64,000 nt of DNA from Mycobacterium sp. (GTDB lineage: Bacteria > Actinomycetota > Actinomycetes > Mycobacteriales > Mycobacteriaceae), in the NCBI GenBank assembly GCA_020438845.1, contig JAGQTV010000106.1, positions 1 to 64,000 of the forward strand, read 5' to 3'. A program made the translations under genes and the position numbers. Below the pieces are notes generated by a model, which was given only the letters and a program-made list of their open reading frames with translations, searched no databases and was not told the origin of the DNA. This document shows, piece after piece, positions 1 to 64,000 of this stretch. Numbering within the stretch: the first letter of the stretch is position 1; every line of letters starts with the position of its first letter.

Positions 1-79
1 ACGCGGGGCCCTTGCTCTTTACGCCCTGGTGACCATGGTGGTCGGACTGCTCTACGCCGCCTGGGCGAGGAACCGCTAG
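1..79 (+). CDS. C-terminal fragment of a probable membrane protein
   Basis: An open frame enters from the left edge and ends at the TAG at 77-79. The 25 visible residues are hydrophobic (ALALYALVTMVVGLLYAAW) followed by a short basic tail ending RNR, which looks like the last transmembrane helix and cytoplasmic tail of an integral membrane protein, for example a transporter. Its stop overlaps the stop of the convergent thiolase-like gene through the shared palindrome CTAG at 76-79. Too little is visible to name a family. Confidence 0.5.
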   Translation, partial: RGALALYALVTMVVGLLYAAWARNR

Positions 80-1560
80 CCCTTCGCGACCAACGTAGCC
101 CGGCCGTCCGACTGGACCCGGACGCTAGCCCCCGCCATGTCCGAGGCGACGCTGGCGGCTGCGGCATCGGGGTCGTCGGCCACGGCCATCGCCCGGGCGC
201 CCTCAGGGGTTCGCACAGCGAGAAATACCTTCTCCGGCTTACCCTCCCGGTCGAACGGAGTGGTCCAGGACTCGACAGTCCCGACCCCCTCCCACTCCAC
301 CAGAGCAGTGCGCGTGGGTTGTCTGTCCACCTCTGCCTGGACGTCCTGCCACCGGAACGGGCTCGCCGGCGGGGTGGCGCTGTACACGCCGAAACTGTGC
401 TTGGTCAGGTAGCCGCCGTTAGCGGTAATCAAACCCCGGGAGTCCGGATTCCCCCGCAGTACTTCGACCATGGTGGCGATGGCATGAGTCACATAATTGT
501 TCCACGGCCCGCCGGCGAAGGTCAGGCCGCCGGTGACAGTCAGCGGTCGGCTCTCAACGCCCACAGGCAAACCGAGCTCGTGGGCCGCCACCTGAACTGC
601 CGACGGGAAGCAGGAATACAGGTCGACGTAGTCGAGGTCGGCAACGCTGGTGCCAGCCATTTCCAGCACCCGACGGCCGCCGATCCGGATAGCCGGCGAC
701 CGGTGTAGTTCATCGCGCTCGCCGATGGAGTAGGTGTCGTGGGCATCGGTGCCGGCGTACGGGAAGACCCAAGTGTCCCGGGGGATTTGCAGGTAGTCCG
801 CCGTCTCCGCCGCACAGAGCACCAGGGCGGCGGCCTGATCAACCATGTTGTTGGAGTTCATCAACTTCGGATAAGGCCAACTGATCATCCGGTTGTCCGG
901 GCCGGGTCGCCAGATGTCTTCGGCGCAGTGCTTCTCCCGACTCCAGGCGTGCGGATTGTCCTGTGCAACCACGCTGAACTGTGACCACAGCTCGCCGATC
1001 CGGCTGCGGTGGTCCTCGACCGATTCCCCGGCGGCGATCCGCAACGCCTGCTCGAACAGTGGGTAGACGAATGACGGTCGATCCAGGCCGATGCGGTCCT
1101 CGCCCGGCCCCGACATGGGGACCGGGTCCTCACCGCCCGGAGGCACCGGGACCGATTCGTCTTGGCGGGTCCAGTTGGGCCGGATTCCTCTGGAGCGCAG
1201 CCGCATTCTCGTACGCCAGGTCTCGCCGCCGGCAATGAGAACGACATTTGCCCGACTCCGCTGAATGTCGAGGCAGGATTGGTTCACCAGTGACTGCGGG
1301 GTATTGCCGCCGATACTGCTGTATCGAGTGGTCGCACCGTCGGCGGCGATTCGGTTTCGCAGCAGCAGGCCCGGGTCGCGGTAGCGCCAGGACAGCAGAT
1401 TGACCACCCGGATCGAATCGACGGCGTGCAACACTCGTGGGTCTGCGGCTTCCCGGGCGGCCGCCGCCATCAGATCGACTGGTTCGACCTCGGGATTTTC
1501 GCTCTTCTGGTTGACCTGCCCGACTCCGACGATCACCGGTGTTCGCGGATCCAGGCTCAT
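76..1560 (-). CDS. thiolase-like protein (acetyl-CoA acetyltransferase family, Rv1867-like)
   Basis: The 494-residue product has the thiolase-superfamily fold signature: an N-terminal PVIVGVGQ strand, a GGNTPQSLVNQ segment in the region of the usual nucleophile, and a C-terminal GGPWNNYVTHAIATMVE segment. I do not see the canonical nucleophilic cysteine motif of degradative thiolases, so it may be an SCP2-thiolase-like protein rather than a classical acetyltransferase. The ATG at 1560 is chosen over a start 10 codons upstream because AAAGGGG lies just before it. Length and neighbourhood match M. tuberculosis Rv1867, as I recall it. A perfect palindrome at 1576-1591 overlaps the promoter/leader region. 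Substrate unknown; a role in acyl-CoA metabolism is inferred. Confidence 0.8.
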   Translation of the reverse strand: MSLDPRTPVIVGVGQVNQKSENPEVEPVDLMAAAAREAADPRVLHAVDSIRVVNLLSWRYRDPGLLLRNRIAADGATTRYSSIGGNTPQSLVNQSCLDIQRSRANVVLIAGGETWRTRMRLRSRGIRPNWTRQDESVPVPPGGEDPVPMSGPGEDRIGLDRPSFVYPLFEQALRIAAGESVEDHRSRIGELWSQFSVVAQDNPHAWSREKHCAEDIWRPGPDNRMISWPYPKLMNSNNMVDQAAALVLCAAETADYLQIPRDTWVFPYAGTDAHDTYSIGERDELHRSPAIRIGGRRVLEMAGTSVADLDYVDLYSCFPSAVQVAAHELGLPVGVESRPLTVTGGLTFAGGPWNNYVTHAIATMVEVLRGNPDSRGLITANGGYLTKHSFGVYSATPPASPFRWQDVQAEVDRQPTRTALVEWEGVGTVESWTTPFDREGKPEKVFLAVRTPEGARAMAVADDPDAAAASVASDMAGASVRVQSDGRATLVAKG

Positions 1561-1575
1561 CGACAACCCCTTTCG

Positions 1576-1591
1576 TTTGACGCGCGTCAAA
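1576..1591. promoter_or_regulatory. 16-bp perfect palindrome upstream of the thiolase-like gene
   Basis: TTTGACGCGCGTCAAA is a perfect inverted repeat ending 15 bp before the ATG at 1560. Its form (TTGAC arms facing GTCAA) resembles operators of TetR-family repressors of lipid and CoA metabolism. No TetR gene is present in the window, so the regulator is unknown. That it is an operator is inference. Confidence 0.5.
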
Positions 1592-1670
1592 ACTTACACC
1601 CGCTTGCCCGAACCGGCCGGAAACCCAGTTGCTGCAGCGAGCGGAATCCGAGGCCCGGGCCTGGACTGGG

Positions 1671-2081
1671 TCAGAAGGGTCGGCTCAACAGCAGCCAGTG
1701 GTTGCCGGCGTCGTCACGGCCATAAGTCAGCCGGCTCAAGACCGAACGCGCGAGGGGCAGTCCACGGCCGCTCTCGGCCAACACGTCGGGCATGCCCAGT
1801 GAATCGAGGTCGAGGCCGAATGGCGAACCGTCGTCAAGGAAACTGACCTCTACGGCGTCGGACCGGCACAACAGTTGCATCCCCATTCGAACAGGTCTTC
1901 CGGCGCCGGCATATTTGACGATGTTCGTACCGATCTCAGCGACGGCGAGGCTCACGCACATCCGGACCTCGTCAGGTACCTCCGGGTGCGCGGCCCAGAA
2001 ACAGTCGAGCGTCGAATGAATGGCCTCGAGTGTGTCGGGGCCGGTGACGACGTCTAGCCGCGCCGATTCACGACGGTTCAT
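1671..2081 (-). CDS. RsbW-like anti-sigma factor serine kinase (HATPase)
   Basis: A 136-residue GHKL ATPase of the RsbW/SpoIIAB type. Visible motifs are the N box (AEIGTNIVKYA, about residues 48-58), the G1 box DDGSPF and the G2 box SGRGLPLARSVL. Such proteins bind and inhibit a sigma factor, or another partner, and phosphorylate a STAS antagonist on serine. The gene starts inside the 3' end of the STAS gene (14-bp overlap), implying translational coupling. No sigma factor gene is adjacent, so the target must lie elsewhere. The phosphatase that would reset the switch is transcribed divergently at 2634. Confidence 0.85.
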   Translation of the reverse strand: MNRRESARLDVVTGPDTLEAIHSTLDCFWAAHPEVPDEVRMCVSLAVAEIGTNIVKYAGAGRPVRMGMQLLCRSDAVEVSFLDDGSPFGLDLDSLGMPDVLAESGRGLPLARSVLSRLTYGRDDAGNHWLLLSRPF

Positions 2082-2409
2082 CGAAGGCGTCGTCCGCCGA
2101 AGCGAAGGGCTTGAGCACCCGGTTGAGATTTGTCAATTCCAGAACGGCTGTCACCTGTTCGCATGGAGCGGCGATCCGCAGGTCGCCGCCAGCCTGCCGG
2201 GCCACTTTGAGACCCGAAATGAGCGCCCCAAGACCGGACGAGTCGATGAAATCCACCGCCGATAGGTCGACCACAAGACGCGTACTTCCGTCCCGGATCA
2301 GGCCGTGCAGCTGCTCGCGCAGGGCCGGTGACGCCATCATGTTGAGTCGACCTTCGGGCCGGATCACCAGAACGCCAGAGTCCAACCTTCTTGTAGGACT
2401 CTCGTCCAT
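2068..2409 (-). CDS. STAS-domain anti-sigma factor antagonist
   Basis: This 113-residue protein is a single STAS domain. The phosphoacceptor loop IDSSGLGALISG is intact with the adjacent serines at residues 57-58, one of which would be phosphorylated by the kinase encoded downstream. In the unphosphorylated form such antagonists bind the kinase and release its sigma factor. The ATG at 2409 is preceded by GAAGGA at suitable spacing. The gene and its kinase form an operon with overlapping ends, divergent from the PP2C gene. Confidence 0.88.
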   Translation of the reverse strand: MDESPTRRLDSGVLVIRPEGRLNMMASPALREQLHGLIRDGSTRLVVDLSAVDFIDSSGLGALISGLKVARQAGGDLRIAAPCEQVTAVLELTNLNRVLKPFASADDAFDEPS

Positions 2410-2466
2410 CAGCCCATCCTTCTTCCTTAGGTTCCAACCCCCGAACTGGAAGCATATCCTCTGGAA

Positions 2467-2482
2467 GCGGAGTCAATTCCGC
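2467..2482. promoter_or_regulatory. palindromic site, copy 1 (GCGGA-GTCAAT-TCCGC)
   Basis: The 12-mer GGAGTCAATTCC occurs here and again at 2588-2599. In this copy the flanking bases extend the inverted repeat as GC...GC; in the other copy they are CT...AG, so pairing is kept although the bases differ. It lies 58 bp upstream of the STAS start. Probable binding site or hairpin controlling the divergent Rsb-like operons; function inferred. Confidence 0.5.
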
Positions 2483-2585
2483 GATTCCGACTGCTACCTC
2501 CGCACCCGACAGATGTGACACATGTTTCGCAAGGGTCGGCAGCTGCCGCTTCCCGTCCTTCTCACCAGGTACGATGAGCACTTAA

Positions 2586-2601
2586 CTGGAGTCAATTCCA
2601 G
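2586..2601. promoter_or_regulatory. palindromic site, copy 2 (CTGGA-GTCAAT-TCCAG)
   Basis: Second copy of the GGAGTCAATTCC core, with 5-bp arms CTGGA/TCCAG and the same 6-bp spacer, starting 119 bp from the first. It lies 33 bp upstream of the GTG of the PAS-PP2C gene. The paired sites sit one near each divergent gene. Confidence 0.5.
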
Positions 2602-2633
2602 GTAATTCTCTAGCTAAATGTCAGGTTCCCATT

Positions 2634-3911
2634 GTGCCGAGTTTCCGATCTACCCCCCGTGCAGTGCAGGAGGCTGAACGCCCGACGGAGCGACTGGCCA
2701 AGCCGATCGTTCACAGCGATGGCCAGGTTCGATACCGCGACAATGCCCACAAAGCGGGCCGATGGCACAGGGAGTCTGACGGCCTATACCGCCGTCTGGT
2801 GACCGATTCGCGGATCGGAACGGGCTTCGTGGCGGCCGACGGCCACTTCTTGGATGTCAACCAGGCCCTGTGCGATTTCTTCGGCTACGGTCGCGACACG
2901 CTGTTGGAGATGACCTGGCAGGATTTGAGCATCGGTGACCTGACCGACAACCTCCGTGCCGCCGGGGACGTGCAGGCCGGCCGGATGGTTTCCTATCGCG
3001 TCACCAAGAAATATCGCCACGCCACCGGGCGAGCAATCTGGGGCATGGTGACCCTTACCGGACTGCGCGGGGAAGCCGGCGAATCCGATTGTTTCGTCAA
3101 GCAGATCGTCGATGTCACCGCCGAGGTGGAGGCGCGGCGGCGTGCAGCCGAGTTGGCCGAAGAGAACCGTGCCCTCGCCCAGAGGCTGCAGGCCGAACTC
3201 GACAGCGCCGTGGCTTATGTGGAGGCATTGCTGCCGAAGGATCTGGACGGCGCCGTGTCAGTCTCCTCGCGATACCTGCCATCCAGCACCCTTGCCGGCG
3301 ACAGCTACAACTATCGCTGGCTCGACGACGATCACCTTGTCGTCTACCTTCTCGACGTGTGCGGGCACGGCGTCGCGCCGGCTCTGCTGTCCATCTCCGT
3401 GCACAACATGCTCAGGTGTTCGTCGATGCCGCCCGCCACGGAACGCGACCCCGGAGAAGTGCTGGCTGAACTGAACCAACGCTTCGACATGGACGGGCAG
3501 GGCGGAAAATTCTTCACCCTCTGGTACGGCATCTACCAGAGATCCACGCGCACACTGCGGTATGCCAGCGGTGGGCACCCGCCTGCCCTGCTGTTCGCCC
3601 AGGGCGAGGATCAACCCATCGAATTGCCGACCAAGTCCCTTCCGGTGGGGACTTTTGGCGACAGCGCTTTTCCCGTCACCAGCGTCACGGTGCCCCATGG
3701 CGCCAAACTGTTGGTTTACAGCGACGGCGCCTATGAATCGACCACAGCAGAGGGAACACACTGGACGGCTTCGGAATTCACGGAGTTCTGCACTCAGCAC
3801 TCGCAATCGCCGCAATGGTCGCTCGACACCCTCGTGGAGCACCTCCGCGCCCGAACCGTCGACGGCCGATTCGAGGACGACTGCTCCCTGGTTCTGGTGG
3901 CCTTCGACTGA
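2634..3911 (+). CDS. PAS-domain PP2C phosphatase (RsbU/SpoIIE family)
   Basis: 425 residues. A PAS domain spans about residues 50-165 (RIGTGFVAADGHFLDVNQAL, with a PAC-like segment ending in VDVTAEVEARRR), followed by a short coiled-coil linker (AAELAEENRALAQRLQAELD) and a SpoIIE-type PPM phosphatase. Metal-site motifs are recognisable: LAGDSYNY, LLDVCGHGVAPALL, SGGHPPALL and YSDGAYE. It should dephosphorylate a STAS antagonist such as the one encoded at 2068, with the PAS domain as sensor input. The start is a GTG with a weak ribosome site; the PAS domain begins well inside, so a later start would not change the call. The N-terminal 45 residues are basic and unassigned. Confidence 0.85.
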   Translation: MPSFRSTPRAVQEAERPTERLAKPIVHSDGQVRYRDNAHKAGRWHRESDGLYRRLVTDSRIGTGFVAADGHFLDVNQALCDFFGYGRDTLLEMTWQDLSIGDLTDNLRAAGDVQAGRMVSYRVTKKYRHATGRAIWGMVTLTGLRGEAGESDCFVKQIVDVTAEVEARRRAAELAEENRALAQRLQAELDSAVAYVEALLPKDLDGAVSVSSRYLPSSTLAGDSYNYRWLDDDHLVVYLLDVCGHGVAPALLSISVHNMLRCSSMPPATERDPGEVLAELNQRFDMDGQGGKFFTLWYGIYQRSTRTLRYASGGHPPALLFAQGEDQPIELPTKSLPVGTFGDSAFPVTSVTVPHGAKLLVYSDGAYESTTAEGTHWTASEFTEFCTQHSQSPQWSLDTLVEHLRARTVDGRFEDDCSLVLVAFD

Positions 3912-3912
3912 G

Positions 3913-3918
3913 TAGGCT
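3913..3918 (+). promoter_or_regulatory. -10 hexamer, leaderless start of carbonic anhydrase
   Basis: TAGGCT stands 6 nt before the ATG at 3925, the spacing seen at leaderless mycobacterial promoters. It begins 2 bp after the PP2C stop, so the carbonic anhydrase probably has its own promoter. Confidence 0.4.
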
Positions 3919-3924
3919 CGGTTG

Positions 3925-4635
3925 ATGATGCGCCGCAATGTCAACCGAACACGACGCCTTCTCCTTGCCACGATTCCCGGAGTAGCCCTGGCTGCAACGG
4001 CATGCGGTTCGAAGTCCGACTCCTCCCAGCCGATCGGCAAAGATGCGGGTACGCCACCCAAGCCGGATACTCCCGATCAGGCTCTGCAGGTGCTCATGGA
4101 CGGCAACGGGCGTTTCGCGGCACGCACTCCGCAGATTCGCGATGTGGCCGAGATCGACGCGCTGTGGAGCGGAGGTATCAGCCAGAGTCAGCAGCCGTTC
4201 GCGACCGTTCTGGGCTGCGCCGACAGCCGGCTGGCTCCCGAGATCATCTTCGATCAGTTCGTGGGCGACGTCTTCGTGGTCCGGGAGGCCGGCAACATCG
4301 CAGAGTCGCCGACCAATCTCGGCAGCCTCGAGTACGCCCAGGCCGTGCTGGGCTCGAAAATCATTGTTGTGCTGGGGCATTCCGACTGCGGGGCAGTCAA
4401 CGCGGCCTTCACCGACGCCGCGCCGGGTGGCAACATCGATTCGATTGTCGCTGCTATCAGGCCAGGAATCGCCGGTGCACCCAACCTCGAAGACGCTGTT
4501 GTGCGCAACGTCGGCGCCGTCATCGCTTACATCCGGAAGAACAGCACACTACTGCGCGAGGCCGAGAAATCCGGGGGTTTCAAGGTCGTAGGAGCTGTCT
4601 ACGACATCAAGACCGCAAAGGTACGCCTGGTCTAG
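3925..4635 (+). CDS. exported beta-class carbonic anhydrase (putative lipoprotein)
   Basis: 236 residues. Beta-class zinc ligands and catalytic dyad are visible in CADSRLAPE and GHSDCGAVNAA (Cys, Asp-Arg, His, Cys), and FVVREAGNIA is the usual core strand. The N-terminus is a signal peptide: basic RNVNRTRRLLLATIPGVALAATACGS, with a lipobox-like ATAC and a twin-arginine pair. The protein is therefore predicted to hydrate CO2 outside the membrane, possibly lipid-anchored or Tat-exported. The -3 residue of the lipobox is Ala rather than Leu, so lipidation is uncertain. Start options TTG 3922, ATG 3925 and ATG 3928 are in one run; ATG 3925 is 6 nt from a TAGGCT -10. Confidence 0.85.
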   Translation: MMRRNVNRTRRLLLATIPGVALAATACGSKSDSSQPIGKDAGTPPKPDTPDQALQVLMDGNGRFAARTPQIRDVAEIDALWSGGISQSQQPFATVLGCADSRLAPEIIFDQFVGDVFVVREAGNIAESPTNLGSLEYAQAVLGSKIIVVLGHSDCGAVNAAFTDAAPGGNIDSIVAAIRPGIAGAPNLEDAVVRNVGAVIAYIRKNSTLLREAEKSGGFKVVGAVYDIKTAKVRLV

Positions 4636-4698
4636 CTCCAATTATTCTCGAAAGATTCTGCGCGGGAATCGCATTAGAGCTTGTGCGGCACTGAAAAT

Positions 4699-5595
4699 TC
4701 ACCGCAACAGGGCTGCCGATGCCAGAATTTGTTGGGCGAGTTTGGTGCTGGCGGGTCCTTGGGCGTGGCTGGACCAGGCGAGGTGGATGGACCAGGTCGG
4801 CTTTTGTCGTAGTGGCATCGCGCGCAGACCGGGGTGGTGGCGGGTTTCGCTGGCGGGCATGAAGGCGCTTCCCAGGCTGTGTTGGACGAGCCGGGCTGCG
4901 AGGGAGAAGTCCGCGGCCAGTTCGTAGAGGATGCGTGGTGTTATGCCCGCTTCGGCGAACATGTTGTCGATCAGTCGGCGAAGGCCGAACTCGGTGGGCC
5001 AACTGATGAGGTCTTCCTCGGCGAGTTCGCTGATGTCGAGTTGATCGTGTTGGGCCAGAGGATGATCGGGTCGGCAGACGAACAGGATTGGTTCTTGGCA
5101 CAGCTTATGCATCGTGATGCGGGGTGGGCAGTGGTCAGGTTGGGATACCAGGGCCAGGTCCAGGGCGCCGTCGGCGATCGCTGACAGGTAGGAGGACAGT
5201 CCGGTCTGGGCTTGTTTCTGCCGCAGTCTGATTCGGACCAGTGGATGGTTGCGGTGAAACTCTCCCAATATCTTCGGCAGGTCCAGTTCGCCGAACGATA
5301 TGAGGGATCCGAATTCAATGGTCCCGGTCAGTTCACCGCGGTAGTCGCTGATCGAGTTCTTGGCCAGCTGGGCGGTTTGGATGACCCGGCGCGCGTGTTC
5401 GCGGAAGGTCTCGCCGGCCGGGGTGATGCGGATTTTCTGTCGAGATCGGTCGAATAATTCGACGCCGAGTTCCTTTTCCAACTTGCTCACCGCTACGGAC
5501 AGCGCTGATTGCACGACGTGAATTTGTTGTGCGGCCCGGGAGAAGTTCATCTCGGTGGCCACGGCCATGAAGTACTCGAGCTGGCGGATTTCCAT
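4699..5595 (-). CDS. LysR-family transcriptional regulator
   Basis: 298 residues: an N-terminal winged helix (MEIRQLEYFMAVATEMNFSRAAQ, then SVAVSKLEKELGVELFDR) and a LysR substrate-binding domain (GELTGTIEFGSLISFGELDLPKIL onward). It is divergent from the small secreted protein gene at 5743, and the intergenic DNA carries a T-N11-A box (5639-5653) and a 10-bp palindrome (5613-5622), so autoregulation and control of the neighbour are likely. A TAACTT hexamer 6 nt before the ATG suggests a leaderless mRNA. Ligand unknown. Confidence 0.88.
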   Translation of the reverse strand: MEIRQLEYFMAVATEMNFSRAAQQIHVVQSALSVAVSKLEKELGVELFDRSRQKIRITPAGETFREHARRVIQTAQLAKNSISDYRGELTGTIEFGSLISFGELDLPKILGEFHRNHPLVRIRLRQKQAQTGLSSYLSAIADGALDLALVSQPDHCPPRITMHKLCQEPILFVCRPDHPLAQHDQLDISELAEEDLISWPTEFGLRRLIDNMFAEAGITPRILYELAADFSLAARLVQHSLGSAFMPASETRHHPGLRAMPLRQKPTWSIHLAWSSHAQGPASTKLAQQILASAALLR

Positions 5596-5601
5596 CCCGA
5601 C

Positions 5602-5607
5602 AAGTTA
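5602..5607 (-). promoter_or_regulatory. -10 hexamer of the LysR gene
   Basis: TAACTT on the minus strand, 6 nt before the ATG at 5595. The palindrome at 5613-5622 falls immediately upstream, where a bound regulator would block polymerase. Confidence 0.4.
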
Positions 5608-5612
5608 TCGCG

Positions 5613-5653
5613 CTTCGCGAAGGAATACATCGCAATCATTCGTTGGACGCGAA
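5613..5653. promoter_or_regulatory. putative LysR operator region
   Basis: CTTCGCGAAG at 5613-5622 is a perfect palindrome. TTCG-N7-CGAA at 5639-5653 contains a T-N11-A box, the classical LysR-type recognition form. Both share TTCG/CGAA arms and lie between the LysR gene and its divergent neighbour. Confidence 0.4.
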
Positions 5654-5742
5654 GATGAAATGCCGCTGTGATGAGAGGTGTAGGAGGCCGAACCGCAACA
5701 GCGGCAACGCCACACAGACACCAACCACAGGGAGCAGAAATC

Positions 5743-5973
5743 ATGAACAAGAACTTCGGGTTCTCCGCGATCGTCGCCGGCGGACTGGCCGCAGCCGCTC
5801 TGGGACTGGCCGGCCATGCCGCCGCCGATTCCGGCGACGACAACACCGGCAGCTACACCGGCAACTCCGGCAGCTACTCCTTCGTTGCCGCACCGACCAC
5901 CTACGCCAGCCCGGCACCCAACTACATCCCGTGGGCCTCATGGGTAGAGCAAGGCAACAACAGCCAGCACTAA
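5743..5973 (+). CDS. small secreted protein of unknown function
   Basis: 76 residues. The N-terminal MNKNFGFSAIVAGGLAAAALGLAGHAAAD is a clear Sec signal peptide with an AHAAAD-like cleavage site, leaving a mature part of about 48 residues rich in Gly, Ser, Asn, Thr and Tyr with repeated GS(Y)TGNSGSYS segments. The ATG at 5743 is preceded by GGGAG at good spacing, which decides this start over a frame opening further upstream. Small secreted proteins of this type are frequent in mycobacteria; I recognise no domain. It is divergent from the LysR gene, which may regulate it. Confidence 0.7.
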   Translation: MNKNFGFSAIVAGGLAAAALGLAGHAAADSGDDNTGSYTGNSGSYSFVAAPTTYASPAPNYIPWASWVEQGNNSQH

Positions 5974-6015
5974 TGGCAGGCCGTCGTCGCGACGCGCACC
6001 CCTGAACCGATTGGG

Positions 6016-7467
6016 TCAGGAATGGTCCCCTGCGGGCGGTCCCACCTGGTAGATCGACTTGAGATCGAAAAACTCGTCGAGACCCTCCGGCCCCAGTTCG
6101 CGTCCGATGCCGCTGGCCTTGACCCCCCCGAATGGCGCACCGATGTCGAGTTGGTAGCCGTTGACGCCGACGGTTCCGGTGCGAATCTCGCGAGCAACCT
6201 CGGTTGCGCGTCCGACATCGGTGGACCACACTGTGCCGGCCAGGCCGAACTCACTGTCATTGGCCAGCGCGACGGCCTGCTCGTCGTCGTCATAGGGAAT
6301 GACGGCCAGCACAGGGCCGAAGATCTCTTCTTGGGCGATCCGGTCTGAGTTGTGGACGTCGGCGAAGACAGTGGGCGAAACGAACCAGCCACGGGGCTGG
6401 TTGCGCGGAACTCCCCCACCGACAACCAGTTTGGCGCCACTGGTCTTTCCGCTTTCGATGTACCCGAGCACCCGGTCACGCTGGCGGGCACTGACCACCG
6501 GACCGATTTCGGTCTCGCTGTCCAGAGGGTCGCCGACGTTGAGGTCGCTGACCAGTTCGGCCAAGGATTGGACGACCTCTCCGTACCGGGAGCGCGGGGC
6601 CAGGATGCGCGAACTGAGGAAGCAGGTCTGGCCATTGTTGATGAGCGACACCGACTTAAGACCCCTCATCGTGGCGTTGAGATCGGCGTCATCCAGAATT
6701 ATCGCCGCCGACTTGCCGCCGAGTTCCAAGGTCACCGGCCGCAGCAGTCGGCCGCACGTTTCGCCGATTATCCGGCCGACCGCGGTCGAACCGGTGAAGC
6801 TCACCTTGTCCACACCCGGGTGCGACACCAGGTGGGCCCCGGCCTCCGCTCCCCCCGGCACCACGTTGAGCACCCCGGCCGGCAGCCCGCACTCCTGGGC
6901 GGCTTCGGCGAAAATGAGCGCGTCCAAGGCGGTTTCGGGAGAGGCCTTAAGCACCACCGTGCATCCGGCGGCCAGGGCCGGCGCGAGCTTGAACGCGGCC
7001 AACGCCTGCGGGTAGTTCCACGGCACGATCGCCGCGACAACTCCGACTGGTTCGCGTCGCACGATGGTGTGGCCCACTGGGCTGGGCCTGACCTCTTCGA
7101 TGGCGATAGTGGTGACCAGTTTGGCGTAGTAGCTGAGCAGCGCTGCCGGAAAAAGTCCATTGGCGCTGCGGGACAACGACATCGGCATGCCGTTCTCGCG
7201 GCTGACCAGCACGTCGGTAGTTTCGGCGCGACGGTGTAGGGCTGCTGCGAAAGCCTTGAGCGCACCGGCGCGGTGATCGGGTGAACTCGACCGCCACTCG
7301 GGCAGGGCTGCGCGCGCTGCTGCGACAGCGGCGTCGATGTCGGCCTCGGTCGCGCTACCGCCATCGCCCAGCAGTTCACCCGTTGCGGCTTCCAGCACGG
7401 GTTCACACTTCTCGGCGGTCCGGAACTCGCCGTCGATGAATAACTGCGGAGGTTTGGTTGCTGTCAT
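6016..7467 (-). CDS. NAD(P)-dependent aldehyde dehydrogenase
   Basis: 483 residues with full aldehyde dehydrogenase family motifs: PWNYPQALAAFKLAPALAAG (cofactor loop), FTGSTAVGR, catalytic Glu in LELGGKSAAI, and catalytic Cys in NNGQTCFLSSR. EEIFGPVLAVIPYDD and PFGGVKASGIGRELG mark the C-terminal part. The ATG overlaps the stop of the upstream CoA-transferase gene (ATGA), and AAGGGAG precedes it, so the two are one operon. It probably oxidises an aldehyde produced in the pathway that uses the CoA-transferase; the substrate cannot be told from sequence. Confidence 0.9.
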   Translation of the reverse strand: MTATKPPQLFIDGEFRTAEKCEPVLEAATGELLGDGGSATEADIDAAVAAARAALPEWRSSSPDHRAGALKAFAAALHRRAETTDVLVSRENGMPMSLSRSANGLFPAALLSYYAKLVTTIAIEEVRPSPVGHTIVRREPVGVVAAIVPWNYPQALAAFKLAPALAAGCTVVLKASPETALDALIFAEAAQECGLPAGVLNVVPGGAEAGAHLVSHPGVDKVSFTGSTAVGRIIGETCGRLLRPVTLELGGKSAAIILDDADLNATMRGLKSVSLINNGQTCFLSSRILAPRSRYGEVVQSLAELVSDLNVGDPLDSETEIGPVVSARQRDRVLGYIESGKTSGAKLVVGGGVPRNQPRGWFVSPTVFADVHNSDRIAQEEIFGPVLAVIPYDDDEQAVALANDSEFGLAGTVWSTDVGRATEVAREIRTGTVGVNGYQLDIGAPFGGVKASGIGRELGPEGLDEFFDLKSIYQVGPPAGDHS

Positions 7468-9836
7468 GTCGAAACTCCCTTCCGATCCCCGGTGTCTTGT
7501 TCCCCGGCATCGAAGAGAACACCGTCGTCGATGAGTTGGTTGGTCTGTTCAGCCGACATGCCGAGGACGTCGTGGCAAATGCGCCGGGTGTCGGCACCCG
7601 GCAAGGGCGCGGGACGTTGCGGGGCCGGAGGAATGTTGCGGAACGGGGCGGGTCCGGTCTCTGCCGGCAGTGGCACATCGAAGAGTGGATGTGTCATGTC
7701 GGCCAGCATGTTTCGCCAGCGCAACTGGGGGTGGTGGTAGACCTCGTCCGGCCGGTTCATCGGCCCGGCTGCGACGCCAGCGGACTGCAACTGCTCGGCG
7801 ACCTCCTGCGGGCTGCGTTGTGCCGCCCAGTCGGCAAGTGTGCCGCCGCCGACGAGCTCCGCCACGGACCGGCGGTCTGACTCCGACGACAACGACACGA
7901 CGCACCACTCGTCGTCGCCGGCGCAGGCAAGTAACAGATGTTCGGCACCATCGTGGCGGACACCTGCGCTCCCAGCGGCGAGCATCACGAACAGGGTGTC
8001 CAACTGGTTGATCCCGGTCTCGGCCTGGGAGACGTGGATCCGCGCGGCCACACCGCACCGCTGCCGACGGATCAGGCCGGCCAGTGCGCCGATCGCGGTG
8101 ATCCGGCCGACCACGTGGTCCGGGAAGATCGTCGTCGCATCGTAGAACGGATGGCGCGCATCAGGATTGGACTGATCGGAGGTCCAGAGGCTGGTGACAC
8201 CCGTGGCGGCCCGAACCAGCGGGCCATACCCCATTCGAGTGCTCCACGGACCCTGATCTCCGTATGCGCTACTCTCTGCCAGCACAATGTGCGGATTGAG
8301 TTCACATAGGCGGTCGTAGCCGAATCCCAGTGCGGATAGTGTGCCTGGCTTGAAGTTGGCGAAGACCGCGTCCGCTGCGCGTACGAGATCGGCGAACACC
8401 GCCGCACCCGCATCGCTGCGGAGGTCTAGGCCGAATCCGAGATGGTTGCGGTGCGCTCGGGCGAACGAGTCGCCGATGGCCTGGTTCGGCCGCTTCTGCC
8501 GGAGGCCGTCGGGATACGCGGCGCTTTCGACTTTGATCACCTCGGCGCCCTGATCACCGAAGAGCCGGCTCAGTTCACCTCCGGCGACGATGACGCCCAG
8601 GTCGATGATCCGGACGCCGTCCAACGGCCTGCCCCCGACGGGCGCAGTTGGCTCAGGATCGAATCGGGAAGTCCGCCATACGGCTTCGTCTGCGGTGCCG
8701 GTCGCGCGGAATCCGGCCCGCGCACCATCCACCGACCAGTAGCCGACAGGTACGCGGGTGCCTACGCCGGGGGCAAGTTCTGCGTCGGCGAGCGCACCGA
8801 CCGCAGTCAGGTGGGTGGAGTGCAAAGCTTCGGAAGGCGTCAGCACCGACGCGATAGGCACCCCGTGGTTCTGGCCCTCGCTCACCAACTGAGCCCTGGT
8901 CCGGTCGGCGAACAGCGCGCCGATCAGATCACCGAGGTCATCGAATGCCTTGGCCCGAGCAGCCAAGCCGTCGAAACGCGGGTCCTGGAACCGCTCCGGC
9001 TCGCCGAGCCAGGCGCGCAAGCCATGCCACTGCCGCGGTGCCAGCACACACAACCGAACAAATCCGTCCCGGCACTTGAAGATCGGATACAGGTCCTGGT
9101 TGCGCGGCCTGCCCCGCCACCGCTCGCCGGCAGAGCGGGCTGTCGCCGCCTGGCCCTGGGTACCGAACGGCGGATCGAGCGCCATCACCACGGCGTCGAA
9201 TCGGGCGAAGTCGATGTAATCTCCCGCACCGCAGCGCAACCGGTTGAAGTAGGCGACCAAGAGCGCCCAGGCGCCCTGAACCGCGGCGGTAGCTGAGGCG
9301 ATGCCCTCCGGCGGCAGTACGGGCGTGCCAACGGTGGGGCCGGACCGGGATAGCGCACTGCACATCGCGTAGAACACCGGATCGGTAGCGCGCCAGGAGG
9401 CATAGGGACCGGTACTGCCGAAGTCCGTGACGAGCATGGCCACCAGATGCCTGAATCGGTCGGCCAGCTGTTCGCACGATGTGCCGTAGCTGACCGCGCG
9501 TCCGGGAAGTCCGCTGTCGACGACGATGTCGGCCGCAGCGGCCAGCTCGATCAGCCGGTGCCGGTCGACCTCATCATCGGGGTCGAGTGCGATGAGGCGC
9601 TTGTTGGCGTTGTGCAAGGCGAACGGGATGCTCACCGCACCCAGGCTGGGTGCTTCGGAGCGTCCCCGGTTGCCCCCGGGCAGTTCGACCTTGAGCACAT
9701 CGGCTCCCAGGTCGGCTAGCAGCCGAGTGATCGTGTCGGCCTCTCCGTCGCACAGGTCAAGCACTCGCAGGGAAGCCAACAGTGGCTCGTTCTGTGGCCC
9801 GTTCTGTGGGTCGTTCTCTGGCCCGTTCTCGCCCAA
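7464..9836 (-). CDS. tandem-domain class III (CaiB/BaiF) CoA-transferase, Rv1866-like
   Basis: 790 residues with two CaiB/BaiF domains in one chain. Domain 1 covers about residues 20-390 (LRVLDLCDGEADTITRLLADLGADVLKVE) and domain 2 about 400-770 (GVRIIDLGVIVAGGELSRLFGDQGAEVIKVE). The catalytic-Asp region reads WRATDPVFYA in domain 1, with Asp, but MGYGPLVRAATG in domain 2, where Asp is replaced by Gly, suggesting one active half. The start is a TTG with GGGAGG 7 nt upstream. The first 20 residues contain four (E/Q)N(G/D/E)P repeats encoded by a 12-bp minisatellite. It resembles the 778-residue Rv1866. Coupled to the aldehyde dehydrogenase gene. Confidence 0.85.
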   Translation of the reverse strand: MGENGPENDPQNGPQNEPLLASLRVLDLCDGEADTITRLLADLGADVLKVELPGGNRGRSEAPSLGAVSIPFALHNANKRLIALDPDDEVDRHRLIELAAAADIVVDSGLPGRAVSYGTSCEQLADRFRHLVAMLVTDFGSTGPYASWRATDPVFYAMCSALSRSGPTVGTPVLPPEGIASATAAVQGAWALLVAYFNRLRCGAGDYIDFARFDAVVMALDPPFGTQGQAATARSAGERWRGRPRNQDLYPIFKCRDGFVRLCVLAPRQWHGLRAWLGEPERFQDPRFDGLAARAKAFDDLGDLIGALFADRTRAQLVSEGQNHGVPIASVLTPSEALHSTHLTAVGALADAELAPGVGTRVPVGYWSVDGARAGFRATGTADEAVWRTSRFDPEPTAPVGGRPLDGVRIIDLGVIVAGGELSRLFGDQGAEVIKVESAAYPDGLRQKRPNQAIGDSFARAHRNHLGFGLDLRSDAGAAVFADLVRAADAVFANFKPGTLSALGFGYDRLCELNPHIVLAESSAYGDQGPWSTRMGYGPLVRAATGVTSLWTSDQSNPDARHPFYDATTIFPDHVVGRITAIGALAGLIRRQRCGVAARIHVSQAETGINQLDTLFVMLAAGSAGVRHDGAEHLLLACAGDDEWCVVSLSSESDRRSVAELVGGGTLADWAAQRSPQEVAEQLQSAGVAAGPMNRPDEVYHHPQLRWRNMLADMTHPLFDVPLPAETGPAPFRNIPPAPQRPAPLPGADTRRICHDVLGMSAEQTNQLIDDGVLFDAGEQDTGDRKGVST
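9784..9831. repeat. 12-bp tandem repeat, four copies, inside the CoA-transferase start
   Basis: Four 12-bp units (9784-9795, 9796-9807, 9808-9819, 9820-9831) share the pattern GG(C/G)(T/C)CGTTCT(G/C)(T/G). On the coding strand they give the tetrapeptides ENGP, ENDP, QNGP and QNEP, so copy-number change would keep frame. Confidence 0.8.
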
Positions 9837-9971
9837 ACGCCGCGCCTCCCGTGGTCTGTGCCGAGCTTAGCCCGCCGGTGTCCCGAATTCTTCGGCCAGC
9901 TATTGGGGGCTGCCAGCTGTTGCGTTCTGAGTGGTCGGTAGTTGTCGGCGGTGTGCTGTAGGAACAGGAGC

Positions 9972-10562
9972 ATGAATCTAGCGGCGTGGGCTGAGCGCAA
10001 CGGTGTTGCGCGGGTTACTGCGTATCGCTGGTTTCGAGCGGGGCTGTTGCCGGTCCCGGCTCGGCGAGTGGGTCGGTTGATCTTGGTTGAGGAGTCGGTA
10101 GCGGAGACCGGCCGGGCCGGACAGACGGCGGTGTACGCGCGGGTGTCGTCGCCAGATCAGAAATCCGATCTGGATCGGCAGGTCGCCAGGGTGACCGTGT
10201 GGGCCACCGGTCAGCAGATTCGGGTGGACAAGGTGGTTACTGAGGTCGGTTCGGCGCTCAACGGGCGTCGCCGTAAGTTCCTTGCGCTACTGCGCGATCC
10301 GGCAGTGACACGGATCGTGGTCGAGCATCGAGATCGGTTCTGCCGGTTCGGCTCTGAGGACGTCGAAGCCGCTCTTGCCGCCCAGGGAGGTGAGTTGGTG
10401 GTGGTGGACTCGGCCGAGGTCGACGACGGTTTGGTGCGGGATATGACCGAGATCCTGACGTCGATGTGCGCGCGGCTCTACGGCAAACGCGCTGCTGCCA
10501 ACCGCGCGAGGCGGGCTGTTGCCGCCGCGGCTGACGATGACGTGGACCGCAAGGCGGCCTGA
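9972..10562 (+). CDS. tnpA: IS607-family serine recombinase TnpA
   Basis: 196 residues. An N-terminal MerR-like helix-turn-helix (MNLAAWAERNGVARVTAYRWFRAG and the PVPARRVGRL wing) precedes a serine-recombinase catalytic domain with the nucleophile in TAVYARVSSPDQ and the active-site Arg segment IVVEHRDRFCRFG. It would catalyse transposition through a double-stranded circular intermediate. An in-frame TTG 30 nt upstream is open, but the family normally begins at the MNL sequence. The TGA stop shares one base with the tnpB ATG (TGATG). Confidence 0.9.
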   Translation: MNLAAWAERNGVARVTAYRWFRAGLLPVPARRVGRLILVEESVAETGRAGQTAVYARVSSPDQKSDLDRQVARVTVWATGQQIRVDKVVTEVGSALNGRRRKFLALLRDPAVTRIVVEHRDRFCRFGSEDVEAALAAQGGELVVVDSAEVDDGLVRDMTEILTSMCARLYGKRAAANRARRAVAAAADDDVDRKAA

Positions 10563-11941
10563 TGGCGAAGTTCGAGATTCCCCAGGGCTGGGTTGTGCAG
10601 GCGTTCCGGTTCACGCTGGACCCGACAGAGGACCAGGCCCGGGCGTTGGCGCGGCATTTCGGCGCCCGTCGGAAGGCGTTCAACTGGACCGTGGAGACAC
10701 TGAAGGCTGACATCGCCGCATGGCATGCTACTGGAGTTCAGACAGCCAGGCCGTCCCTGCCGGTGTTGCGCAAGCGGTGGAACCAGGCCAAGGACGCCGT
10801 GTGTGTGAACGCCGAGACCGGCCTGCCGTGGTGGCAGGAGTGCTCGAAAGAGGCCTACGCCGATGGGATCTCCGGGGCTGTGGATGCCTATTGGAACTGG
10901 CAGCAGTCCCGTGCGGGTGCGCGCGCGGGTAAACGGGTGGGTTTCCCGAGGTTCAAGCGCAAGGGTCGGGATGCCGATCGGGTGTGTTTCACCACCGGGG
11001 CGATGCGCGTGGAGCCGGATCGTCGGCATGTGACGTTGCCGGTGATCGGTACCGTCCGCACCCAGGAGAACACCCGGCGCCTTGAGCGGCTGATCGCCAA
11101 GGGGCGGGCGCGGGTGTTGGCGATCTCGGTCCGCCGCAACGGCACCCGTCTGGATGCCAGTGTGCGGGTGCTCGTGCAGCGCCCCCAACAACACCATGTC
11201 GCCCGGCCTGACTCGCGGGTGGGTGTTGATGTCGGGGTGCGCCGGCTGGCCACCGTGGCCAGCGCCGAGGGCACGGTGATCGAGCAGGTGTCCAATCCCC
11301 GCCCACTGGACACCGCCCTACGGGAGTTGCGTCAGGTCAGCCGTGCCCGCTCCCGTTGCGCGAAAGGCTCCCGCCAATACCGTGAGCGCACCCATGAGTT
11401 GTCCCGGCTGCATCGCCGGGTCAACGATGTCCGTACTCACCATTTGCATGTTCTGACAACACGATTGGCTAAAACCCACGGCCGCATCGTGGTCGAGGGA
11501 CTCGCTGCAGCAGCGATGCTGCAACAAAAAGGGCTGCCCGGAGCCCGCGCCCGACGGCGTGGACTCTCCGATGCTGCTCTGGGTACCCCGCGCCGCCACC
11601 TGTCCTACAAAACAGGCTGGTGCGGATCGACACTGGTGGTCGCCGACCGCTGGTTCCCGTCGTCGAAAACCTGCCACGCCTGTAAGCAGGTGCAGGACAT
11701 CGGCTGGGACGAACAATGGCAATGCGGCAACTGCCAGGCCACGCATCAGCGTGACGACAACGCCGCGATCAACCTCGCACGCTACGAGGAACCCGATAGC
11801 GTCGTCGGCCCAGTTGGGGCCACCGTCAAGCGTGGAGCCGACCGTAAGACCGAGCCACGCTCGGCTGGTGGCCGTGAAGCGCGGAAGGGACGCAGCCCCC
11901 GGGCTGCCGAACAACCCCGAGACGGGGTGCAAGTCGCGTGA
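10562..11941 (+). CDS. tnpB: TnpB RNA-guided nuclease of the IS607 element
   Basis: 459 residues. The OrfB N-terminal region (FRFTLDPTEDQARALARHFGARRKAFNW) is followed by a RuvC-like nuclease: first Asp in GVDVGVRRLATV, Glu in IVVEGLAAA, last Asp in QRDDNAAINLARY. A zinc finger sits between the last two (CHACKQVQDIG, WQCGNCQA). All catalytic residues are present, so the protein may be an active RNA-guided DNA endonuclease that helps keep the element in place. The last 55 residues are low-complexity and basic and are encoded by DNA that probably doubles as omega RNA. Confidence 0.9.
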   Translation: MAKFEIPQGWVVQAFRFTLDPTEDQARALARHFGARRKAFNWTVETLKADIAAWHATGVQTARPSLPVLRKRWNQAKDAVCVNAETGLPWWQECSKEAYADGISGAVDAYWNWQQSRAGARAGKRVGFPRFKRKGRDADRVCFTTGAMRVEPDRRHVTLPVIGTVRTQENTRRLERLIAKGRARVLAISVRRNGTRLDASVRVLVQRPQQHHVARPDSRVGVDVGVRRLATVASAEGTVIEQVSNPRPLDTALRELRQVSRARSRCAKGSRQYRERTHELSRLHRRVNDVRTHHLHVLTTRLAKTHGRIVVEGLAAAAMLQQKGLPGARARRRGLSDAALGTPRRHLSYKTGWCGSTLVVADRWFPSSKTCHACKQVQDIGWDEQWQCGNCQATHQRDDNAAINLARYEEPDSVVGPVGATVKRGADRKTEPRSAGGREARKGRSPRAAEQPRDGVQVA

Positions 11942-11964
11942 CCACCAAAGATCACTCACTTGCA
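11800..11964 (+). ncRNA. probable omega RNA (reRNA) of TnpB at the element's right end
   Basis: Omega RNAs of TnpB elements overlap the 3' end of tnpB and end at the right end of the element. Here two hairpins follow each other: CCCCG-AGA-CGGGG at 11915-11927, and a longer one with outer arms TGCAAGT (11928-11934) and ACTTGCA (11958-11964) and inner arms GTGA/TCAC. The tnpB stop lies inside the second stem. DNA from about 11965 onward would serve as the guide. The upstream limit is a guess. Confidence 0.5.
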
Positions 11965-12039
11965 ACGGCTTTATTCCGGGCCCTGAGGTGACCTTTACGA
12001 CACATGCAGGCGGCGATACCGGCGGTACCATTAGGTTCA

Positions 12040-12804
12040 ATGTCCACTCACAGCGCTGTCGCCGCACACCCCCACCCCGTGCTGTCGCAGTTGGCGGCCC
12101 TGCACCACCTCCGGGTCTACGTAGACATCGGAGTCGTGATCGTGGTCCTGGCGATCACCAACGTGATCGCTCATTTCACGACGCCGTGGGCCAGCATCGC
12201 GACGGTGCCTGCAGCCGCGCTGGCACTGCTGGCGCTGATGCGAGCAAGGGGGCTGGGCTGGGCTGAACTCGGGCTGGGACGCGAACACTGGAAATCCGGC
12301 TCGCGCTACGCGCTGGCCGCCATCGGACTGGTGCTGACGGTGATCGTGGTGGGTGCGCTCCTGCCCTGGACTCGACCGATGTTCCTCAACGACCGCTATG
12401 CCACGCTTTCCGGCGCTGTGGTGGCCTCCATGATCATCATCCCGTTGCAAACCGTGATCCCGGAGGAACTTGCTTTTCGGGGCGTGCTGCATGGCACGCT
12501 CGACCGGGCCTGGGGCTTCCGTGGGGTCGCTGCGGGCGGGTCACTGCTCTTCGGGCTGTGGCACATCGCCAGCTCGTTAGGACTGACCAGCGGTAACGTC
12601 GGGTTCACCCGGATTCTGGGCGGTGGCGTGTTCGGCATGCTGGCCGGCATCGTCATGGCGGTGCTGGCCACGGCTGCGGCCGGTTTCGTGTTCACCTGGC
12701 TGCGCCGGCGCAGTGGCAGCCTGATCGCGCCGATTGCCCTGCACTGGTCACTCAACGGCATGGGTGCGCTGGCGGCCGCCCTGGTCTGGCATCTGTCCAG
12801 CTAG
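12040..12804 (+). CDS. CPBP-family intramembrane metalloprotease
   Basis: 254 residues with about seven hydrophobic segments and the three CPBP/Abi motifs: EELAFRGVLHG (EExxxR), FGLWHIASS (FxxxH) and HWSLNGMG (HxxxN). This family comprises membrane metalloproteases and CAAX-type or bacteriocin-immunity-like proteins; the substrate is unknown. The ATG at 12040 is preferred over one at 12004 because a TACCAT -10-like hexamer ends 9 nt before it and the 12 upstream residues have no signal character. It stands alone, with the IS607 element upstream and a decayed HAD gene downstream. Confidence 0.82.
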   Translation: MSTHSAVAAHPHPVLSQLAALHHLRVYVDIGVVIVVLAITNVIAHFTTPWASIATVPAAALALLALMRARGLGWAELGLGREHWKSGSRYALAAIGLVLTVIVVGALLPWTRPMFLNDRYATLSGAVVASMIIIPLQTVIPEELAFRGVLHGTLDRAWGFRGVAAGGSLLFGLWHIASSLGLTSGNVGFTRILGGGVFGMLAGIVMAVLATAAAGFVFTWLRRRSGSLIAPIALHWSLNGMGALAAALVWHLSS

Positions 12805-12860
12805 GTCACCGACGGCTGATCGCAACGTCCAGCCGCAAGACCTTGACGTCCGGCCGCACC

Positions 12861-13131
12861 GCCACCGCAGTGGAAAAACCGGCCCGGCAGGGTTCCGGGC
12901 CTCCACGGCACGACTCGGAGTCGAACCGGTCCGGATGTACATGGTGGGCGACGACCTCAACAGCGACGTATTCGCTGCGCGGGCGGTCGGGATGACCGGA
13001 GTGCTGTGCTGGTGCGAACCGGCAAATTCCGTCAGGACACCGTGGACCGGCGGGCCGCAGACGAATCCGCTGGCCGCCCTGACCATGTCATCGCTTCGGT
13101 CGCGGATATTCCTGCGCTGATTGGCCTTTAG
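12861..13131 (+). pseudogene. decayed HAD-superfamily phosphatase, C-terminal remnant
   Basis: Pieces of one HAD-IIA-type phosphatase can be read only by changing frame. One frame gives TATAVEKPA near 12858-12885, a second gives FRASTARLGVEPVRMYMVGDDLNSDVFAARAVGMTGVL (12893-13007; broken here across GVEPV and MYMVGDD), and a third gives LVRTGKFRQDTV, HVIASVADIPALIG and a TAG at 13129-13131. The MVGDDLNSDV motif is the conserved Mg-binding HAD motif and the third-frame sequence is the expected continuation. The N-terminal two thirds, including the DxD nucleophile, are absent. Dead gene. Confidence 0.75.
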
Positions 13132-13187
13132 TCGCCAACAAGTCCCGCATTTTCAGGACACTCCACCGTCGATCGAATGGCAGTTCC

Positions 13188-14489
13188 TCACGGTACGACA
13201 TCGTTGAATGCGATCGCGGCGTCGATGAACGCCTCCATGGGGGGATGGAGAAATCCCACCCCGGCGGAAATGTGGTTGATGTGTCGGTGGGCGAGCCCCG
13301 AATTTATTGCCGGGCGCACGTTTTTCTCGATAATCTTGAAGATATCGAATCCCATCGGCGCGCCGCGCCCATCCAGTGCGGGAACCCGGAAAACGTCACT
13401 TTCCCCCTGTGTGACGCCATACAGCTGCAATGTGGTATCGGTCGCGTCCTGGCTTGAGCCGGATCGAAATTTAACTGTCCCGCCAAGACCCAAGGTCTCG
13501 GTAATCGCACTGTCGCCCATATCGCGATTGACGTCGCAGGGAGACACCCCCGGCATCAGACTTCCCTGACCGACCGCGGCAAGTCCGGTGAACCATCGAT
13601 CTCCCAGACCCGACACTTTGATACCGAATTCGGTGCCGTTGCGGGCCATGACGGTCACGACGCTGCTGTGGCTGACATCGCTGCCCGCCGCAGTGATCGC
13701 CTTGCAGGTGGCCATGACCGGGTTGAGTGCGAACAGTGGATCGTTATAGATCAGGTTGGTGATGGCCAACAGTACTTCTCTGTCGCTGCACGCCTTAATC
13801 AGGCCAGGCATCAACTCTCGTAAGAACAGCGGCGTTGCAGCATCCATCACGGTATGGCACTCGTCCCCCATCAGCAGGCTTCTGCCGATGATGGGAACAA
13901 GGTCGATGCCACCGGCTTCGGCAATGGCTTCACCGAGGTTGGGGACCAGTGTGGTCTCCATCCAGCGCAGGTGCTCGACCGCGGGCCGCTCATAGACACC
14001 GAACCGAATCGAGCTGCCAAGATAATCGCCCAGATCGTCGCTGAGGTTGGAATAGGTGCGTTCGCCTGAGGTTTGGTCTTCCACGATGAATACGGACATG
14101 GAATGGGAAATGATTCCGGCCATCGGACCGACTGCACGGTGGTCGTGACAGGGCTCCAGATCCACCTCGCCATTCACCATTATCTGGACGGCTTGTTCCT
14201 TAGTTTTCGCCAGACCTTCAAACAGCAGGGCGGCGATCACAGCCCCTTTCAACGGCCCGGAGGCTCTTTTCCAGGTAATCGGCGGCCCGGCGTGAAGAAT
14301 CAGATTCTCACGCATGCCCGGAAGGTGGTCCTTTGCCTTTCCAATACCCACCAACACAGGGTTGGCCTGCTTCATGCGCTTTATGGTCTCGGCATTGGCC
14401 TGGCGGACCGCCTCTTTGCGGCTGGGGCTACCCTCGAATTTCTGCAAGATCTCAGCGATGGTGGGTTTGACCAGATCTTGAGAGGACAT
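13188..14489 (-). CDS. DUF1116 (AllG/YlbE-like) protein
   Basis: 433 residues matching the DUF1116 family: LVGIGKAKDHLPGMRENLILHAGPPITW, VNGEVDLEPCHDHRAVGPMAGIIS, MGDECHTVMDAATPLF, and a C-terminal HRHINHISAGVGFLHPPMEAF. Family members such as E. coli AllG (YlbE) work with FdrA and AllH as subunits of oxamate carbamoyltransferase in allantoin breakdown. Here no fdrA, allH or carbamate-kinase gene is adjacent, so the role is open. The ATG has a strong AAGGAG site. The region around it is accessory DNA. Confidence 0.8.
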   Translation of the reverse strand: MSSQDLVKPTIAEILQKFEGSPSRKEAVRQANAETIKRMKQANPVLVGIGKAKDHLPGMRENLILHAGPPITWKRASGPLKGAVIAALLFEGLAKTKEQAVQIMVNGEVDLEPCHDHRAVGPMAGIISHSMSVFIVEDQTSGERTYSNLSDDLGDYLGSSIRFGVYERPAVEHLRWMETTLVPNLGEAIAEAGGIDLVPIIGRSLLMGDECHTVMDAATPLFLRELMPGLIKACSDREVLLAITNLIYNDPLFALNPVMATCKAITAAGSDVSHSSVVTVMARNGTEFGIKVSGLGDRWFTGLAAVGQGSLMPGVSPCDVNRDMGDSAITETLGLGGTVKFRSGSSQDATDTTLQLYGVTQGESDVFRVPALDGRGAPMGFDIFKIIEKNVRPAINSGLAHRHINHISAGVGFLHPPMEAFIDAAIAFNDVVP

Positions 14490-14633
14490 GCAACTCCTTG
14501 CAGGCCTTGCAGACCAACTCGGTTCGCCCTAAAGGTGCTTTCGCGTGAGTCTATCTGCTCGCTATCGGCACAGCCGGGAAACCCGGAGACAGCAGCCGAC
14601 CGGCGACTCGATCATGGATGGAGACGGCTCCGA

Positions 14634-15616
14634 TCACGGCGATGTCGACAACTTGTCGGTGAGCAGATAGAACACCAGCGCCCAGGCAGCATTGATCGCC
14701 AGGATGAGCAGTAACCCCCGGATGCTCGTCGAAAGTTTTGCGGCGGTGGGTTTCGGCGACAAGTACCAGCCGACCATTGGCTTTACGTAGTAGGGCATCG
14801 TCAGATAGGTCATCGCGGACGCAGACAATAGATTGCCGACGAGCAGGCCTTGCCAAACCGGCAGATGAAGCGGCGAGAGCGCAAAGCTGAACTGAGCAGC
14901 ACCACTGTGGGGTACAGGCCCAGCCAGATGGCCAGGGTCGTTCTCAGGGGTGACGGCGGCCGCTGGGATCCCTCGCTTTCTGAGAACCAACTGCCGAAAG
15001 CATGGTCGATCCGTTTCATCTGAAACTCACCGAACTCGCTGCCGCGCAGTAGCCGCCGCCGGTCCTCGGAGACCAGCCATTGGTCAAGGTGCTCAACGTT
15101 GTCGAAGCGGAAGAGAACCGTCCAGTGATCCTGCACGCCCTCGATGGGGCGGAACACCTCCGCACCCCGGAACCCGGGATACCTTCCGCTGCTAGCGGCG
15201 AGTTGGTGCTGGAAGGCGAGAAACGCCTCGGATCGCTCCGGCGCCACCCGGAAGTTGACCACTACGGTTGCCAGGCTGTCACCATTCTCATGGTGCCGGC
15301 CGGCGATGATCTGTTGTGTGGCCGGGCCATCGAACAAATGGCGACCCTCGTCGAGGAATTCTTGACGCGTCGGACTGTTCAACCAGCTTCGCATGTTGAT
15401 CACCGAGTCGAACTTGACCACCGTAACCCACTGATTTTCAGCACGATCCGGTTCCCGGACGATTGTCTCCAGATGTCCCTGGCACTGTTTGGCGGCTGCG
15501 CTCACTCTGTCGTGCCACTGGGCGTATTCGTCGTTGAAGCCCAACCGGACCCGCTGACCGATCACCAGCGTCGCCGTATCGGCCATACCGTCCGTCTCTG
15601 CAGTCATCAACCCCAT
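14634..15616 (-). pseudogene. antibiotic-biosynthesis-monooxygenase-like membrane protein, frameshifted
   Basis: The first part (about 240 residues from 15616) has two ABM-type ferredoxin-like repeats (VRLGFNDEYAQWHDRVSAAAKQCQGH and VVNFRVAPERSEAFLAFQHQL) and runs into a membrane segment LAIWLGLYPTVVLLS. The reading then breaks: the expected continuation FALSPLHLPVWQGLLVGN and a second helix pair LLLILAINAAWALVFYLL lie in another frame to 14634. Removing 5 bp at 14887-14891, a near-copy of the next 5 bp, restores one open frame of about 325 codons. The gene starts 17 bp after the permease stop. Recent inactivation or a sequencing error are both possible. Confidence 0.75.
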
Positions 15617-15633
15617 CGATCCCAGCCGGCTCG

Positions 15634-16929
15634 TCACGAAAACACGAAATACCGCAGCCAGACGTAGGGCGCCGACAGCGCGATGGTCAAAGCGGTGACT
15701 ACGGCACCCTTGCGGGTGAACTCCCAGAAACTGATCGGGTGTCCCTCCCGCGCTGCAATACCCAACATCACCACGTTGGCGCTGGCGCCGACTGCAGTGA
15801 GGTTGCCACCGAAGTCGGCCCCCATCGCCAGCGACCACCACAATGCTTGGCCGTGAACGGGATTGGCGACGGTTGCCGCCAGATCGGCCACTACGGGACT
15901 CATGGTCGCGACGTAGGGGATGTTGTCGATGATGCCCGACAACAAGGCAGAAACCACCAGGATCGCCATGGCTGCCAACAGCGCGTTGCCCCCGGTGGCG
16001 TTGCCCGCGAAATGGGCGAGTTGGCTGATCACGCCCGTCTTGACCAATGCCCCGACAAGAATGAACAGCCCGGCGAAGAACAGCAGGGTCTCCCACTCCA
16101 CGCTGTCGAGGTAGTGCTCCGGTTCGACTCCGGTGATGACGATCAGAGCCCCCGCACCGAGTAGGGCGGCCACCGCCGGTTCGACGTGGATGATCGAGTG
16201 AGCGATGAACGTGGCGAACACGGCCGTCAACACGATCGCGCACTTAACGAGGAGCCGGACGTCGCGGATCGCCTCCCGTTCGTTCAGCGCCATCACCTCA
16301 GCCACCCGTTCAGGCTCGACGCTGAACGAGCCGCGAAAGACCAGGGGAAGCAGCAGCAGGAATACCGCCAGGAGGATGATCACGAGTGGGGCCATATGCA
16401 CCAGGAAGTCATTGAAGGACAACCCGGCGCGGCTGGCGATGATGATGTTGGGGGGATCGCCCACCAGCGTCGCGGCTCCGCCGATGTTGGACGCGAAAAC
16501 CTCCGCGATCAGGAACGGGACGGGGTTGACCCCGAGGCGCTCACAGACCAGCAGCGTCACCGGGGCGATGAGCAGAACAGTGGTCACGTTGTCCAGGAGG
16601 GCCGAGGCGACTGCGGTGATCAACGCGAGCAGGATCATGACCCGCAGTGCAGAGCCCCCGGCCCGTTTCGATGCCCAGATAGCGGTGTACTCGAACACCC
16701 CGGTCTGACGCAGGACTCCGACGATCACCATCATGCCGAGCAGCAGAAAGATGACGTTCCAGTCGATGCCGGTCTCATGGGAGTAGAACATGTCGTCGGC
16801 ACTGGCGATCCCGGCACCGGCGATGACGGCCGCACCGCCGAATGCCGCCTTGACCTTGTTGATGCGTTCGGTTGCGATCAGCAGATAGGCGACGATGAAA
16901 ACAACAAGTGCGAAGACGGCCACGATCAC
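15634..16929 (-). CDS. SLC13/ArsB-NhaD-type permease
   Basis: 431 residues, nearly all transmembrane helices (about 11-12). Signature segments are [41 protein letters not shown] and [18 protein letters not shown], the duplicated GDPPN/GANxG-type motifs of the ion transporter superfamily (ArsB, NhaD, CitM, DASS). The transported ion or acid cannot be told: arsenite, Na+/H+ or a dicarboxylate are possible. The start is a GTG with GGGAA closely upstream. It follows the CBS-domain gene by 10 bp and precedes the broken ABM gene, so the three form one operon. Confidence 0.85.
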
Positions 16930-16939
16930 TTCCCGCTTG

Positions 16940-17386
16940 TCATTGGTTGTTCAGAGCGACTTCCAACAGTCGGGAGGCCGTAATGATGCCGATGAGTCTG
17001 TCATCGGCGACCACGGCGGCCAGGGGGCAGTGCTCCCGGGCCATCACTGCAGCTACCTCGATGATGGTGTCGTCGGCGTTCACCCTCGCCAACTTCGGCG
17101 GTGCCGTCGCCAGCGCCTCTTTGACCGACTTGCCCTTCAACCTCGCTGCAACGCGGTCCGCGGTGAGTTCGCCGACCACTCCGGCCAACGCCGGATCATC
17201 CTGCACGTAAGCCGGTACCAACAGGCGAACGACCTGCGAGGCGGGCACAATCTGCAGCGGCCTGCCTGCCGGATCGGTGATCACCAGACCAGGAAGTTGA
17301 TGCTCGGCGATCAATCGGACCGCCTCGATTGCGTCGGAGTCGGACCGGACCATCGGAAACTCTTCAGCGATTTGCTCGGCGCGCAC
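16940..17386 (-). CDS. CBS-domain protein
   Basis: 148 residues with a tandem CBS pair: repeat 1 about residues 1-70 ([39 protein letters not shown]), repeat 2 about 90-148 ([37 protein letters not shown]). CBS pairs bind adenosine nucleotides and gate transporters or enzymes; sitting just ahead of the permease gene, it probably regulates that transporter. GTG at 17386 has AGGG 8 nt upstream and matches the expected domain edge; the frame stays open to a TTG at 17440. Confidence 0.8.
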
Positions 17387-17457
17387 ATCAGAAACCCTAG
17401 AGGTTGATCGCACAATGTGCGCCGAGGCTGGTGGAGACAAGCCCGAACCGACCGCCG

Positions 17458-18567
17458 CTAGCCCGCGGGCATCATCTCCGGAACGGGAGTCTCGACCGGA
17501 ATGGGAACCCCAACCCGGTTGCCGGGCGGCGGCGGTGCCGCGGGAGCCCCCGGCTCAGGAGCGGGTGCCGGCGGTGGCGCCGGAGGCGTGAAAGGCCGGA
17601 TGGAATCGGCCAGAGCCTTTGCCGCGACCGCATCGACCGGGTCCTTACCGGTGCCAAGCCACACCACGAACCAACGGTTGCTGGGCTGGTTGCGGTTAGC
17701 GCCTGCCGTGCCGACGACGCCGGCCCAAATCTGACCGTTGGGCTTGTTGGTGTCAGTGAACTTCACCTCGTACGAGGAGAAGGATCCGGGCATGTCGGCA
17801 GCTTGCAAAGGACCGGTCTGCTGGTTGATCCGCGTTCCGGGGAACGGCATGAAGAACTCGCCCATGTCGGACGCCAGACGGACTGCGGACTTGGCGTTGT
17901 CGGCCTCGGCGCCCGCGAAGAGCTTCAGGTCCAACCGGCCCAGCAGGATGCTGGTGTCGTTGGCGGTCGGCCCGGGCTGGCCGTTGATTCCGGGCCCGCT
18001 CTGCTTGAGCAGCAGTGCCTGGCCGTAGCTGAGCCGCGACGCGTCGGCCACCTCCCAGCCACCGGGTACCACGTAGCTGAAGCCGCCGGCAGCGTTGTTG
18101 ACCCGGCCGGCGTCGGGGGCCGGAGCGGGTGGCGGCGGCGCGTTGGGGTCGGCTGGGGGCGGGGGCGGCGCATTGGGATCCGCCGGGGGCGGAACTGGAG
18201 CATTGGGATCCGCCGGGGGCGGGGGCGGCGCATTGGGATCCGCCGGGGGCGGAACTGGAGCATTGGGATCCGCCGGGGGCGGTGGCGGCGCATTGGGATC
18301 CGCTGGGGGCGGAACTGGGGCATTGGGATCCGCCGGCGGCGCCGGCGCAGGTGCAGGCGCGTTGGGATCAGCGGGTGCCGCGGGCGCGGGTGCAGCAGCG
18401 TCCGATGGCGGTGGGGCCGCCGTGGTGGCGGGCGGTGCGGGTGGCACGGGGTCGGCGAAAGCCGTTGTGCACGGTAGGGCGATGGTGACGGCACTCAAAC
18501 CAGCCATTGCAGTGGCGGCCAGGGCTGTCAGCACGCCCGGACGGAAAGTCGGGTCCGGCTGCGACAT
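17458..18567 (-). CDS. apa: Apa-like alanine/proline-rich secreted glycoprotein (fibronectin attachment protein)
   Basis: 369 residues. A signal peptide ([27 protein letters not shown]) leads into a Pro/Ala-rich region, then a globular domain from about residue 145 ([63 protein letters not shown]) and a Pro-rich tail. This is the layout of M. tuberculosis Apa/ModD, a mannosylated secreted adhesin that binds fibronectin. The proline region here contains strictly repeated ADPNAP(V/P)PPP decapeptides (18135-18370). The ATG at 18567 is 6 nt from a TAGGTT -10, indicating a leaderless mRNA independent of the upstream modC gene. Confidence 0.92.
18135..18370. repeat. 60-bp tandem repeat in apa
   Basis: A 30-bp unit alternates between two versions, giving a 60-bp higher-order period that repeats about three and a half times. 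It encodes [10 protein letters not shown] and [10 protein letters not shown] in alternation. The units are almost identical at nucleotide level (each carries GGATCCGC), pointing to recent expansion. Confidence 0.85.
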
Positions 18568-18573
18568 GCCCAA

Positions 18574-18579
18574 AACCTA
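18574..18579 (-). promoter_or_regulatory. -10 hexamer of apa
   Basis: TAGGTT on the minus strand, separated by 6 nt from the apa ATG at 18567. Confidence 0.45.
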
Positions 18580-18610
18580 CCGCGTTACGGCTGTGACGCA
18601 AACGTCCTGG

Positions 18611-19750
18611 TCAATCGTGTCGGCCTGCGGGTTCACCCTGCGCGGCGCGAGCGGGATGCAACCTGACCTCCTGGGTCTTGACTGAGAACCACACAGCCTC
18701 ACCGACAGCCAGCCTGAGATCGGTGGCTGCCTCCTGAGTGATGTCTGCGGCAAGTCCGGGGGCACCGTCGGGCTGGTCGGCGCTTCGCACCCGCACCACG
18801 TCCCCACTGACCTCGAGTCCGTCGACCCTCACCCGGATGCGGTTACGGGGGCTTCCGTGGGGCTGGTCGCGGAACACTGCGACAGCGGACGGCGAAAACA
18901 CCGCCACCGCTTCCTGGCCCGCCGAGAAGGTTTCGTCGACGTGAAGTCCGTGCCAGATCTGACCACCGGCGGAGTGCAGGGTTCCATCGCCGACGAGTAT
19001 CCCGCTGATCAAATTGACTCCGGCGAACCGGGCCGCGAAGCGACTGCGCGGCGCGGCCAGGACCGCCCGGGCGGTGCCGGCTTCGGCAACCCTGCCACCC
19101 TCGATCACCAGAACCCGGTCCGCCAGGGCAAGAACGTCGAGCAGATCGTGGGTGATCAGAATCACCGGGCTCCCCTGAGCCATCACCGTGCCGAGCACAG
19201 CGCGCAGCGCAGCCGCACCGGCAACATCCAGACCGGCCAGCGGCTCGTCGAGCACCAGAACGTCGGGTTCGGCCGCCAGCGCGCGGGCGATCGCCACGCG
19301 CTGCGCCTGCCCACCGGACAGTTCATCCGGCCGGCGGGATGCCAACTCGGCCACGCCGACAGTCTCCAGCCAGGACCGGGCCGCCCGGCGGGATTCGAGG
19401 CGGGACCGGGCTCGGAGACGGGCGGCGAACACGACATTTCCCAAGACGCTGAGGTGCGGGAACAGCAGCGGGTTCTGTGACAACAAGCCGACACGGCGCT
19501 CGTGAGGGGGAACCTGTAGGCCCCGCCGGGTGTCGGTCACGGTCCGGTTCCCTACCCGCACCACCGCTTCGTCGGCGCGCACGATTCCTGCGATCACCGC
19601 CGCGACGGTTGATTTTCCCGCGCCGTTGGGCCCGAGGACGGCGAGAACCTCGCCGGGCGCGACGGAGAACCGCACATCCAGATCGCGGCTGGCCAGCTGG
19701 GCGCTCACCTCCAGGCCGGGCCAGGCCTGATGGCCGACGGCGGCGGTCAC
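18611..19750 (-). CDS. modC: molybdate ABC transporter ATP-binding protein
   Basis: 379 residues. ABC ATPase motifs: Walker [10 protein letters not shown], signature [15 protein letters not shown], Walker [13 protein letters not shown], switch His in ILITHD. A C-terminal TOBE (molybdate-binding) domain spans about residues 290-365. The GTG at 19750 overlaps the modB stop (GTGA), so modB-modC are translationally coupled. With ModB it would drive molybdate uptake, but no modA binding-protein gene is present here. Specificity rests on domain layout and synteny with Rv1859. Confidence 0.88.
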
Positions 19751-20535
19751 CGGGCGGTCCAGCCGGCGAGGCGGCGGGTACCGACGCCCACGACGATCAG
19801 CGCTGCCACCCCGACCAGCAGGATTGACAACGCTATGGCCGCCTCGGGGTCGCCCTCGCGCTGTAAGTAGATCTCCAATGGCAGGGTCCGGGTGATCCCC
19901 TGCCGGGAGCCGGCGAATGTCAGGGTGGCGCCGAACTCCCCCAGCGCGCGGGCGAACGCCAGCACTGCGCCCGACGACAGCCCGGGGGCCAGCAGTGGCA
20001 ATGTCACCCGCCACCACACCAGCCCCGGCGGCGCTCCCAGCGTTGCGGCCACCACTTCGTAGCCGCCCCCGGCGGTACGCGCTGTCCCCTCCAAAGCAAC
20101 GACGAGAAACGGCAGCGACACAAAGGTCTGTGCCAGCACCACCGCGGTCGTGGTGAAGGCGATCCTGATCCCGGCGCCCTCCAGATAATGGCCCAACAAC
20201 CCGAGTCGGCCGAAGGTGTACAGCAGGGCGAGGCCTCCGACGACGGGCGGCAACACCAGCGGTAGCAGGATTAACGACCGCAGAATCCTGATCAGAAGGC
20301 CGCTGTGGCGGGCGAGGACCAGAGCCAGAGGAACCCCGAACAACAGGCACAGCACGGTGCTGGCCGCGGCAGTGCGCAGACTCAGCAGTAAGGCGGCCTG
20401 CGACGCGGGGCTGGTGACAAGCGAGCCGAAGTGGGACCAGTCCACCTTCAGCGCCATCACGACAAGTGGCAGGACGATGAAGGCCAAGCCCGCCGCGGCA
20501 GGCAGGTAGACCCAGCGCGGAAGCCCGGCGGTCAT
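19747..20535 (-). CDS. modB: molybdate ABC transporter permease
   Basis: 262 residues with about six transmembrane helices and the permease EAA loop [30 protein letters not shown] that contacts Mod[18 protein letters not shown] is typical of ModB permeases. The ATG follows a TAGCGT hexamer by 7 nt, so the transcript appears to begin at the modB start codon. In M. tuberculosis modA precedes modB; here the only upstream DNA is a 93-bp divergent promoter region shared with an F420-type oxidoreductase gene. Confidence 0.88.
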
Positions 20536-20542
20536 GGTGCTG

Positions 20543-20548
20543 ACGCTA
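20543..20548 (-). promoter_or_regulatory. -10 hexamer of modB
   Basis: TAGCGT, 7 nt before the modB ATG at 20535; consistent with a leaderless modBC transcript. Confidence 0.45.
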
Positions 20549-20616
20549 CCGGCGGGTCGTCAGCTCCTTGCCGAGAGTCGATTCGCCCGGCAGGCCGAAG
20601 GATGCCGGTCGGCGGC

Positions 20617-20622
20617 TAATGT
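20617..20622 (+). promoter_or_regulatory. -10 hexamer of the LLM oxidoreductase gene
   Basis: TAATGT, 6 nt before the GTG at 20629. Confidence 0.45.
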
Positions 20623-20628
20623 CGGGTC

Positions 20629-21546
20629 GTGACCATTCGACTCGGCCTGCAAATCCCGAATTTTTCTTACGGCACCGGCGTCACAGAATTGTTCCCGACC
20701 GTCATCGCCCAGGCCCTGGAGGCCGAGGCCGCCGGCTTCGACGCCGTTTTCGTGATGGACCACTTCTACCAGTTGCCCATGCTCGGTGCGCCGGAGGAAC
20801 CGATGCTGGAGGCCTACACGGCCCTGGGCGCGCTGGCCACCGCGACGAAGAAGGTAATGCTGGGTGCCCTTGTCACCGGCAACACCTATCGCAACCCGAC
20901 CCTGCTGGCCAAAGCCATCACCACACTCGACGTTGTCAGCGGCGGCCGAGCGGTACTGGGTATGGGCACCGGCTGGTTTGAACTCGAACACACCCAACTC
21001 GGTTTCGAATTCGGCACCTTCACCGATCGATTCGCCAAACTGGACGAGGCTTTGCAGATTCTCACCCCGATGATCGCCGGTGAGAGGGTGACCTTCGCCG
21101 GCCGGTACTACCGCACCGAGGAGGCCATCGCCGTTCCGCGCTTCCGCGACCGCATTCCGATGTTGATCGGCGGCAGCGGCGAAAAGAAGACGTTCGGCCT
21201 GGCTGCGCGGTATTTCGATCATCTCAACGTGATCGCTCCGTTCGGTGATCTACCCGGCAAGGTTGCCGCCTTGCGACGCCGGTGTGCCGAGGTCGAGCGC
21301 AATCCCGCGACGCTGGAAACCAGCGTGCTGCTCACCGTGGTGCCCGATCCCGCGTTCACCGATGACATGGTTCCGCCCCCGATGCGCGGGCGGGTGGCCG
21401 TGGGCAGTCCGGAGCGGATCGCCGAAACTGTCGGGGCCAATGTGGTCGATGCCGGTATCGACGGGGTGATCGTCAACCTCCCCCGCTACGTTCCGGGTTC
21501 GATCGCCCGGATCGGCGCCACGCTGCGCGAAGTTGTCGGCGCATAA
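20629..21546 (+). CDS. LLM-class (F420-dependent type) oxidoreductase
   Basis: 305 residues of luciferase-like monooxygenase fold: LGLQIPNFSY at the N-terminus, AAGFDAVFVMDHF, LGALVTGNTYRNPTLLAKAITTLDVVSGGRAVLGMGTGW (a hallmark stretch, here broken by line length: LLAKAITTLDVVSGGRAVLG), and PMLIGGSGEKKTFGLAARY. Mycobacterial members mostly use F420 as hydride carrier. Synteny points to Rv1855c. The GTG start is 6 nt downstream of TAATGT, indicating a leaderless mRNA. Substrate unknown. Confidence 0.88.
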   Translation: MTIRLGLQIPNFSYGTGVTELFPTVIAQALEAEAAGFDAVFVMDHFYQLPMLGAPEEPMLEAYTALGALATATKKVMLGALVTGNTYRNPTLLAKAITTLDVVSGGRAVLGMGTGWFELEHTQLGFEFGTFTDRFAKLDEALQILTPMIAGERVTFAGRYYRTEEAIAVPRFRDRIPMLIGGSGEKKTFGLAARYFDHLNVIAPFGDLPGKVAALRRRCAEVERNPATLETSVLLTVVPDPAFTDDMVPPPMRGRVAVGSPERIAETVGANVVDAGIDGVIVNLPRYVPGSIARIGATLREVVGA

Positions 21547-21638
21547 GTTATTGAGGGCCTAAACCGTCGACTCGCGCGACACACAGACTCCCGGCGACTA
21601 CGGTAGTGACGTTTACAGGCACTAGTTCGGGAGCGACG

Positions 21639-23015
<1,377 letters not shown>

Positions 23016-23027
23016 CAGTCGTTCGCC

Positions 23028-23033
23028 TAGCAT
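23028..23033 (+). promoter_or_regulatory. -10 hexamer of the hemophore-like gene
   Basis: TAGCAT, 7 nt before the ATG at 23041. Confidence 0.4.
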
Positions 23034-23040
23034 GGGGGAC

Positions 23041-23406
23041 ATGGCAGTTGGACGGCTATCAATACGGGCTGGCGCGCTGATGTTGAGCGCCGGCATCGCC
23101 CTTCTCGGTGCTGGTCCAGCCGCCGCCGAACCACCGCCGGGATGCACGACGGCCGACATGACCGGCATCATGGCCGGCGTCTCGGCAGCAATGTCCGCCT
23201 ATTTGTTCGCCCATCCGGATGTGAACGCGTTCTTCACGGGCCTGCAGGGATTGCCGAAGGCCCAGGTCCGGAGCGAGACTGAGACTTACCTCAGCGCCAA
23301 CCCGGGTGTCCGTGCTGATCTGGACGCCATCCGGCAGCCGTCTTTGGACTTCCGCACCCGATGCAACCTTCCGCAACGTGCGTTGATCCTGGCCGACAAC
23401 CTCTAA
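23041..23406 (+). CDS. secreted hemophore-family (heme-binding) protein
   Basis: 121 residues. A Sec signal peptide (ALMLSAGIALLGAGPAAAE) is followed by a helical domain with two cysteines (PPPGCTTADM near the N-terminus and DFRTRCNLP near the C-terminus), expected to form a disulfide, and the segment SAYLFAHPDVNAFFTGLQG. This is the mycobacterial hemophore (Rv0203-like) family pattern. Heme binding is a family property, not visible here. The start at 23041 rather than an ATG 9 nt upstream is supported by a TAGCAT -10 at 7 nt. It lies between ndh and an orphan kinase on the same strand. Confidence 0.75.
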   Translation: MAVGRLSIRAGALMLSAGIALLGAGPAAAEPPPGCTTADMTGIMAGVSAAMSAYLFAHPDVNAFFTGLQGLPKAQVRSETETYLSANPGVRADLDAIRQPSLDFRTRCNLPQRALILADNL

Positions 23407-23416
23407 GCCCGTCCCG

Positions 23417-24778
23417 GTGTTCAAACCCGACGAACTCGTCTACCGAGCGCTGCAACGGCTGCCCATCCGAATGCTGTCGCTGCGCGCCATCGTGATTTTC
23501 GCCGCCCTGGCAGTGGTCGTTCTGGTCCTGACCCTCGGTACCTGGGTGTGGGTGGGTGTCACCAATGACCAGTACAGCCAGTTGGACCGTCGACTGGACT
23601 CGGTGAGCAGCCTGGGTGATCTGAGCACGCTGCTGTCCGGACCATCGGTGCCGGGCACGGCCAGCCCGGACGGCAGCCTGGCGCGCACCGTTCGGGTGGG
23701 CGGCATGGAGCGGTCGATGCCTCCTGGCGTGGTGCTGCCCGAACTGGCAAACGGATACGCCAACACGTCCATCGATGGCGTGGCGTACCGGGTCCGCACC
23801 TTCCCGGTCGCCGGCGCATCGATCGCGTTGGGAGCGCCGTTGGCCGAGACCCAGCGCCGGATTCGGGAGCTGCACTGGCGGGTGGTGCTCATCTGCGGCG
23901 GCGTCATCGTCGGCACTGTCCTGGTGGGCTGGCTCATCTCGCTGATCATGATCGACCCGTTCCGGTTGTTGGCTCAGCAGGCCCGTGCCATCAACGCCCA
24001 GTCCAAGCCTGAGGAGGTGCAGGTCCGTGGAGTCAGCGAAGCGGTAGAGATCGGGGAGGCGGTTGAGGGCATGCTCGCGCGAATCGGCGACGAGCAGGCG
24101 CGAACCAAGGCCGCACTCGAATCCGCCCGGGACTTCGCTGCCGTCGCCTCCCACGAACTGCGCACCCCGCTGACCGCGATGCGGACCAACCTCGAGGTGC
24201 TGTCCACCCTGGCGCTCGGCGACGAGCAGCGGAAAGAAGTCATCGGCGACACCATTCGGACACAGGCGAGGATCGAGGCCACCCTGACCGCTTTGGAACG
24301 GCTGGCCCAGGGCGAACTGACGACCGCCGACGATTTCGTGCCCTTCGACATCACCGAGCTCCTCGACCGAGCCGCCCACGACGCCGAACGGACCTATCCG
24401 GACCTACGGGTGTCCCTGGTGCCCTCGCCGGCAGTGCTGATGGTGGGACTGCCGGTCGGCCTGCGCCTGGTGATCGACAATGCGATCGCCAACGCAGTCC
24501 GGCACGGCGCAGCCACCGAGGTGCGAATGGCCGTGAGCAGCTCCGCTGACGGCGTCGAGGTCACCATCGACGACGACGGAACCGGAGTCCCCGAAGATGA
24601 ACGCGCCACGGTTTTCGAACGATTCGCCCGCGGATCGACGGCGTCGCGTTCCGGGTCCGGACTGGGACTGGCGCTGGTCGCCCAGCAAGCCGAATTACAC
24701 GGTGGCGCAGCCTCTTTGGGGACGAGCCCGCTCGGCGGAGCTCGGTTGTCGCTGAAGTTGGCCGGACGGTACGAGTAG
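23417..24778 (+). CDS. PrrB-like sensor histidine kinase, orphan
   Basis: 453 residues. Two transmembrane helices (about 23-45 and 155-180) flank an extracellular sensor of about 110 residues; then HAMP, a HisKA domain with SHELRTPLTAMRTNLEVLS (phospho-His) and a HATPase domain with DNAIANAV, DDDGTGVP and SGSGLGLALVAQQA. From memory, the kinase core is very close to M. tuberculosis PrrB, while the sensor differs. No response regulator lies nearby, so it may act on a regulator encoded elsewhere, such as PrrA. The start is a GTG 10 bp after the hemophore-like gene, implying co-transcription. Confidence 0.88.
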   Translation: MFKPDELVYRALQRLPIRMLSLRAIVIFAALAVVVLVLTLGTWVWVGVTNDQYSQLDRRLDSVSSLGDLSTLLSGPSVPGTASPDGSLARTVRVGGMERSMPPGVVLPELANGYANTSIDGVAYRVRTFPVAGASIALGAPLAETQRRIRELHWRVVLICGGVIVGTVLVGWLISLIMIDPFRLLAQQARAINAQSKPEEVQVRGVSEAVEIGEAVEGMLARIGDEQARTKAALESARDFAAVASHELRTPLTAMRTNLEVLSTLALGDEQRKEVIGDTIRTQARIEATLTALERLAQGELTTADDFVPFDITELLDRAAHDAERTYPDLRVSLVPSPAVLMVGLPVGLRLVIDNAIANAVRHGAATEVRMAVSSSADGVEVTIDDDGTGVPEDERATVFERFARGSTASRSGSGLGLALVAQQAELHGGAASLGTSPLGGARLSLKLAGRYE

Positions 24779-24784
24779 ACGCTC

Positions 24785-25219
24785 TCAGCCGGTGAGGTTC
24801 TGCAGCCGCACCTGGCCCCGGGCGATCAGCCGTTCGGCCTCGTCACGGATCACTACCAGCCACAGTTGCTGGCTCCGGCCACGGTGTAACGGCTCGGACA
24901 CCCCGAAGGCGGTGCCTTCGCTCATTGCACGCAGGAAGTCCGTGTTGTTGTTGACACCCACCACGTTGCCCTTTCCGGAGCCGCCCCCGGACGAAAACTC
25001 AGTGCTGGACAGCCACAGGTAGGCCGACACACTGGCCATCGACTCCACCATCGAGCACCAGACACCGCCGTGCACAATCCCCATCGGTTGGGTCAACGTG
25101 GGTTTGACCTGGAGTTGCGCCCGTACACCGTTGGGCGTCAGCTCGGTGTAGACCAAGCCGAGTTCCCGGTCGAACGGGGCGTCCGACGGGTCAGGAATTG
25201 AGGGCTTATCCAAAGTCAC
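24785..25219 (-). CDS. PaaI-type acyl-CoA thioesterase (Rv1847-like)
   Basis: 144 residues with the hot-dog thioesterase signature PMGIVHGGVWCSMVESMASVSA, where the HGG turn and the acidic residue on the long helix form the active site. It probably hydrolyses short or aromatic acyl-CoA esters. GTG start. It is convergent with the PrrB-like kinase gene (6 bp between stops) and divergent from blaI. Confidence 0.85.
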   Translation of the reverse strand: MTLDKPSIPDPSDAPFDRELGLVYTELTPNGVRAQLQVKPTLTQPMGIVHGGVWCSMVESMASVSAYLWLSSTEFSSGGGSGKGNVVGVNNNTDFLRAMSEGTAFGVSEPLHRGRSQQLWLVVIRDEAERLIARGQVRLQNLTG

Positions 25220-25365
25220 TCGTCTGTGTTTACACCCCTCCGCCGGTCCTCCCCCTCCCGGGGCGCGGAACTATGTCGCGGCGCTGGGAGTTAACCATTC
25301 AAACCGGGTACGACGCTGGGTAGTAAACGCAGGTACGCTAGTCGCTGGAAGAAGTTGGACGAGGA

Positions 25366-25749
25366 ATGGCCAAAGTGAATCCGCTCGGCGAGCTGGAACG
25401 TGCAGTGATGGACCACCTGTGGGCCAGCGCTGAACCACAGACCGTCCGTCAGGTTCACGAGGCGCTGCTCAGCCAGCGCGAACTGGCCTACACCACGGTG
25501 ATGACGGTCCTGCAGCGACTGGCCAGAAAAAACCTAGTCGAGCAGATTCGCGACGATCGCGCGCATCAGTACGCCCCGACCCACGGCCCCGACGAATTGG
25601 TGGCAGGCCTGATGGTCGACGCCCTCCACCAGGCGGGCAACGCCGGTGACCGAGAGGCCGCGCTCATGCACTTTGTCGAACGGGTCGGCGCCGAGGATGC
25701 CGACGCGTTGCGGCGTGCCTTGGCCGAGTTGGAGGCAAAGAACCGCTGA
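25366..25749 (+). CDS. blaI: BlaI-family repressor
   Basis: 127 residues with a winged helix (LGELERAVMDHLWASAEPQTVRQVHEAL, AYTTVMTVLQRLARKNLVEQ) followed by a helical dimerisation part. In mycobacteria BlaI represses the beta-lactamase gene and its own locus and is inactivated on exposure to beta-lactams. The adjacent M56 peptidase gene completes the BlaI/BlaR-like pair. A GTAGTA half-site, typical of BlaI operators, lies at 25320-25325, but no full inverted repeat is evident. TACGCT at 25334-25339 may be the -10. Confidence 0.9.
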   Translation: MAKVNPLGELERAVMDHLWASAEPQTVRQVHEALLSQRELAYTTVMTVLQRLARKNLVEQIRDDRAHQYAPTHGPDELVAGLMVDALHQAGNAGDREAALMHFVERVGAEDADALRRALAELEAKNR

Positions 25750-25789
25750 AGCCTGGCGCCGTCGGACTGGCTGAGTAAGACTGTCTGGC

Positions 25790-26716
25790 GTGACCGCGCT
25801 GGCCTTCACCCTCCTGGCGTCATTGCTGGTCGGTCCGGTGCCTGCGGTGCTGGCGCGGGCGTCGTGGCCGATGCGCGCTCCCCGGGCGGCGGTCGTGCTG
25901 TGGCAGGCTATTGCCGCAGCGGCGGTGTTGTCCGCTTTCAGCGCCGGCTTGGCGGTGGCCTGTCGGCTGTTCGTGCCCGGCGCTGATGGGCGTCCCACCG
26001 CTAATCCAGCCGATGAAATCGCCGTGTTGGGCTGGCCGCTGTGGCTCGCTTCGGTGGTGGTCCTGGTGCTGACACTGGTGATCGGGGTGCGCCTGCTGGT
26101 GGCCGTGCTGCAGGTGGCGATCGCTACCCGGCGCCGCCGCGCCCACCATCGGATGGTGGTAGATCTGCTCGGCGATCACCGTGGCGATATGCACGGTGTG
26201 CGGGTGCTTCACGTTGCCGAGCCGTTGGCCTACTGCCTACCCGGAATGCGCAGCCGGGTGGTGCTGAGTGAGGGCACCCTGGCAGCACTGACCGACCTCG
26301 AACTGGTTGCGATCCTGCGGCATGAGCGGGCTCACCTGAGGGCCCGTCACGACATTGTCGTGGAGGCGTTTATCGCCGTACACACCGCGTTCCCGCGGTT
26401 CGTGCGCAGTGGGAGCGCACTCAACGCCGTGCGTCTGTTGGTCGAACTGCTCGCTGACGACGCCGCCGTGCGCGCTGCGGGACCCACTCCCCTGGCCCGG
26501 GCGTTGGTCGCCTGCGCGGCCGGTCCGACCCCCGCCGGAGCGCTCGCCGCCGGAGGCCCGACGACCGTTATCCGGGTGCGACGGCTGTCCGGGCCGCCCA
26601 ACAGTCTGCTCCTGGCCGCCGTCGCCTACTCGGCGGCCGCCGCTGTCCTGGTGCTACCGACCGTCGCCGTCGCGGTTCCCTGGCTCACCGAGCTGTACCG
26701 GCTGTTCCTGAACTGA
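25790..26716 (+). CDS. M56-family membrane peptidase (BlaR1/Rv1845c-like)
   Basis: 308 residues with several transmembrane helices and the zinc-protease motif HERAHLRARHD (HExxH) at about residue 178. The protein ends in a transmembrane helix and lacks the extracellular penicillin-binding domain of staphylococcal BlaR1, as in M. tuberculosis Rv1845c. It is expected to degrade BlaI when activated. It follows blaI by 40 bp with a GTG start. Confidence 0.85.
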   Translation: MTALAFTLLASLLVGPVPAVLARASWPMRAPRAAVVLWQAIAAAAVLSAFSAGLAVACRLFVPGADGRPTANPADEIAVLGWPLWLASVVVLVLTLVIGVRLLVAVLQVAIATRRRRAHHRMVVDLLGDHRGDMHGVRVLHVAEPLAYCLPGMRSRVVLSEGTLAALTDLELVAILRHERAHLRARHDIVVEAFIAVHTAFPRFVRSGSALNAVRLLVELLADDAAVRAAGPTPLARALVACAAGPTPAGALAAGGPTTVIRVRRLSGPPNSLLLAAVAYSAAAAVLVLPTVAVAVPWLTELYRLFLN

Positions 26717-26723
26717 AAATCCT

Positions 26724-26729
26724 TAGGTT
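26724..26729 (+). promoter_or_regulatory. -10 hexamer upstream of gnd
   Basis: TAGGTT followed after 6 nt by ATG at 26736. That ATG opens a five-codon frame (MRGDQ) whose TGA overlaps the gnd ATG at 26750, so the predicted gnd leader is only 14 nt and carries the AGAGG ribosome site. Confidence 0.4.
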
Positions 26730-26749
26730 GGCAAGATGAGAGGCGATCA

Positions 26750-28201
26750 ATGAGTGCATCCCAAGGACCGACCGCCCAAATCGGCGTCACCGGATTGGCG
26801 GTGATGGGCTCCAACATCGCACGCAACTTCGCGCACCACGGCTACACCGTTGCGGTGCACAACCGGTCGATCGCCAAGACCGATGCATTGCTCGCACAGC
26901 ATGGCAGTGAGGGCAAGTTCGTCCGGTCGGAGAGCATCGAGGATTTCCTGGCCGCCCTGGAGAAGCCCCGGCGGGTGCTGATCATGGTCAAGGCCGGCGA
27001 GGCGACCGACGCGGTGATCAACGAACTGGCGGACGCCATGGAACCGGGCGACATCATCATCGACGGCGGCAATGCCCTGTACACCGACACCATCCGCCGC
27101 GAGAAGGCCCTGGCTGCGCGCGGCCTGCATTTCGTCGGCGCCGGAATCTCCGGCGGCGAGGAAGGCGCGCTGAACGGCCCGTCGATCATGCCGGGAGGCC
27201 CGGCTGCGTCCTACGAATCGCTCGGGCCGCTCCTGGAGGAGATCTCCGCCCACGTCGACGGTGTGCCCTGCTGTGCACACATCGGTCCCGACGGCGCCGG
27301 TCACTTCGTCAAGATGGTTCACAACGGCATCGAATACTCGGACATGCAGTTGATCGGCGAGGCCTACCAACTGTTACGGGACGGGTTGGGGCTCAGCGCA
27401 CCGGCGATCGCCGACGTCTTCACCGAGTGGAACTCCGGGGATCTGGATAGCTTTCTGGTCGAGATCACCGCCGAGGTGCTCCGTCAGGTCGACGCCAAGA
27501 CCGGCAAGCCGCTGGTCGACGTCATCCTCGACGAGGCCGAGCAGAAGGGCACCGGGCGGTGGACGGTCAAGTCTGCTCTCGATCTCGGCGTGCCGGTGAC
27601 CGGCATCGCCGAAGCGGTATTCGCTCGCGCCCTGTCCGGCTCGGTACCTCAGCGCCGGGCAGCGGCCGGCCTGACCTCCGGGAAGTTGGGTGAACGCCCA
27701 ACGGAGACAAGACAATTCATCGAAGATGTGCGCCAGGCTTTGTACGCGTCGAAAATCATCGCCTACGCCCAGGGGTTCAACCAGATTCAGGCAGGCTCCG
27801 ACGAATACGGCTGGGGCATCACTCCCGGCGTACTGGCCACCATCTGGCGCGGGGGCTGCATCATCCGGGCGAAGTTCCTCAACCGCATCAAGGACGCCTT
27901 CGACGCCGACCCCGACCTGGCGACTCTGCTCGCCGACCCCTACTTCCGCGGCGCGGTCGAGTCGGCAGTCGACGGCTGGCGCCGGGTGGTGGTCACGGCA
28001 ACCGAGTTGGGAATCCCGATCCCCGGTTTCGCATCGGCGCTGTCCTACTACGACGCACTCCGCACCGAGCGGCTGCCGGCAGCGGTGATCCAGGGGCAGC
28101 GCGACTTCTTCGGAGCCCACACCTACGGGCGCATCGACGCCGATCCGAGTGCCCGGTTCCACACCCTGTGGAGCGGTGACAGGTCCGAGGTCCGGGTCTG
28201 A
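26750..28201 (+). CDS. gnd: 6-phosphogluconate dehydrogenase (decarboxylating)
   Basis: 483 residues, the length of the long NADP-dependent enzyme. NADP-binding VTGLAVMGSNIARNFAHHGY and VHNRS, catalytic GAGISGGEEGALNGPSIMPGG, and the substrate/catalytic Lys region GHFVKMVHNGIEYSDMQLI are intact. It converts 6-phosphogluconate to ribulose-5-phosphate and CO2 in the pentose phosphate pathway. GAGAGG lies 6 nt before the ATG. It precedes guaB1 on the same strand with a 41-bp gap that contains a separate -10. Confidence 0.95.
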   Translation: MSASQGPTAQIGVTGLAVMGSNIARNFAHHGYTVAVHNRSIAKTDALLAQHGSEGKFVRSESIEDFLAALEKPRRVLIMVKAGEATDAVINELADAMEPGDIIIDGGNALYTDTIRREKALAARGLHFVGAGISGGEEGALNGPSIMPGGPAASYESLGPLLEEISAHVDGVPCCAHIGPDGAGHFVKMVHNGIEYSDMQLIGEAYQLLRDGLGLSAPAIADVFTEWNSGDLDSFLVEITAEVLRQVDAKTGKPLVDVILDEAEQKGTGRWTVKSALDLGVPVTGIAEAVFARALSGSVPQRRAAAGLTSGKLGERPTETRQFIEDVRQALYASKIIAYAQGFNQIQAGSDEYGWGITPGVLATIWRGGCIIRAKFLNRIKDAFDADPDLATLLADPYFRGAVESAVDGWRRVVVTATELGIPIPGFASALSYYDALRTERLPAAVIQGQRDFFGAHTYGRIDADPSARFHTLWSGDRSEVRV

Positions 28202-28230
28202 CCGGTTCGCCGCGCCCGGCACGGGCGAAC

Positions 28231-29679
<1,449 letters not shown>

Positions 29680-29701
29680 AGGCCGCTACGGTGAGGGCAC
29701 G

Positions 29702-31090
29702 ATGAGCAGCACGATGAGCATCGCCCCGATCCTGATCAGCTTGCTCGGCTTCGTCCTGCTCACACTCGGGACCGCCGTGTTCGTCGCAGCCGAGTTCTCC
29801 CTGACAGCGCTGGAGCGCAGCACCGTAGACGCCAATGCCCGCACTGGTGGCGCGCGCGACAAGATGATTCAGCGGGCACACCGAACACTGTCCTTCCAGC
29901 TGTCCGGCGCCCAAATCGGCATTTCGATCACCACTCTGATCACCGGTTATCTCGCCGAGCCGGTGGTTGCCCGACTGTTGGCGCCGGTGCTCGCGGCAAT
30001 CCACGTGCCCGCCAACCTCGTCGACGGCGTCGCGCTGGTCCTTGCGCTGCTGATAGCCACCTCGTTCTCGATGGTCTTCGGCGAGTTGGTCGCCCAGTAC
30101 CTGGCGGTGGCCGTTCCGCTGCAGACCGCGCGGGTGGTAGCCGGACCGCAGGTGCTGTTCTCGACGCTGTCCACTCCGCTGATCCGGCTCACCAACGGTA
30201 CTGCCAACTGGGTGCTGAGGCGCTTCGGCGTGGAGCCCGCCGACGAGCTGAGCTCAGCCCGTTCCCCGCAGGAACTGGTGTCGCTGGTCCGCACCTCGGC
30301 CAAGCAGGGAGCTCTGGATCAGCCCACCGCCAAGCTGGTTGACCGGTCGCTGCAATTCGGCGGGCGCATCGCCGAGGAGTTCATGACGCCTCGATCCAAG
30401 GTGGTGTCGCTCGGTGTCGACAACACCGTTGGCGACCTGCTGGCCGCGGTCCGCGAGACCGGACATTCCCGATTCCCGGTCACCCGGGGCGACCTGGACG
30501 AGACCATCGGCGTCGTGCACCTGAAGCAGGTTTTCGAGATACCTCCCGAACAGCGGGACAGCACCAAGCTGATCGGACTGGCCCGACCCGTCCCGGTGGT
30601 GCCCTCGACTCTGGATGGCGACGCGTTGATGGAGCAGGTCGGAGCCAGCGGGCAGCACGCCGCCCTGGTGGCCGACGAGTACGGCGGAATCGCCGGCATC
30701 GTCACCACCGAGGACTTGATCGAAGAGATCGTCGGCGATATCCGCGACGAGCACGACACGACCACCCCGGAAGTGGAGACCATAGCGGGAGGCCATCGTG
30801 TTTCCGGTCTGCTGCGTATCGACGAAGTGGCCGACGAGACCGGATTCCGAGCTCCGGAAGGCGACTACGAGACGATTGGCGGAGCGGTCATGCACGCGTT
30901 GGGGCGCATTCCCGCCGCAGGCGACTCAGTGGAACTCACGGCGTTCGACCCCGACGCCTCCCCCGACCGGCAGCCCCGCTGGCGGGCCACGGTGGTGCTG
31001 ATGGACGGCCGCCGGGTTGACCTGCTTGACCTGGTCCGACTGCCCGACACCCACAGCGCCGACACCGCAACGATAGAGGCAGGGGCCTGA
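29702..31090 (+). CDS. CNNM/CorC-type membrane protein (Rv1842c-like)
   Basis: 462 residues: an N-terminal CNNM transmembrane domain of about 200 residues ([46 protein letters not shown]), a CBS pair ([43 protein letters not shown]) and a C-terminal transporter-associated HCC domain. Often annotated hemolysin; the family is linked to magnesium and cobalt transport. The ATG has GAGGG upstream. Its TGA shares one base with the next gene's ATG, so the two paralogues are coupled and may form a heteromeric transporter. Confidence 0.9.
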
Positions 31091-32139
31091 TGGGCGACCT
31101 CTTCGCAATCTCGTTCACGCTGGTGCTCATTGCCGCCAACGCCTTCTTCGTCGCCGCCGAGTTCGCGCTGATCTCGGCCCGTCGCGATCGCCTGGAAGCC
31201 CTCGCCGAACACGGCAAGCGTAGCGCTGTGACAGTCATCCGAGCCGGGGAGAACCTGTCGGTGATGCTGGCCGGGGCGCAGCTGGGCATTACGGTCGGTT
31301 CGATCATCCTGGGCCGGGTTGGCGAGCCGGCCGTGGCGCATCTGCTGTCACCGTTATTCGGGCTGCTCGGCATCAGTGATGCGCTGGCGCACACTATCTC
31401 GTTTTTCCTGGCGATCACGATCGTGGTCATCCTGCACGTGCTACTCGGTGAGATGGTGCCGAAGAACATTGCACTGGCCGGCCCCGAGCGGGTCGCGATG
31501 CTGCTTGTTCCGCCGTACTTGGTCTGGGTCAAGGCCACGCGATTCATTATCGCGGTCTACGACTGGTGTGCGCGCACAGTGGTGCGGGCTCTCGGGGTCG
31601 AACCCAAAACCGAGTTGGAGAACACTGTGTCGATGGTGGAACTGGCAGAGATGATCGCGCAATCGCGTTCCGAGGGTCTGCTGGATCCCGAGGAGCACCT
31701 GCGGCTGTCGCGCGCGCTGCACATCCGCAATCGCGCGGTGGTCGAAGTCGCCGTTCCCTTGGCCGAGATCAGATCGGTCCCCGTCGCGGGCCCGGGAGTC
31801 GGGCCAACGGTGGCCTCGGTGGAACAAGCCCTGCTCACGACCGGCTTCTCCCGGTTCCCGGTGGTCGACGCCTCGGGCGACTTCATCGGGTTCGTCCACA
31901 TCAAGGACACCCTGGACACCGCCGGCGGGCCGGATGCCGCAGTCAGCGCCTCGACGGTGCGTCACCTTCCACGGATACCGGCCAGCGCTCTGCTGCCTGA
32001 CGCATTGACCCGGCTGCGCAACGAGAAGAGTCATCTGGCACTGGTCACAGCGGCCGACGGCGCGGTGTGCGGGATGGTCACGCTGGAGAACCTGATGGAA
32101 GACCTGGTTGGGACGGTCCGTGACGGCAAATACCGCTGA
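31090..32139 (+). CDS. CNNM/CorC-type membrane protein (Rv1841c-like)
   Basis: 349 residues, paralogue of the preceding protein: CNNM domain (ANAFFVAAEFALISARRDRL, LAGAQLGITVGSIILGRVGEP) and a CBS pair (RFPVVDASGDFIGFVHIKD, HLALVTAADGAVCGMVTLENLMEDLVG) but without the C-terminal HCC domain, so it is about 110 residues shorter. Stop-start overlap with the upstream gene (TGATG). Confidence 0.9.
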   Translation: MGDLFAISFTLVLIAANAFFVAAEFALISARRDRLEALAEHGKRSAVTVIRAGENLSVMLAGAQLGITVGSIILGRVGEPAVAHLLSPLFGLLGISDALAHTISFFLAITIVVILHVLLGEMVPKNIALAGPERVAMLLVPPYLVWVKATRFIIAVYDWCARTVVRALGVEPKTELENTVSMVELAEMIAQSRSEGLLDPEEHLRLSRALHIRNRAVVEVAVPLAEIRSVPVAGPGVGPTVASVEQALLTTGFSRFPVVDASGDFIGFVHIKDTLDTAGGPDAAVSASTVRHLPRIPASALLPDALTRLRNEKSHLALVTAADGAVCGMVTLENLMEDLVGTVRDGKYR

Positions 32140-33031
32140 ATCACAGGTCGGCGTGGTGTTGCCCGCCGAAGTCTGGACTTCGCGCGCGCAAGCGCACCGC
32201 GATCGGGCTGATCAGATCACCGGCTCACACCGCCAACGGGCCCAGTCCGGCCGATCGCACCCGGTGTGGGACTTCCTGTTCAGCTACTACAGCTTGCGGC
32301 CGGGCCAGCTGCGGGTGTGGCATCCCGGCTACCGGACCGCCCTGACCGGTCCGCGAGCCAACCAATACCTTCAGCGGCCCGGTTATGTCTCTGTGTCTGT
32401 CGGGGCGGCTGTCGGGGTGGCTGTCGGCCCGGCCTATCTGCGTTCCCGTATTGCGACGGTGCGGTTCGTGGCCGACCTACTGCGGGCGACCGCAGGCCGG
32501 GAACCCCAGTTCGGGTGCTTCGGGATGCACGAGTGGGCCATGGTCTACCGATCCGAGGCGATCCGTCATGCCCAGGTGCCGCTGCGACTCGGCGTTTCCG
32601 GCACCGATGCCGTCGTGGAATCGATGCCGCTGCGGTGCAGCCATTTCGACGCCTATCGATTCTTCACCGCAGCCGCAGCGCCCCGTAACGGGTGCCGGCC
32701 TACGCGCGCCTCACAGCGAGACTGGGAACAACCGGCCTGCCTACATGCCAACATGGATCTCTACAAGTGGGCCTACAAACTCGGACCGCTCGTGGACTCT
32801 GCATTGCTGATGGACTGTCTGGATCTGGCCTTCCGCGCCCGCGAACTGGACATGCGGGCCAGCCCCTACGACTTGAGGGGCTTCGGATTTGAGCCGATCG
32901 CTGTTGAGGAACCCGCTGGCCGCGCCGAATACGTTCGCCGGCAGGCCGAGATCGCGCGGCTGGCGGCGCCACTGCGCGCCGCCCTGCTTCGACGCTGTGA
33001 TCGCCTCCTTGAGGCAGGGCCGATTCTGTAG
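32120..33031 (+). CDS. putative 3-methyladenine DNA glycosylase-like protein
   Basis: 303 residues, an actinobacterial protein commonly annotated as 3-methyladenine DNA glycosylase. I see no helix-hairpin-helix or AlkA signature, so the function should be treated as unproven. Conserved-looking stretches are HPVWDFLFSYYSLRPGQLRVWHPG, FGCFGMHEWAMVYR and DLYKWAYKLGPLVDSALLMDCLDLAFRARELDMRASPYDL, rich in aromatic residues (broken here: LYKWAYKLGPLVDSALLMDC). GTG 32120 overlaps the preceding gene by 20 bp; a TTG 12 nt earlier is also open. M. tuberculosis has a VapBC pair in this place. Confidence 0.65.
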   Translation: MTANTAESQVGVVLPAEVWTSRAQAHRDRADQITGSHRQRAQSGRSHPVWDFLFSYYSLRPGQLRVWHPGYRTALTGPRANQYLQRPGYVSVSVGAAVGVAVGPAYLRSRIATVRFVADLLRATAGREPQFGCFGMHEWAMVYRSEAIRHAQVPLRLGVSGTDAVVESMPLRCSHFDAYRFFTAAAAPRNGCRPTRASQRDWEQPACLHANMDLYKWAYKLGPLVDSALLMDCLDLAFRARELDMRASPYDLRGFGFEPIAVEEPAGRAEYVRRQAEIARLAAPLRAALLRRCDRLLEAGPIL

Positions 33032-33071
33032 GGCCGGCTCCGCCGTGTCAGTGGCCGCCGATCCGGCCGGA

Positions 33072-33077
33072 TAGGAT
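33072..33077 (+). promoter_or_regulatory. possible -10 hexamer of glcB
   Basis: TAGGAT lies 56 bp before the glcB ATG. If used, transcription would start near 33084 and the 14-bp repeats at 33086-33120 would form the 5' leader. Confidence 0.25.
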
Positions 33078-33085
33078 CAATTGAA

Positions 33086-33120
33086 TTTCCTTCAGTGGCT
33101 TTCCTTCGGTGGCTTTCCTT
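33086..33120. repeat. 14-bp tandem repeat in the glcB leader
   Basis: TTTCCTTC(A/G)GTGGC occurs at 33086-33099 and 33100-33113, followed by a half copy TTTCCTT at 33114-33120. It ends 13 bp before the ATG, next to the ribosome site AGGGAGG. Confidence 0.8.
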
Positions 33121-33133
33121 ACAGGGAGGAATC

Positions 33134-35314
33134 ATGGCGAAATCCGGAACCGACCGGGTGATTGTGGGCAATCTGCGGGTGGCCCGTGGTTTGCACGATT
33201 TCATCAACAACGAAGCGCTGCCGGGCACCGGCGTCGACCCGGACAGTTTCTGGGCGGGTGTCGACAAGGTCGTGGCGGACTTGACCCCACGCAATGAGGA
33301 GCTGTTGATTCGCCGCGACGAGTTGCAGTCGCAGATCGACCGGTGGCACCGCGACCACCTCGGCGACGACTTCGACGCAACCGAATACAAGCAGTTTCTC
33401 CTCGACATCGGCTACCTGCTTCCCCAGCCCGACGACTTCACCATCACCACGTCGGGGGTTGATCCCGAGATCACCACGACCGCCGGTCCGCAGCTGGTGG
33501 TGCCCATCCTCAATGCCAGGTTCGCCCTGAACGCCGCCAACGCGCGCTGGGGCTCTCTGTATGACGCCTTGTACGGCACCGACGTCATCAGCGAGTCGGG
33601 GGGCGCCGAGCAGGGCAGCGGCTACAACCCCGTCCGGGGCGACAAGGTGATCGCCTACGCACGGCGGTTTCTCGACGACGTCGTTCCGCTGGTCGCCGAG
33701 AGCTACCGCGACGCTACCGGCTTTCGGGTCACCGACGGCCAGCTCCAGGTGGGCCTCGGCGAGGGCCGCTCGGTCGGACTGGCCGACCCCGCTCAGTTCG
33801 TCGGCTATACCGGCACTCCCGAGACACCCGCCTCGATACTGCTGGTCAACCACGGCCTGCACCTTGAGATCCTCATCGATCGCGACTCCCGGATAGGTTC
33901 GACGGACCCAGCCGGCATCAAGGACGTCGTCCTTGAATCGGCGATCACCACCATCATGGACTTCGAGGACTCAGTGGCTGCGGTGGACGCCGAGGACAAA
34001 GTTCTGGGCTACCGGAATTGGTTGGGCCTGAATAAGGGTGATCTGGCCGAAGAGGTGGCCAAGGGCGGCAAGACCTTCACCCGGGTTCTCAACGGTGACC
34101 GCAGCTATACCGCCGCAGATGGTTCGCAATTCGCTCTGCCGGGCCGCAGCCTGCTGTTCGTCCGCAACGTCGGACACCTGATGACCAACGACGCCATCGT
34201 CGACGCCGACGGTAAGGAGATTCCGGAAGGTATCCAGGACGGGCTTTTCACCAGCCTGATCGCCCTGCACGGCCGCAACGGGCAGAACAGCCGCACGGGG
34301 TCGATCTACATCGTGAAACCCAAGATGCACGGTCCCGACGAGGTCGAGTTCACCTGCGAGTTGTTCGGCCGCGTCGAGGACGTGCTCGGCTTGCCGCACG
34401 GCACCCTCAAAGTCGGCATCATGGACGAGGAGCGCCGGACCACGCTGAATTTGAAGGCATGCGTGAAGGCCGCAGCCGACCGTGTGGTGTTCATCAACAC
34501 CGGCTTCCTGGATCGCACCGGCGACGAGATCCACACCTCGATGGAGGCCGGTCCGATGATCCGTAAAGGCGCCATGAAGACGCAGCCCTGGATCCTGGCC
34601 TACGAGGACCAGAACGTCGATGTCGGCCTGGCCTGCGGTTTCTCCGGCCGCGCTCAGATCGGTAAGGGCATGTGGGCGATGACCGACCTCATGGCAGACA
34701 TGGTGGAGCAGAAGATCGCCCAGCCCCGAGCGGGTGCCACCACCGCCTGGGTGCCGTCGCCGACGGCCGCGACACTGCACGCCATGCACTACCACTACGT
34801 CGACGTTTACGCCGTGCACCGCGAACTGGCCGGCCACACCCGCACGACGATCGAGCAACTGCTCACCATTCCGTTGGCCCCGCGCGACCAGAAATGGACG
34901 CCCGACGAGATCCGTGAGGAACTCGACAACAACTGCCAGTCGATCCTGGGCTATGTGGTCCGGTGGATCGATGCCGGTGTGGGCTGCTCGAAGGTGCCCG
35001 ACATCCACGACATCGCGCTCATGGAGGACCGCGCCACCCTCCGGATCTCCAGCCAGCTGCTGGCCAACTGGTTGCGCCACGGCGTGGTCTCCGAAGGCGA
35101 CGTCAAGGCCAGCCTGCGGCGAATGGCCGCCGTGGTGGACGCCCAGAACGCGACCGATCCCGTTTACCGGCCCATGGCGCCCGACCCGGAGGCCAGCATC
35201 GCCTTCCAGGCCGCACAGGACCTCATCCTTGCCGGAGCCACTCAGCCCAGCGGCTACACCGAGCCGATCCTGCATCGCCGTCGTCGCGAGCTCAAGGCCA
35301 GCCTGGGCTTGTGA
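33134..35314 (+). CDS. glcB: malate synthase G
   Basis: 726 residues, the usual length of malate synthase G. Recognisable segments: [38 protein letters not shown] (substrate-binding Arg), [49 protein letters not shown] and [23 protein letters not shown]. It condenses glyoxylate with acetyl-CoA to malate in the glyoxylate shunt. AGGGAGG 5 nt before the ATG is a strong ribosome site and decides this start over an in-frame start 39 nt upstream. The leader contains 14-bp direct repeats. Confidence 0.95.
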
Positions 35315-35353
35315 ACGGGCGGACGGTGAACTGACGAGAAGAGGGATCAACGC

Positions 35354-37159
35354 GTGGGCAGGCACAGTTTTCCCGGGGACAATTTCAGCGAGTCCGATGA
35401 TGACGACGACACCCCGTCGGGGCGAATAGCTCGGTCCGACGGGGCCTGGCAGGGCCGCCGCCGCCGCGCCGATGCCGGTCGCCGGGGAGTGAGCGCCGGG
35501 GTGGTCGTCGCCTTGGTGGCCGTGGTGTTGCTGGTCGGCGGGTTGATTGTCTGGCGCTTCTTCGGGCACGCGCTGTCCCGGCGTTCCACCGACGCCGCTC
35601 GGCAATGCCTTCAGGGCACCGCGGCGGTCGCCGTGGTCGCCGATCCGTCGATTGCCGAAACCGTCGAGGGCTTCGCCGAGAGCTTCAATGACGAAGGTCA
35701 CCTGGTCGGTGACCAGTGCATGAAAGTCACCGTCACCAAAGGTGATTCGGACGCTGTCATCAGTGGTTTGACCGGCACCTGGCCCGCTGACCTCGGTGAG
35801 CAGCCAGCGTTGTGGATCCCGGCCAGTTCCATCGGGTCGGCCCGGCTGCAGGAAGTCGCCGGTAAGCAGATCGTCAGCGATGCCCGTTCGCTGGTCACCT
35901 CCCCGGTGGTGCTCGCGGTGCGACCGCAGCTCAAAGACGCTCTCGGTCAGCAGGGCTGGGCCGCGTTGCCGGGCCTGCAGTCCAACCCCGCTGCGCTGGA
36001 CGGGTTGAACCTGCCCGGCTGGGGGTCGCTTCGGTTGGCTCTGCCGACGGTCGGCGCCGCCGATGCCGCGGCACTGGTCGCCGAGGCCGTCGCGATAGCC
36101 TCGGCCCCGCCCGAGGCTCCGACCACGCCGCAACTCGGTGCGGTTACCACGCTGGTGGCCGGTCAGCCACGGTTGACCGACAACACCGCGAACGCGGCCT
36201 GGGATGCGCTGTTGGCACCGGGCGAGCCGGCACCGGCGCCGGTGCACGCGGTAGCTCTCACCGAGCAGCAACTCTTCCAGCGGACCTCCGGGCTCCGCGA
36301 CGCCAAGGATGTCGTCGCGGAATGGTTCCCCAATGGTCCGGTGGCGCTGGCGGACTACCCGACCGTACTGCTGTCCGGGGATTGGCTGCAGGAAGAACAG
36401 GTCAGTGCAGCAAGTGAGTTTGCGCGATTCATGCGCAAGCCCGATCGATCGGCGGAATTCACCAAAGCCGGATTCCGGATTCCCGACGGAGAGGGCAAGC
36501 CACCCGAGGGCAACGACGTCGTGGCGTTCGGGTCCATGGGTGCTCCCCTCCCGGTCGGCGACGATGCGGCACGGACCGCAATAGCCGGCCTCGTTTCGCC
36601 GGGCGGTGCGGCGACCACAACCGTCATGCTCAACGAAAATCTCGCCGCGGCGACTCCGGCCCTGAAAAGCCGGTTGAGTGGGTTGCCACCGAATGCTGCG
36701 GTGGGCCTGTGGACGTTCAATGGCCTGGACAGCGGCATGCTGGTGCCCACTGGCCCACTGGCGGAGGACATCGGGGGCAGCCCCCGTTCGGCGGCGCTGG
36801 CCGGCGCGCTTGACGGCGTGGTGGCGTTCAGTGATCGGGGCGGGGTTTCGTTTACCACGCTACGTCTGATTTACGCGGATGCTCTGGCCAATTACCGCCC
36901 AGGACAGCTTAATTCAATACTCGTCATCACCAAGGGGCCGCACTCCGACCAGACGTTGGACGGCCCGGGCCTCCAGGAGTTCATCAAGGCGAGTCTCGAT
37001 CCCAACCGTCCTGTTGCGGTCAACGTCATCGACATCGGTGACGATCCGGACCGGGCTACCTGGGAGGCCGTGGCGCAATTGACTGGTGGTTCCTACCAGG
37101 CCGTGTCGAACGCCGACTCCCCCGAGGCCGCGGCGGCGATCGCCCGCATGGTGTCCTAG
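35354..37159 (+). CDS. membrane-anchored substrate-binding/VWA-like protein (Rv1836c-like)
   Basis: 601 residues. An acidic cytoplasmic N-terminus (SESDDDDDTPSGR) precedes one transmembrane helix (AGVVVALVAVVLLVGGLIVW, about residues 48-68). Outside are an extracellular solute-binding-like domain (about 80-390) and a C-terminal von Willebrand factor A-like domain (about 415-600). The VWA metal site is degenerate: the DxSxS strand reads VMLNENLAAA and the distal Asp position reads VITKGPHSDQ. It follows glcB by 39 bp, with GAGGG before its GTG. Envelope role inferred. Confidence 0.8.
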   Translation: MGRHSFPGDNFSESDDDDDTPSGRIARSDGAWQGRRRRADAGRRGVSAGVVVALVAVVLLVGGLIVWRFFGHALSRRSTDAARQCLQGTAAVAVVADPSIAETVEGFAESFNDEGHLVGDQCMKVTVTKGDSDAVISGLTGTWPADLGEQPALWIPASSIGSARLQEVAGKQIVSDARSLVTSPVVLAVRPQLKDALGQQGWAALPGLQSNPAALDGLNLPGWGSLRLALPTVGAADAAALVAEAVAIASAPPEAPTTPQLGAVTTLVAGQPRLTDNTANAAWDALLAPGEPAPAPVHAVALTEQQLFQRTSGLRDAKDVVAEWFPNGPVALADYPTVLLSGDWLQEEQVSAASEFARFMRKPDRSAEFTKAGFRIPDGEGKPPEGNDVVAFGSMGAPLPVGDDAARTAIAGLVSPGGAATTTVMLNENLAAATPALKSRLSGLPPNAAVGLWTFNGLDSGMLVPTGPLAEDIGGSPRSAALAGALDGVVAFSDRGGVSFTTLRLIYADALANYRPGQLNSILVITKGPHSDQTLDGPGLQEFIKASLDPNRPVAVNVIDIGDDPDRATWEAVAQLTGGSYQAVSNADSPEAAAAIARMVS

Positions 37160-37175
37160 GTAGCGACTCGACGGT

Positions 37176-38276
37176 TCAGCTCGCGCCGGCCGCGATGGCT
37201 TCGTCCACTTCTCTTGCCCGGCTAGCCATTTCCGCGTGGGCGGTGTCCAACTCCTCAGCCTGATCCTCGTCGGCCTTCATCAGGGCCTCGACGTCGAAGC
37301 TAGCCATCCCGTGGACTCCCATGTCCCTGAAGGCCTGCTGGACTTTGTCGCCCCACAGCCCGATGTCCTTGACTATCGGTACGATTCGGCTGAACAGATG
37401 TGAGCGGAACTGGATCATCAACGGAGACGTGTCGACCCACTCGGCACATTCCTTGACGTTGAGGCCGAGGGTCTCGAAGACCTCCTCACCGCGGAAACGA
37501 TCCCGCATCAGGTAGCAGGCCTCGACCACGAAGGCCTCGCGCTCGTCGCGTTCGCGGTCGGTCAGTTCGCTGTAGTAGTCCTTGAGCGAGATACGCCCGA
37601 AGGCGACGTGTCGGGCCTCGTCCTGCATGACGTAGGCCAGCAACTGTTTGGCCAGCGAGTCCGGGGCCGCCAGGTCGCGCAGTGTGCCGAATGCGGCAAG
37701 CGCGAGGCCCTCGATGAGCACCTGCATCCCCAGATAGGGCATGTCCCAGCGCGAGTCGCGCAGGGTGTCGCCGAGCAGGGCGGTGAGGCTTTTGTTGATC
37801 GGATAGACCAGGCCGACCTTGTCCTGCAGGAACCGCGAGAACGCCTCGACATGCCGGGCTTCGTCCATGGTCTGGGTGGCCGCGTAGAACTTGGCGTCCA
37901 TGTCCGGGACCACCTCGACGATCTTGGCCGCGCACACCATCGCGCCCTGCTCGCCGTGCAGGAACTGGGAGAACTGCCACGCCTGGGAGTGCTGTCGAAT
38001 CTCAGCGCGGCGGGCGGCATCCGCCGACTCCCAGGCCGGGCTGCCGAACAGTGGAATGAATGCGTCGGGAAGCCCGACCGGGTTCATCGGGTCGACTTCA
38101 CCGGCCCAGTCGATACGCGAGGCCGCGTCCCACTGTTTGTCCTTGCCCTTCTGGTAGAGGGCGAGAAGCCTGGCACGGCCGTCGTCGTACTCCCAGGTGA
38201 AGCGGGCATCGCCGCCGCTGGGCATGTCGTAGGAGTACGGCTCGGGGATCTCGGTGTACTTGTCCCTCGTGGTCAT
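37176..38276 (-). CDS. ferritin-like diiron protein (R2/AurF-like)
   Basis: 366 residues, mostly helical, with two carboxylate-bridged diiron motifs: TMDEARHVEAFSRFL at about residue 137 and MQDEARHVAFGRISL at about residue 222 (both ExxH), plus Glu candidates in HGEQGAMVCAAK and LIEGLALAAFG. This is the pattern of ribonucleotide-reductase R2-like and AurF N-oxygenase-like proteins, so an O2-activating oxidase or iron-handling role is plausible; substrate unknown. ATG 38276 is preferred over a frame 27 nt longer because GGGGG precedes it. A perfect CRP-type site at 38312-38327 lies 36 bp upstream. It follows the histidine kinase gene by 99 bp on the same strand. Confidence 0.85.
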   Translation of the reverse strand: MTTRDKYTEIPEPYSYDMPSGGDARFTWEYDDGRARLLALYQKGKDKQWDAASRIDWAGEVDPMNPVGLPDAFIPLFGSPAWESADAARRAEIRQHSQAWQFSQFLHGEQGAMVCAAKIVEVVPDMDAKFYAATQTMDEARHVEAFSRFLQDKVGLVYPINKSLTALLGDTLRDSRWDMPYLGMQVLIEGLALAAFGTLRDLAAPDSLAKQLLAYVMQDEARHVAFGRISLKDYYSELTDRERDEREAFVVEACYLMRDRFRGEEVFETLGLNVKECAEWVDTSPLMIQFRSHLFSRIVPIVKDIGLWGDKVQQAFRDMGVHGMASFDVEALMKADEDQAEELDTAHAEMASRAREVDEAIAAGAS

Positions 38277-38311
38277 ACGGAGTCGCCCCCTGTCGCGGAC
38301 CACCTTGTTGA

Positions 38312-38327
38312 TGTGACTACCGTCACA
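38312..38327. promoter_or_regulatory. CRP-type binding site (TGTGA-N6-TCACA)
   Basis: TGTGACTACCGTCACA is a perfect match to the CRP consensus, with arms TGTGA/TCACA extended by one more pair (C/G). It lies in the 99-bp gap between the kinase stop and the ferritin-like start. Mycobacteria encode a cAMP receptor protein (Rv3676 type) with this specificity. The effect (activation or repression) cannot be told. Confidence 0.6.
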
Positions 38328-38375
38328 ATGCTGTCACGGTTGCTCAGGGGCCGTCAACCGCGCACGGCCCTCATG

Positions 38376-39830
38376 TCAGACCAGCGACTCGGGCGCGGGC
38401 GCGACGAGTGGGAGGACGACGACGAAGCGGGTGTCGCCGGGCCTCGATTGCACCTGCAGGTTGCCCCGGTGCTTCTCGGCCACGATCCGCCAGGCCAGGT
38501 CGAGGCCCAGGCCGGTGCCCTCGCCGAACGGCTTGGTGGTGAAGAAGGGTGTGAAGATCCGGTCGACGATGTCTTCGGGGATGCCCGGCCCGTCGTCGCA
38601 GATCTCGATCCGGACCATCTCGTCGTTCTCCCGTCGGGTGCGCACCGTCAGCGTGCCCGGACCGTTCATGGCCTGGATCGCGTTATCGAAAAGGTTGGTC
38701 CACACCTGATTCAGATCGCCTGGGTAACAGAGCAATTCCGGCAACGCAGTGTCGAACTCCTTCACCACCCGGATCGGTCCGCCCTTACCGACCTTCTCGC
38801 CGAACATCATCAGCGTGCTCCGCAGCAGGTCGTGGACGTCGGCGGACTGGTAGGGGGCACGGTCCATCTGCGAGTACTGCTTGGTATCGGCCAGCAATGC
38901 CGAGATGCGCTTGCTGGCCTCGGCGATGCGGCTGACCGAAAGCTCGGTGTCGATGGTGTATTTCAGCCAGCCGACAGCAGTCTGCAGTGTGGCCGAGCAG
39001 TCGACCGCCTCGACGCATGCCTCGACGCGTTCCAGCCAATCGGTGCCCAGGCCGGCCTCGACGAACGTCGGCGCGTAGTCCCAGCCGCCGGCGATGCCGT
39101 GGTCGTCGAGCCAGTCGCCGACCTGATCCTCCCGATCCGAGGCCTCCAGCGCCGTGAGCTCCAGCCCCTTCGATTTGGCCACCTCCTCGGCGACCTCGTC
39201 CTGCATTTGCACCAGCACCCGCAACGCTTCCGGAGTGAACTTGCCGTCGCCCAGCATCGCCAGCTTCTGCCGCATCTTTCCGAAGTTCTCCCGCAGGCTG
39301 GCGACGTCCCGCGCGATCGCCGCAGCTGGGTTGTTGAGCTGATGGGTAAGGCCCGCCGTGATCGTGCCCAGCGCCAGCAGCGTCTCGCGCTGACCGATGA
39401 TCTGACGCGACCGCCGGCCGCCGACCATGTGGCCTTCGAGCAGATGCACGGCCATCGGGAACTCCGACTGCATGAAGGCGGCGAAGACCTCGGCGTCGAG
39501 CACGAAGAACCTCGACGGCCTGGTCACCCGCACCGAGGCTTCGTAGCGGTGCTCCTCATCGGGAATGAAGGCCGACCACGCGCCGCAATAGACGCCGCGC
39601 TGTTCGGTGCGGCCAGTCTGAATGTCAACTCCGCCAGAGAGTTTCGACATCACCACCTCGCCGTCGAGGAGGACGTAGAAGCATGTTGCCGGATCACCTT
39701 CCCGGCAGACCGAGCCGGACTCGATGACGGCGATGTGGCCGTTCTCGCACAGCGTCTGCAACTGTGCATCGTTCAGGGCCTCGAAGAGGAACAGCGTCCG
39801 CAGTTCGTCCGGTAGGCATTTCTCGCCCAT
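38376..39830 (-). CDS. sensor histidine kinase with cyclic-nucleotide-binding domain
   Basis: 484 residues, no membrane segment. An N-terminal cNMP-binding-like domain covers about residues 5-125 (FLFEALNDAQLQTLCENGHI, YVLLDGEVVMSKLSGG), without a fully canonical phosphate-binding cassette. An NtrB-like phosphoacceptor region ITAGLTHQLNNPAAAIARDV is near residue 155. The HATPase domain is about residues 340-475 with LNQVWTNLFDNAIQAM, EICDDGPGIP and GEGTGLGLDLAWRIV. It is soluble, so it senses a cytoplasmic signal. The gene starts 16 bp after the receiver-flavoprotein stop with AAGGGA before its ATG, so they are one operon and presumably a phosphotransfer pair. Confidence 0.88.
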   Translation of the reverse strand: MGEKCLPDELRTLFLFEALNDAQLQTLCENGHIAVIESGSVCREGDPATCFYVLLDGEVVMSKLSGGVDIQTGRTEQRGVYCGAWSAFIPDEEHRYEASVRVTRPSRFFVLDAEVFAAFMQSEFPMAVHLLEGHMVGGRRSRQIIGQRETLLALGTITAGLTHQLNNPAAAIARDVASLRENFGKMRQKLAMLGDGKFTPEALRVLVQMQDEVAEEVAKSKGLELTALEASDREDQVGDWLDDHGIAGGWDYAPTFVEAGLGTDWLERVEACVEAVDCSATLQTAVGWLKYTIDTELSVSRIAEASKRISALLADTKQYSQMDRAPYQSADVHDLLRSTLMMFGEKVGKGGPIRVVKEFDTALPELLCYPGDLNQVWTNLFDNAIQAMNGPGTLTVRTRRENDEMVRIEICDDGPGIPEDIVDRIFTPFFTTKPFGEGTGLGLDLAWRIVAEKHRGNLQVQSRPGDTRFVVVLPLVAPAPESLV

Positions 39831-39846
39831 GGTCGTCCCTTTCGGC

Positions 39847-41547
39847 TCAGACTTCGGCCAGATAGCGATGCACCAGCATCACCGCCATCGAACCCTCGCC
39901 GACGGCGGCGGCCACCCGCTTGGCTGACTCGGCGCGCACGTCGCCGGCAACGAACACACCCGGCACGCTGGTCTCCAAGTGGTGCGGCGGGCGGTCGAGC
40001 ATCCAACCGCAGACGTTGCGCAGGTCCGGTCCGGACAGGATGAACCCGTGGTTGTCACGGGCGAGAACACCGTCCAGCCAGCTTGTGCGCGGTTCGGCGC
40101 CGATGAAGCAGCACATCCGGGTGCAGTGCACCGTCGTCCGCTCGCCGCTCTGGGTGTCCTGCAGCACCAGGCCGGTGAGGTGGTCGTCCGCACCGAGGGT
40201 ATCCACGACTTCGGTGCAGGTGCGGACGGAGATCTTGTCGTTCGCAGCGATCTGCTGGATGAGGTAGTGCGACATCGAGGCCTCCAACGACGGCCCGCGC
40301 ACCAGCATGGTCACCGACTTCGCTTCCCGCGCCATGAACATCGCGGCCTGTCCGGCCGAGTTGGCCCCGCCCACGATGTAGACGTCCTCGCCGGCACACT
40401 CGGATGCGTCCGACACCGACGCTCCGTAGTAGACGCCGCGCCCGACGTAGTTGCCGCCGGGATCCTCCGGGTTGTTCCAGCAGCCGGTGACCTTCAACTG
40501 CCGGTAATCGACACCGGTGGCCAAAATGACCGCCTGAGCCCCGATGGTACTGCCGTCCTCGAATCCGATCGTGCGCGCGGAACCGGGATCGCCCGCGTCC
40601 AACCGCACCGCTTTGCGCGTGGTGATGACCTCCGCCCCGAACCGCTCGGCCTGGCGGCGGGCCGACGTCGTCAGTTCGGCGCCCGAGACGCCGGTGGGAA
40701 AGCCGAGGTAGTTCTCGATCCGGGAACTGCGACCGGCCTGACCGCCGGTTGCGGTCTCCTCGATCAGCACCGTCTTGAGACCCTCCGACGCGCCGTAGAC
40801 CGCCGCGGCCAGCCCGGCCGGGCCACCGCCGATGACGGCCAGGTCGTACATCGGGAACCGGGGCTCCGTCGAGAGCCCGAGCATCGCGGCGAGTTCGGCG
40901 TCGCTCGGTTGCACGAGGACCCGACCCTGCTCGGTGATGACCACCGGCAGTTCGAGCCCATCCAGGCCCGCAACCTCGAGGAGTTGCAGGCCCTTGGGGT
41001 CGTCGGCCATGAAGGAGCGGAACGAATGCTGGTTTCGAGCCAGGAACTGGCGGACCGCCCACGAGCGCTCGTTCCAGCGGTGGCCGATCACTTTGGTGTG
41101 CGGCACGGCCCGGTCCCCGGCGGCCCGCCACCCTTCCAGCAGCGTGTCGATCACCGGGTAGAGCTTCTCCTCCGGCGGGTCCCAGGGTTTCAGCAGGTAA
41201 TGGTCCAGATCGACGACGTTGATGGCGTCGATCGCGGCGTGGGTGTCGGCGTAGGCGGTCAGCAGTACCCGCCGGGCAAGCGGGTACAGATCCATGGCCG
41301 CCTCGAGGAATTCGATGCCGCTCATCTTCGGCATCCGATAGTCGGCGACGAAGAGGGCCACCACGTCGCCCCGCAACTTCAGTTCGGCGAGGGTTTCCAG
41401 CGCGTCGGGACCCGATTCCGCCCGCACGATCCGGTAGCGCTCGCCGTAATGCCGACGCAGGTCACGGGCCACCGCCCGCGAGACGGCCGGGTCGTCATCG
41501 ACGGTGAGAATGACGGGCTTGTGGGTTTGGGGTGCAGTTCCAGTCAT
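39847..41547 (-). CDS. response-regulator receiver domain fused to thioredoxin-reductase-like flavoprotein
   Basis: 566 residues. Residues about 10-135 are a receiver domain: acidic pair in LTVDDDPAVSR, phosphoacceptor Asp in VALFVADYRMPKMSG, Thr in RRVLLTAYAD and Lys in HYLLKPWDPP. A glutaredoxin/thioredoxin-like linker part (about 150-240) is followed by a pyridine-nucleotide-disulfide oxidoreductase (about 250-560) with FAD motif DLAVIGGGPAGLAAAVYGAS and NADPH motif VYIVGGANSAGQAAMFMA. Where thioredoxin reductase has CATCDG before the NADPH motif, this protein reads GASVSD, so the redox disulfide is absent. No DNA-binding domain: the output is enzymatic. CATACT 8 nt before the ATG may be its -10. 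Confidence 0.88.
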   Translation of the reverse strand: MTGTAPQTHKPVILTVDDDPAVSRAVARDLRRHYGERYRIVRAESGPDALETLAELKLRGDVVALFVADYRMPKMSGIEFLEAAMDLYPLARRVLLTAYADTHAAIDAINVVDLDHYLLKPWDPPEEKLYPVIDTLLEGWRAAGDRAVPHTKVIGHRWNERSWAVRQFLARNQHSFRSFMADDPKGLQLLEVAGLDGLELPVVITEQGRVLVQPSDAELAAMLGLSTEPRFPMYDLAVIGGGPAGLAAAVYGASEGLKTVLIEETATGGQAGRSSRIENYLGFPTGVSGAELTTSARRQAERFGAEVITTRKAVRLDAGDPGSARTIGFEDGSTIGAQAVILATGVDYRQLKVTGCWNNPEDPGGNYVGRGVYYGASVSDASECAGEDVYIVGGANSAGQAAMFMAREAKSVTMLVRGPSLEASMSHYLIQQIAANDKISVRTCTEVVDTLGADDHLTGLVLQDTQSGERTTVHCTRMCCFIGAEPRTSWLDGVLARDNHGFILSGPDLRNVCGWMLDRPPHHLETSVPGVFVAGDVRAESAKRVAAAVGEGSMAVMLVHRYLAEV

Positions 41548-41883
41548 CGTCTTGAAGTATGCGCCCGTTTCCGGCCCTTGGAACTGAGGGCGCCGGAACT
41601 GGGGGCGCCGGAACTGGGGCGCCGGAATTGGGGCCGCCGGAACCGATGCTCGTGAACCTTCTGATGGCCCGGTTCGCGAACCATGTTGACGGACGCCTAC
41701 GGGGTAGGGTCATCACAACCGGCGCATGGGCGGGCAGTTCCGCCAAACCCGCGCGATCCCCCACCTTCGAGGTGCCTCTCACGCATGTACCGATGTTCCC
41801 AAGAAAAGTCGATTTATACTGCGGGACAGGCTCTTTCGCGTACAAAAAGGCGGCTAAGCCAGCATTCCGCGAAAAAATCCGAG
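41548..41883. other. 336-bp intergenic region without a recognised gene
   Basis: It contains the 15-bp tandem repeats at 41580-41645. Frames on both strands cross it but show no recognisable protein. On the minus strand the lipZ-like stop is followed by a short CCGA/TCGG stem and a run of six T (41873-41888), a weak candidate terminator. The remainder is unassigned and slightly AT-richer than its neighbours. Confidence 0.6.
41580..41645. repeat. 15-bp tandem repeat upstream of the receiver-flavoprotein gene
   Basis: GGAACTGAGGGCGCC at 41580-41594, GGAACTGGGGGCGCC at 41595-41609, a 14-bp copy at 41610-41623, GGAATTGGGGCCGCC at 41624-41638 and a partial copy after it. The array begins about 30 bp upstream of the flavoprotein ATG. 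Confidence 0.8.
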
Positions 41884-42768
41884 TTAGTCGGTGGCCGGGC
41901 CCCCCGCGCCGAGCAGTAGCAGGGCTGCCTCGGTGAACCGGGCCGGAACCTCGATCTGTGGGTAGTGGCCGACGCCGTTCAACTCGATCACTTCGGCCGC
42001 TGGGCGCAATTGACGCAGGCCGGCCAGCACCTCGGTGGTGGCCACCGGGTCGGCGGTTGCCCACAGGAAGCTCAAGGGCTTGGGCCAGTCCCGCACTGCA
42101 CCATGCCATCTTTGGGCGTAGCGAACCCGCTCGTTGAGGTAGGCGCAGAGCAGGTGCAGGATGTGGTTGCCGTCAGCCCGGGCTAGCAACGCCCACTGGG
42201 CGTCGGCCTCCCCAGTCGCCAATGGGTGGTCCGAGCTGAACAGCTTGGAAAAACCCCGCACGAAGCCGCGCCGGTTGGTCAACCGAGCGAAGACCGGTCC
42301 CAACGGCCCGCGCAGGATCTTCTGGCTGAGCCGCAGGCTCGCCCGCTCGATGATCACACTGCCGTTGGTGAGCACCGCAGCCTGAAGGTCGAAGCTCAGT
42401 CTTCCGGCAAGATCACGGGCCAGCAGTTCGGTGGCCACCGATGTCCCCATGTCGTGGGCCACCAGGACCACCGGGCCGGCCAGGTTCTGCGCGACGACCT
42501 GCTCGACGATGTCGGCCTGCGCGAACAGGCTGTACCGGTGCGGTCGGGGCTTGTCGGACAGCCCGAACCCGAGGAAGTCCAACGTGAGCCAGGAACGTTC
42601 CCCCAGCCGCTCGGTCACCGCGCGGAAATCGTAGGAGCTGGAGGGGAATCCGTGCAGCAGCAGCACGGTCGGACCCTCACCCGCGGCCGATCTGACGAAT
42701 ATCCGTCCACCCTCGGTGGTGACCATCCGGCCACCGGCCTGCCACTCGGCGACGCTCTCGGGAAGCAC
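41884..42768 (-). CDS. alpha/beta hydrolase (lipZ/Rv1834-like, Asp nucleophile)
   Basis: 294 residues with the alpha/beta hydrolase fold: oxyanion segment LLLHGFPSSSYDF, nucleophile elbow VLVAHDMGTSVA and catalytic His in LNGVGHYPQIE. The nucleophile position is Asp, as in epoxide hydrolases and haloalkane dehalogenases, not the Ser of esterases, so the lipase-style name of its M. tuberculosis counterpart may mislead. GTG 42768 lies 6 nt after TAGCGT, favouring a leaderless start over the TTG 3 nt upstream. It is 54 bp downstream of... no shared operon with gcvB is needed, as gcvB ends at 42822 on the same strand. Confidence 0.82.
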   Translation of the reverse strand: MLPESVAEWQAGGRMVTTEGGRIFVRSAAGEGPTVLLLHGFPSSSYDFRAVTERLGERSWLTLDFLGFGLSDKPRPHRYSLFAQADIVEQVVAQNLAGPVVLVAHDMGTSVATELLARDLAGRLSFDLQAAVLTNGSVIIERASLRLSQKILRGPLGPVFARLTNRRGFVRGFSKLFSSDHPLATGEADAQWALLARADGNHILHLLCAYLNERVRYAQRWHGAVRDWPKPLSFLWATADPVATTEVLAGLRQLRPAAEVIELNGVGHYPQIEVPARFTEAALLLLGAGGPATD

Positions 42769-42774
42769 CAACTG

Positions 42775-42780
42775 ACGCTA
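42775..42780 (-). promoter_or_regulatory. -10 hexamer of the lipZ-like gene
   Basis: TAGCGT on the minus strand, 6 nt before the GTG at 42768. Confidence 0.4.
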
Positions 42781-42821
42781 TCAGCCGCGCCGCTCACTGG
42801 GTCCGACCGTGCGGCACCTCC

Positions 42822-45689
<2,868 letters not shown>

Positions 45690-45729
45690 GGGGCACTCCT
45701 GACTCGGGCTGGACGCGTCGTCGGACGTC

Positions 45730-45917
45730 CTCTCCCTCTGTCGTCTGTGCCTGAGAGATTCAGCGGTCGCACCGCTTTTCCCCATGGGCGGGCTGCCAGT
45801 CCGGCAGCCGCTTTCCAGAGGCATCGTGGCCCGGTGCGGTTCGGGTGCCTGAGAGGTTGGCGGAGAGGTGTTGCTCCTTCGGCGTCCGCGACTGGCTGCC
45901 GCGAATCTCTCCCGCAC
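45730..45917 (-). promoter_or_regulatory. tandem glycine riboswitch
   Basis: On the minus strand the leader shows both aptamers. The first runs from GCGGGAGAG through GCCGAAGGAGCAA to CCTCTCAGGCAC; the second closes with AATCTCTCAGGCAC, ACGACAGAGGGAGAGG. These are the conserved glycine-aptamer sequences, present twice in series. The element ends about 40 nt before the gcvB GTG. Glycine binding is expected to raise expression of the cleavage enzyme. Confidence 0.9.
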
Positions 45918-45935
45918 GCGGTCGATGCGCACTTG

Positions 45936-45941
45936 ATTCTA
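45936..45941 (-). promoter_or_regulatory. -10 hexamer of the gcvB riboswitch transcript
   Basis: TAGAAT on the minus strand ends about 20 nt before the first aptamer. No clear -35 box at normal spacing. Confidence 0.5.
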
Positions 45942-45973
45942 GCCGTGCCAAGCACCGACCGCCGAACAGACTC

Positions 45974-45998
45974 AAAAGCCCCGGACGCGCCGGGGCTT
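45974..45998 (-). terminator. rho-independent terminator after the MerR (resR-type) gene
   Basis: A 9-bp stem AAGCCCCGG/CCGGGGCTT with a 5-nt loop, followed on the minus strand by a short T run (CTTTTGAG). It lies between the MerR gene stop (46029) and the gcvB promoter, insulating the two. Confidence 0.75.
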
Positions 45999-46028
45999 CG
46001 GAGATCTCTGCTCTGGTCGCGGTAAGGC

Positions 46029-46637
46029 TCAGCCGATCTTGCGGTCGCGGCTCTTGCGGCGGGAGGCCAGTTCGTCTTCCGGTGCGGCGATAGCTTCCCC
46101 GCCGTCGGCGCGCTCTCCGGGGAATTCGGCGATGGCACCGGTGAGTTCGCGCATTGCACCGCTTACCGCGATACCGAACACGCCCTGGCCGCCCTGCAGC
46201 AGGTCGACGACTTCTTCGGCCGACGTGCACTCGTAGACAGTCGTTCCGTCGGAGAACAGCGTGATGTTCGCCAAATCCTGCACCCCACGCTGGCGCAGGT
46301 GATCGACCGCCACGCGGATGTTGTGCAGGGAAATGCCGGTGTCCAGGAGTCGCTTCACGATCTTGAGGACCAGGATGTCCTTGAACGAGTACAGCCGCTG
46401 ACTGCCCGAACCGGCGGCACCCCGGATGGACGGGACCACCAGCGAGGTGCGGGCCCAGTAGTCGAGTTGGCGATAGGTGATACCGGCGATCTGGCATGCG
46501 CTGGGTCCGCGGTAGCCGACCAGTTCATCGGGGACGGAGTTGTCCGGGAACAGCCCGCCCTGCGCCGGCGAATCCACTTTCAAGGGACCGCTGGGGACAG
46601 CGAAGTCGAGATGTTCCTGACGTGGCTCGTCGCCCAC
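46029..46637 (-). CDS. MerR-family regulator (Rv1830/ResR-like)
   Basis: 202 residues. A MerR-type winged helix spans about residues 45-115 ([55 protein letters not shown]; shown in parts), then an effector part [29 protein letters not shown]. It corresponds to M. tuberculosis Rv1830, described as ResR, linked to antibiotic resilience and to growth and division genes. GTG 46637 with AGAGGA upstream is the start; an open extension to 46712 has no support. TATGCT at 46671-46676 may be the -10. Followed by a terminator. Confidence 0.88.
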
Positions 46638-46868
46638 GGTGCTTCCTCTCGCCGTTCCCAGAGTGGTTCGAGCATACGCCTGGTCGACAGTGCAATTGGG
46701 CCACTGCGTCAAACCTGGGTCGCATCAAAAGTATGGGTGCCTGTTTCGGCGACCACTGTGAACCGGCGGGCGTGTCGAGACCACCGCTGACTCAGATGCA
46801 ACGCTTCCGTGATCTGGGTAGCGCGCAAAATCTGGGGAGCCGGGGGAATCTGCGAACCCGGGATCCGA

Positions 46869-47363
46869 TCAGGTGGCCTTGAAGTCGTCCGGTGAGATGC
46901 TGTCGAGGAATTCCTTGAATTTCTCGACTTCGTCTTCGCGCGCGGCGCCCGCCGACTCCTCGTCGTTCTCATCGGGAATCAACAGGCCAGCCTCGTCGAG
47001 AACGGCCTCTTCGACGTAGATGGGTACTCCCATCCGCAACGCGATGGCAACTGAGTCCGACGGCCGCGCCGACACGCGGACGTCCTGATCAAAAATGAGA
47101 TCCGCGTAGAACGTGCCTTCCTGGAGGTCGACGATCCGCACCTCTTTGAGTGAATGGCCCAGTGCGCCAATCACATCACGGAACAAGTCATGAGTCAGCG
47201 GGCGGACCGGTTCCACGCCCTGCTGTTCGAGGATGATTGCGTTGGCCTCGGTCTGTCCGATCCAGATCGGCAGGTAGCGGTCACCAGTGGTCTCCCGCAG
47301 AAGGAGGACCGGCTGATTGGCGGGCTGCTCAACCCGGATGCCGACCACTCGAACTTCAGCCAT
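46869..47363 (-). CDS. bifunctional nuclease family protein (DUF151, Rv1829-like)
   Basis: 164 residues with the bifunctional-nuclease domain: VVGIRVEQPANQPVLLLRETTGDRYLPIWIGQTEANAI at the start (shown partly: RYLPIWIGQTEANAI), RPLTHDLFRDVIGALG, FYADLIFDQDVRVSARPSDSVAIALRMGVPIYVEE. The acidic C-terminus (PDENDEESAGAAREDEVE) is typical of mycobacterial members. In plants a homologue has RNase/DNase activity; the bacterial role is unclear. GGAGGTGA precedes the ATG. Conserved between the two MerR genes in mycobacteria. Confidence 0.9.
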   Translation of the reverse strand: MAEVRVVGIRVEQPANQPVLLLRETTGDRYLPIWIGQTEANAIILEQQGVEPVRPLTHDLFRDVIGALGHSLKEVRIVDLQEGTFYADLIFDQDVRVSARPSDSVAIALRMGVPIYVEEAVLDEAGLLIPDENDEESAGAAREDEVEKFKEFLDSISPDDFKAT

Positions 47364-47456
47364 CTACCGTCTCACCTCCGCGCAAGAAGTGCGTCGCGTC
47401 CGAGTCCCGACCGCGTGACCACCGACCACTGGGGGGTCGTTGAAAAGTCTAATCCT

Positions 47457-48197
47457 TCAGCGGTCGAGAACGTCGCGCACGGCCGACTTGATCAGCGACG
47501 TGTGCAGTGTGATCGCCAGTGCGGCCACCTCACGGGCCAGGTCGTCGGCGCGGTCGCGGGCGCCGGCCCGCCCAGCCTTGCCCACCGGTCCGGCGATCTG
47601 TGCGATGAGATCGGACTGCCGGTCGGCTGCGGACCGGAACGCCCGCAAGTGTCGCGGCTCCACGCCATAGTCTCCGAGGTCGCGGGCGCACTGGGCGATG
47701 ATGACCGCTTGGTCGTCGAAGAACCCGCCCGGCCCAGTCGTGATGATTCCGGCGCGGCACAACGCAGTGATGAGGTTCTCATCGACACCCGAACGCTTGA
47801 GCAGGTCCTCGCGGGTTAGCCGCACCGGTGTCAGCGGGGCCGCGGCGCCGTCGGCGGGAGCGTCACCCACCGGCACCAGCCGGGGCGTCGGGTAGGGCGA
47901 TTCATGGCGGGATTCGTAGCGCGGCAACTCGCCGTCGGGTTCGGCGTCGAGTTTGGCCTTGATGACCTTCAGCGGCAAATAGTGGTCGCGCTGGGCGGTC
48001 AGCACGAACCGCAATCGTGCACAGTCGTAAGCGGTGAACCGGCGGTAGCCCGAGGGGCTGCGCTGCGGAGTCACGAGACCTTCGGCCTCTAAGAACCTGA
48101 TTTTGGAGATCGTCACATCCGGAAAATCCGGCCGCAGCAGATCCAGCACCGCCCCGATAGACATCCCGGCGAGTGCCGGGCTATCGGGAGCCGTCAT
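47457..48197 (-). CDS. ftsR: MerR-family regulator FtsR (Rv1828-like)
   Basis: 246 residues with a MerR-type DNA-binding domain at about residues 12-85 ([42 protein letters not shown], shown partly as [15 protein letters not shown] and [17 protein letters not shown]). A C-terminal helical region follows. The corynebacterial homologue FtsR activates ftsZ. The ATG overlaps the garA stop (ATGA), so it is coupled to the metabolic switch protein GarA. Confidence 0.88.
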
Positions 48198-48664
48198 TCT
48201 CCGCTTGCCGGCCTCGGACCGGTCAAGAACACCAGACGGAACTTGCCGATCTGGACCTCGTCCCCATTGGCCAGGGTCGCCGAGTCCACCGGCTCCCGGT
48301 TCACATACGTTCCGTTGAGGCTGCCCACGTCAACGACTTGAAACTCGTTGCTCTCCAACCGGAATTCAGCATGACGGCGGCTCACGGTGACGTCGTCGAG
48401 GAAGATGTCGGAATCCGGATGGCGACCCGCCGACGTGGTGACTTGGTCGAGCAGGAACCGGGACCCCGCATTCGGCCCGCGCTTGACTACAAGTAGCGCC
48501 GAGCCGACTGGCAAACCTTCGACTCCGGACACCGTCGGCTCACCGGCGGGGCTTGCCGGGGCCTCAAGATCATTGAGGAAGTCCGCACGGAAGACGGAGG
48601 TCGTCTCCACAGTCAACTCATCAGAGTTGTCACCGGTGCTCAATTGCCGATCGTTCTCCGCCAC
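48194..48664 (-). CDS. garA: FHA-domain metabolic regulator GarA
   Basis: 156 residues. The N-terminal [12 protein letters not shown] carries the two adjacent Thr (residues 21-22) phosphorylated by PknG and PknB. The FHA domain follows (about 55-145) with [23 protein letters not shown] and [10 protein letters not shown]. Unphosphorylated GarA binds and regulates alpha-ketoglutarate dehydrogenase, glutamate dehydrogenase and glutamate synthase; phosphorylation makes it bind itself. GTG start with GAGGAG 7 nt upstream. Confidence 0.95.
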
Positions 48665-48732
48665 TCAACTACTCCTCACTGGCCAGTGTCACCCGCGCCG
48701 TCCAGCCAACCCTAACAACCGGTGCACCACAT

Positions 48733-49125
48733 CTAGGTCAGGGTGGCCCGATAGGCGTCCGCGTCGAGCAGAGCCGCGATCCCCGCTTCAAGGGTATCGC
48801 CGCCGGCTTGGAGTTCCAAGAGCCAGCCCTGCCCATAGGGATCGGAGTTGACCAACTGCGGATTGCCCACCAGTTCGTCGTTCACGGCGACGACAGTCGC
48901 CGAGACCGGCGCATACAGATCGGACACCGATTTGGTGGATTCCACCTCGCCGAACGCCTCACCGGCGTTGAGCTTGGTGCCGACCTCGGGCAGTTGTACG
49001 TAGACCACGTCACCGAGAGATGACTGCGCAAAGTCGGTGATGCCGACGCGGACGGTGTCGGTACCTGTGCTGCGGACCCACTCGTGCTCGGCGGTGTAGC
49101 GCAGGTCGGCGGGGATGTCGCTCAC
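48733..49125 (-). CDS. gcvH: glycine cleavage system H protein
   Basis: 130 residues. [31 protein letters not shown] and [15 protein letters not shown] define the H protein; the lipoylated Lys is residue 65. It shuttles the aminomethyl group from the P protein (gcvB). GTG 49125 with GAGGAG upstream is the start; the frame stays open for 24 more codons without support. garA follows 68 bp downstream on the same strand. Confidence 0.93.
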
Positions 49126-49275
49126 GGGGCTCCTCGGTGCTTCAGTGGCAGAATTCGTCCACCGCTGAGCGTATTGGGCCGGTTTCGGTTGCCGCAAGGC
49201 GGCTCGGTACTACCGGCGCAGCCGGTTGAGGCTGGCCGGGCGCCGCTCGGAAGGCTGTTCTGATCGCATGCGGCG

Positions 49276-49869
49276 TCAGCCGGCGGCGAGGCCGCCATGT
49301 TGCACTCGAGGCAAGCGCTGAACCACCAGTCTGACCTGCAACAGGTACAACACGGCTGACCACAGATACATGCCGATACCCCAGATCACGAAACCCCAAC
49401 CGATCGCCCAGACCACCCTGCTCCACAAAGCGCCTCCCTGCCCGAGCAGCACCAGCGGAAAGCCCGACATCAATGCGAAGGTGGCAGCCTTGCCGATGTA
49501 AGTGACGGGCAGAGCAGCCACACCGCGGCTACGCACCACCGGGAGCGTCGCGGCCAAGACGGCGTCGCGACCCAGCAGTATCGCCACCACCCACCACGGC
49601 ACCACTCCGGACAGCGCAAGAACAACCGGGACCGTCACCATGTAGAGGCGATCGACCAGGGGGTCGAGTAGCTCACCCAGTCGCGATGACTGGTTGGCGA
49701 CCAGCCGGGCGATCTTGCCGTCGGCCCAGTCGGAGGTTCCACTGAACATCAGGATGGCAACCGCCGGGCCGTAGGAGTGCCGGGCGAGCAACAGGTAGGC
49801 GAACACCGGCAGCAGCACCAGCCGGATCATGCTGAGGATGTTCGGAATCGTCCAAACCCGGTTGCCCAC
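49276..49869 (-). CDS. pgsA2: CDP-alcohol phosphatidyltransferase (PgsA2)
   Basis: 197 residues, four to five membrane helices, with the full CDP-alcohol phosphotransferase motif DWADGKIARL plus SSRLGELLDPLVDRL (D-x2-DG-x2-AR-x8-G-x3-D-x3-D). It attaches an alcohol such as glycerol phosphate or another polyol to CDP-diacylglycerol; the in vivo product of mycobacterial PgsA2 is uncertain. Its GTG begins on the base after the secA2 stop. On the other side, gcvH follows after only 150 bp. Confidence 0.9.
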   Translation of the reverse strand: MGNRVWTIPNILSMIRLVLLPVFAYLLLARHSYGPAVAILMFSGTSDWADGKIARLVANQSSRLGELLDPLVDRLYMVTVPVVLALSGVVPWWVVAILLGRDAVLAATLPVVRSRGVAALPVTYIGKAATFALMSGFPLVLLGQGGALWSRVVWAIGWGFVIWGIGMYLWSAVLYLLQVRLVVQRLPRVQHGGLAAG

Positions 49870-52248
49870 CTAGCGGAACACCCCCGGCAGGCTGAGTGCG
49901 GACAGCGTGTCATCACGTAACGGGTTGTCGTGGACCATATACGTCCAGGTCGACGTCGGCCTGGCCAGTTTCGACAGATCCAGCCCCGGCTCATCGTCCA
50001 GCACGTTGGCAGTCTCGAAGGTCTGCTGAGCGGCCTCGATGGCATCGGCCGCCAGATTGCCGAAGGCGTCGACGGCCATCCGGTGGAACTCATCGAGGGG
50101 ATTCTGACGGCCCAGCGCGCGCAGGTGAATGCTTTCGCGGACATCGGAGAGATAGGCCAGATGGTCGGCCCAGCCCCGGTCGAGGTGATAGAGCATGATG
50201 CGGCGGCAGATCCGCTCCAGGTCCTCTTCGGACACCGTCTCCGACAACTCCTCGTACCGCTCCGGCGACAGCTCCTTGAGTTCCTCGCGCGCGGTGGGAG
50301 TGCTCAGGAGGGTGTTGCGGCGCTCGACGATGATTGCGCGCTGCTGGGCGATCAGTTGGTTGTAGCGCCAGGTGTTGGCGTGGACGTCGAGCAGTCGGCC
50401 CTCGGCCACCCGTTGGGCGTGGTCGAGCAGGATGCCCGCCTTGGGGCTGATGATCCGCCCGGTGTCGTCACATTCCATCGGGATCTTGCCGGGTTCCAGA
50501 TGTCCTTCGACGACTTCGTCTTCCCAGCTCGCGAAGAACACCGACGAACCCGGATCGCCCTGCCTTCCAGCCCGTCCACGCAGCTGGTTGTCCAGCCGCT
50601 CGGTGCGGTGTCGGCCGGTTCCGATCACGTGCAACCCACCGAGGTCGGCGACTTCCGCCTTCTCGGCGGAATCGTCAGCCGCCCCGGAGCCGCCGAGCCG
50701 GATATCGGTTCCGCGGCCGGCCATCTGGGTCGACACCGTGACCGCACCGAGCTTGCCGGCCTCGGCGATAACCTTGGCCTCTTCTTCGTCGTTCTTGGCG
50801 TTGAGCACGACAGCCGGCACTCCGCGCCGGCGAAGCCGCTGGTAGACGTCTTCGGACTCGGCGACGTCGTGGGTGCCCACCAGAATCGGCTGGCCGGTCT
50901 CGTGCACCTCCATGATGTGGTCGATGATGGCCTCGTTCTTGGCGGCGGCGGTGACGTACACCCGATCGGACTCGTCAACCCGGATGGTGGGGGTATTCGG
51001 TGGGATCGGCGATACCCCGAGCTTGTAGAACTGGCGCAGCTGCTCACCGGCGGCCAGCGCCGTGCCGGTCATCCCGCATACCGTGGGGTACCGGCTGATC
51101 AACGCCTGCACTGTGATGGTGTCCAGTACCTCGCCGGTCTCGGTGGTCTCGATGCCCTCCTTGGCCTCGACGGCGGCCTGCAGGCCGTCCGGCCAGCGTT
51201 GCAGCGCGGCGATCCGGCCGCGGGAGGAGTTGATGAGCTGCACCGCCCCATCACGGACGATGTAGTGCACGTCGCGTTGCAACAGCACATGCGCATGGAG
51301 GGCGACGTTGACCTCGGTCAGCGTGGTGCCGACGTGTTCCTCGGAGTACAGGTCGATGCCGCCCAGCGCCTTCTCCAGCCGTTGCGCGCCAACCTCGGTG
51401 AGGTGGACGTTGCGGCTGTCGGCATCGGTGGCGAAGTACTCGTCACTGTCGCTCTCGCCGACGAGCGCCCCGACCAGCCGGACGATCTCGAGTTTCGGAG
51501 TCTCGCGGTGGGTGGTGCCGGCCAGCACCAGCGGCACCAGCGCTTCGTCGACCAGCACCGAGTCCGCCTCGTCGATCAGCGCCACGTCGGGGTTCGGCGA
51601 CACCAGGTCCTCGACATCGGTGACCAACTGGTCGCGCAGCACGTCGAAGCCGATCTCGTTGACCGAGGCGTAGGTGACGTCGCACTGGTAGGCCGCGCGC
51701 CGCTCCTCCCGAGTGGATTCCTCGGTGATCCAGCCGACGGTCAGGCCCAGCGCCTCGATCATCGGGCCCATCCACTCAGCATCCCGGCGGGCCAGGTAGT
51801 CGTTGATGGTCACCACATGCACGCGGCGGCCGCCCAGCGCGTAGCCGGCCGCGGCGATCGCCCCGGACAAAGTCTTCCCCTCACCGGTGCCCATCTCGAC
51901 GACGTCCCCGTCGAGCATGCGCAGCGCGCCGAGCAACTGCACGTCGAAGGGTCGGAGGCCGATGGTCCGTTCGGCGGCCTCGCGGGCCAGCGCCAGAAAC
52001 TCGGGAATATCGGGTGAGTTGGCGAAGTTGTCGAGCTTCACCAATCCGGCTGCCTTGGCGAGTTGTGCGTCGTCGAGGTCCCGCGCCTTTTCCTCGAACG
52101 CGGCGCAGGCTTCCACCTCGGCCATCGACTGGGCCTTCACCTTCTCGGTGGTCGCCCCGAGCAGCCGCCAGAATCCACGGCTCAATCGGCCTTGGCCGGC
52201 CGCCGGCGCCTTAGTAGTCCTGGAAGTCTTGGAAGAACTCTTCGCCAC
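49870..52248 (-). CDS. secA2: accessory preprotein translocase ATPase SecA2
   Basis: 792 residues, the length of mycobacterial SecA2 (shorter than SecA1). Walker A-type [34 protein letters not shown] (Walker B), [17 protein letters not shown] and [17 protein letters not shown] are intact. It powers export of a small set of envelope proteins with SecYEG. TACCGT 7 nt before the GTG indicates a leaderless transcript. pgsA2 follows with no gap, so they are co-transcribed. Confidence 0.95.
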
Positions 52249-52255
52249 GCGCTCA

Positions 52256-52261
52256 ACGGTA
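52256..52261 (-). promoter_or_regulatory. -10 hexamer of secA2
   Basis: TACCGT on the minus strand, 7 nt before the GTG at 52248 and inside the ilvG-secA2 gap of 22 bp. Confidence 0.4.
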
Positions 52262-52270
52262 CCGGTACGG

Positions 52271-53950
52271 TCAGGCCAGATTGGAGCGACGCGGGTAGGC
52301 CACCGCCGGGTCGGTCAAGACATTGACGACGGTGGGAATACCGCTGTCGAAAGCCCGGCGAAGCGCCGGCCGCAACTCCGCAGGAGAAGCGACCAGCTCG
52401 CCGTGGCCGCCCAGGGCCCGGACCACCTCGTCGTAACGGGTCCCGGGGCGCAGGTCGGCCACCACCGAATAGCCGTACAGCATCTCCATCGGGTGCTTTT
52501 CCAGCCCCCAGATGCCGTTGTTGCCGATCACCGACACCACATGAACGTCGTGGCGGGCGAGGGTGTCCCATTCCATACCGGAGAATCCGAAAGCACCGTC
52601 ACCCTGCAGGAGCACCACCTGGCGCTCGGGCCGCGCCAGCTTGGCCGCCAGCGCGTATCCGGGTCCCGATCCGAGACACCCGAAGGGTCCGCTGTCCAGC
52701 CAGGATCCCGGCACATAGCTGTCGATTACGCGCCCGGCGTAGGAGCCGAAGTCCCCGGCGTCGACGACGATGATGGCGTCACGGTCCAGCAGCGGCATGA
52801 GTTCGGCGTAGACGCGCATCGGGTGAAGCGGAGTGCGGTCATCGGCCAGTTCGGCGGCTTCTGCTGCGCGGGCGGCGGTCTCGACGGTTCGCAACTGAGC
52901 CACCCACTCCTCGTGCCCCGAGGAGGCGGCACCCGCCAAGCCGGTCAGGGTGGCCCGCAGGTTGCCGTAAAGCTCGGCGGCGACGGCGCGGGGGTGTGGA
53001 CGCTCCGGTGCGTGCCGGTCGGCGACGATCAACTGTGTTTGGGCGCCAAAAACCCCGCCGAACCCCAGCCGGAAGTCCATCGGCACCCCGATGACCAGCG
53101 CGACGTCGGCCCCCGACAGCGCGGCCGAACGGGCCCGGGAGAACGCCAGGTTCCGGTCGGCCCCGACGATGCCACGAGCCATCCCATTGGCAAACACCGG
53201 GATTTGTAACGTCTCAGCCAGGTGAACCAATTCTCGCTCGGCGTGTCCCCACCACACATTGGTGCCGGCCATGATCACTGGGCGCTGAGCGGCGGACAGG
53301 ACAGCCACAGCCCGGTCCAGGGCATCGCCGTCGGCCAGAGGCGACGGCGCAAGTTCGGTCAGCGCTCCTGGTTCGTCGCGGTCATGCGCCTCGCCGAACA
53401 CGTAGTCCATCGGAAAGTCCACGAAGGCCACTCCGGACGGCGGGCCGACCGCAGCGCGCAACGCGTCGTCGACCCGGTCGCCGGCCGCGGCGGCCGACTC
53501 CGCGGTGACGGCGTAGCGGCACAGGGGTGCTACGAACGGAACGTGGTCGATCTCCTGCAGTGAGCCCATCCCCCACCGCAACGCTGGGGCTCGGCCTCCG
53601 AGGACGACCATCGGGGACTGGTTCTGCTCGGCTGCGGCCATGGCGCTCATACCGTTGGTGACACCAGGCCCGGCCGTCAGCGCAACCACACCGGGTACCC
53701 GGGTGACCTTGGACCACCCCTCGGCGGCGAAGGCAGCGGTCTGCTCGTGGCGGGTGTCGATCAGCCGCACGCCTTCTGCCCGGCAGCCGTCGTAGATGGA
53801 GAACAGATGGCCGCCCGAGAGCGTAAACATCGTGTCGATGCCGCTGGCCCGCAACCGCCGGGCGATCAGCCTGCCGGCATGGATGGTGTTCCCCGAACCC
53901 GGCTCATAACCCGACCCGGCACCCAACTCAGAACCCGACCCAGTACCCAT
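52271..53950 (-). CDS. ilvG: thiamine-diphosphate enzyme, acetolactate-synthase-like (IlvG)
   Basis: 559 residues in three TPP-enzyme domains: Pyr domain with the cofactor Glu in [15 protein letters not shown], a central domain ([16 protein letters not shown]) and a PP domain with [17 protein letters not shown]...NNG. Although named IlvG, mycobacterial members of this group are not the main acetohydroxyacid synthase; they resemble oxalyl-CoA decarboxylase-type enzymes in places. The first 22 residues are a Gly/Ser-rich extension of repeated type, not in the M. tuberculosis protein as I remember it. TAGGCT 6 nt before ATG 53950 supports this start. Confidence 0.88.
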
Positions 53951-53956
53951 CGGTCG

Positions 53957-53962
53957 AGCCTA
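53957..53962 (-). promoter_or_regulatory. -10 hexamer of ilvG
   Basis: TAGGCT on the minus strand, 6 nt before the ATG at 53950. Confidence 0.45.
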
Positions 53963-54000
53963 TCCAGCGCCGCATTGATGCTCGCGACCCGATGCTGGGG

Positions 54001-54006
54001 TAGCTT
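54001..54006 (+). promoter_or_regulatory. possible -10 hexamer of the first BacA-like gene
   Basis: TAGCTT, giving a leader of about 27 nt that contains GGAGGAG. It lies within the 89-bp region divergent from ilvG. Confidence 0.3.
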
Positions 54007-54039
54007 GCCGAAGACCGCCTATGCAGGGAGGAGAGTGCG

Positions 54040-55956
54040 TTGGAGCCATACGTACCGTCCATGGACTGGTCGCATGAGCTGATCCCGTCCTGTCTATGGG
54101 TCCTACGAGCGTGGTCGATCGCCGCGGCGCTAACGCTGGTTGCGATGTTCCTGTTGGCCCGATTCACCCTCTGGGGTCGTCAGTACTGGCGGATCACCGG
54201 CGACTACTTCAAAGGTCGTAAAGCTATCCGGCTGTGGGCCTGGCTGGCCGTGCTCCTGCTCTCCTGCATGATTTCGGTCCGGATCAACGTGCTGCTCAGT
54301 TACTTCAGCAACGATCTCTACACCTCGCTTCAGGTGGCCTTCGAGGCGACGGCCGCCGACAACGACTCGGTTCGCGGCGAGGCGATCCACGGATTCTGGT
54401 TCGCGCTCATCGTCTTCGGCATCCTTGCGACCATCTACGTCAGCCGGGTCATGCTGGACATCTACCTCACCCAGCGCTTCATCATCAGTTGGCGCACCTG
54501 GCTGACCGACCGGTTGACTCGCGACTGGCTGGGAGATCGCGCCTACTACCGGGGGCGGTTCACCGACGCCAAAACCGACAACCCCGACCAGCGCATCCAG
54601 TACGACGTCGACCTGTTCACCACCGGGATCGGCGGATCCCCCAACACTCCCACCGTCGGCACCTCATCGACGCTGCTGTTCGGCGCCATCGAATCCATCT
54701 CGACGGTGATCTCGTTCGTGCCAATCCTGTGGCGATTGTCCGGCCCGGTGACGCTTTTCGGGTTCACGCTCGACAAGGCGCTGTTCTGGGTGGCCTTCGT
54801 CTACGTCTTCTTCGCGACGGTGATCGCATTCTGGATCGGGCGGCCGCTGATCCGGCTGAGCTTCCGCAATGAGGCGACCAACGCGGTATTCCGTTACGCG
54901 TTGGTGCGACTGCGGGACGCCGCGGAAGCCGTCGGGTTCTACCGGGGCGAGAACACCGAGCGAGGACTGTTGCGTACCCGCTACGACGCCATTATCACCA
55001 ACTACCGCCGCTACGTGCGCCGGACCCTGGGGTTCACCGGGTGGAACCTGGCGATGAGCCAGATCATCACTCCCTTGCCACTGATCGTTCAGGCACCGCG
55101 ACTGTTCTCCGGTGAGATGGACTTCGGCGATGTCACTCAGTCCTCCAGTGCCTTCTCCAACATCAGTGATTCGCTGTCGTTCTTCCGCAACGCCTACGAT
55201 TCGTTCGCCGCCTACCGTGCTGCGATCATTCGTCTGCACGGACTGGTCGACGCCAACCAGCTCGCCCGCGAAATGCCGAGCCTCGAGAGCATGCCGAGCG
55301 TGGACGGGTCACTGGAGTTGAGCCGCGTCGAGGTCCGTACGCCGTCCGGCGGCCAGCTCGTCGACCCGCTGGACCTGCGGCTGGAGCCCGGCGACACGAT
55401 GGTGGTGGCCGGACGTTCGGGTGCCGGCAAGACCACACTGCTGCGCAGCATCGCGCAGATGTGGCCCTACACAACCGGAACGGTGCGTCGACCGCTCGAC
55501 GGGCACGAGACGATGTTTCTGTCGCAGATGCCCTACGTGCCGCTGGGCGACCTGCGCACTGTGGTGTCGTATCCGGCGATCTCGGGGGAAATCCCCGACG
55601 AGGACTTGCAGCGGGTGCTGTCCAAGGTTGCTCTATCGCACTTGACGAAACGGCTCAACGACGACGAGGACTGGGCAAAGGTGCTCTCCCCGGGTGAACA
55701 ACAGCGCGTGGCGTTCGCCCGGATCCTGCTCACCAAGCCGAAAGTGGTGTTCCTCGACGAGGCCAGTTCCGCTCTCGACGAGGGCCTGGAGTTCGCCGTG
55801 TACGACCTGGTGCGGACCGAACTGCCGGACACCATCCTGGTGAGCGTCAGTCACCGGCCCACGGTGGATCGGTACCACGATCAGCGTCTGGAATTACTGG
55901 GCGAGGGCGAGTGGCGGATCGGCCGCGTATTGGATGACGACCCCGCGCCTGTGTAG
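54040..55956 (+). CDS. BacA/SbmA-type ABC transporter with fused ATPase (Rv1819c-like), copy 1
   Basis: 638 residues. An N-terminal membrane domain of the SbmA/BacA type (about 1-345; six helices, [50 protein letters not shown]) is fused to an ABC ATPase (about 410-630) with Walker [12 protein letters not shown], signature [14 protein letters not shown] and Walker [16 protein letters not shown]. tuberculosis Rv1819c imports cobalamin and hydrophilic peptides such as bleomycin. TTG start, supported by GGAGGAG 6 nt upstream. Followed by a tandem paralogue. Confidence 0.9.
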
Positions 55957-56014
55957 GTCCCGGTTAACCGAATCGAGGGGCTGGCGGCCCGGTGGCTGGG
56001 ATGCTTGAGCCGCT

Positions 56015-57925
56015 ATGGAGTTATACAAGCCCTCGCTGGACTGGGCGGACGAGATCCCCGTCTCGTTGCTGTGGACGGCCAAGGCGTGGCTTATCACCGC
56101 GGCGGTGACGGTGCTCGTGCTGGCTCTGTTCGCCCGCTACACGATGTGGGGACGACAGTTCTGGCGGGTTAGCGGCGGTTATTTTCGCGGGCGCCAGAGC
56201 ATCGGTGTCTGGGCGTGGCTGGGCGTCCTGCTGTTCTCAACCCTGATCGCGGTCCGGCTGGACGTTTTGCTGAGCTATTTCAGCAATGACCTGTATTCGT
56301 CACTGCAGACGGCCTTTGAGGGCGTTGGTGCAGGCAATGTGGCGGTGCGGGACTCCGGTGTGCACGGCTTCTGGATCGCGATCGTCACCTTCATTCTTAT
56401 CGCGTCGGTCTACGTCAGCCGTCAGCTGATCGACATCTACCTGACCCAGCGCTTCATCATCCGGTGGCGCGTCTGGCTGACCGGACGACTGACCGATGAC
56501 TGGCTGCACGAGGAGGCGTTCTACCGAGGACGGTTCATCGAGGACCCGATCGACAACCCCGACCAACGCATCCAACTCGACATCGATGCCTTCACCACCG
56601 GAACCGGGCAGGGCCCCAACACGCCCACTGTCGGAACGACGACGACGCTGCTGTTCGGGGGAATCAACGCGATGGTGTCGGTCGTGGCCTTCACGCCCAT
56701 TCTCTGGAACCTTTCCGGTCCGCTGAGCGTGTTCGGGGTGACGTTAAACCATGCATTGTTCTGGATAGCGCTGCTTTACGTGTTCGCCACCACGGTGATC
56801 GCGTTCTGGATCGGCCGGCCACTGATCCGGTTCAGCTTCCGCAACGAACTCACCAACGCAGCCTTCCGGTACGCCCTGGTCCGCTTCCGTGATGCGGCCG
56901 AGTCAATCGCTTTCTATCGCGGCGAGCGTGCCGAAAATTCGGTTCTACATCAGCGATTCATGGCGATAATCGCCAACTATCGGCGCTTCGTGGTGCGCAG
57001 CCTCGCGCTGCTCGGCTGGAACCAGGCCATAACCCAGATCATCAACCCCCTGCCACTGGTGGTGCAGGCCCAGCGATTGTTCAAGGGCCAGATCACCTTT
57101 GGCGATGTGACGCAATCGTCCAGCGCATTCAACAGCGTCCATGATTCGTTGTCGTTCTTCAGGTCCGTCTATGACTCATTCGCCGCCTACCGGGCGGTCA
57201 TCATCCGTCTGGACGGCTTGGTGGAGACCAATCAGCAGGCCCGGGCACTCCCGCACTTGAAGGCTGACAGAAGTCACGACGGCGCACTGGAATTACACGA
57301 TATCGAGGTCCGCAACCCTGCCGGACTGACCCTGCTGCAAGGGCTTAACCTCCGGCTGAAACCAGGCGAATCAGTCGTGATCACCGGCCGTTCCGGATCG
57401 GGTAAGACCACCTTGCTGCGCAGCTTGGCGCTGCTGTGGCCCTTCACGGAGGGAACACTGTCATGGCCTGCAGAGGACCGCGACACGATGTTCCTGTCCC
57501 AGGTTCCCTACCTGCCGCTCGGCGACCTGCGGGCCGTACTTTCCTACCCCGACGCGGAGTCCGACATCTCCGACGAGCAGCTCCTCGCGGTACTGGACGA
57601 CGTCACCCTGGGGCATCTGTCCAACCGGCTCAACGAAACACAGGACTGGGCCAACGTGCTGTCTCCGGGGGAACAACAGCGGCTTGCCCTGGCACGCGTG
57701 CTGCTACACAGGCCGAAGTTGATCTTCCTCGACGAATCAACATCGGCGCTCGACGAGGGCAACGAATATGCACTTTATCGACTTGTGCGCCAGAGGATCC
57801 CGGACGCCATCGTCGTTTCCGTCACCCATCGGGCAACGGTCCGACAGCACCATACCTACCACCTGGAACTGCTCGGCGACGGCGCCTGGGCGGTACACCG
57901 CCTGGCCGACACCGCTCCGGCTTGA
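56015..57925 (+). CDS. BacA/SbmA-type ABC transporter with fused ATPase, copy 2
   Basis: 636 residues, paralogue of the preceding protein along its whole length: [52 protein letters not shown], Walker A GRSGSGKTTLL, signature [14 protein letters not shown], Walker B LIFLDESTSALDEG. Both copies keep all ATPase motifs, so both may be active, perhaps with different substrates. It starts 58 bp after copy 1 with a weak ribosome site; GATGCT lies 9 nt before the ATG. Confidence 0.9.
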   Translation: MELYKPSLDWADEIPVSLLWTAKAWLITAAVTVLVLALFARYTMWGRQFWRVSGGYFRGRQSIGVWAWLGVLLFSTLIAVRLDVLLSYFSNDLYSSLQTAFEGVGAGNVAVRDSGVHGFWIAIVTFILIASVYVSRQLIDIYLTQRFIIRWRVWLTGRLTDDWLHEEAFYRGRFIEDPIDNPDQRIQLDIDAFTTGTGQGPNTPTVGTTTTLLFGGINAMVSVVAFTPILWNLSGPLSVFGVTLNHALFWIALLYVFATTVIAFWIGRPLIRFSFRNELTNAAFRYALVRFRDAAESIAFYRGERAENSVLHQRFMAIIANYRRFVVRSLALLGWNQAITQIINPLPLVVQAQRLFKGQITFGDVTQSSSAFNSVHDSLSFFRSVYDSFAAYRAVIIRLDGLVETNQQARALPHLKADRSHDGALELHDIEVRNPAGLTLLQGLNLRLKPGESVVITGRSGSGKTTLLRSLALLWPFTEGTLSWPAEDRDTMFLSQVPYLPLGDLRAVLSYPDAESDISDEQLLAVLDDVTLGHLSNRLNETQDWANVLSPGEQQRLALARVLLHRPKLIFLDESTSALDEGNEYALYRLVRQRIPDAIVVSVTHRATVRQHHTYHLELLGDGAWAVHRLADTAPA

Positions 57926-57956
57926 CAAGATCATGACGGATTGCGGCACCCTCGCC

Positions 57957-57962
57957 TACCGT
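57957..57962 (+). promoter_or_regulatory. -10 hexamer for the 34-codon frame and CoA-transferase
   Basis: TACCGT, 6 nt before the ATG at 57969. Confidence 0.35.
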
Positions 57963-57968
57963 GTTGGC

Positions 57969-58073
57969 ATGCCAGTTGTAGAGGAGCAACACCCATCGAT
58001 CGGCGACCCGGCGCAAGGGTATTTCAGCCGGAATACCGACCCAGACCTGCGTGGCGAATTGCCGGGACAATGA
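57969..58073 (+). CDS. possible 34-residue leader peptide overlapping the CoA-transferase start
   Basis: The frame encodes 34 residues beginning MPVVEEQHPSIGDPAQGY and ending DLRGELPGQ. Its TGA overlaps the CoA-transferase ATG (ATGA, 58070-58073), and its own ATG sits 6 nt after TACCGT. This geometry fits a leaderless small protein translationally coupled to the downstream enzyme. The frame stays open upstream into the ABC gene, so openness alone is no proof. I recognise no homologue. Confidence 0.4.
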   Translation: MPVVEEQHPSIGDPAQGYFSRNTDPDLRGELPGQ

Positions 58074-59194
58074 GCAGAGGCCCACTGGACGGGATCGTCG
58101 TCGTCGACTTCAGCCGCGTCCTGGCAGGCCCGTACGCGACCATGTTGCTGGGCGACTTCGGCGCCGAGATAGTCAAGATCGAGCGTCCGGGCGCCGGCGA
58201 CGACACCCGCGCGTGGGGGCCGCCGTTCGACTCAGACGGCACCGCAACGTATTTCAACTCGGTCAATCGCAACAAGCGGTCGGTGGCGCTCAATCTCACG
58301 AGCCCCGCCGACGCACTGGCGGCCAGGGAGTTGGTGGCGACAGCCGACATCGTGGTGGAGAACTTCAGGCCCGGGACAATGGAGAAGCTGGGCCTGGGCT
58401 ACGACGACCTACGAGCTGTACGCCCAGGCCTGATCTATTGCTCGATAACCGGATTCGGCCGCGACGAGGGCGCCGGCCTGCCCGGATACGACCTTCTGAT
58501 CCAGGCTGTCGGCGGCTTGATGAGTGTCACCGGCCCAGAGAGCGGCGAACCGACGAAGGCGGGAGTCGCACTGGTCGACGTCCTTGCCGGATTGCATGCA
58601 GTGGCGGGGATCCTTGCGGCATTGGCCTATCGCGACCGAACCGGCGAGGGGCAACGGGTCGACACGAATCTGCTGTCGGTGCTGTTGTCGTCATTGGTGA
58701 ACCAGGCGTCGGGGTACCTGGGTGCGGGCGTGATACCGAGCCCGATGGGCAATCGGCACCCCAGCATCTGTCCGTACCAGACGTTCGCGACGGCGGACCG
58801 CCCGATTGCGATCGCAGTCGGCAACGACAAGCAGTTCACCGCCCTCGCGGCCGCCGTGGGGGCACCAGAACTGGCGGACGACATCAGATTCAGCTCCAAT
58901 ACCCAACGGGTGGCCAACCGAGAAGAGTTGTGCGTGATGCTCGACCGACTCCTGGTCTCCGAGGGAGCGGATCATTGGTATCGCGTGCTGAACTCTGCCG
59001 GTGTTCCCGCCGGACCGATCAACAACATCGCCGAAGCGTTCGATTTCGCTGAGCGCCTCGGTCTGCAACCCACGGTGGCCGTAGCCGGCAGCGCCACCCC
59101 CCAGGTGGCCAACCCGATAACGCTGTCAGCGACTCCGGTCACCTACCGGCTAGCGCCACCTCGACTGGGCGGCGGAGCAATCGACGGCGGCTGA
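58070..59194 (+). CDS. class III (CaiB/BaiF) CoA-transferase
   Basis: 374 residues of the CaiB/BaiF fold: GIVVVDFSRVLAGPYATMLLGDFGAEIVKIE at the N-terminus (shown partly: LAGPYATMLLGDFGAEIVKI), NFRPGTMEKLGLGYDDL, catalytic Asp in LPGYDLLIQAVGGLMSVTG, and GVPAGPINNIAEAF near the C-terminus. It would move CoA between carboxylic acids; substrate unknown. The ATG at 58070 overlaps the stop of the 34-codon frame. Unlike the double-domain protein at 7464 this one has a single domain with Asp present. Confidence 0.88.
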   Translation: MSRGPLDGIVVVDFSRVLAGPYATMLLGDFGAEIVKIERPGAGDDTRAWGPPFDSDGTATYFNSVNRNKRSVALNLTSPADALAARELVATADIVVENFRPGTMEKLGLGYDDLRAVRPGLIYCSITGFGRDEGAGLPGYDLLIQAVGGLMSVTGPESGEPTKAGVALVDVLAGLHAVAGILAALAYRDRTGEGQRVDTNLLSVLLSSLVNQASGYLGAGVIPSPMGNRHPSICPYQTFATADRPIAIAVGNDKQFTALAAAVGAPELADDIRFSSNTQRVANREELCVMLDRLLVSEGADHWYRVLNSAGVPAGPINNIAEAFDFAERLGLQPTVAVAGSATPQVANPITLSATPVTYRLAPPRLGGGAIDGG

Positions 59195-59263
59195 GGCGCG
59201 TCGGTCTCCCCCGTTGTGGGCCGAAGCGCGTCGCGCCCACACGAAACTCGATCGGGCGAGGAC

Positions 59264-59716
59264 TCAGCGTGGGCTGCCAACCAGTAGGGACGCAGGTGTC
59301 GATGAATTTCCCCGTGCCGCCGCGGACATCATTGCACTGTGGGCGTGGCCGGCCTCGGTAGCAGGTGGCACCACCAACAACATGATGCTTGTGCCACTGA
59401 TGCCGAGAATCTCGACAGTGTTCCGCGGATGGCGACGGTTGGCCTCCAGGCGGACAGCGCAGCCACCGACGATGACCCTGGCCGGCGTATTCGCCCATTC
59501 CCGGCGCAGATAGCTCATATTGCTGATTTGGCCCAGACGCACTGAGAGCACCGCCAGTAGGTCGGGCAGCTCGGCGGCGAGGTCGTCGCTTCGCGGCCAC
59601 CAGGCGCCGTCGACGTATCCCGTGGGTAGTGCCTTTGGCTTGAGACGAAGCCGTGGCGTGTACTCCGGAGACGACTGGCGCCAGTCGACGTCTTCGCTGG
59701 GGTCTGATTGCGTCAC
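59264..59716 (-). CDS. DUF5994 family protein, copy 1
   Basis: 150 residues. RLRLKPKALPTGYVDGAWWPRSDDLAAELPDLLAVL (shown partly as YVDGAWWPRSDDLAAELPDL) and LLVVPPATEAGHAHSAMM are the conserved actinobacterial DUF5994 segments. Function unknown. GTG 59716 has AGGAG 7 nt upstream. It is convergent with the CoA-transferase gene. A second, divergent family member is encoded at 60485. Confidence 0.8.
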   Translation of the reverse strand: MTQSDPSEDVDWRQSSPEYTPRLRLKPKALPTGYVDGAWWPRSDDLAAELPDLLAVLSVRLGQISNMSYLRREWANTPARVIVGGCAVRLEANRRHPRNTVEILGISGTSIMLLVVPPATEAGHAHSAMMSAAARGNSSTPASLLVGSPR

Positions 59717-59744
59717 AAAGACGCTCCTGCCTTTGGGCCTGCAA

Positions 59745-60484
59745 GGACCCGATTAGTCACCGGTGACACATCGCGTTGTTGATGTGCGCGGAGTTGTTGA
59801 TGTGCGCGAGAAAGTGCCGATACCTCCAACCTGCCCGGCCTGGTCGCGCGTCTCGGCTCTTGGTTTCTACGGCAATGCAGCTCAGAGGTTTTCGCGCTGC
59901 GCGAGCCCGGCTTCAATCTTCCGTCAGGCTTGATCGGAGAACACCGGATTGAGCACTGGTTCCGAAAAATCGGCATCGGTCGACGAGACCGACTCTGACT
60001 CTGTGGGATGTGAAAACAAATTGTGGTTCAACGGATTTCTTTCAATGAGAACCCGCCGGAGCCGCACTGGCCCGGCCAAGTTGAGGAACGGATCTGGGTA
60101 AACCGAAGTTCTAGGAACTGCAATCGCGGAGTCCGGTTTGGTGTGCCCTCCCCCGCCGAGCGCCCTGGGAACATCGGCACTGCCCTAAGTCTACGCCTTG
60201 ACGTATCCGTTCCTCTGCATCGACCCGAAACTGTGACCGACCCAGAGGCCGAGGCCGAGCCGTTTGCGGTTGCGCTGCAACAAATCTTCCTAGTCGGCTT
60301 ATGCCTCAGCGACCCTCGCCGGAGAATCCGGTCCCTACGTGTACAGTCAGACAGGCCAGCGGTGATTCCTCACTCCCGAAATCCGTCCAACAGACGGCGC
60401 CGCCGACGCAGAGGATCACGTTATGACGGCCCGTCCTGATTCAAGAATCGAAAATTGTTCTTCCGCTTGTGAATTGAAGGCGAT
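59745..60484. other. 740-bp region between two DUF5994 genes, no recognised gene
   Basis: It holds two 18-bp tandem copies starting GTTGTTGATGTGCGCG (59775-59808). The frame 60023-60439 (+) is open for 138 codons but reads as compositionally odd protein ending in a run of eight Arg with no recognisable domain, so I do not call it. No tRNA or hairpin terminator was found. Base composition is somewhat lower in GC than the flanks. Confidence 0.6.
59775..59808. repeat. 18-bp direct repeat, two copies
   Basis: GTTGTTGATGTGCGCG at 59775-59790 and 59793-59808, separated by GA, 59 bp upstream of the DUF5994 GTG at 59716 on the minus strand. Confidence 0.75.
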
Positions 60485-61000
60485 GTGAGTGCTCCTCGGC
60501 GTTCGCGTCGGATGGCGAGTCCGGTAAGGGTGTCATTATCGCCCCTTCTGGGCAGTGACCTCGATGGAGCTTGGTGGCCTCGAACAGGATCGATCGTTCG
60601 GGAACTCCCCGATCTCATAGAGGCATTGCTACCGGCTTTGGGCGAAGTGATCGATATCAGCGTCAACTGGCCGGCGGGATCGCCAACTCCGGTAATGAGC
60701 ACCATGTCTGTGGCCACAGCGCCACGGTTGGGCTGGAATTTGACACAGCCCCGCCTGATGCGTTTCGCCGGCGAGCGCGGACGAGCGAAACTCCTTGTAG
60801 TTCCGGCTATTACACCGGCAACTCTCGCATTGATGGTTTTGAAGCAGGCTGCAGCCCGCTACATTCCTGATCCGGACCGACACACTCCGGCTTTTGAAAC
60901 GGCGGACCGCATCCTGCAGGCTGCACGTACGACCAGCGCCTCGTGGGATGCCGCCGATGCCATTTCACCGGACAGTGTGAACCCGCCAATCACGGGGTGA
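60485..61000 (+). CDS. DUF5994 family protein, copy 2
   Basis: 171 residues, paralogous to the protein at 59264: SLSPLLGSDLDGAWWPRTGS, IVRELPDLIEALLPALGEV and KLLVVPAITPATLALMVLKQ align with the copy 1 segments. A 45-residue C-terminal tail (PDRHTPAFETADRILQAAR) is extra. GTG 60485 is preceded by GAAGG. Convergent with the desaturase-like gene (25 bp between stops). Confidence 0.78.
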   Translation: MSAPRRSRRMASPVRVSLSPLLGSDLDGAWWPRTGSIVRELPDLIEALLPALGEVIDISVNWPAGSPTPVMSTMSVATAPRLGWNLTQPRLMRFAGERGRAKLLVVPAITPATLALMVLKQAAARYIPDPDRHTPAFETADRILQAARTTSASWDAADAISPDSVNPPITG

Positions 61001-61025
61001 GCCGGCACTAACCGGCTCGCTGAGT

Positions 61026-61994
61026 TCAGGACGGCTGCGGTTGGCTGCGCAGCGCTTCGCGGGCCATGAGCCGATCGCGTTGCTCTTCGAACTTCACCGC
61101 TTGACTCTCCAGTCTGGTCAAGTATGCCGCGAGTTGCTCACGGCGCTGCTGCCCCACCGGGGACAAGTCATCACGCTCGAAGATGCGCCACCGGCGAAGG
61201 TTGGGTGTCACGACCTCCTCGAGATGTTGGCGGGGGTCGTAGATGCCGTGTTTAGCCATGAGCACGCCGTTGCGACGGAAGTCGGACATCCCCTGGCCGG
61301 GCATGCGGAAGTTCTCGACGACGTCAGCGATTGCTTCCATTGCCTGGTCGGGCGCGACGTCAAGTGCCGCATCGCACAGATCCCGGTAGAAGATCATGTG
61401 CAGGTTCTCGTCAGCGGCGATACGGGCAAGAAGTCGTTCTGCAACCGGGTCGCCGGCCGCCTTGCCCGTATTTCGATGGCTGACCCGGGTGGCGAGTTCC
61501 TGGAACGAAACGTAGGCAACAGAGAGCAGGAAATCCGTCTTGTGGCGCTCTTCCTCTTCCTTGGTGGGCCCGAAACCGTTCGTCACGTGTGCCATGCGGG
61601 CGCGCTCAAGTGCCACCGGATCGACACCACGAGTGACGACGAGATAGTCACGAATGGCGACGCTATGGCGCCCCTCCTCGGCTGTCCAGCGGCCGACCCA
61701 TGTCCCCCATGCACCGTCAAGTGAAAACTGTTCCGCCGCTTGCCGGTGGTAGGAGGGCAGGTTGTCCTCGGTCAGAAGGTTGGTGATCATCGCCGCCCTG
61801 GCAACATCGCTGAGCTGCGATTGCGCCGAAGACCAGTCTTCGCCGCCCGTCGCCGCGAAGTTCCGGCCGCGGTCCCACGGCACGTAATCATGCGGATGCC
61901 AGTCGGTGCTCATCGACAGATGCCGGTTGAGGTTCGCCTCGACCGTCGGGCCAAGTTCCTCTCGCAAATCCAGATCAGTCAGCTGTCGCGACAC
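61026..61994 (-). CDS. acyl-ACP desaturase-like diiron protein (DesA family)
   Basis: 322 residues of the soluble stearoyl-ACP desaturase fold. Diiron ligands are seen in NLLTEDNLPSYH (first Glu), RWTAEEGRHSVAIRDYL (ExxRH) and IAADENLHMIFYRDL (DExxH). Mycobacterial DesA proteins introduce double bonds into acyl-ACP chains, including mycolate precursors. GTG 61994 has TGAGG 5 nt upstream. A TTAGAT -10 with a TTCAAT box lies about 70 bp upstream, overlapping a TTCAA-N11-TTGAA inverted repeat. Confidence 0.87.
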   Translation of the reverse strand: MSRQLTDLDLREELGPTVEANLNRHLSMSTDWHPHDYVPWDRGRNFAATGGEDWSSAQSQLSDVARAAMITNLLTEDNLPSYHRQAAEQFSLDGAWGTWVGRWTAEEGRHSVAIRDYLVVTRGVDPVALERARMAHVTNGFGPTKEEEERHKTDFLLSVAYVSFQELATRVSHRNTGKAAGDPVAERLLARIAADENLHMIFYRDLCDAALDVAPDQAMEAIADVVENFRMPGQGMSDFRRNGVLMAKHGIYDPRQHLEEVVTPNLRRWRIFERDDLSPVGQQRREQLAAYLTRLESQAVKFEEQRDRLMAREALRSQPQPS

Positions 61995-62064
61995 CAGACC
62001 TCATCACCCACCAAACAAACTGGGAAAAGTCACCCACGCGGCATGCCCGACCCCACACCGGAGG

Positions 62065-62094
62065 ATCTAACATTTCAACCGTATCAGGATTGAA
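62065..62094 (-). promoter_or_regulatory. putative promoter of the desaturase-like gene with overlapping inverted repeat
   Basis: On the minus strand TTCAAT (62094-62089) and TTAGAT (62070-62065) are 18 bp apart. TTCAA-N11-TTGAA (62074-62094) overlaps the -35 box and spacer, the position of a repressor site. Confidence 0.35.
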
Positions 62095-62238
62095 CGGCGC
62101 TGGGTTAGTCGACAACTCGGGCCTGCGCCACAGCAGCTCCATCATTCAGGTGTGGGTGAAGAGGAAATAACGGTTCAAAAATGAATACCAGATTTCTCGT
62201 CAGGAGCCCACATTCCGTCACACCCGGCGAGTAACTCC

Positions 62239-63711
62239 TCAGCGGCTCTTCGCGCGCGCTGCCGCGCGTGCTCCGGCGCGGCGCCCGAAGAAGGATCCCG
62301 AACCCAACTGCGTACCGCTTGAATAGCCCTTGCCGTCCTGAGCCAGGGTCGAGGCACAGGCTCCTGCCGCGTACAGTCCCGGTATCGGACTGCCGTCTGC
62401 GCGCAGCACCTCGCCGTCCACACTTGTCGCCAGCCCACCGACGGTGAATCCCGAATAGATGGCCTTCCCCAGCGACAGATCGAACGCGGCCCAGGGGCCC
62501 TTGTCTTGTGGCGCAAGAAATTCCGGTTGCTTGTGAAAGTCCGGATCCTCACCCCTGACTGCGTACTCGTTGTAGCGATTCAAGGTTGCGACGAGATTTC
62601 CCCGCGGGATGCCGAGGGCGGACTCCATCTCCTCGACGGTTTCCCAGCCGTCGATGAACGTTATCAGCGGCAGCGCCGGGCGTTGCAGATGCGCCTCGTC
62701 GACGATCAGGAACGCCGCACTGTCGGGCTGGTCCATCACGAAACCCGAGGTTCGGGAGTGGTAGGAGTCCTCGGCGACGAAACGATCGCCGAGCTTGTTC
62801 ACGATGATTCCGGTCAGCAGTATCGACGGCGGATAGGCCGGCGCTGTGATGAATGCCTGGTCCATGTGTTTGGTGGCACCTCCGGCCGACACCCCGAGTC
62901 GGATACCCAGACCGTCGTCGTAGGTGTTGCCCAACACGAAGGGTTTCTCGGCCAACTTCGGGGTGTACTTGGCCACCATGTCTCTGTTCATGACGAACCC
63001 GCCGGCAGCGATGACCACGGCCTTGGCGCGCACCGCGCCGGTCTCACCGAAATGCTTCCAGCACACACCGACCGCCTCGCCGTCCTCGACCACCAGGTTC
63101 GTCGCGCCGGTTTCGTACCGGATGCGCACGCCAAGTTCGGCGGCTCGCTTGAGTAGTAGCTCGATCACCATGGCGGCGCCCCGGGTGTCGCCAGGAACAG
63201 GGACTTTGTGTCCCCGCGGCGCCGGTTCCGCCAAATCTTTGAACGGCCACACCTTTTCATTGCCCGTGTACATCAGACCCTCGGTGTTCGGCTGGATCAC
63301 GGCCTTATCGGGGTAGTAACTGCGCTCGAAAGCAAAGCCGAGATTCTCCAGCCAGGTGAAGTGCTCGACGCTGCCCTCACAGTAGGCCCGGATCTTGTCG
63401 TGCTCCGGTTCTCGCGACATCGCAACCAGGTAGGAGTACATCGCCTCGACGCTGTCGGAGTGGCCGGTGGCCAGTTGGACGGGCGTGCCGCCGCCGAGGT
63501 AGAAGTGGCCGCCGGCCATCGCGGTGGTGCCGCCGGCTACAGCCGCGCGTTCCAGCACCAACACCCGCGCTCCGTCGGCGGCTGCGGTCACCGCTGCGCA
63601 TCCGCCTCCGATTCCGAAGCCGATCACGACAACGTCGACGTCATCCGACCATTCGGCCACGGCAGAAAGTGGGATCGTGGCGGGGATGTCCAGCCCGCTC
63701 ATGGCGTGCAT
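62239..63711 (-). CDS. FAD-dependent oxidoreductase (KstD/fumarate-reductase-like, Rv1817-like)
   Basis: 490 residues of the FAD_binding_2 superfamily: DVVVIGFGIGGGCAAVTAAADGARVLVLERAA at the N-terminus (shown partly: VVIGFGIGGGCAAVTAAADG), GGTTAMAGGHFYLGGGTP, VIAAGGFVMNRDM, and the C-terminal FAD loop GLYAAGACASTLAQDGKGYSSG. Close relatives are 3-ketosteroid dehydrogenases and fumarate-reductase-type flavoproteins; synteny gives Rv1817. Two Met codons (63711 and 63702) are possible starts with weak ribosome sites; TAGTGT at 63740-63745 may be the -10. Confidence 0.87.
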   Translation of the reverse strand: MHAMSGLDIPATIPLSAVAEWSDDVDVVVIGFGIGGGCAAVTAAADGARVLVLERAAVAGGTTAMAGGHFYLGGGTPVQLATGHSDSVEAMYSYLVAMSREPEHDKIRAYCEGSVEHFTWLENLGFAFERSYYPDKAVIQPNTEGLMYTGNEKVWPFKDLAEPAPRGHKVPVPGDTRGAAMVIELLLKRAAELGVRIRYETGATNLVVEDGEAVGVCWKHFGETGAVRAKAVVIAAGGFVMNRDMVAKYTPKLAEKPFVLGNTYDDGLGIRLGVSAGGATKHMDQAFITAPAYPPSILLTGIIVNKLGDRFVAEDSYHSRTSGFVMDQPDSAAFLIVDEAHLQRPALPLITFIDGWETVEEMESALGIPRGNLVATLNRYNEYAVRGEDPDFHKQPEFLAPQDKGPWAAFDLSLGKAIYSGFTVGGLATSVDGEVLRADGSPIPGLYAAGACASTLAQDGKGYSSGTQLGSGSFFGRRAGARAAARAKSR

Positions 63712-63790
63712 GCGGCTCGGAGAGAATTCATTGCAGTCGACACTATCCCCGAGCGGTCCCGCAAAGTCGATCGGTCAGACGGGTTCGGCG

Positions 63791-64000
63791 CTAGGGAGCA
63801 AACGCTGCTGCGACGTCGACGATTGGCTTCGCGGCGGCAGCGGCGGCGCCGACAATGGCATCCTGGCGAAGCTGTTGGCCGGTGGCCTGCCAGGACACGG
63901 CGGCGGGCAGGTTGCCCCACGTGCTGTTGAAGAGGCCGACGAGCACCGCTCGGCCGTTGTCGGTGAGGATGTAAACCGGTCCGCCGGAATCGCCCTTCTG
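63791..64000 (-). CDS. trypsin-like serine protease, C-terminal part (Rv1815-like)
   Basis: The frame enters from the right edge and ends at the TAG at 63791-63793, giving 69 residues. It begins QKGDSGGPVYILTD: GDSGGP is the active-site serine motif of chymotrypsin-fold proteases. GRAVLVGLFNS is the strand that follows. The His and Asp of the triad lie beyond the window. The protein ends in an Ala-rich helix (DAIVGAAAAAAKPIVDVAAA). Position matches the secreted protease-like Rv1815. Confidence 0.85.
   Translation of the reverse strand, partial: QKGDSGGPVYILTDNGRAVLVGLFNSTWGNLPAAVSWQATGQQLRQDAIVGAAAAAAKPIVDVAAAFAP

Follow-up and report, generated by a model that had tools for sequence, protein, structure and literature searches.

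The targets of most response regulators known so far are DNA, RNA, second messengers, or partner proteins. Fusions of a receiver domain to a thioredoxin reductase-like domain (REC-TrxR) have already been named in print among the enzymatic output domains, with the genus considered here, Mycobacterium, named as type (PMC5847659), in line with an earlier, sequence-only reading of this locus that called such fusions an annotated family. The passages of that paper that deal with the fusion call the output domain thioredoxin reductase, and a kinase partner, a thioredoxin-like linker, and a missing CxxC are absent from those passages. A stress-regulated thioredoxin reductase has also been reported, in passages that do not show its membership in the REC-TrxR family (PMC6599016).

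The flavoprotein analyzed here has the same domain pair as the REC-TrxR named in those passages of PMC5847659 and is encoded beside a histidine kinase in a Mycobacterium sp. contig (JAGQTV010000106.1), of which we analyzed positions 1 to 64,000 (hereafter the window, the whole stretch of 64,000 nucleotides) (Table 1). Compared with thioredoxin-disulfide reductase (TIGR01292; 2a87, 5uth), its module lacks the CxxC motif, scores below the cut-off, and has lost two of three motif arginines, and the protein has extra receiver and thioredoxin-like domains. AhpF uses CxxC motifs in both of its parts, the N-terminal thioredoxin-fold part included. Set against this NADH-dependent peroxiredoxin reductase (4xvg, 1hyu), the window protein is without CxxC in either part and has a receiver added, and it scores below the cut-off of the AhpF model TIGR03140 (147 versus 502.9 bits). 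The thioredoxin reductase-like ferredoxin/flavodoxin-NAD(P)+ reductases are not known to have a CxxC and are distinguished by a residue that stacks on the FAD. They are described as flavoenzymes on the thioredoxin reductase scaffold with acceptors other than thioredoxin (PMC10294844) and offer a precedent for the possible chemistry of the module, although the sequence match to them is far weaker (3ab1, E = 4.7e-18) than to thioredoxin reductase sequences of solved structures (E = 2.2e-37). Finally, proteins named "cyclic nucleotide-binding domain-containing thioredoxin-disulfide reductase" on two plasmid records share the CxxC-less module and the kind of linker, but a cNMP-type or other domain replaces the receiver. 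Other product names on plasmid records are "FAD-dependent oxidoreductase" for members of the family and "ATP-binding protein" for the kinase.

We assign the window genes to the REC-TrxR kind, whose architecture is known and whose biochemistry is apparently unstudied, and we do not file the flavoprotein as a thioredoxin reductase because the cysteines that define that enzyme were looked for and are missing. The receiver-flavoprotein is widespread (98 of 148 genus genomes), yet no experiment on the kinase/REC-TrxR pair appears among the matches listed from the open-license literature (titles and abstract openings). The earlier description of the system as "not described in detail" agrees with these listed matches, although the architecture itself is in print in the passages of PMC5847659 that name it.

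Table 1 Features of the kinase and flavoprotein genes and the neighboring diiron gene in the window
Feature	Position	Strand	Basis or length
REC/thioredoxin-like/TrxR-like flavoprotein response regulator	39847..41547	-	566 aa
Receiver domain, residues 13-125	41173..41511	-	Pfam Response_reg, 4e-13
Predicted thioredoxin/glutaredoxin-like domain, residues about 149-228	40864..41103	-	Predicted secondary structure
TrxR-like FAD/NAD(P) module, residues 233-565	39853..40851	-	Pfam and solved-structure sequence matches
Site of lost disulfide, residues 374-380 (Tyr374 to Asp380)	40408..40428	-	Alignment with the genome's own TrxR
Soluble histidine kinase	38376..39830	-	484 aa
Cys5 of kinase, one of a cysteine pair	39816..39818	-	Both Cys5 and Cys28 in 76/122 kinases
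Cys28 of kinase, partner of Cys5	39747..39749	-	Both Cys5 and Cys28 in 76/122 kinases
CRP-like (cNMP_binding) sensor domain, residues 41-122	39465..39710	-	Pfam, 7.5e-10
His163, phospho-acceptor by position	39342..39344	-	122/122 kinases
Insert, mostly helical, that separates the DHp helices, residues about 200-275	39006..39233	-	Conserved residues and model
HATPase_c domain, residues 372-475	38406..38717	-	Pfam, 1.2e-24
AurF-like diiron gene	37176..38303	-	

Conservation of the kinase-flavoprotein pair

The kinase ORF lies second on the minus strand, separated from the flavoprotein ORF by 16 bases (39831-39846), and both ORFs, including the cNMP-binding-like domain of the kinase, are as the sequence-only reading described them. 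The nearest named relatives come from Mycobacterium and Mycolicibacterium (84 to 85% identity), so that the genus is probably Mycobacterium in the broad sense, and chance ORFs are excluded because the pair is conserved across the genus and beyond.

We searched 148 genomes of the genus for both proteins at a threshold of E = 1e-60. Flavoprotein matches were present in 99 genomes, one of which (G120) matched by a receiver-less relative only, leaving 98 with the receiver-flavoprotein. In 97 of these 98, a kinase of the family is encoded immediately downstream in the same orientation, no more than 423 bases away, and the flavoprotein gene of the remaining genome stops 125 bases short of a contig end. 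At this threshold, no genome carries the family kinase without the flavoprotein (0/148). In seven genomes, a second, diverged kinase separates the flavoprotein from the main kinase. Eleven genomes carry an extra, unlinked family kinase (48 to 61% identical); because of these 11, kinase and receiver need not be matched one to one.

In a sample of the phylum, matches at E = 1e-70 were found in 76 of 346 genomes, the related groups B and C included. Among the best 80 named loci of 591 confirmed stretches (all 80 actinobacterial), the kinase lies close downstream in 79. In the 80th, the Amycolatopsis locus L193, an ORF that reads like a TnpB-type transposase is inserted on the opposite strand, and a kinase of this type comes after it. 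All 34 clade A loci that were read (clades A and B were assigned by receiver score against the window's receiver) have a kinase beside the flavoprotein gene, which is upstream in L077 and truncated by the contig end in L082. These loci include one Streptomyces, one Nocardia, one Paraburkholderia, and one Nostoc plasmid, and the receiver-flavoprotein also extends outside the phylum on Nostoc and Paraburkholderia plasmids. This gene neighborhood supports the kinase and receiver-flavoprotein as a cognate two-component pair, as first proposed from the window alone, and the comparison across mycobacteria that had been suggested as a check of that proposal finds the pairing kept. In this comparison no other response regulator emerged as the partner of the kinase, which the sequence-only reading had named as a refuting result.

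Receiver and linker domains

Receiver residues Asp17, Asp18, Asp69, Thr97, and Lys120 are intact in the window protein, and each of the 35 clade A rows has all five, which bears out the earlier claim of an intact receiver domain; Asp69 is the phospho-acceptor by position. The linker of about 80 residues that follows is predicted by the structure model to have the order strand-helix-strand-helix-strand-strand-helix, which is typical of thioredoxin/glutaredoxin folds and, as secondary structure, suggests such a fold here; the structural realignment covered residues 229-566 of the flavoprotein. The linker domain, too, is without a redox cysteine pair: residues 149-228 of the window flavoprotein contain no cysteine, and none of 144 relatives (114 whose receiver is of the intact type, and 30 others) has a CxxC in this domain.

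Thioredoxin reductase-like module without the active-site disulfide

The flavin module matches Pyr_redox_2 at residues 234-552 (Pfam, 2.1e-29) and scores 201.6 bits with the thioredoxin-disulfide reductase model TIGR01292; because this falls under the curated NCBIfam cut-off of 343.45 bits, the reaction of the module is not fixed by the match. We aligned the window protein and 64 relatives (65 family rows) to L002, the thioredoxin reductase of this genome, whose CATCDG aligns with ASVSDA at residues 376-381 of the flavoprotein. The lost catalytic cysteines correspond to Ala376 and Ser379, the latter followed by the acid Asp380. The sequence-only reading had matched CATCDG with GASVSD, an alignment shifted by one residue, with no consequence for the disulfide loss that it reported.

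Across the 65 family rows, the column of the first catalytic cysteine holds Ala, Ser, or Gly, and that of the second is variable and never Cys. An acid (Glu or Asp) follows the second lost cysteine in 53 of the 65, and Tyr374, just before the site, is invariant (65/65). None of the 144 relatives has a CxxC at the active site of the module, so loss of the disulfide is a trait of the whole sampled branch and not of one gene. Elsewhere in the module a CxxC occurs in a single relative, the L149 ORF, where it is at residue 429 and thus outside the active site. A substitute CxxC elsewhere in the flavoprotein was rejected, since none is conserved among the window protein and these 144 relatives. The alignment supports the conclusion that the flavoprotein could not work as a classical thioredoxin reductase, in agreement with the flavoenzyme not acting on thioredoxin that had been proposed earlier, and the annotation "thioredoxin reductase" is probably misleading for this branch.

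The main cofactor glycines of the flavoprotein are invariant in 25 diverse rows. For the NADPH motif HRRxxxR of thioredoxin reductases, one of three arginine positions is kept (Arg417, 65/65 family rows), and the other two are Gly418 and Glu422 in the window protein. The earlier statement that FAD and NADPH motifs are present is thus right for the FAD/dinucleotide motifs and only partly so for the NADPH motif. With two of three motif arginines lost, NADPH is unsure as the electron donor, and NADH is a candidate as well. The structure model gives the flavoprotein a mean pLDDT of 76.6 and a pTM of 0.55, values of middling confidence, and pLDDT falls below 50 over two parts of the FAD site, residues 267-288 and 537-546.

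A soluble kinase with a CRP-like sensor domain

The hydrophobicity of the kinase is nowhere sufficient for a membrane helix, with the 19-residue Kyte-Doolittle mean peaking at 1.1. Among 122 kinases, N- and G-box residues conserved at 90% or more are Asn374 to Asn379, Asn383, Asp412, Gly414, Gly416, Gly436, Gly438, Gly440, and Gly442. The match to HisKA (PF00512) is below the cut-off (16.3 versus 26.9 bits) and covers residues 293-323 only, 130 residues beyond His163. This partial match would be explained by the conserved insert that separates the His box from the second DHp helix; the insert has conserved residues Asp232, Glu234, Trp240, and Trp250, and in the kinase model, which is of low confidence in places, helices 125-193 and 282-322 are set apart.

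The canonical pattern of the cyclic-nucleotide pocket (phosphate-binding cassette) includes Gly-Glu and Arg. In the window kinase, the pocket Glu and Arg are replaced; the more distant kinases L075, L078, L079, and L081 retain Gly-Glu and Arg, as judged by eye. Cys5 and Cys28 are both present in 76 of 122 kinases, Cys28 alone in 2 (distant rows), Cys5 alone in none, and neither in 44; because Cys5 needs one tree change only, without repetition, this co-occurrence gives no test of coevolution. In mycobacteria, the main kinase of the named loci carries further cysteines, Cys50 at all 15 loci and Cys82 at 12. The kinase may be a thiol or metal sensor.

Relatives with other N termini

Two related groups carry the same kind of flavin module behind other N termini. 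Receiver-like domains of group B are degenerate, with the four phosphorylation positions tested all right in 0 of 17 versus 35 of 35 in clade A, a contrast that is partly built in and not independent because the groups were set by receiver score. The neighborhood contrast with clade A is not built in: no kinase was found near group B genes at any of 17 loci, in stretches of 7.4 to 12 kb. Group B, with its degenerate receiver and no neighboring kinase, is therefore a natural control for the role of the receiver. In group C, which includes the two plasmid-record proteins described above, cNMP-type or other N termini are joined to the module, and no kinase was found near the gene at any of 13 loci within the stretch read. 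A tree of the flavin modules accounts for the A label by a single change, with weak support (37) and one very long row in the outgroup.

Proposed function and alternatives

We consider it fairly probable, judging from conserved residues and gene neighborhood, that the two genes encode a cognate two-component pair whose output is an NAD(P)H flavoprotein that is controlled by phosphorylation and reduces an acceptor different from thioredoxin. The soluble kinase would sense a cytoplasmic signal through its CRP-like domain, from which the canonical cyclic-nucleotide pocket is gone in this branch, would autophosphorylate on His163, and would then phosphorylate receiver Asp69. The receiver, which has no DNA-binding output, would switch the FAD- and NAD(P)H-binding module on its thioredoxin reductase scaffold, and electrons would pass from NAD(P)H through FAD to a non-thioredoxin acceptor such as an electron carrier, quinone, or oxygen, with phosphorylation setting either the rate of electron transfer or the partner. 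A non-thioredoxin acceptor is most likely because CxxC is lost in the reductase-like module and is absent from the linker domain as well. Phosphotransfer, redox turnover, control by phosphorylation, and the nature of the electron acceptor are all things that we infer, as is the output as an oxidase or diaphorase suggested earlier; catalysis in particular is deduced from the conserved motifs, no member's activity being recorded among the literature matches listed. If a response regulator does set NAD(P)H electron flow directly, it would tie two-component signaling to redox metabolism without transcription.

More broadly, and as a tentative suggestion, these proteins may form a signaling-flavoprotein family that arose from thioredoxin reductase minus both disulfides, in which an NAD(P)H-FAD module has come under interchangeable regulators. 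In the present case, a kinase whose CRP-like sensor contains a thiol- or metal-ligating cysteine pair would gate an electron path by phosphorylation and leave transcription unchanged.

It is also conceivable, if somewhat doubtful, that the flavoprotein is a sensor or scaffold without turnover, whose FAD/NAD(P)H state reports the redox charge of the cell and, via the receiver, exerts feedback on the kinase or on partner proteins. Retention of cofactor motifs in a protein that has CxxC at neither possible site would fit this role, as would the joining of the module to varied N termini (receiver in A, degenerate receiver in B, and cNMP-type or other in C), which is expected of a signaling module, and the lack of a canonical cyclic-nucleotide pocket in this branch's kinase, which leaves the kinase's own input unclear. 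However, the frequent acid after the second lost cysteine, together with the invariance of Tyr374 and Arg417, looks like a kept reaction site.

We think it improbable that the flavoprotein is still a disulfide or peroxide reductase that works through a single cysteine, Cys384, or through cysteines of a partner. The window flavoprotein has seven cysteines, of which only Cys384 is well kept; it lies five residues after Ser379, is shared by all 39 actinobacterial rows, and could have a redox role of a different kind. However, its position matches that of neither active-site cysteine, and no more than 33 of the 65 family rows have Cys there; among 25 wider rows, 17 have it and 8 lack it. It also has no well-kept companion, the best of the other six being Cys444 (20/39 actinobacterial rows and 4/25 wider rows).

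Neighboring genes

That the AurF-like diiron protein joins the kinase and flavoprotein in one oxygen- or redox-responsive system, as the sequence-only reading had ventured, is highly improbable, since its gene, which in the window starts 72 bases beyond the end of the kinase gene and in the same orientation, elsewhere lies no closer than 34 kb on a shared contig, and 20 genomes have it without the pair. This gene (at least 82% identity) was found in 53 of 148 genus genomes, the other 33 of which also have REC-TrxR. Both genes fall on one contig in 17 genomes and are neighbors in the window's genome only (1/17), and on this gene neighborhood we rejected the diiron protein as part of the system; in the other 16 genomes with both, they are on different contigs, and the distance comparison covers the 17.

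As a possible third partner, a UBP zinc finger gene is present somewhere in 77 of the 98 genus genomes with REC-TrxR and in 6 of the 50 without it, proportions that are no test of association because the genomes are kin. Within 5 kb downstream, the zinc finger occurs at none of the 15 mycobacterial loci and at 36 of the best 80 named loci overall.

Additional kinases of the same family

The histidine kinase that follows the receiver/TrxR-like flavoprotein is not always the only member of its family in a genome. Loci L113, L114, and L115 have the order flavoprotein, second diverged kinase, main kinase, and the same extra gene lies between the two partners in seven of the sampled genomes of the genus (G014, G019, G027, G037, G042, G052, and G099); across these loci and genomes, the intervening kinase is 50 to 54% identical to that of the window. 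At L116, a 133-residue remnant occupies this position. Eleven genomes (G011, G014, G027, G041, G052, G056, G077, G082, G084, G099, and G142) carry a further kinase of the family (48 to 61% identical) that is not linked to the pair.

Fused, split, and interrupted pairs

A single open frame of 891 residues in G030 (C4:109747-112266) holds both the flavoprotein (residues 8 to 505) and the kinase (122 to 479), as if a deletion had joined the two and removed the sensor domain of the kinase. In Amycolatopsis eburnea (L193), the two genes are separated by an opposite-strand ORF that reads like a TnpB-type transposase. Stop codons fall within the matches to the flavoprotein in G076 and G125 and to the kinase in G013 and G031, which could reflect either ongoing decay of the pair in certain species or errors in the assemblies.

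Neighboring gene and local features

A UBP-type zinc finger gene often adjoins modules fused to a receiver (L059, L060, L063, L064, L065, L069, L076, L078, and L080) and also those with a cNMP-type N terminus (L104, L106, L107, and L112); at L078, such a finger also lies within the kinase ORF itself. The DHp region of the kinase, with its predicted phospho-acceptor His163, contains an insert with no match in Pfam, and a short repeat precedes the flavoprotein.

Positions of the kinase insert and the repeat
Feature	Kinase residues	Window	Strand	Description
DHp insert	~200-275	39006-39233	(-)	Conserved, mostly helical; common to the kinase family
Repeat		41580-41643		~4.3 copies of a 15-base unit, directly upstream of the flavoprotein start codon
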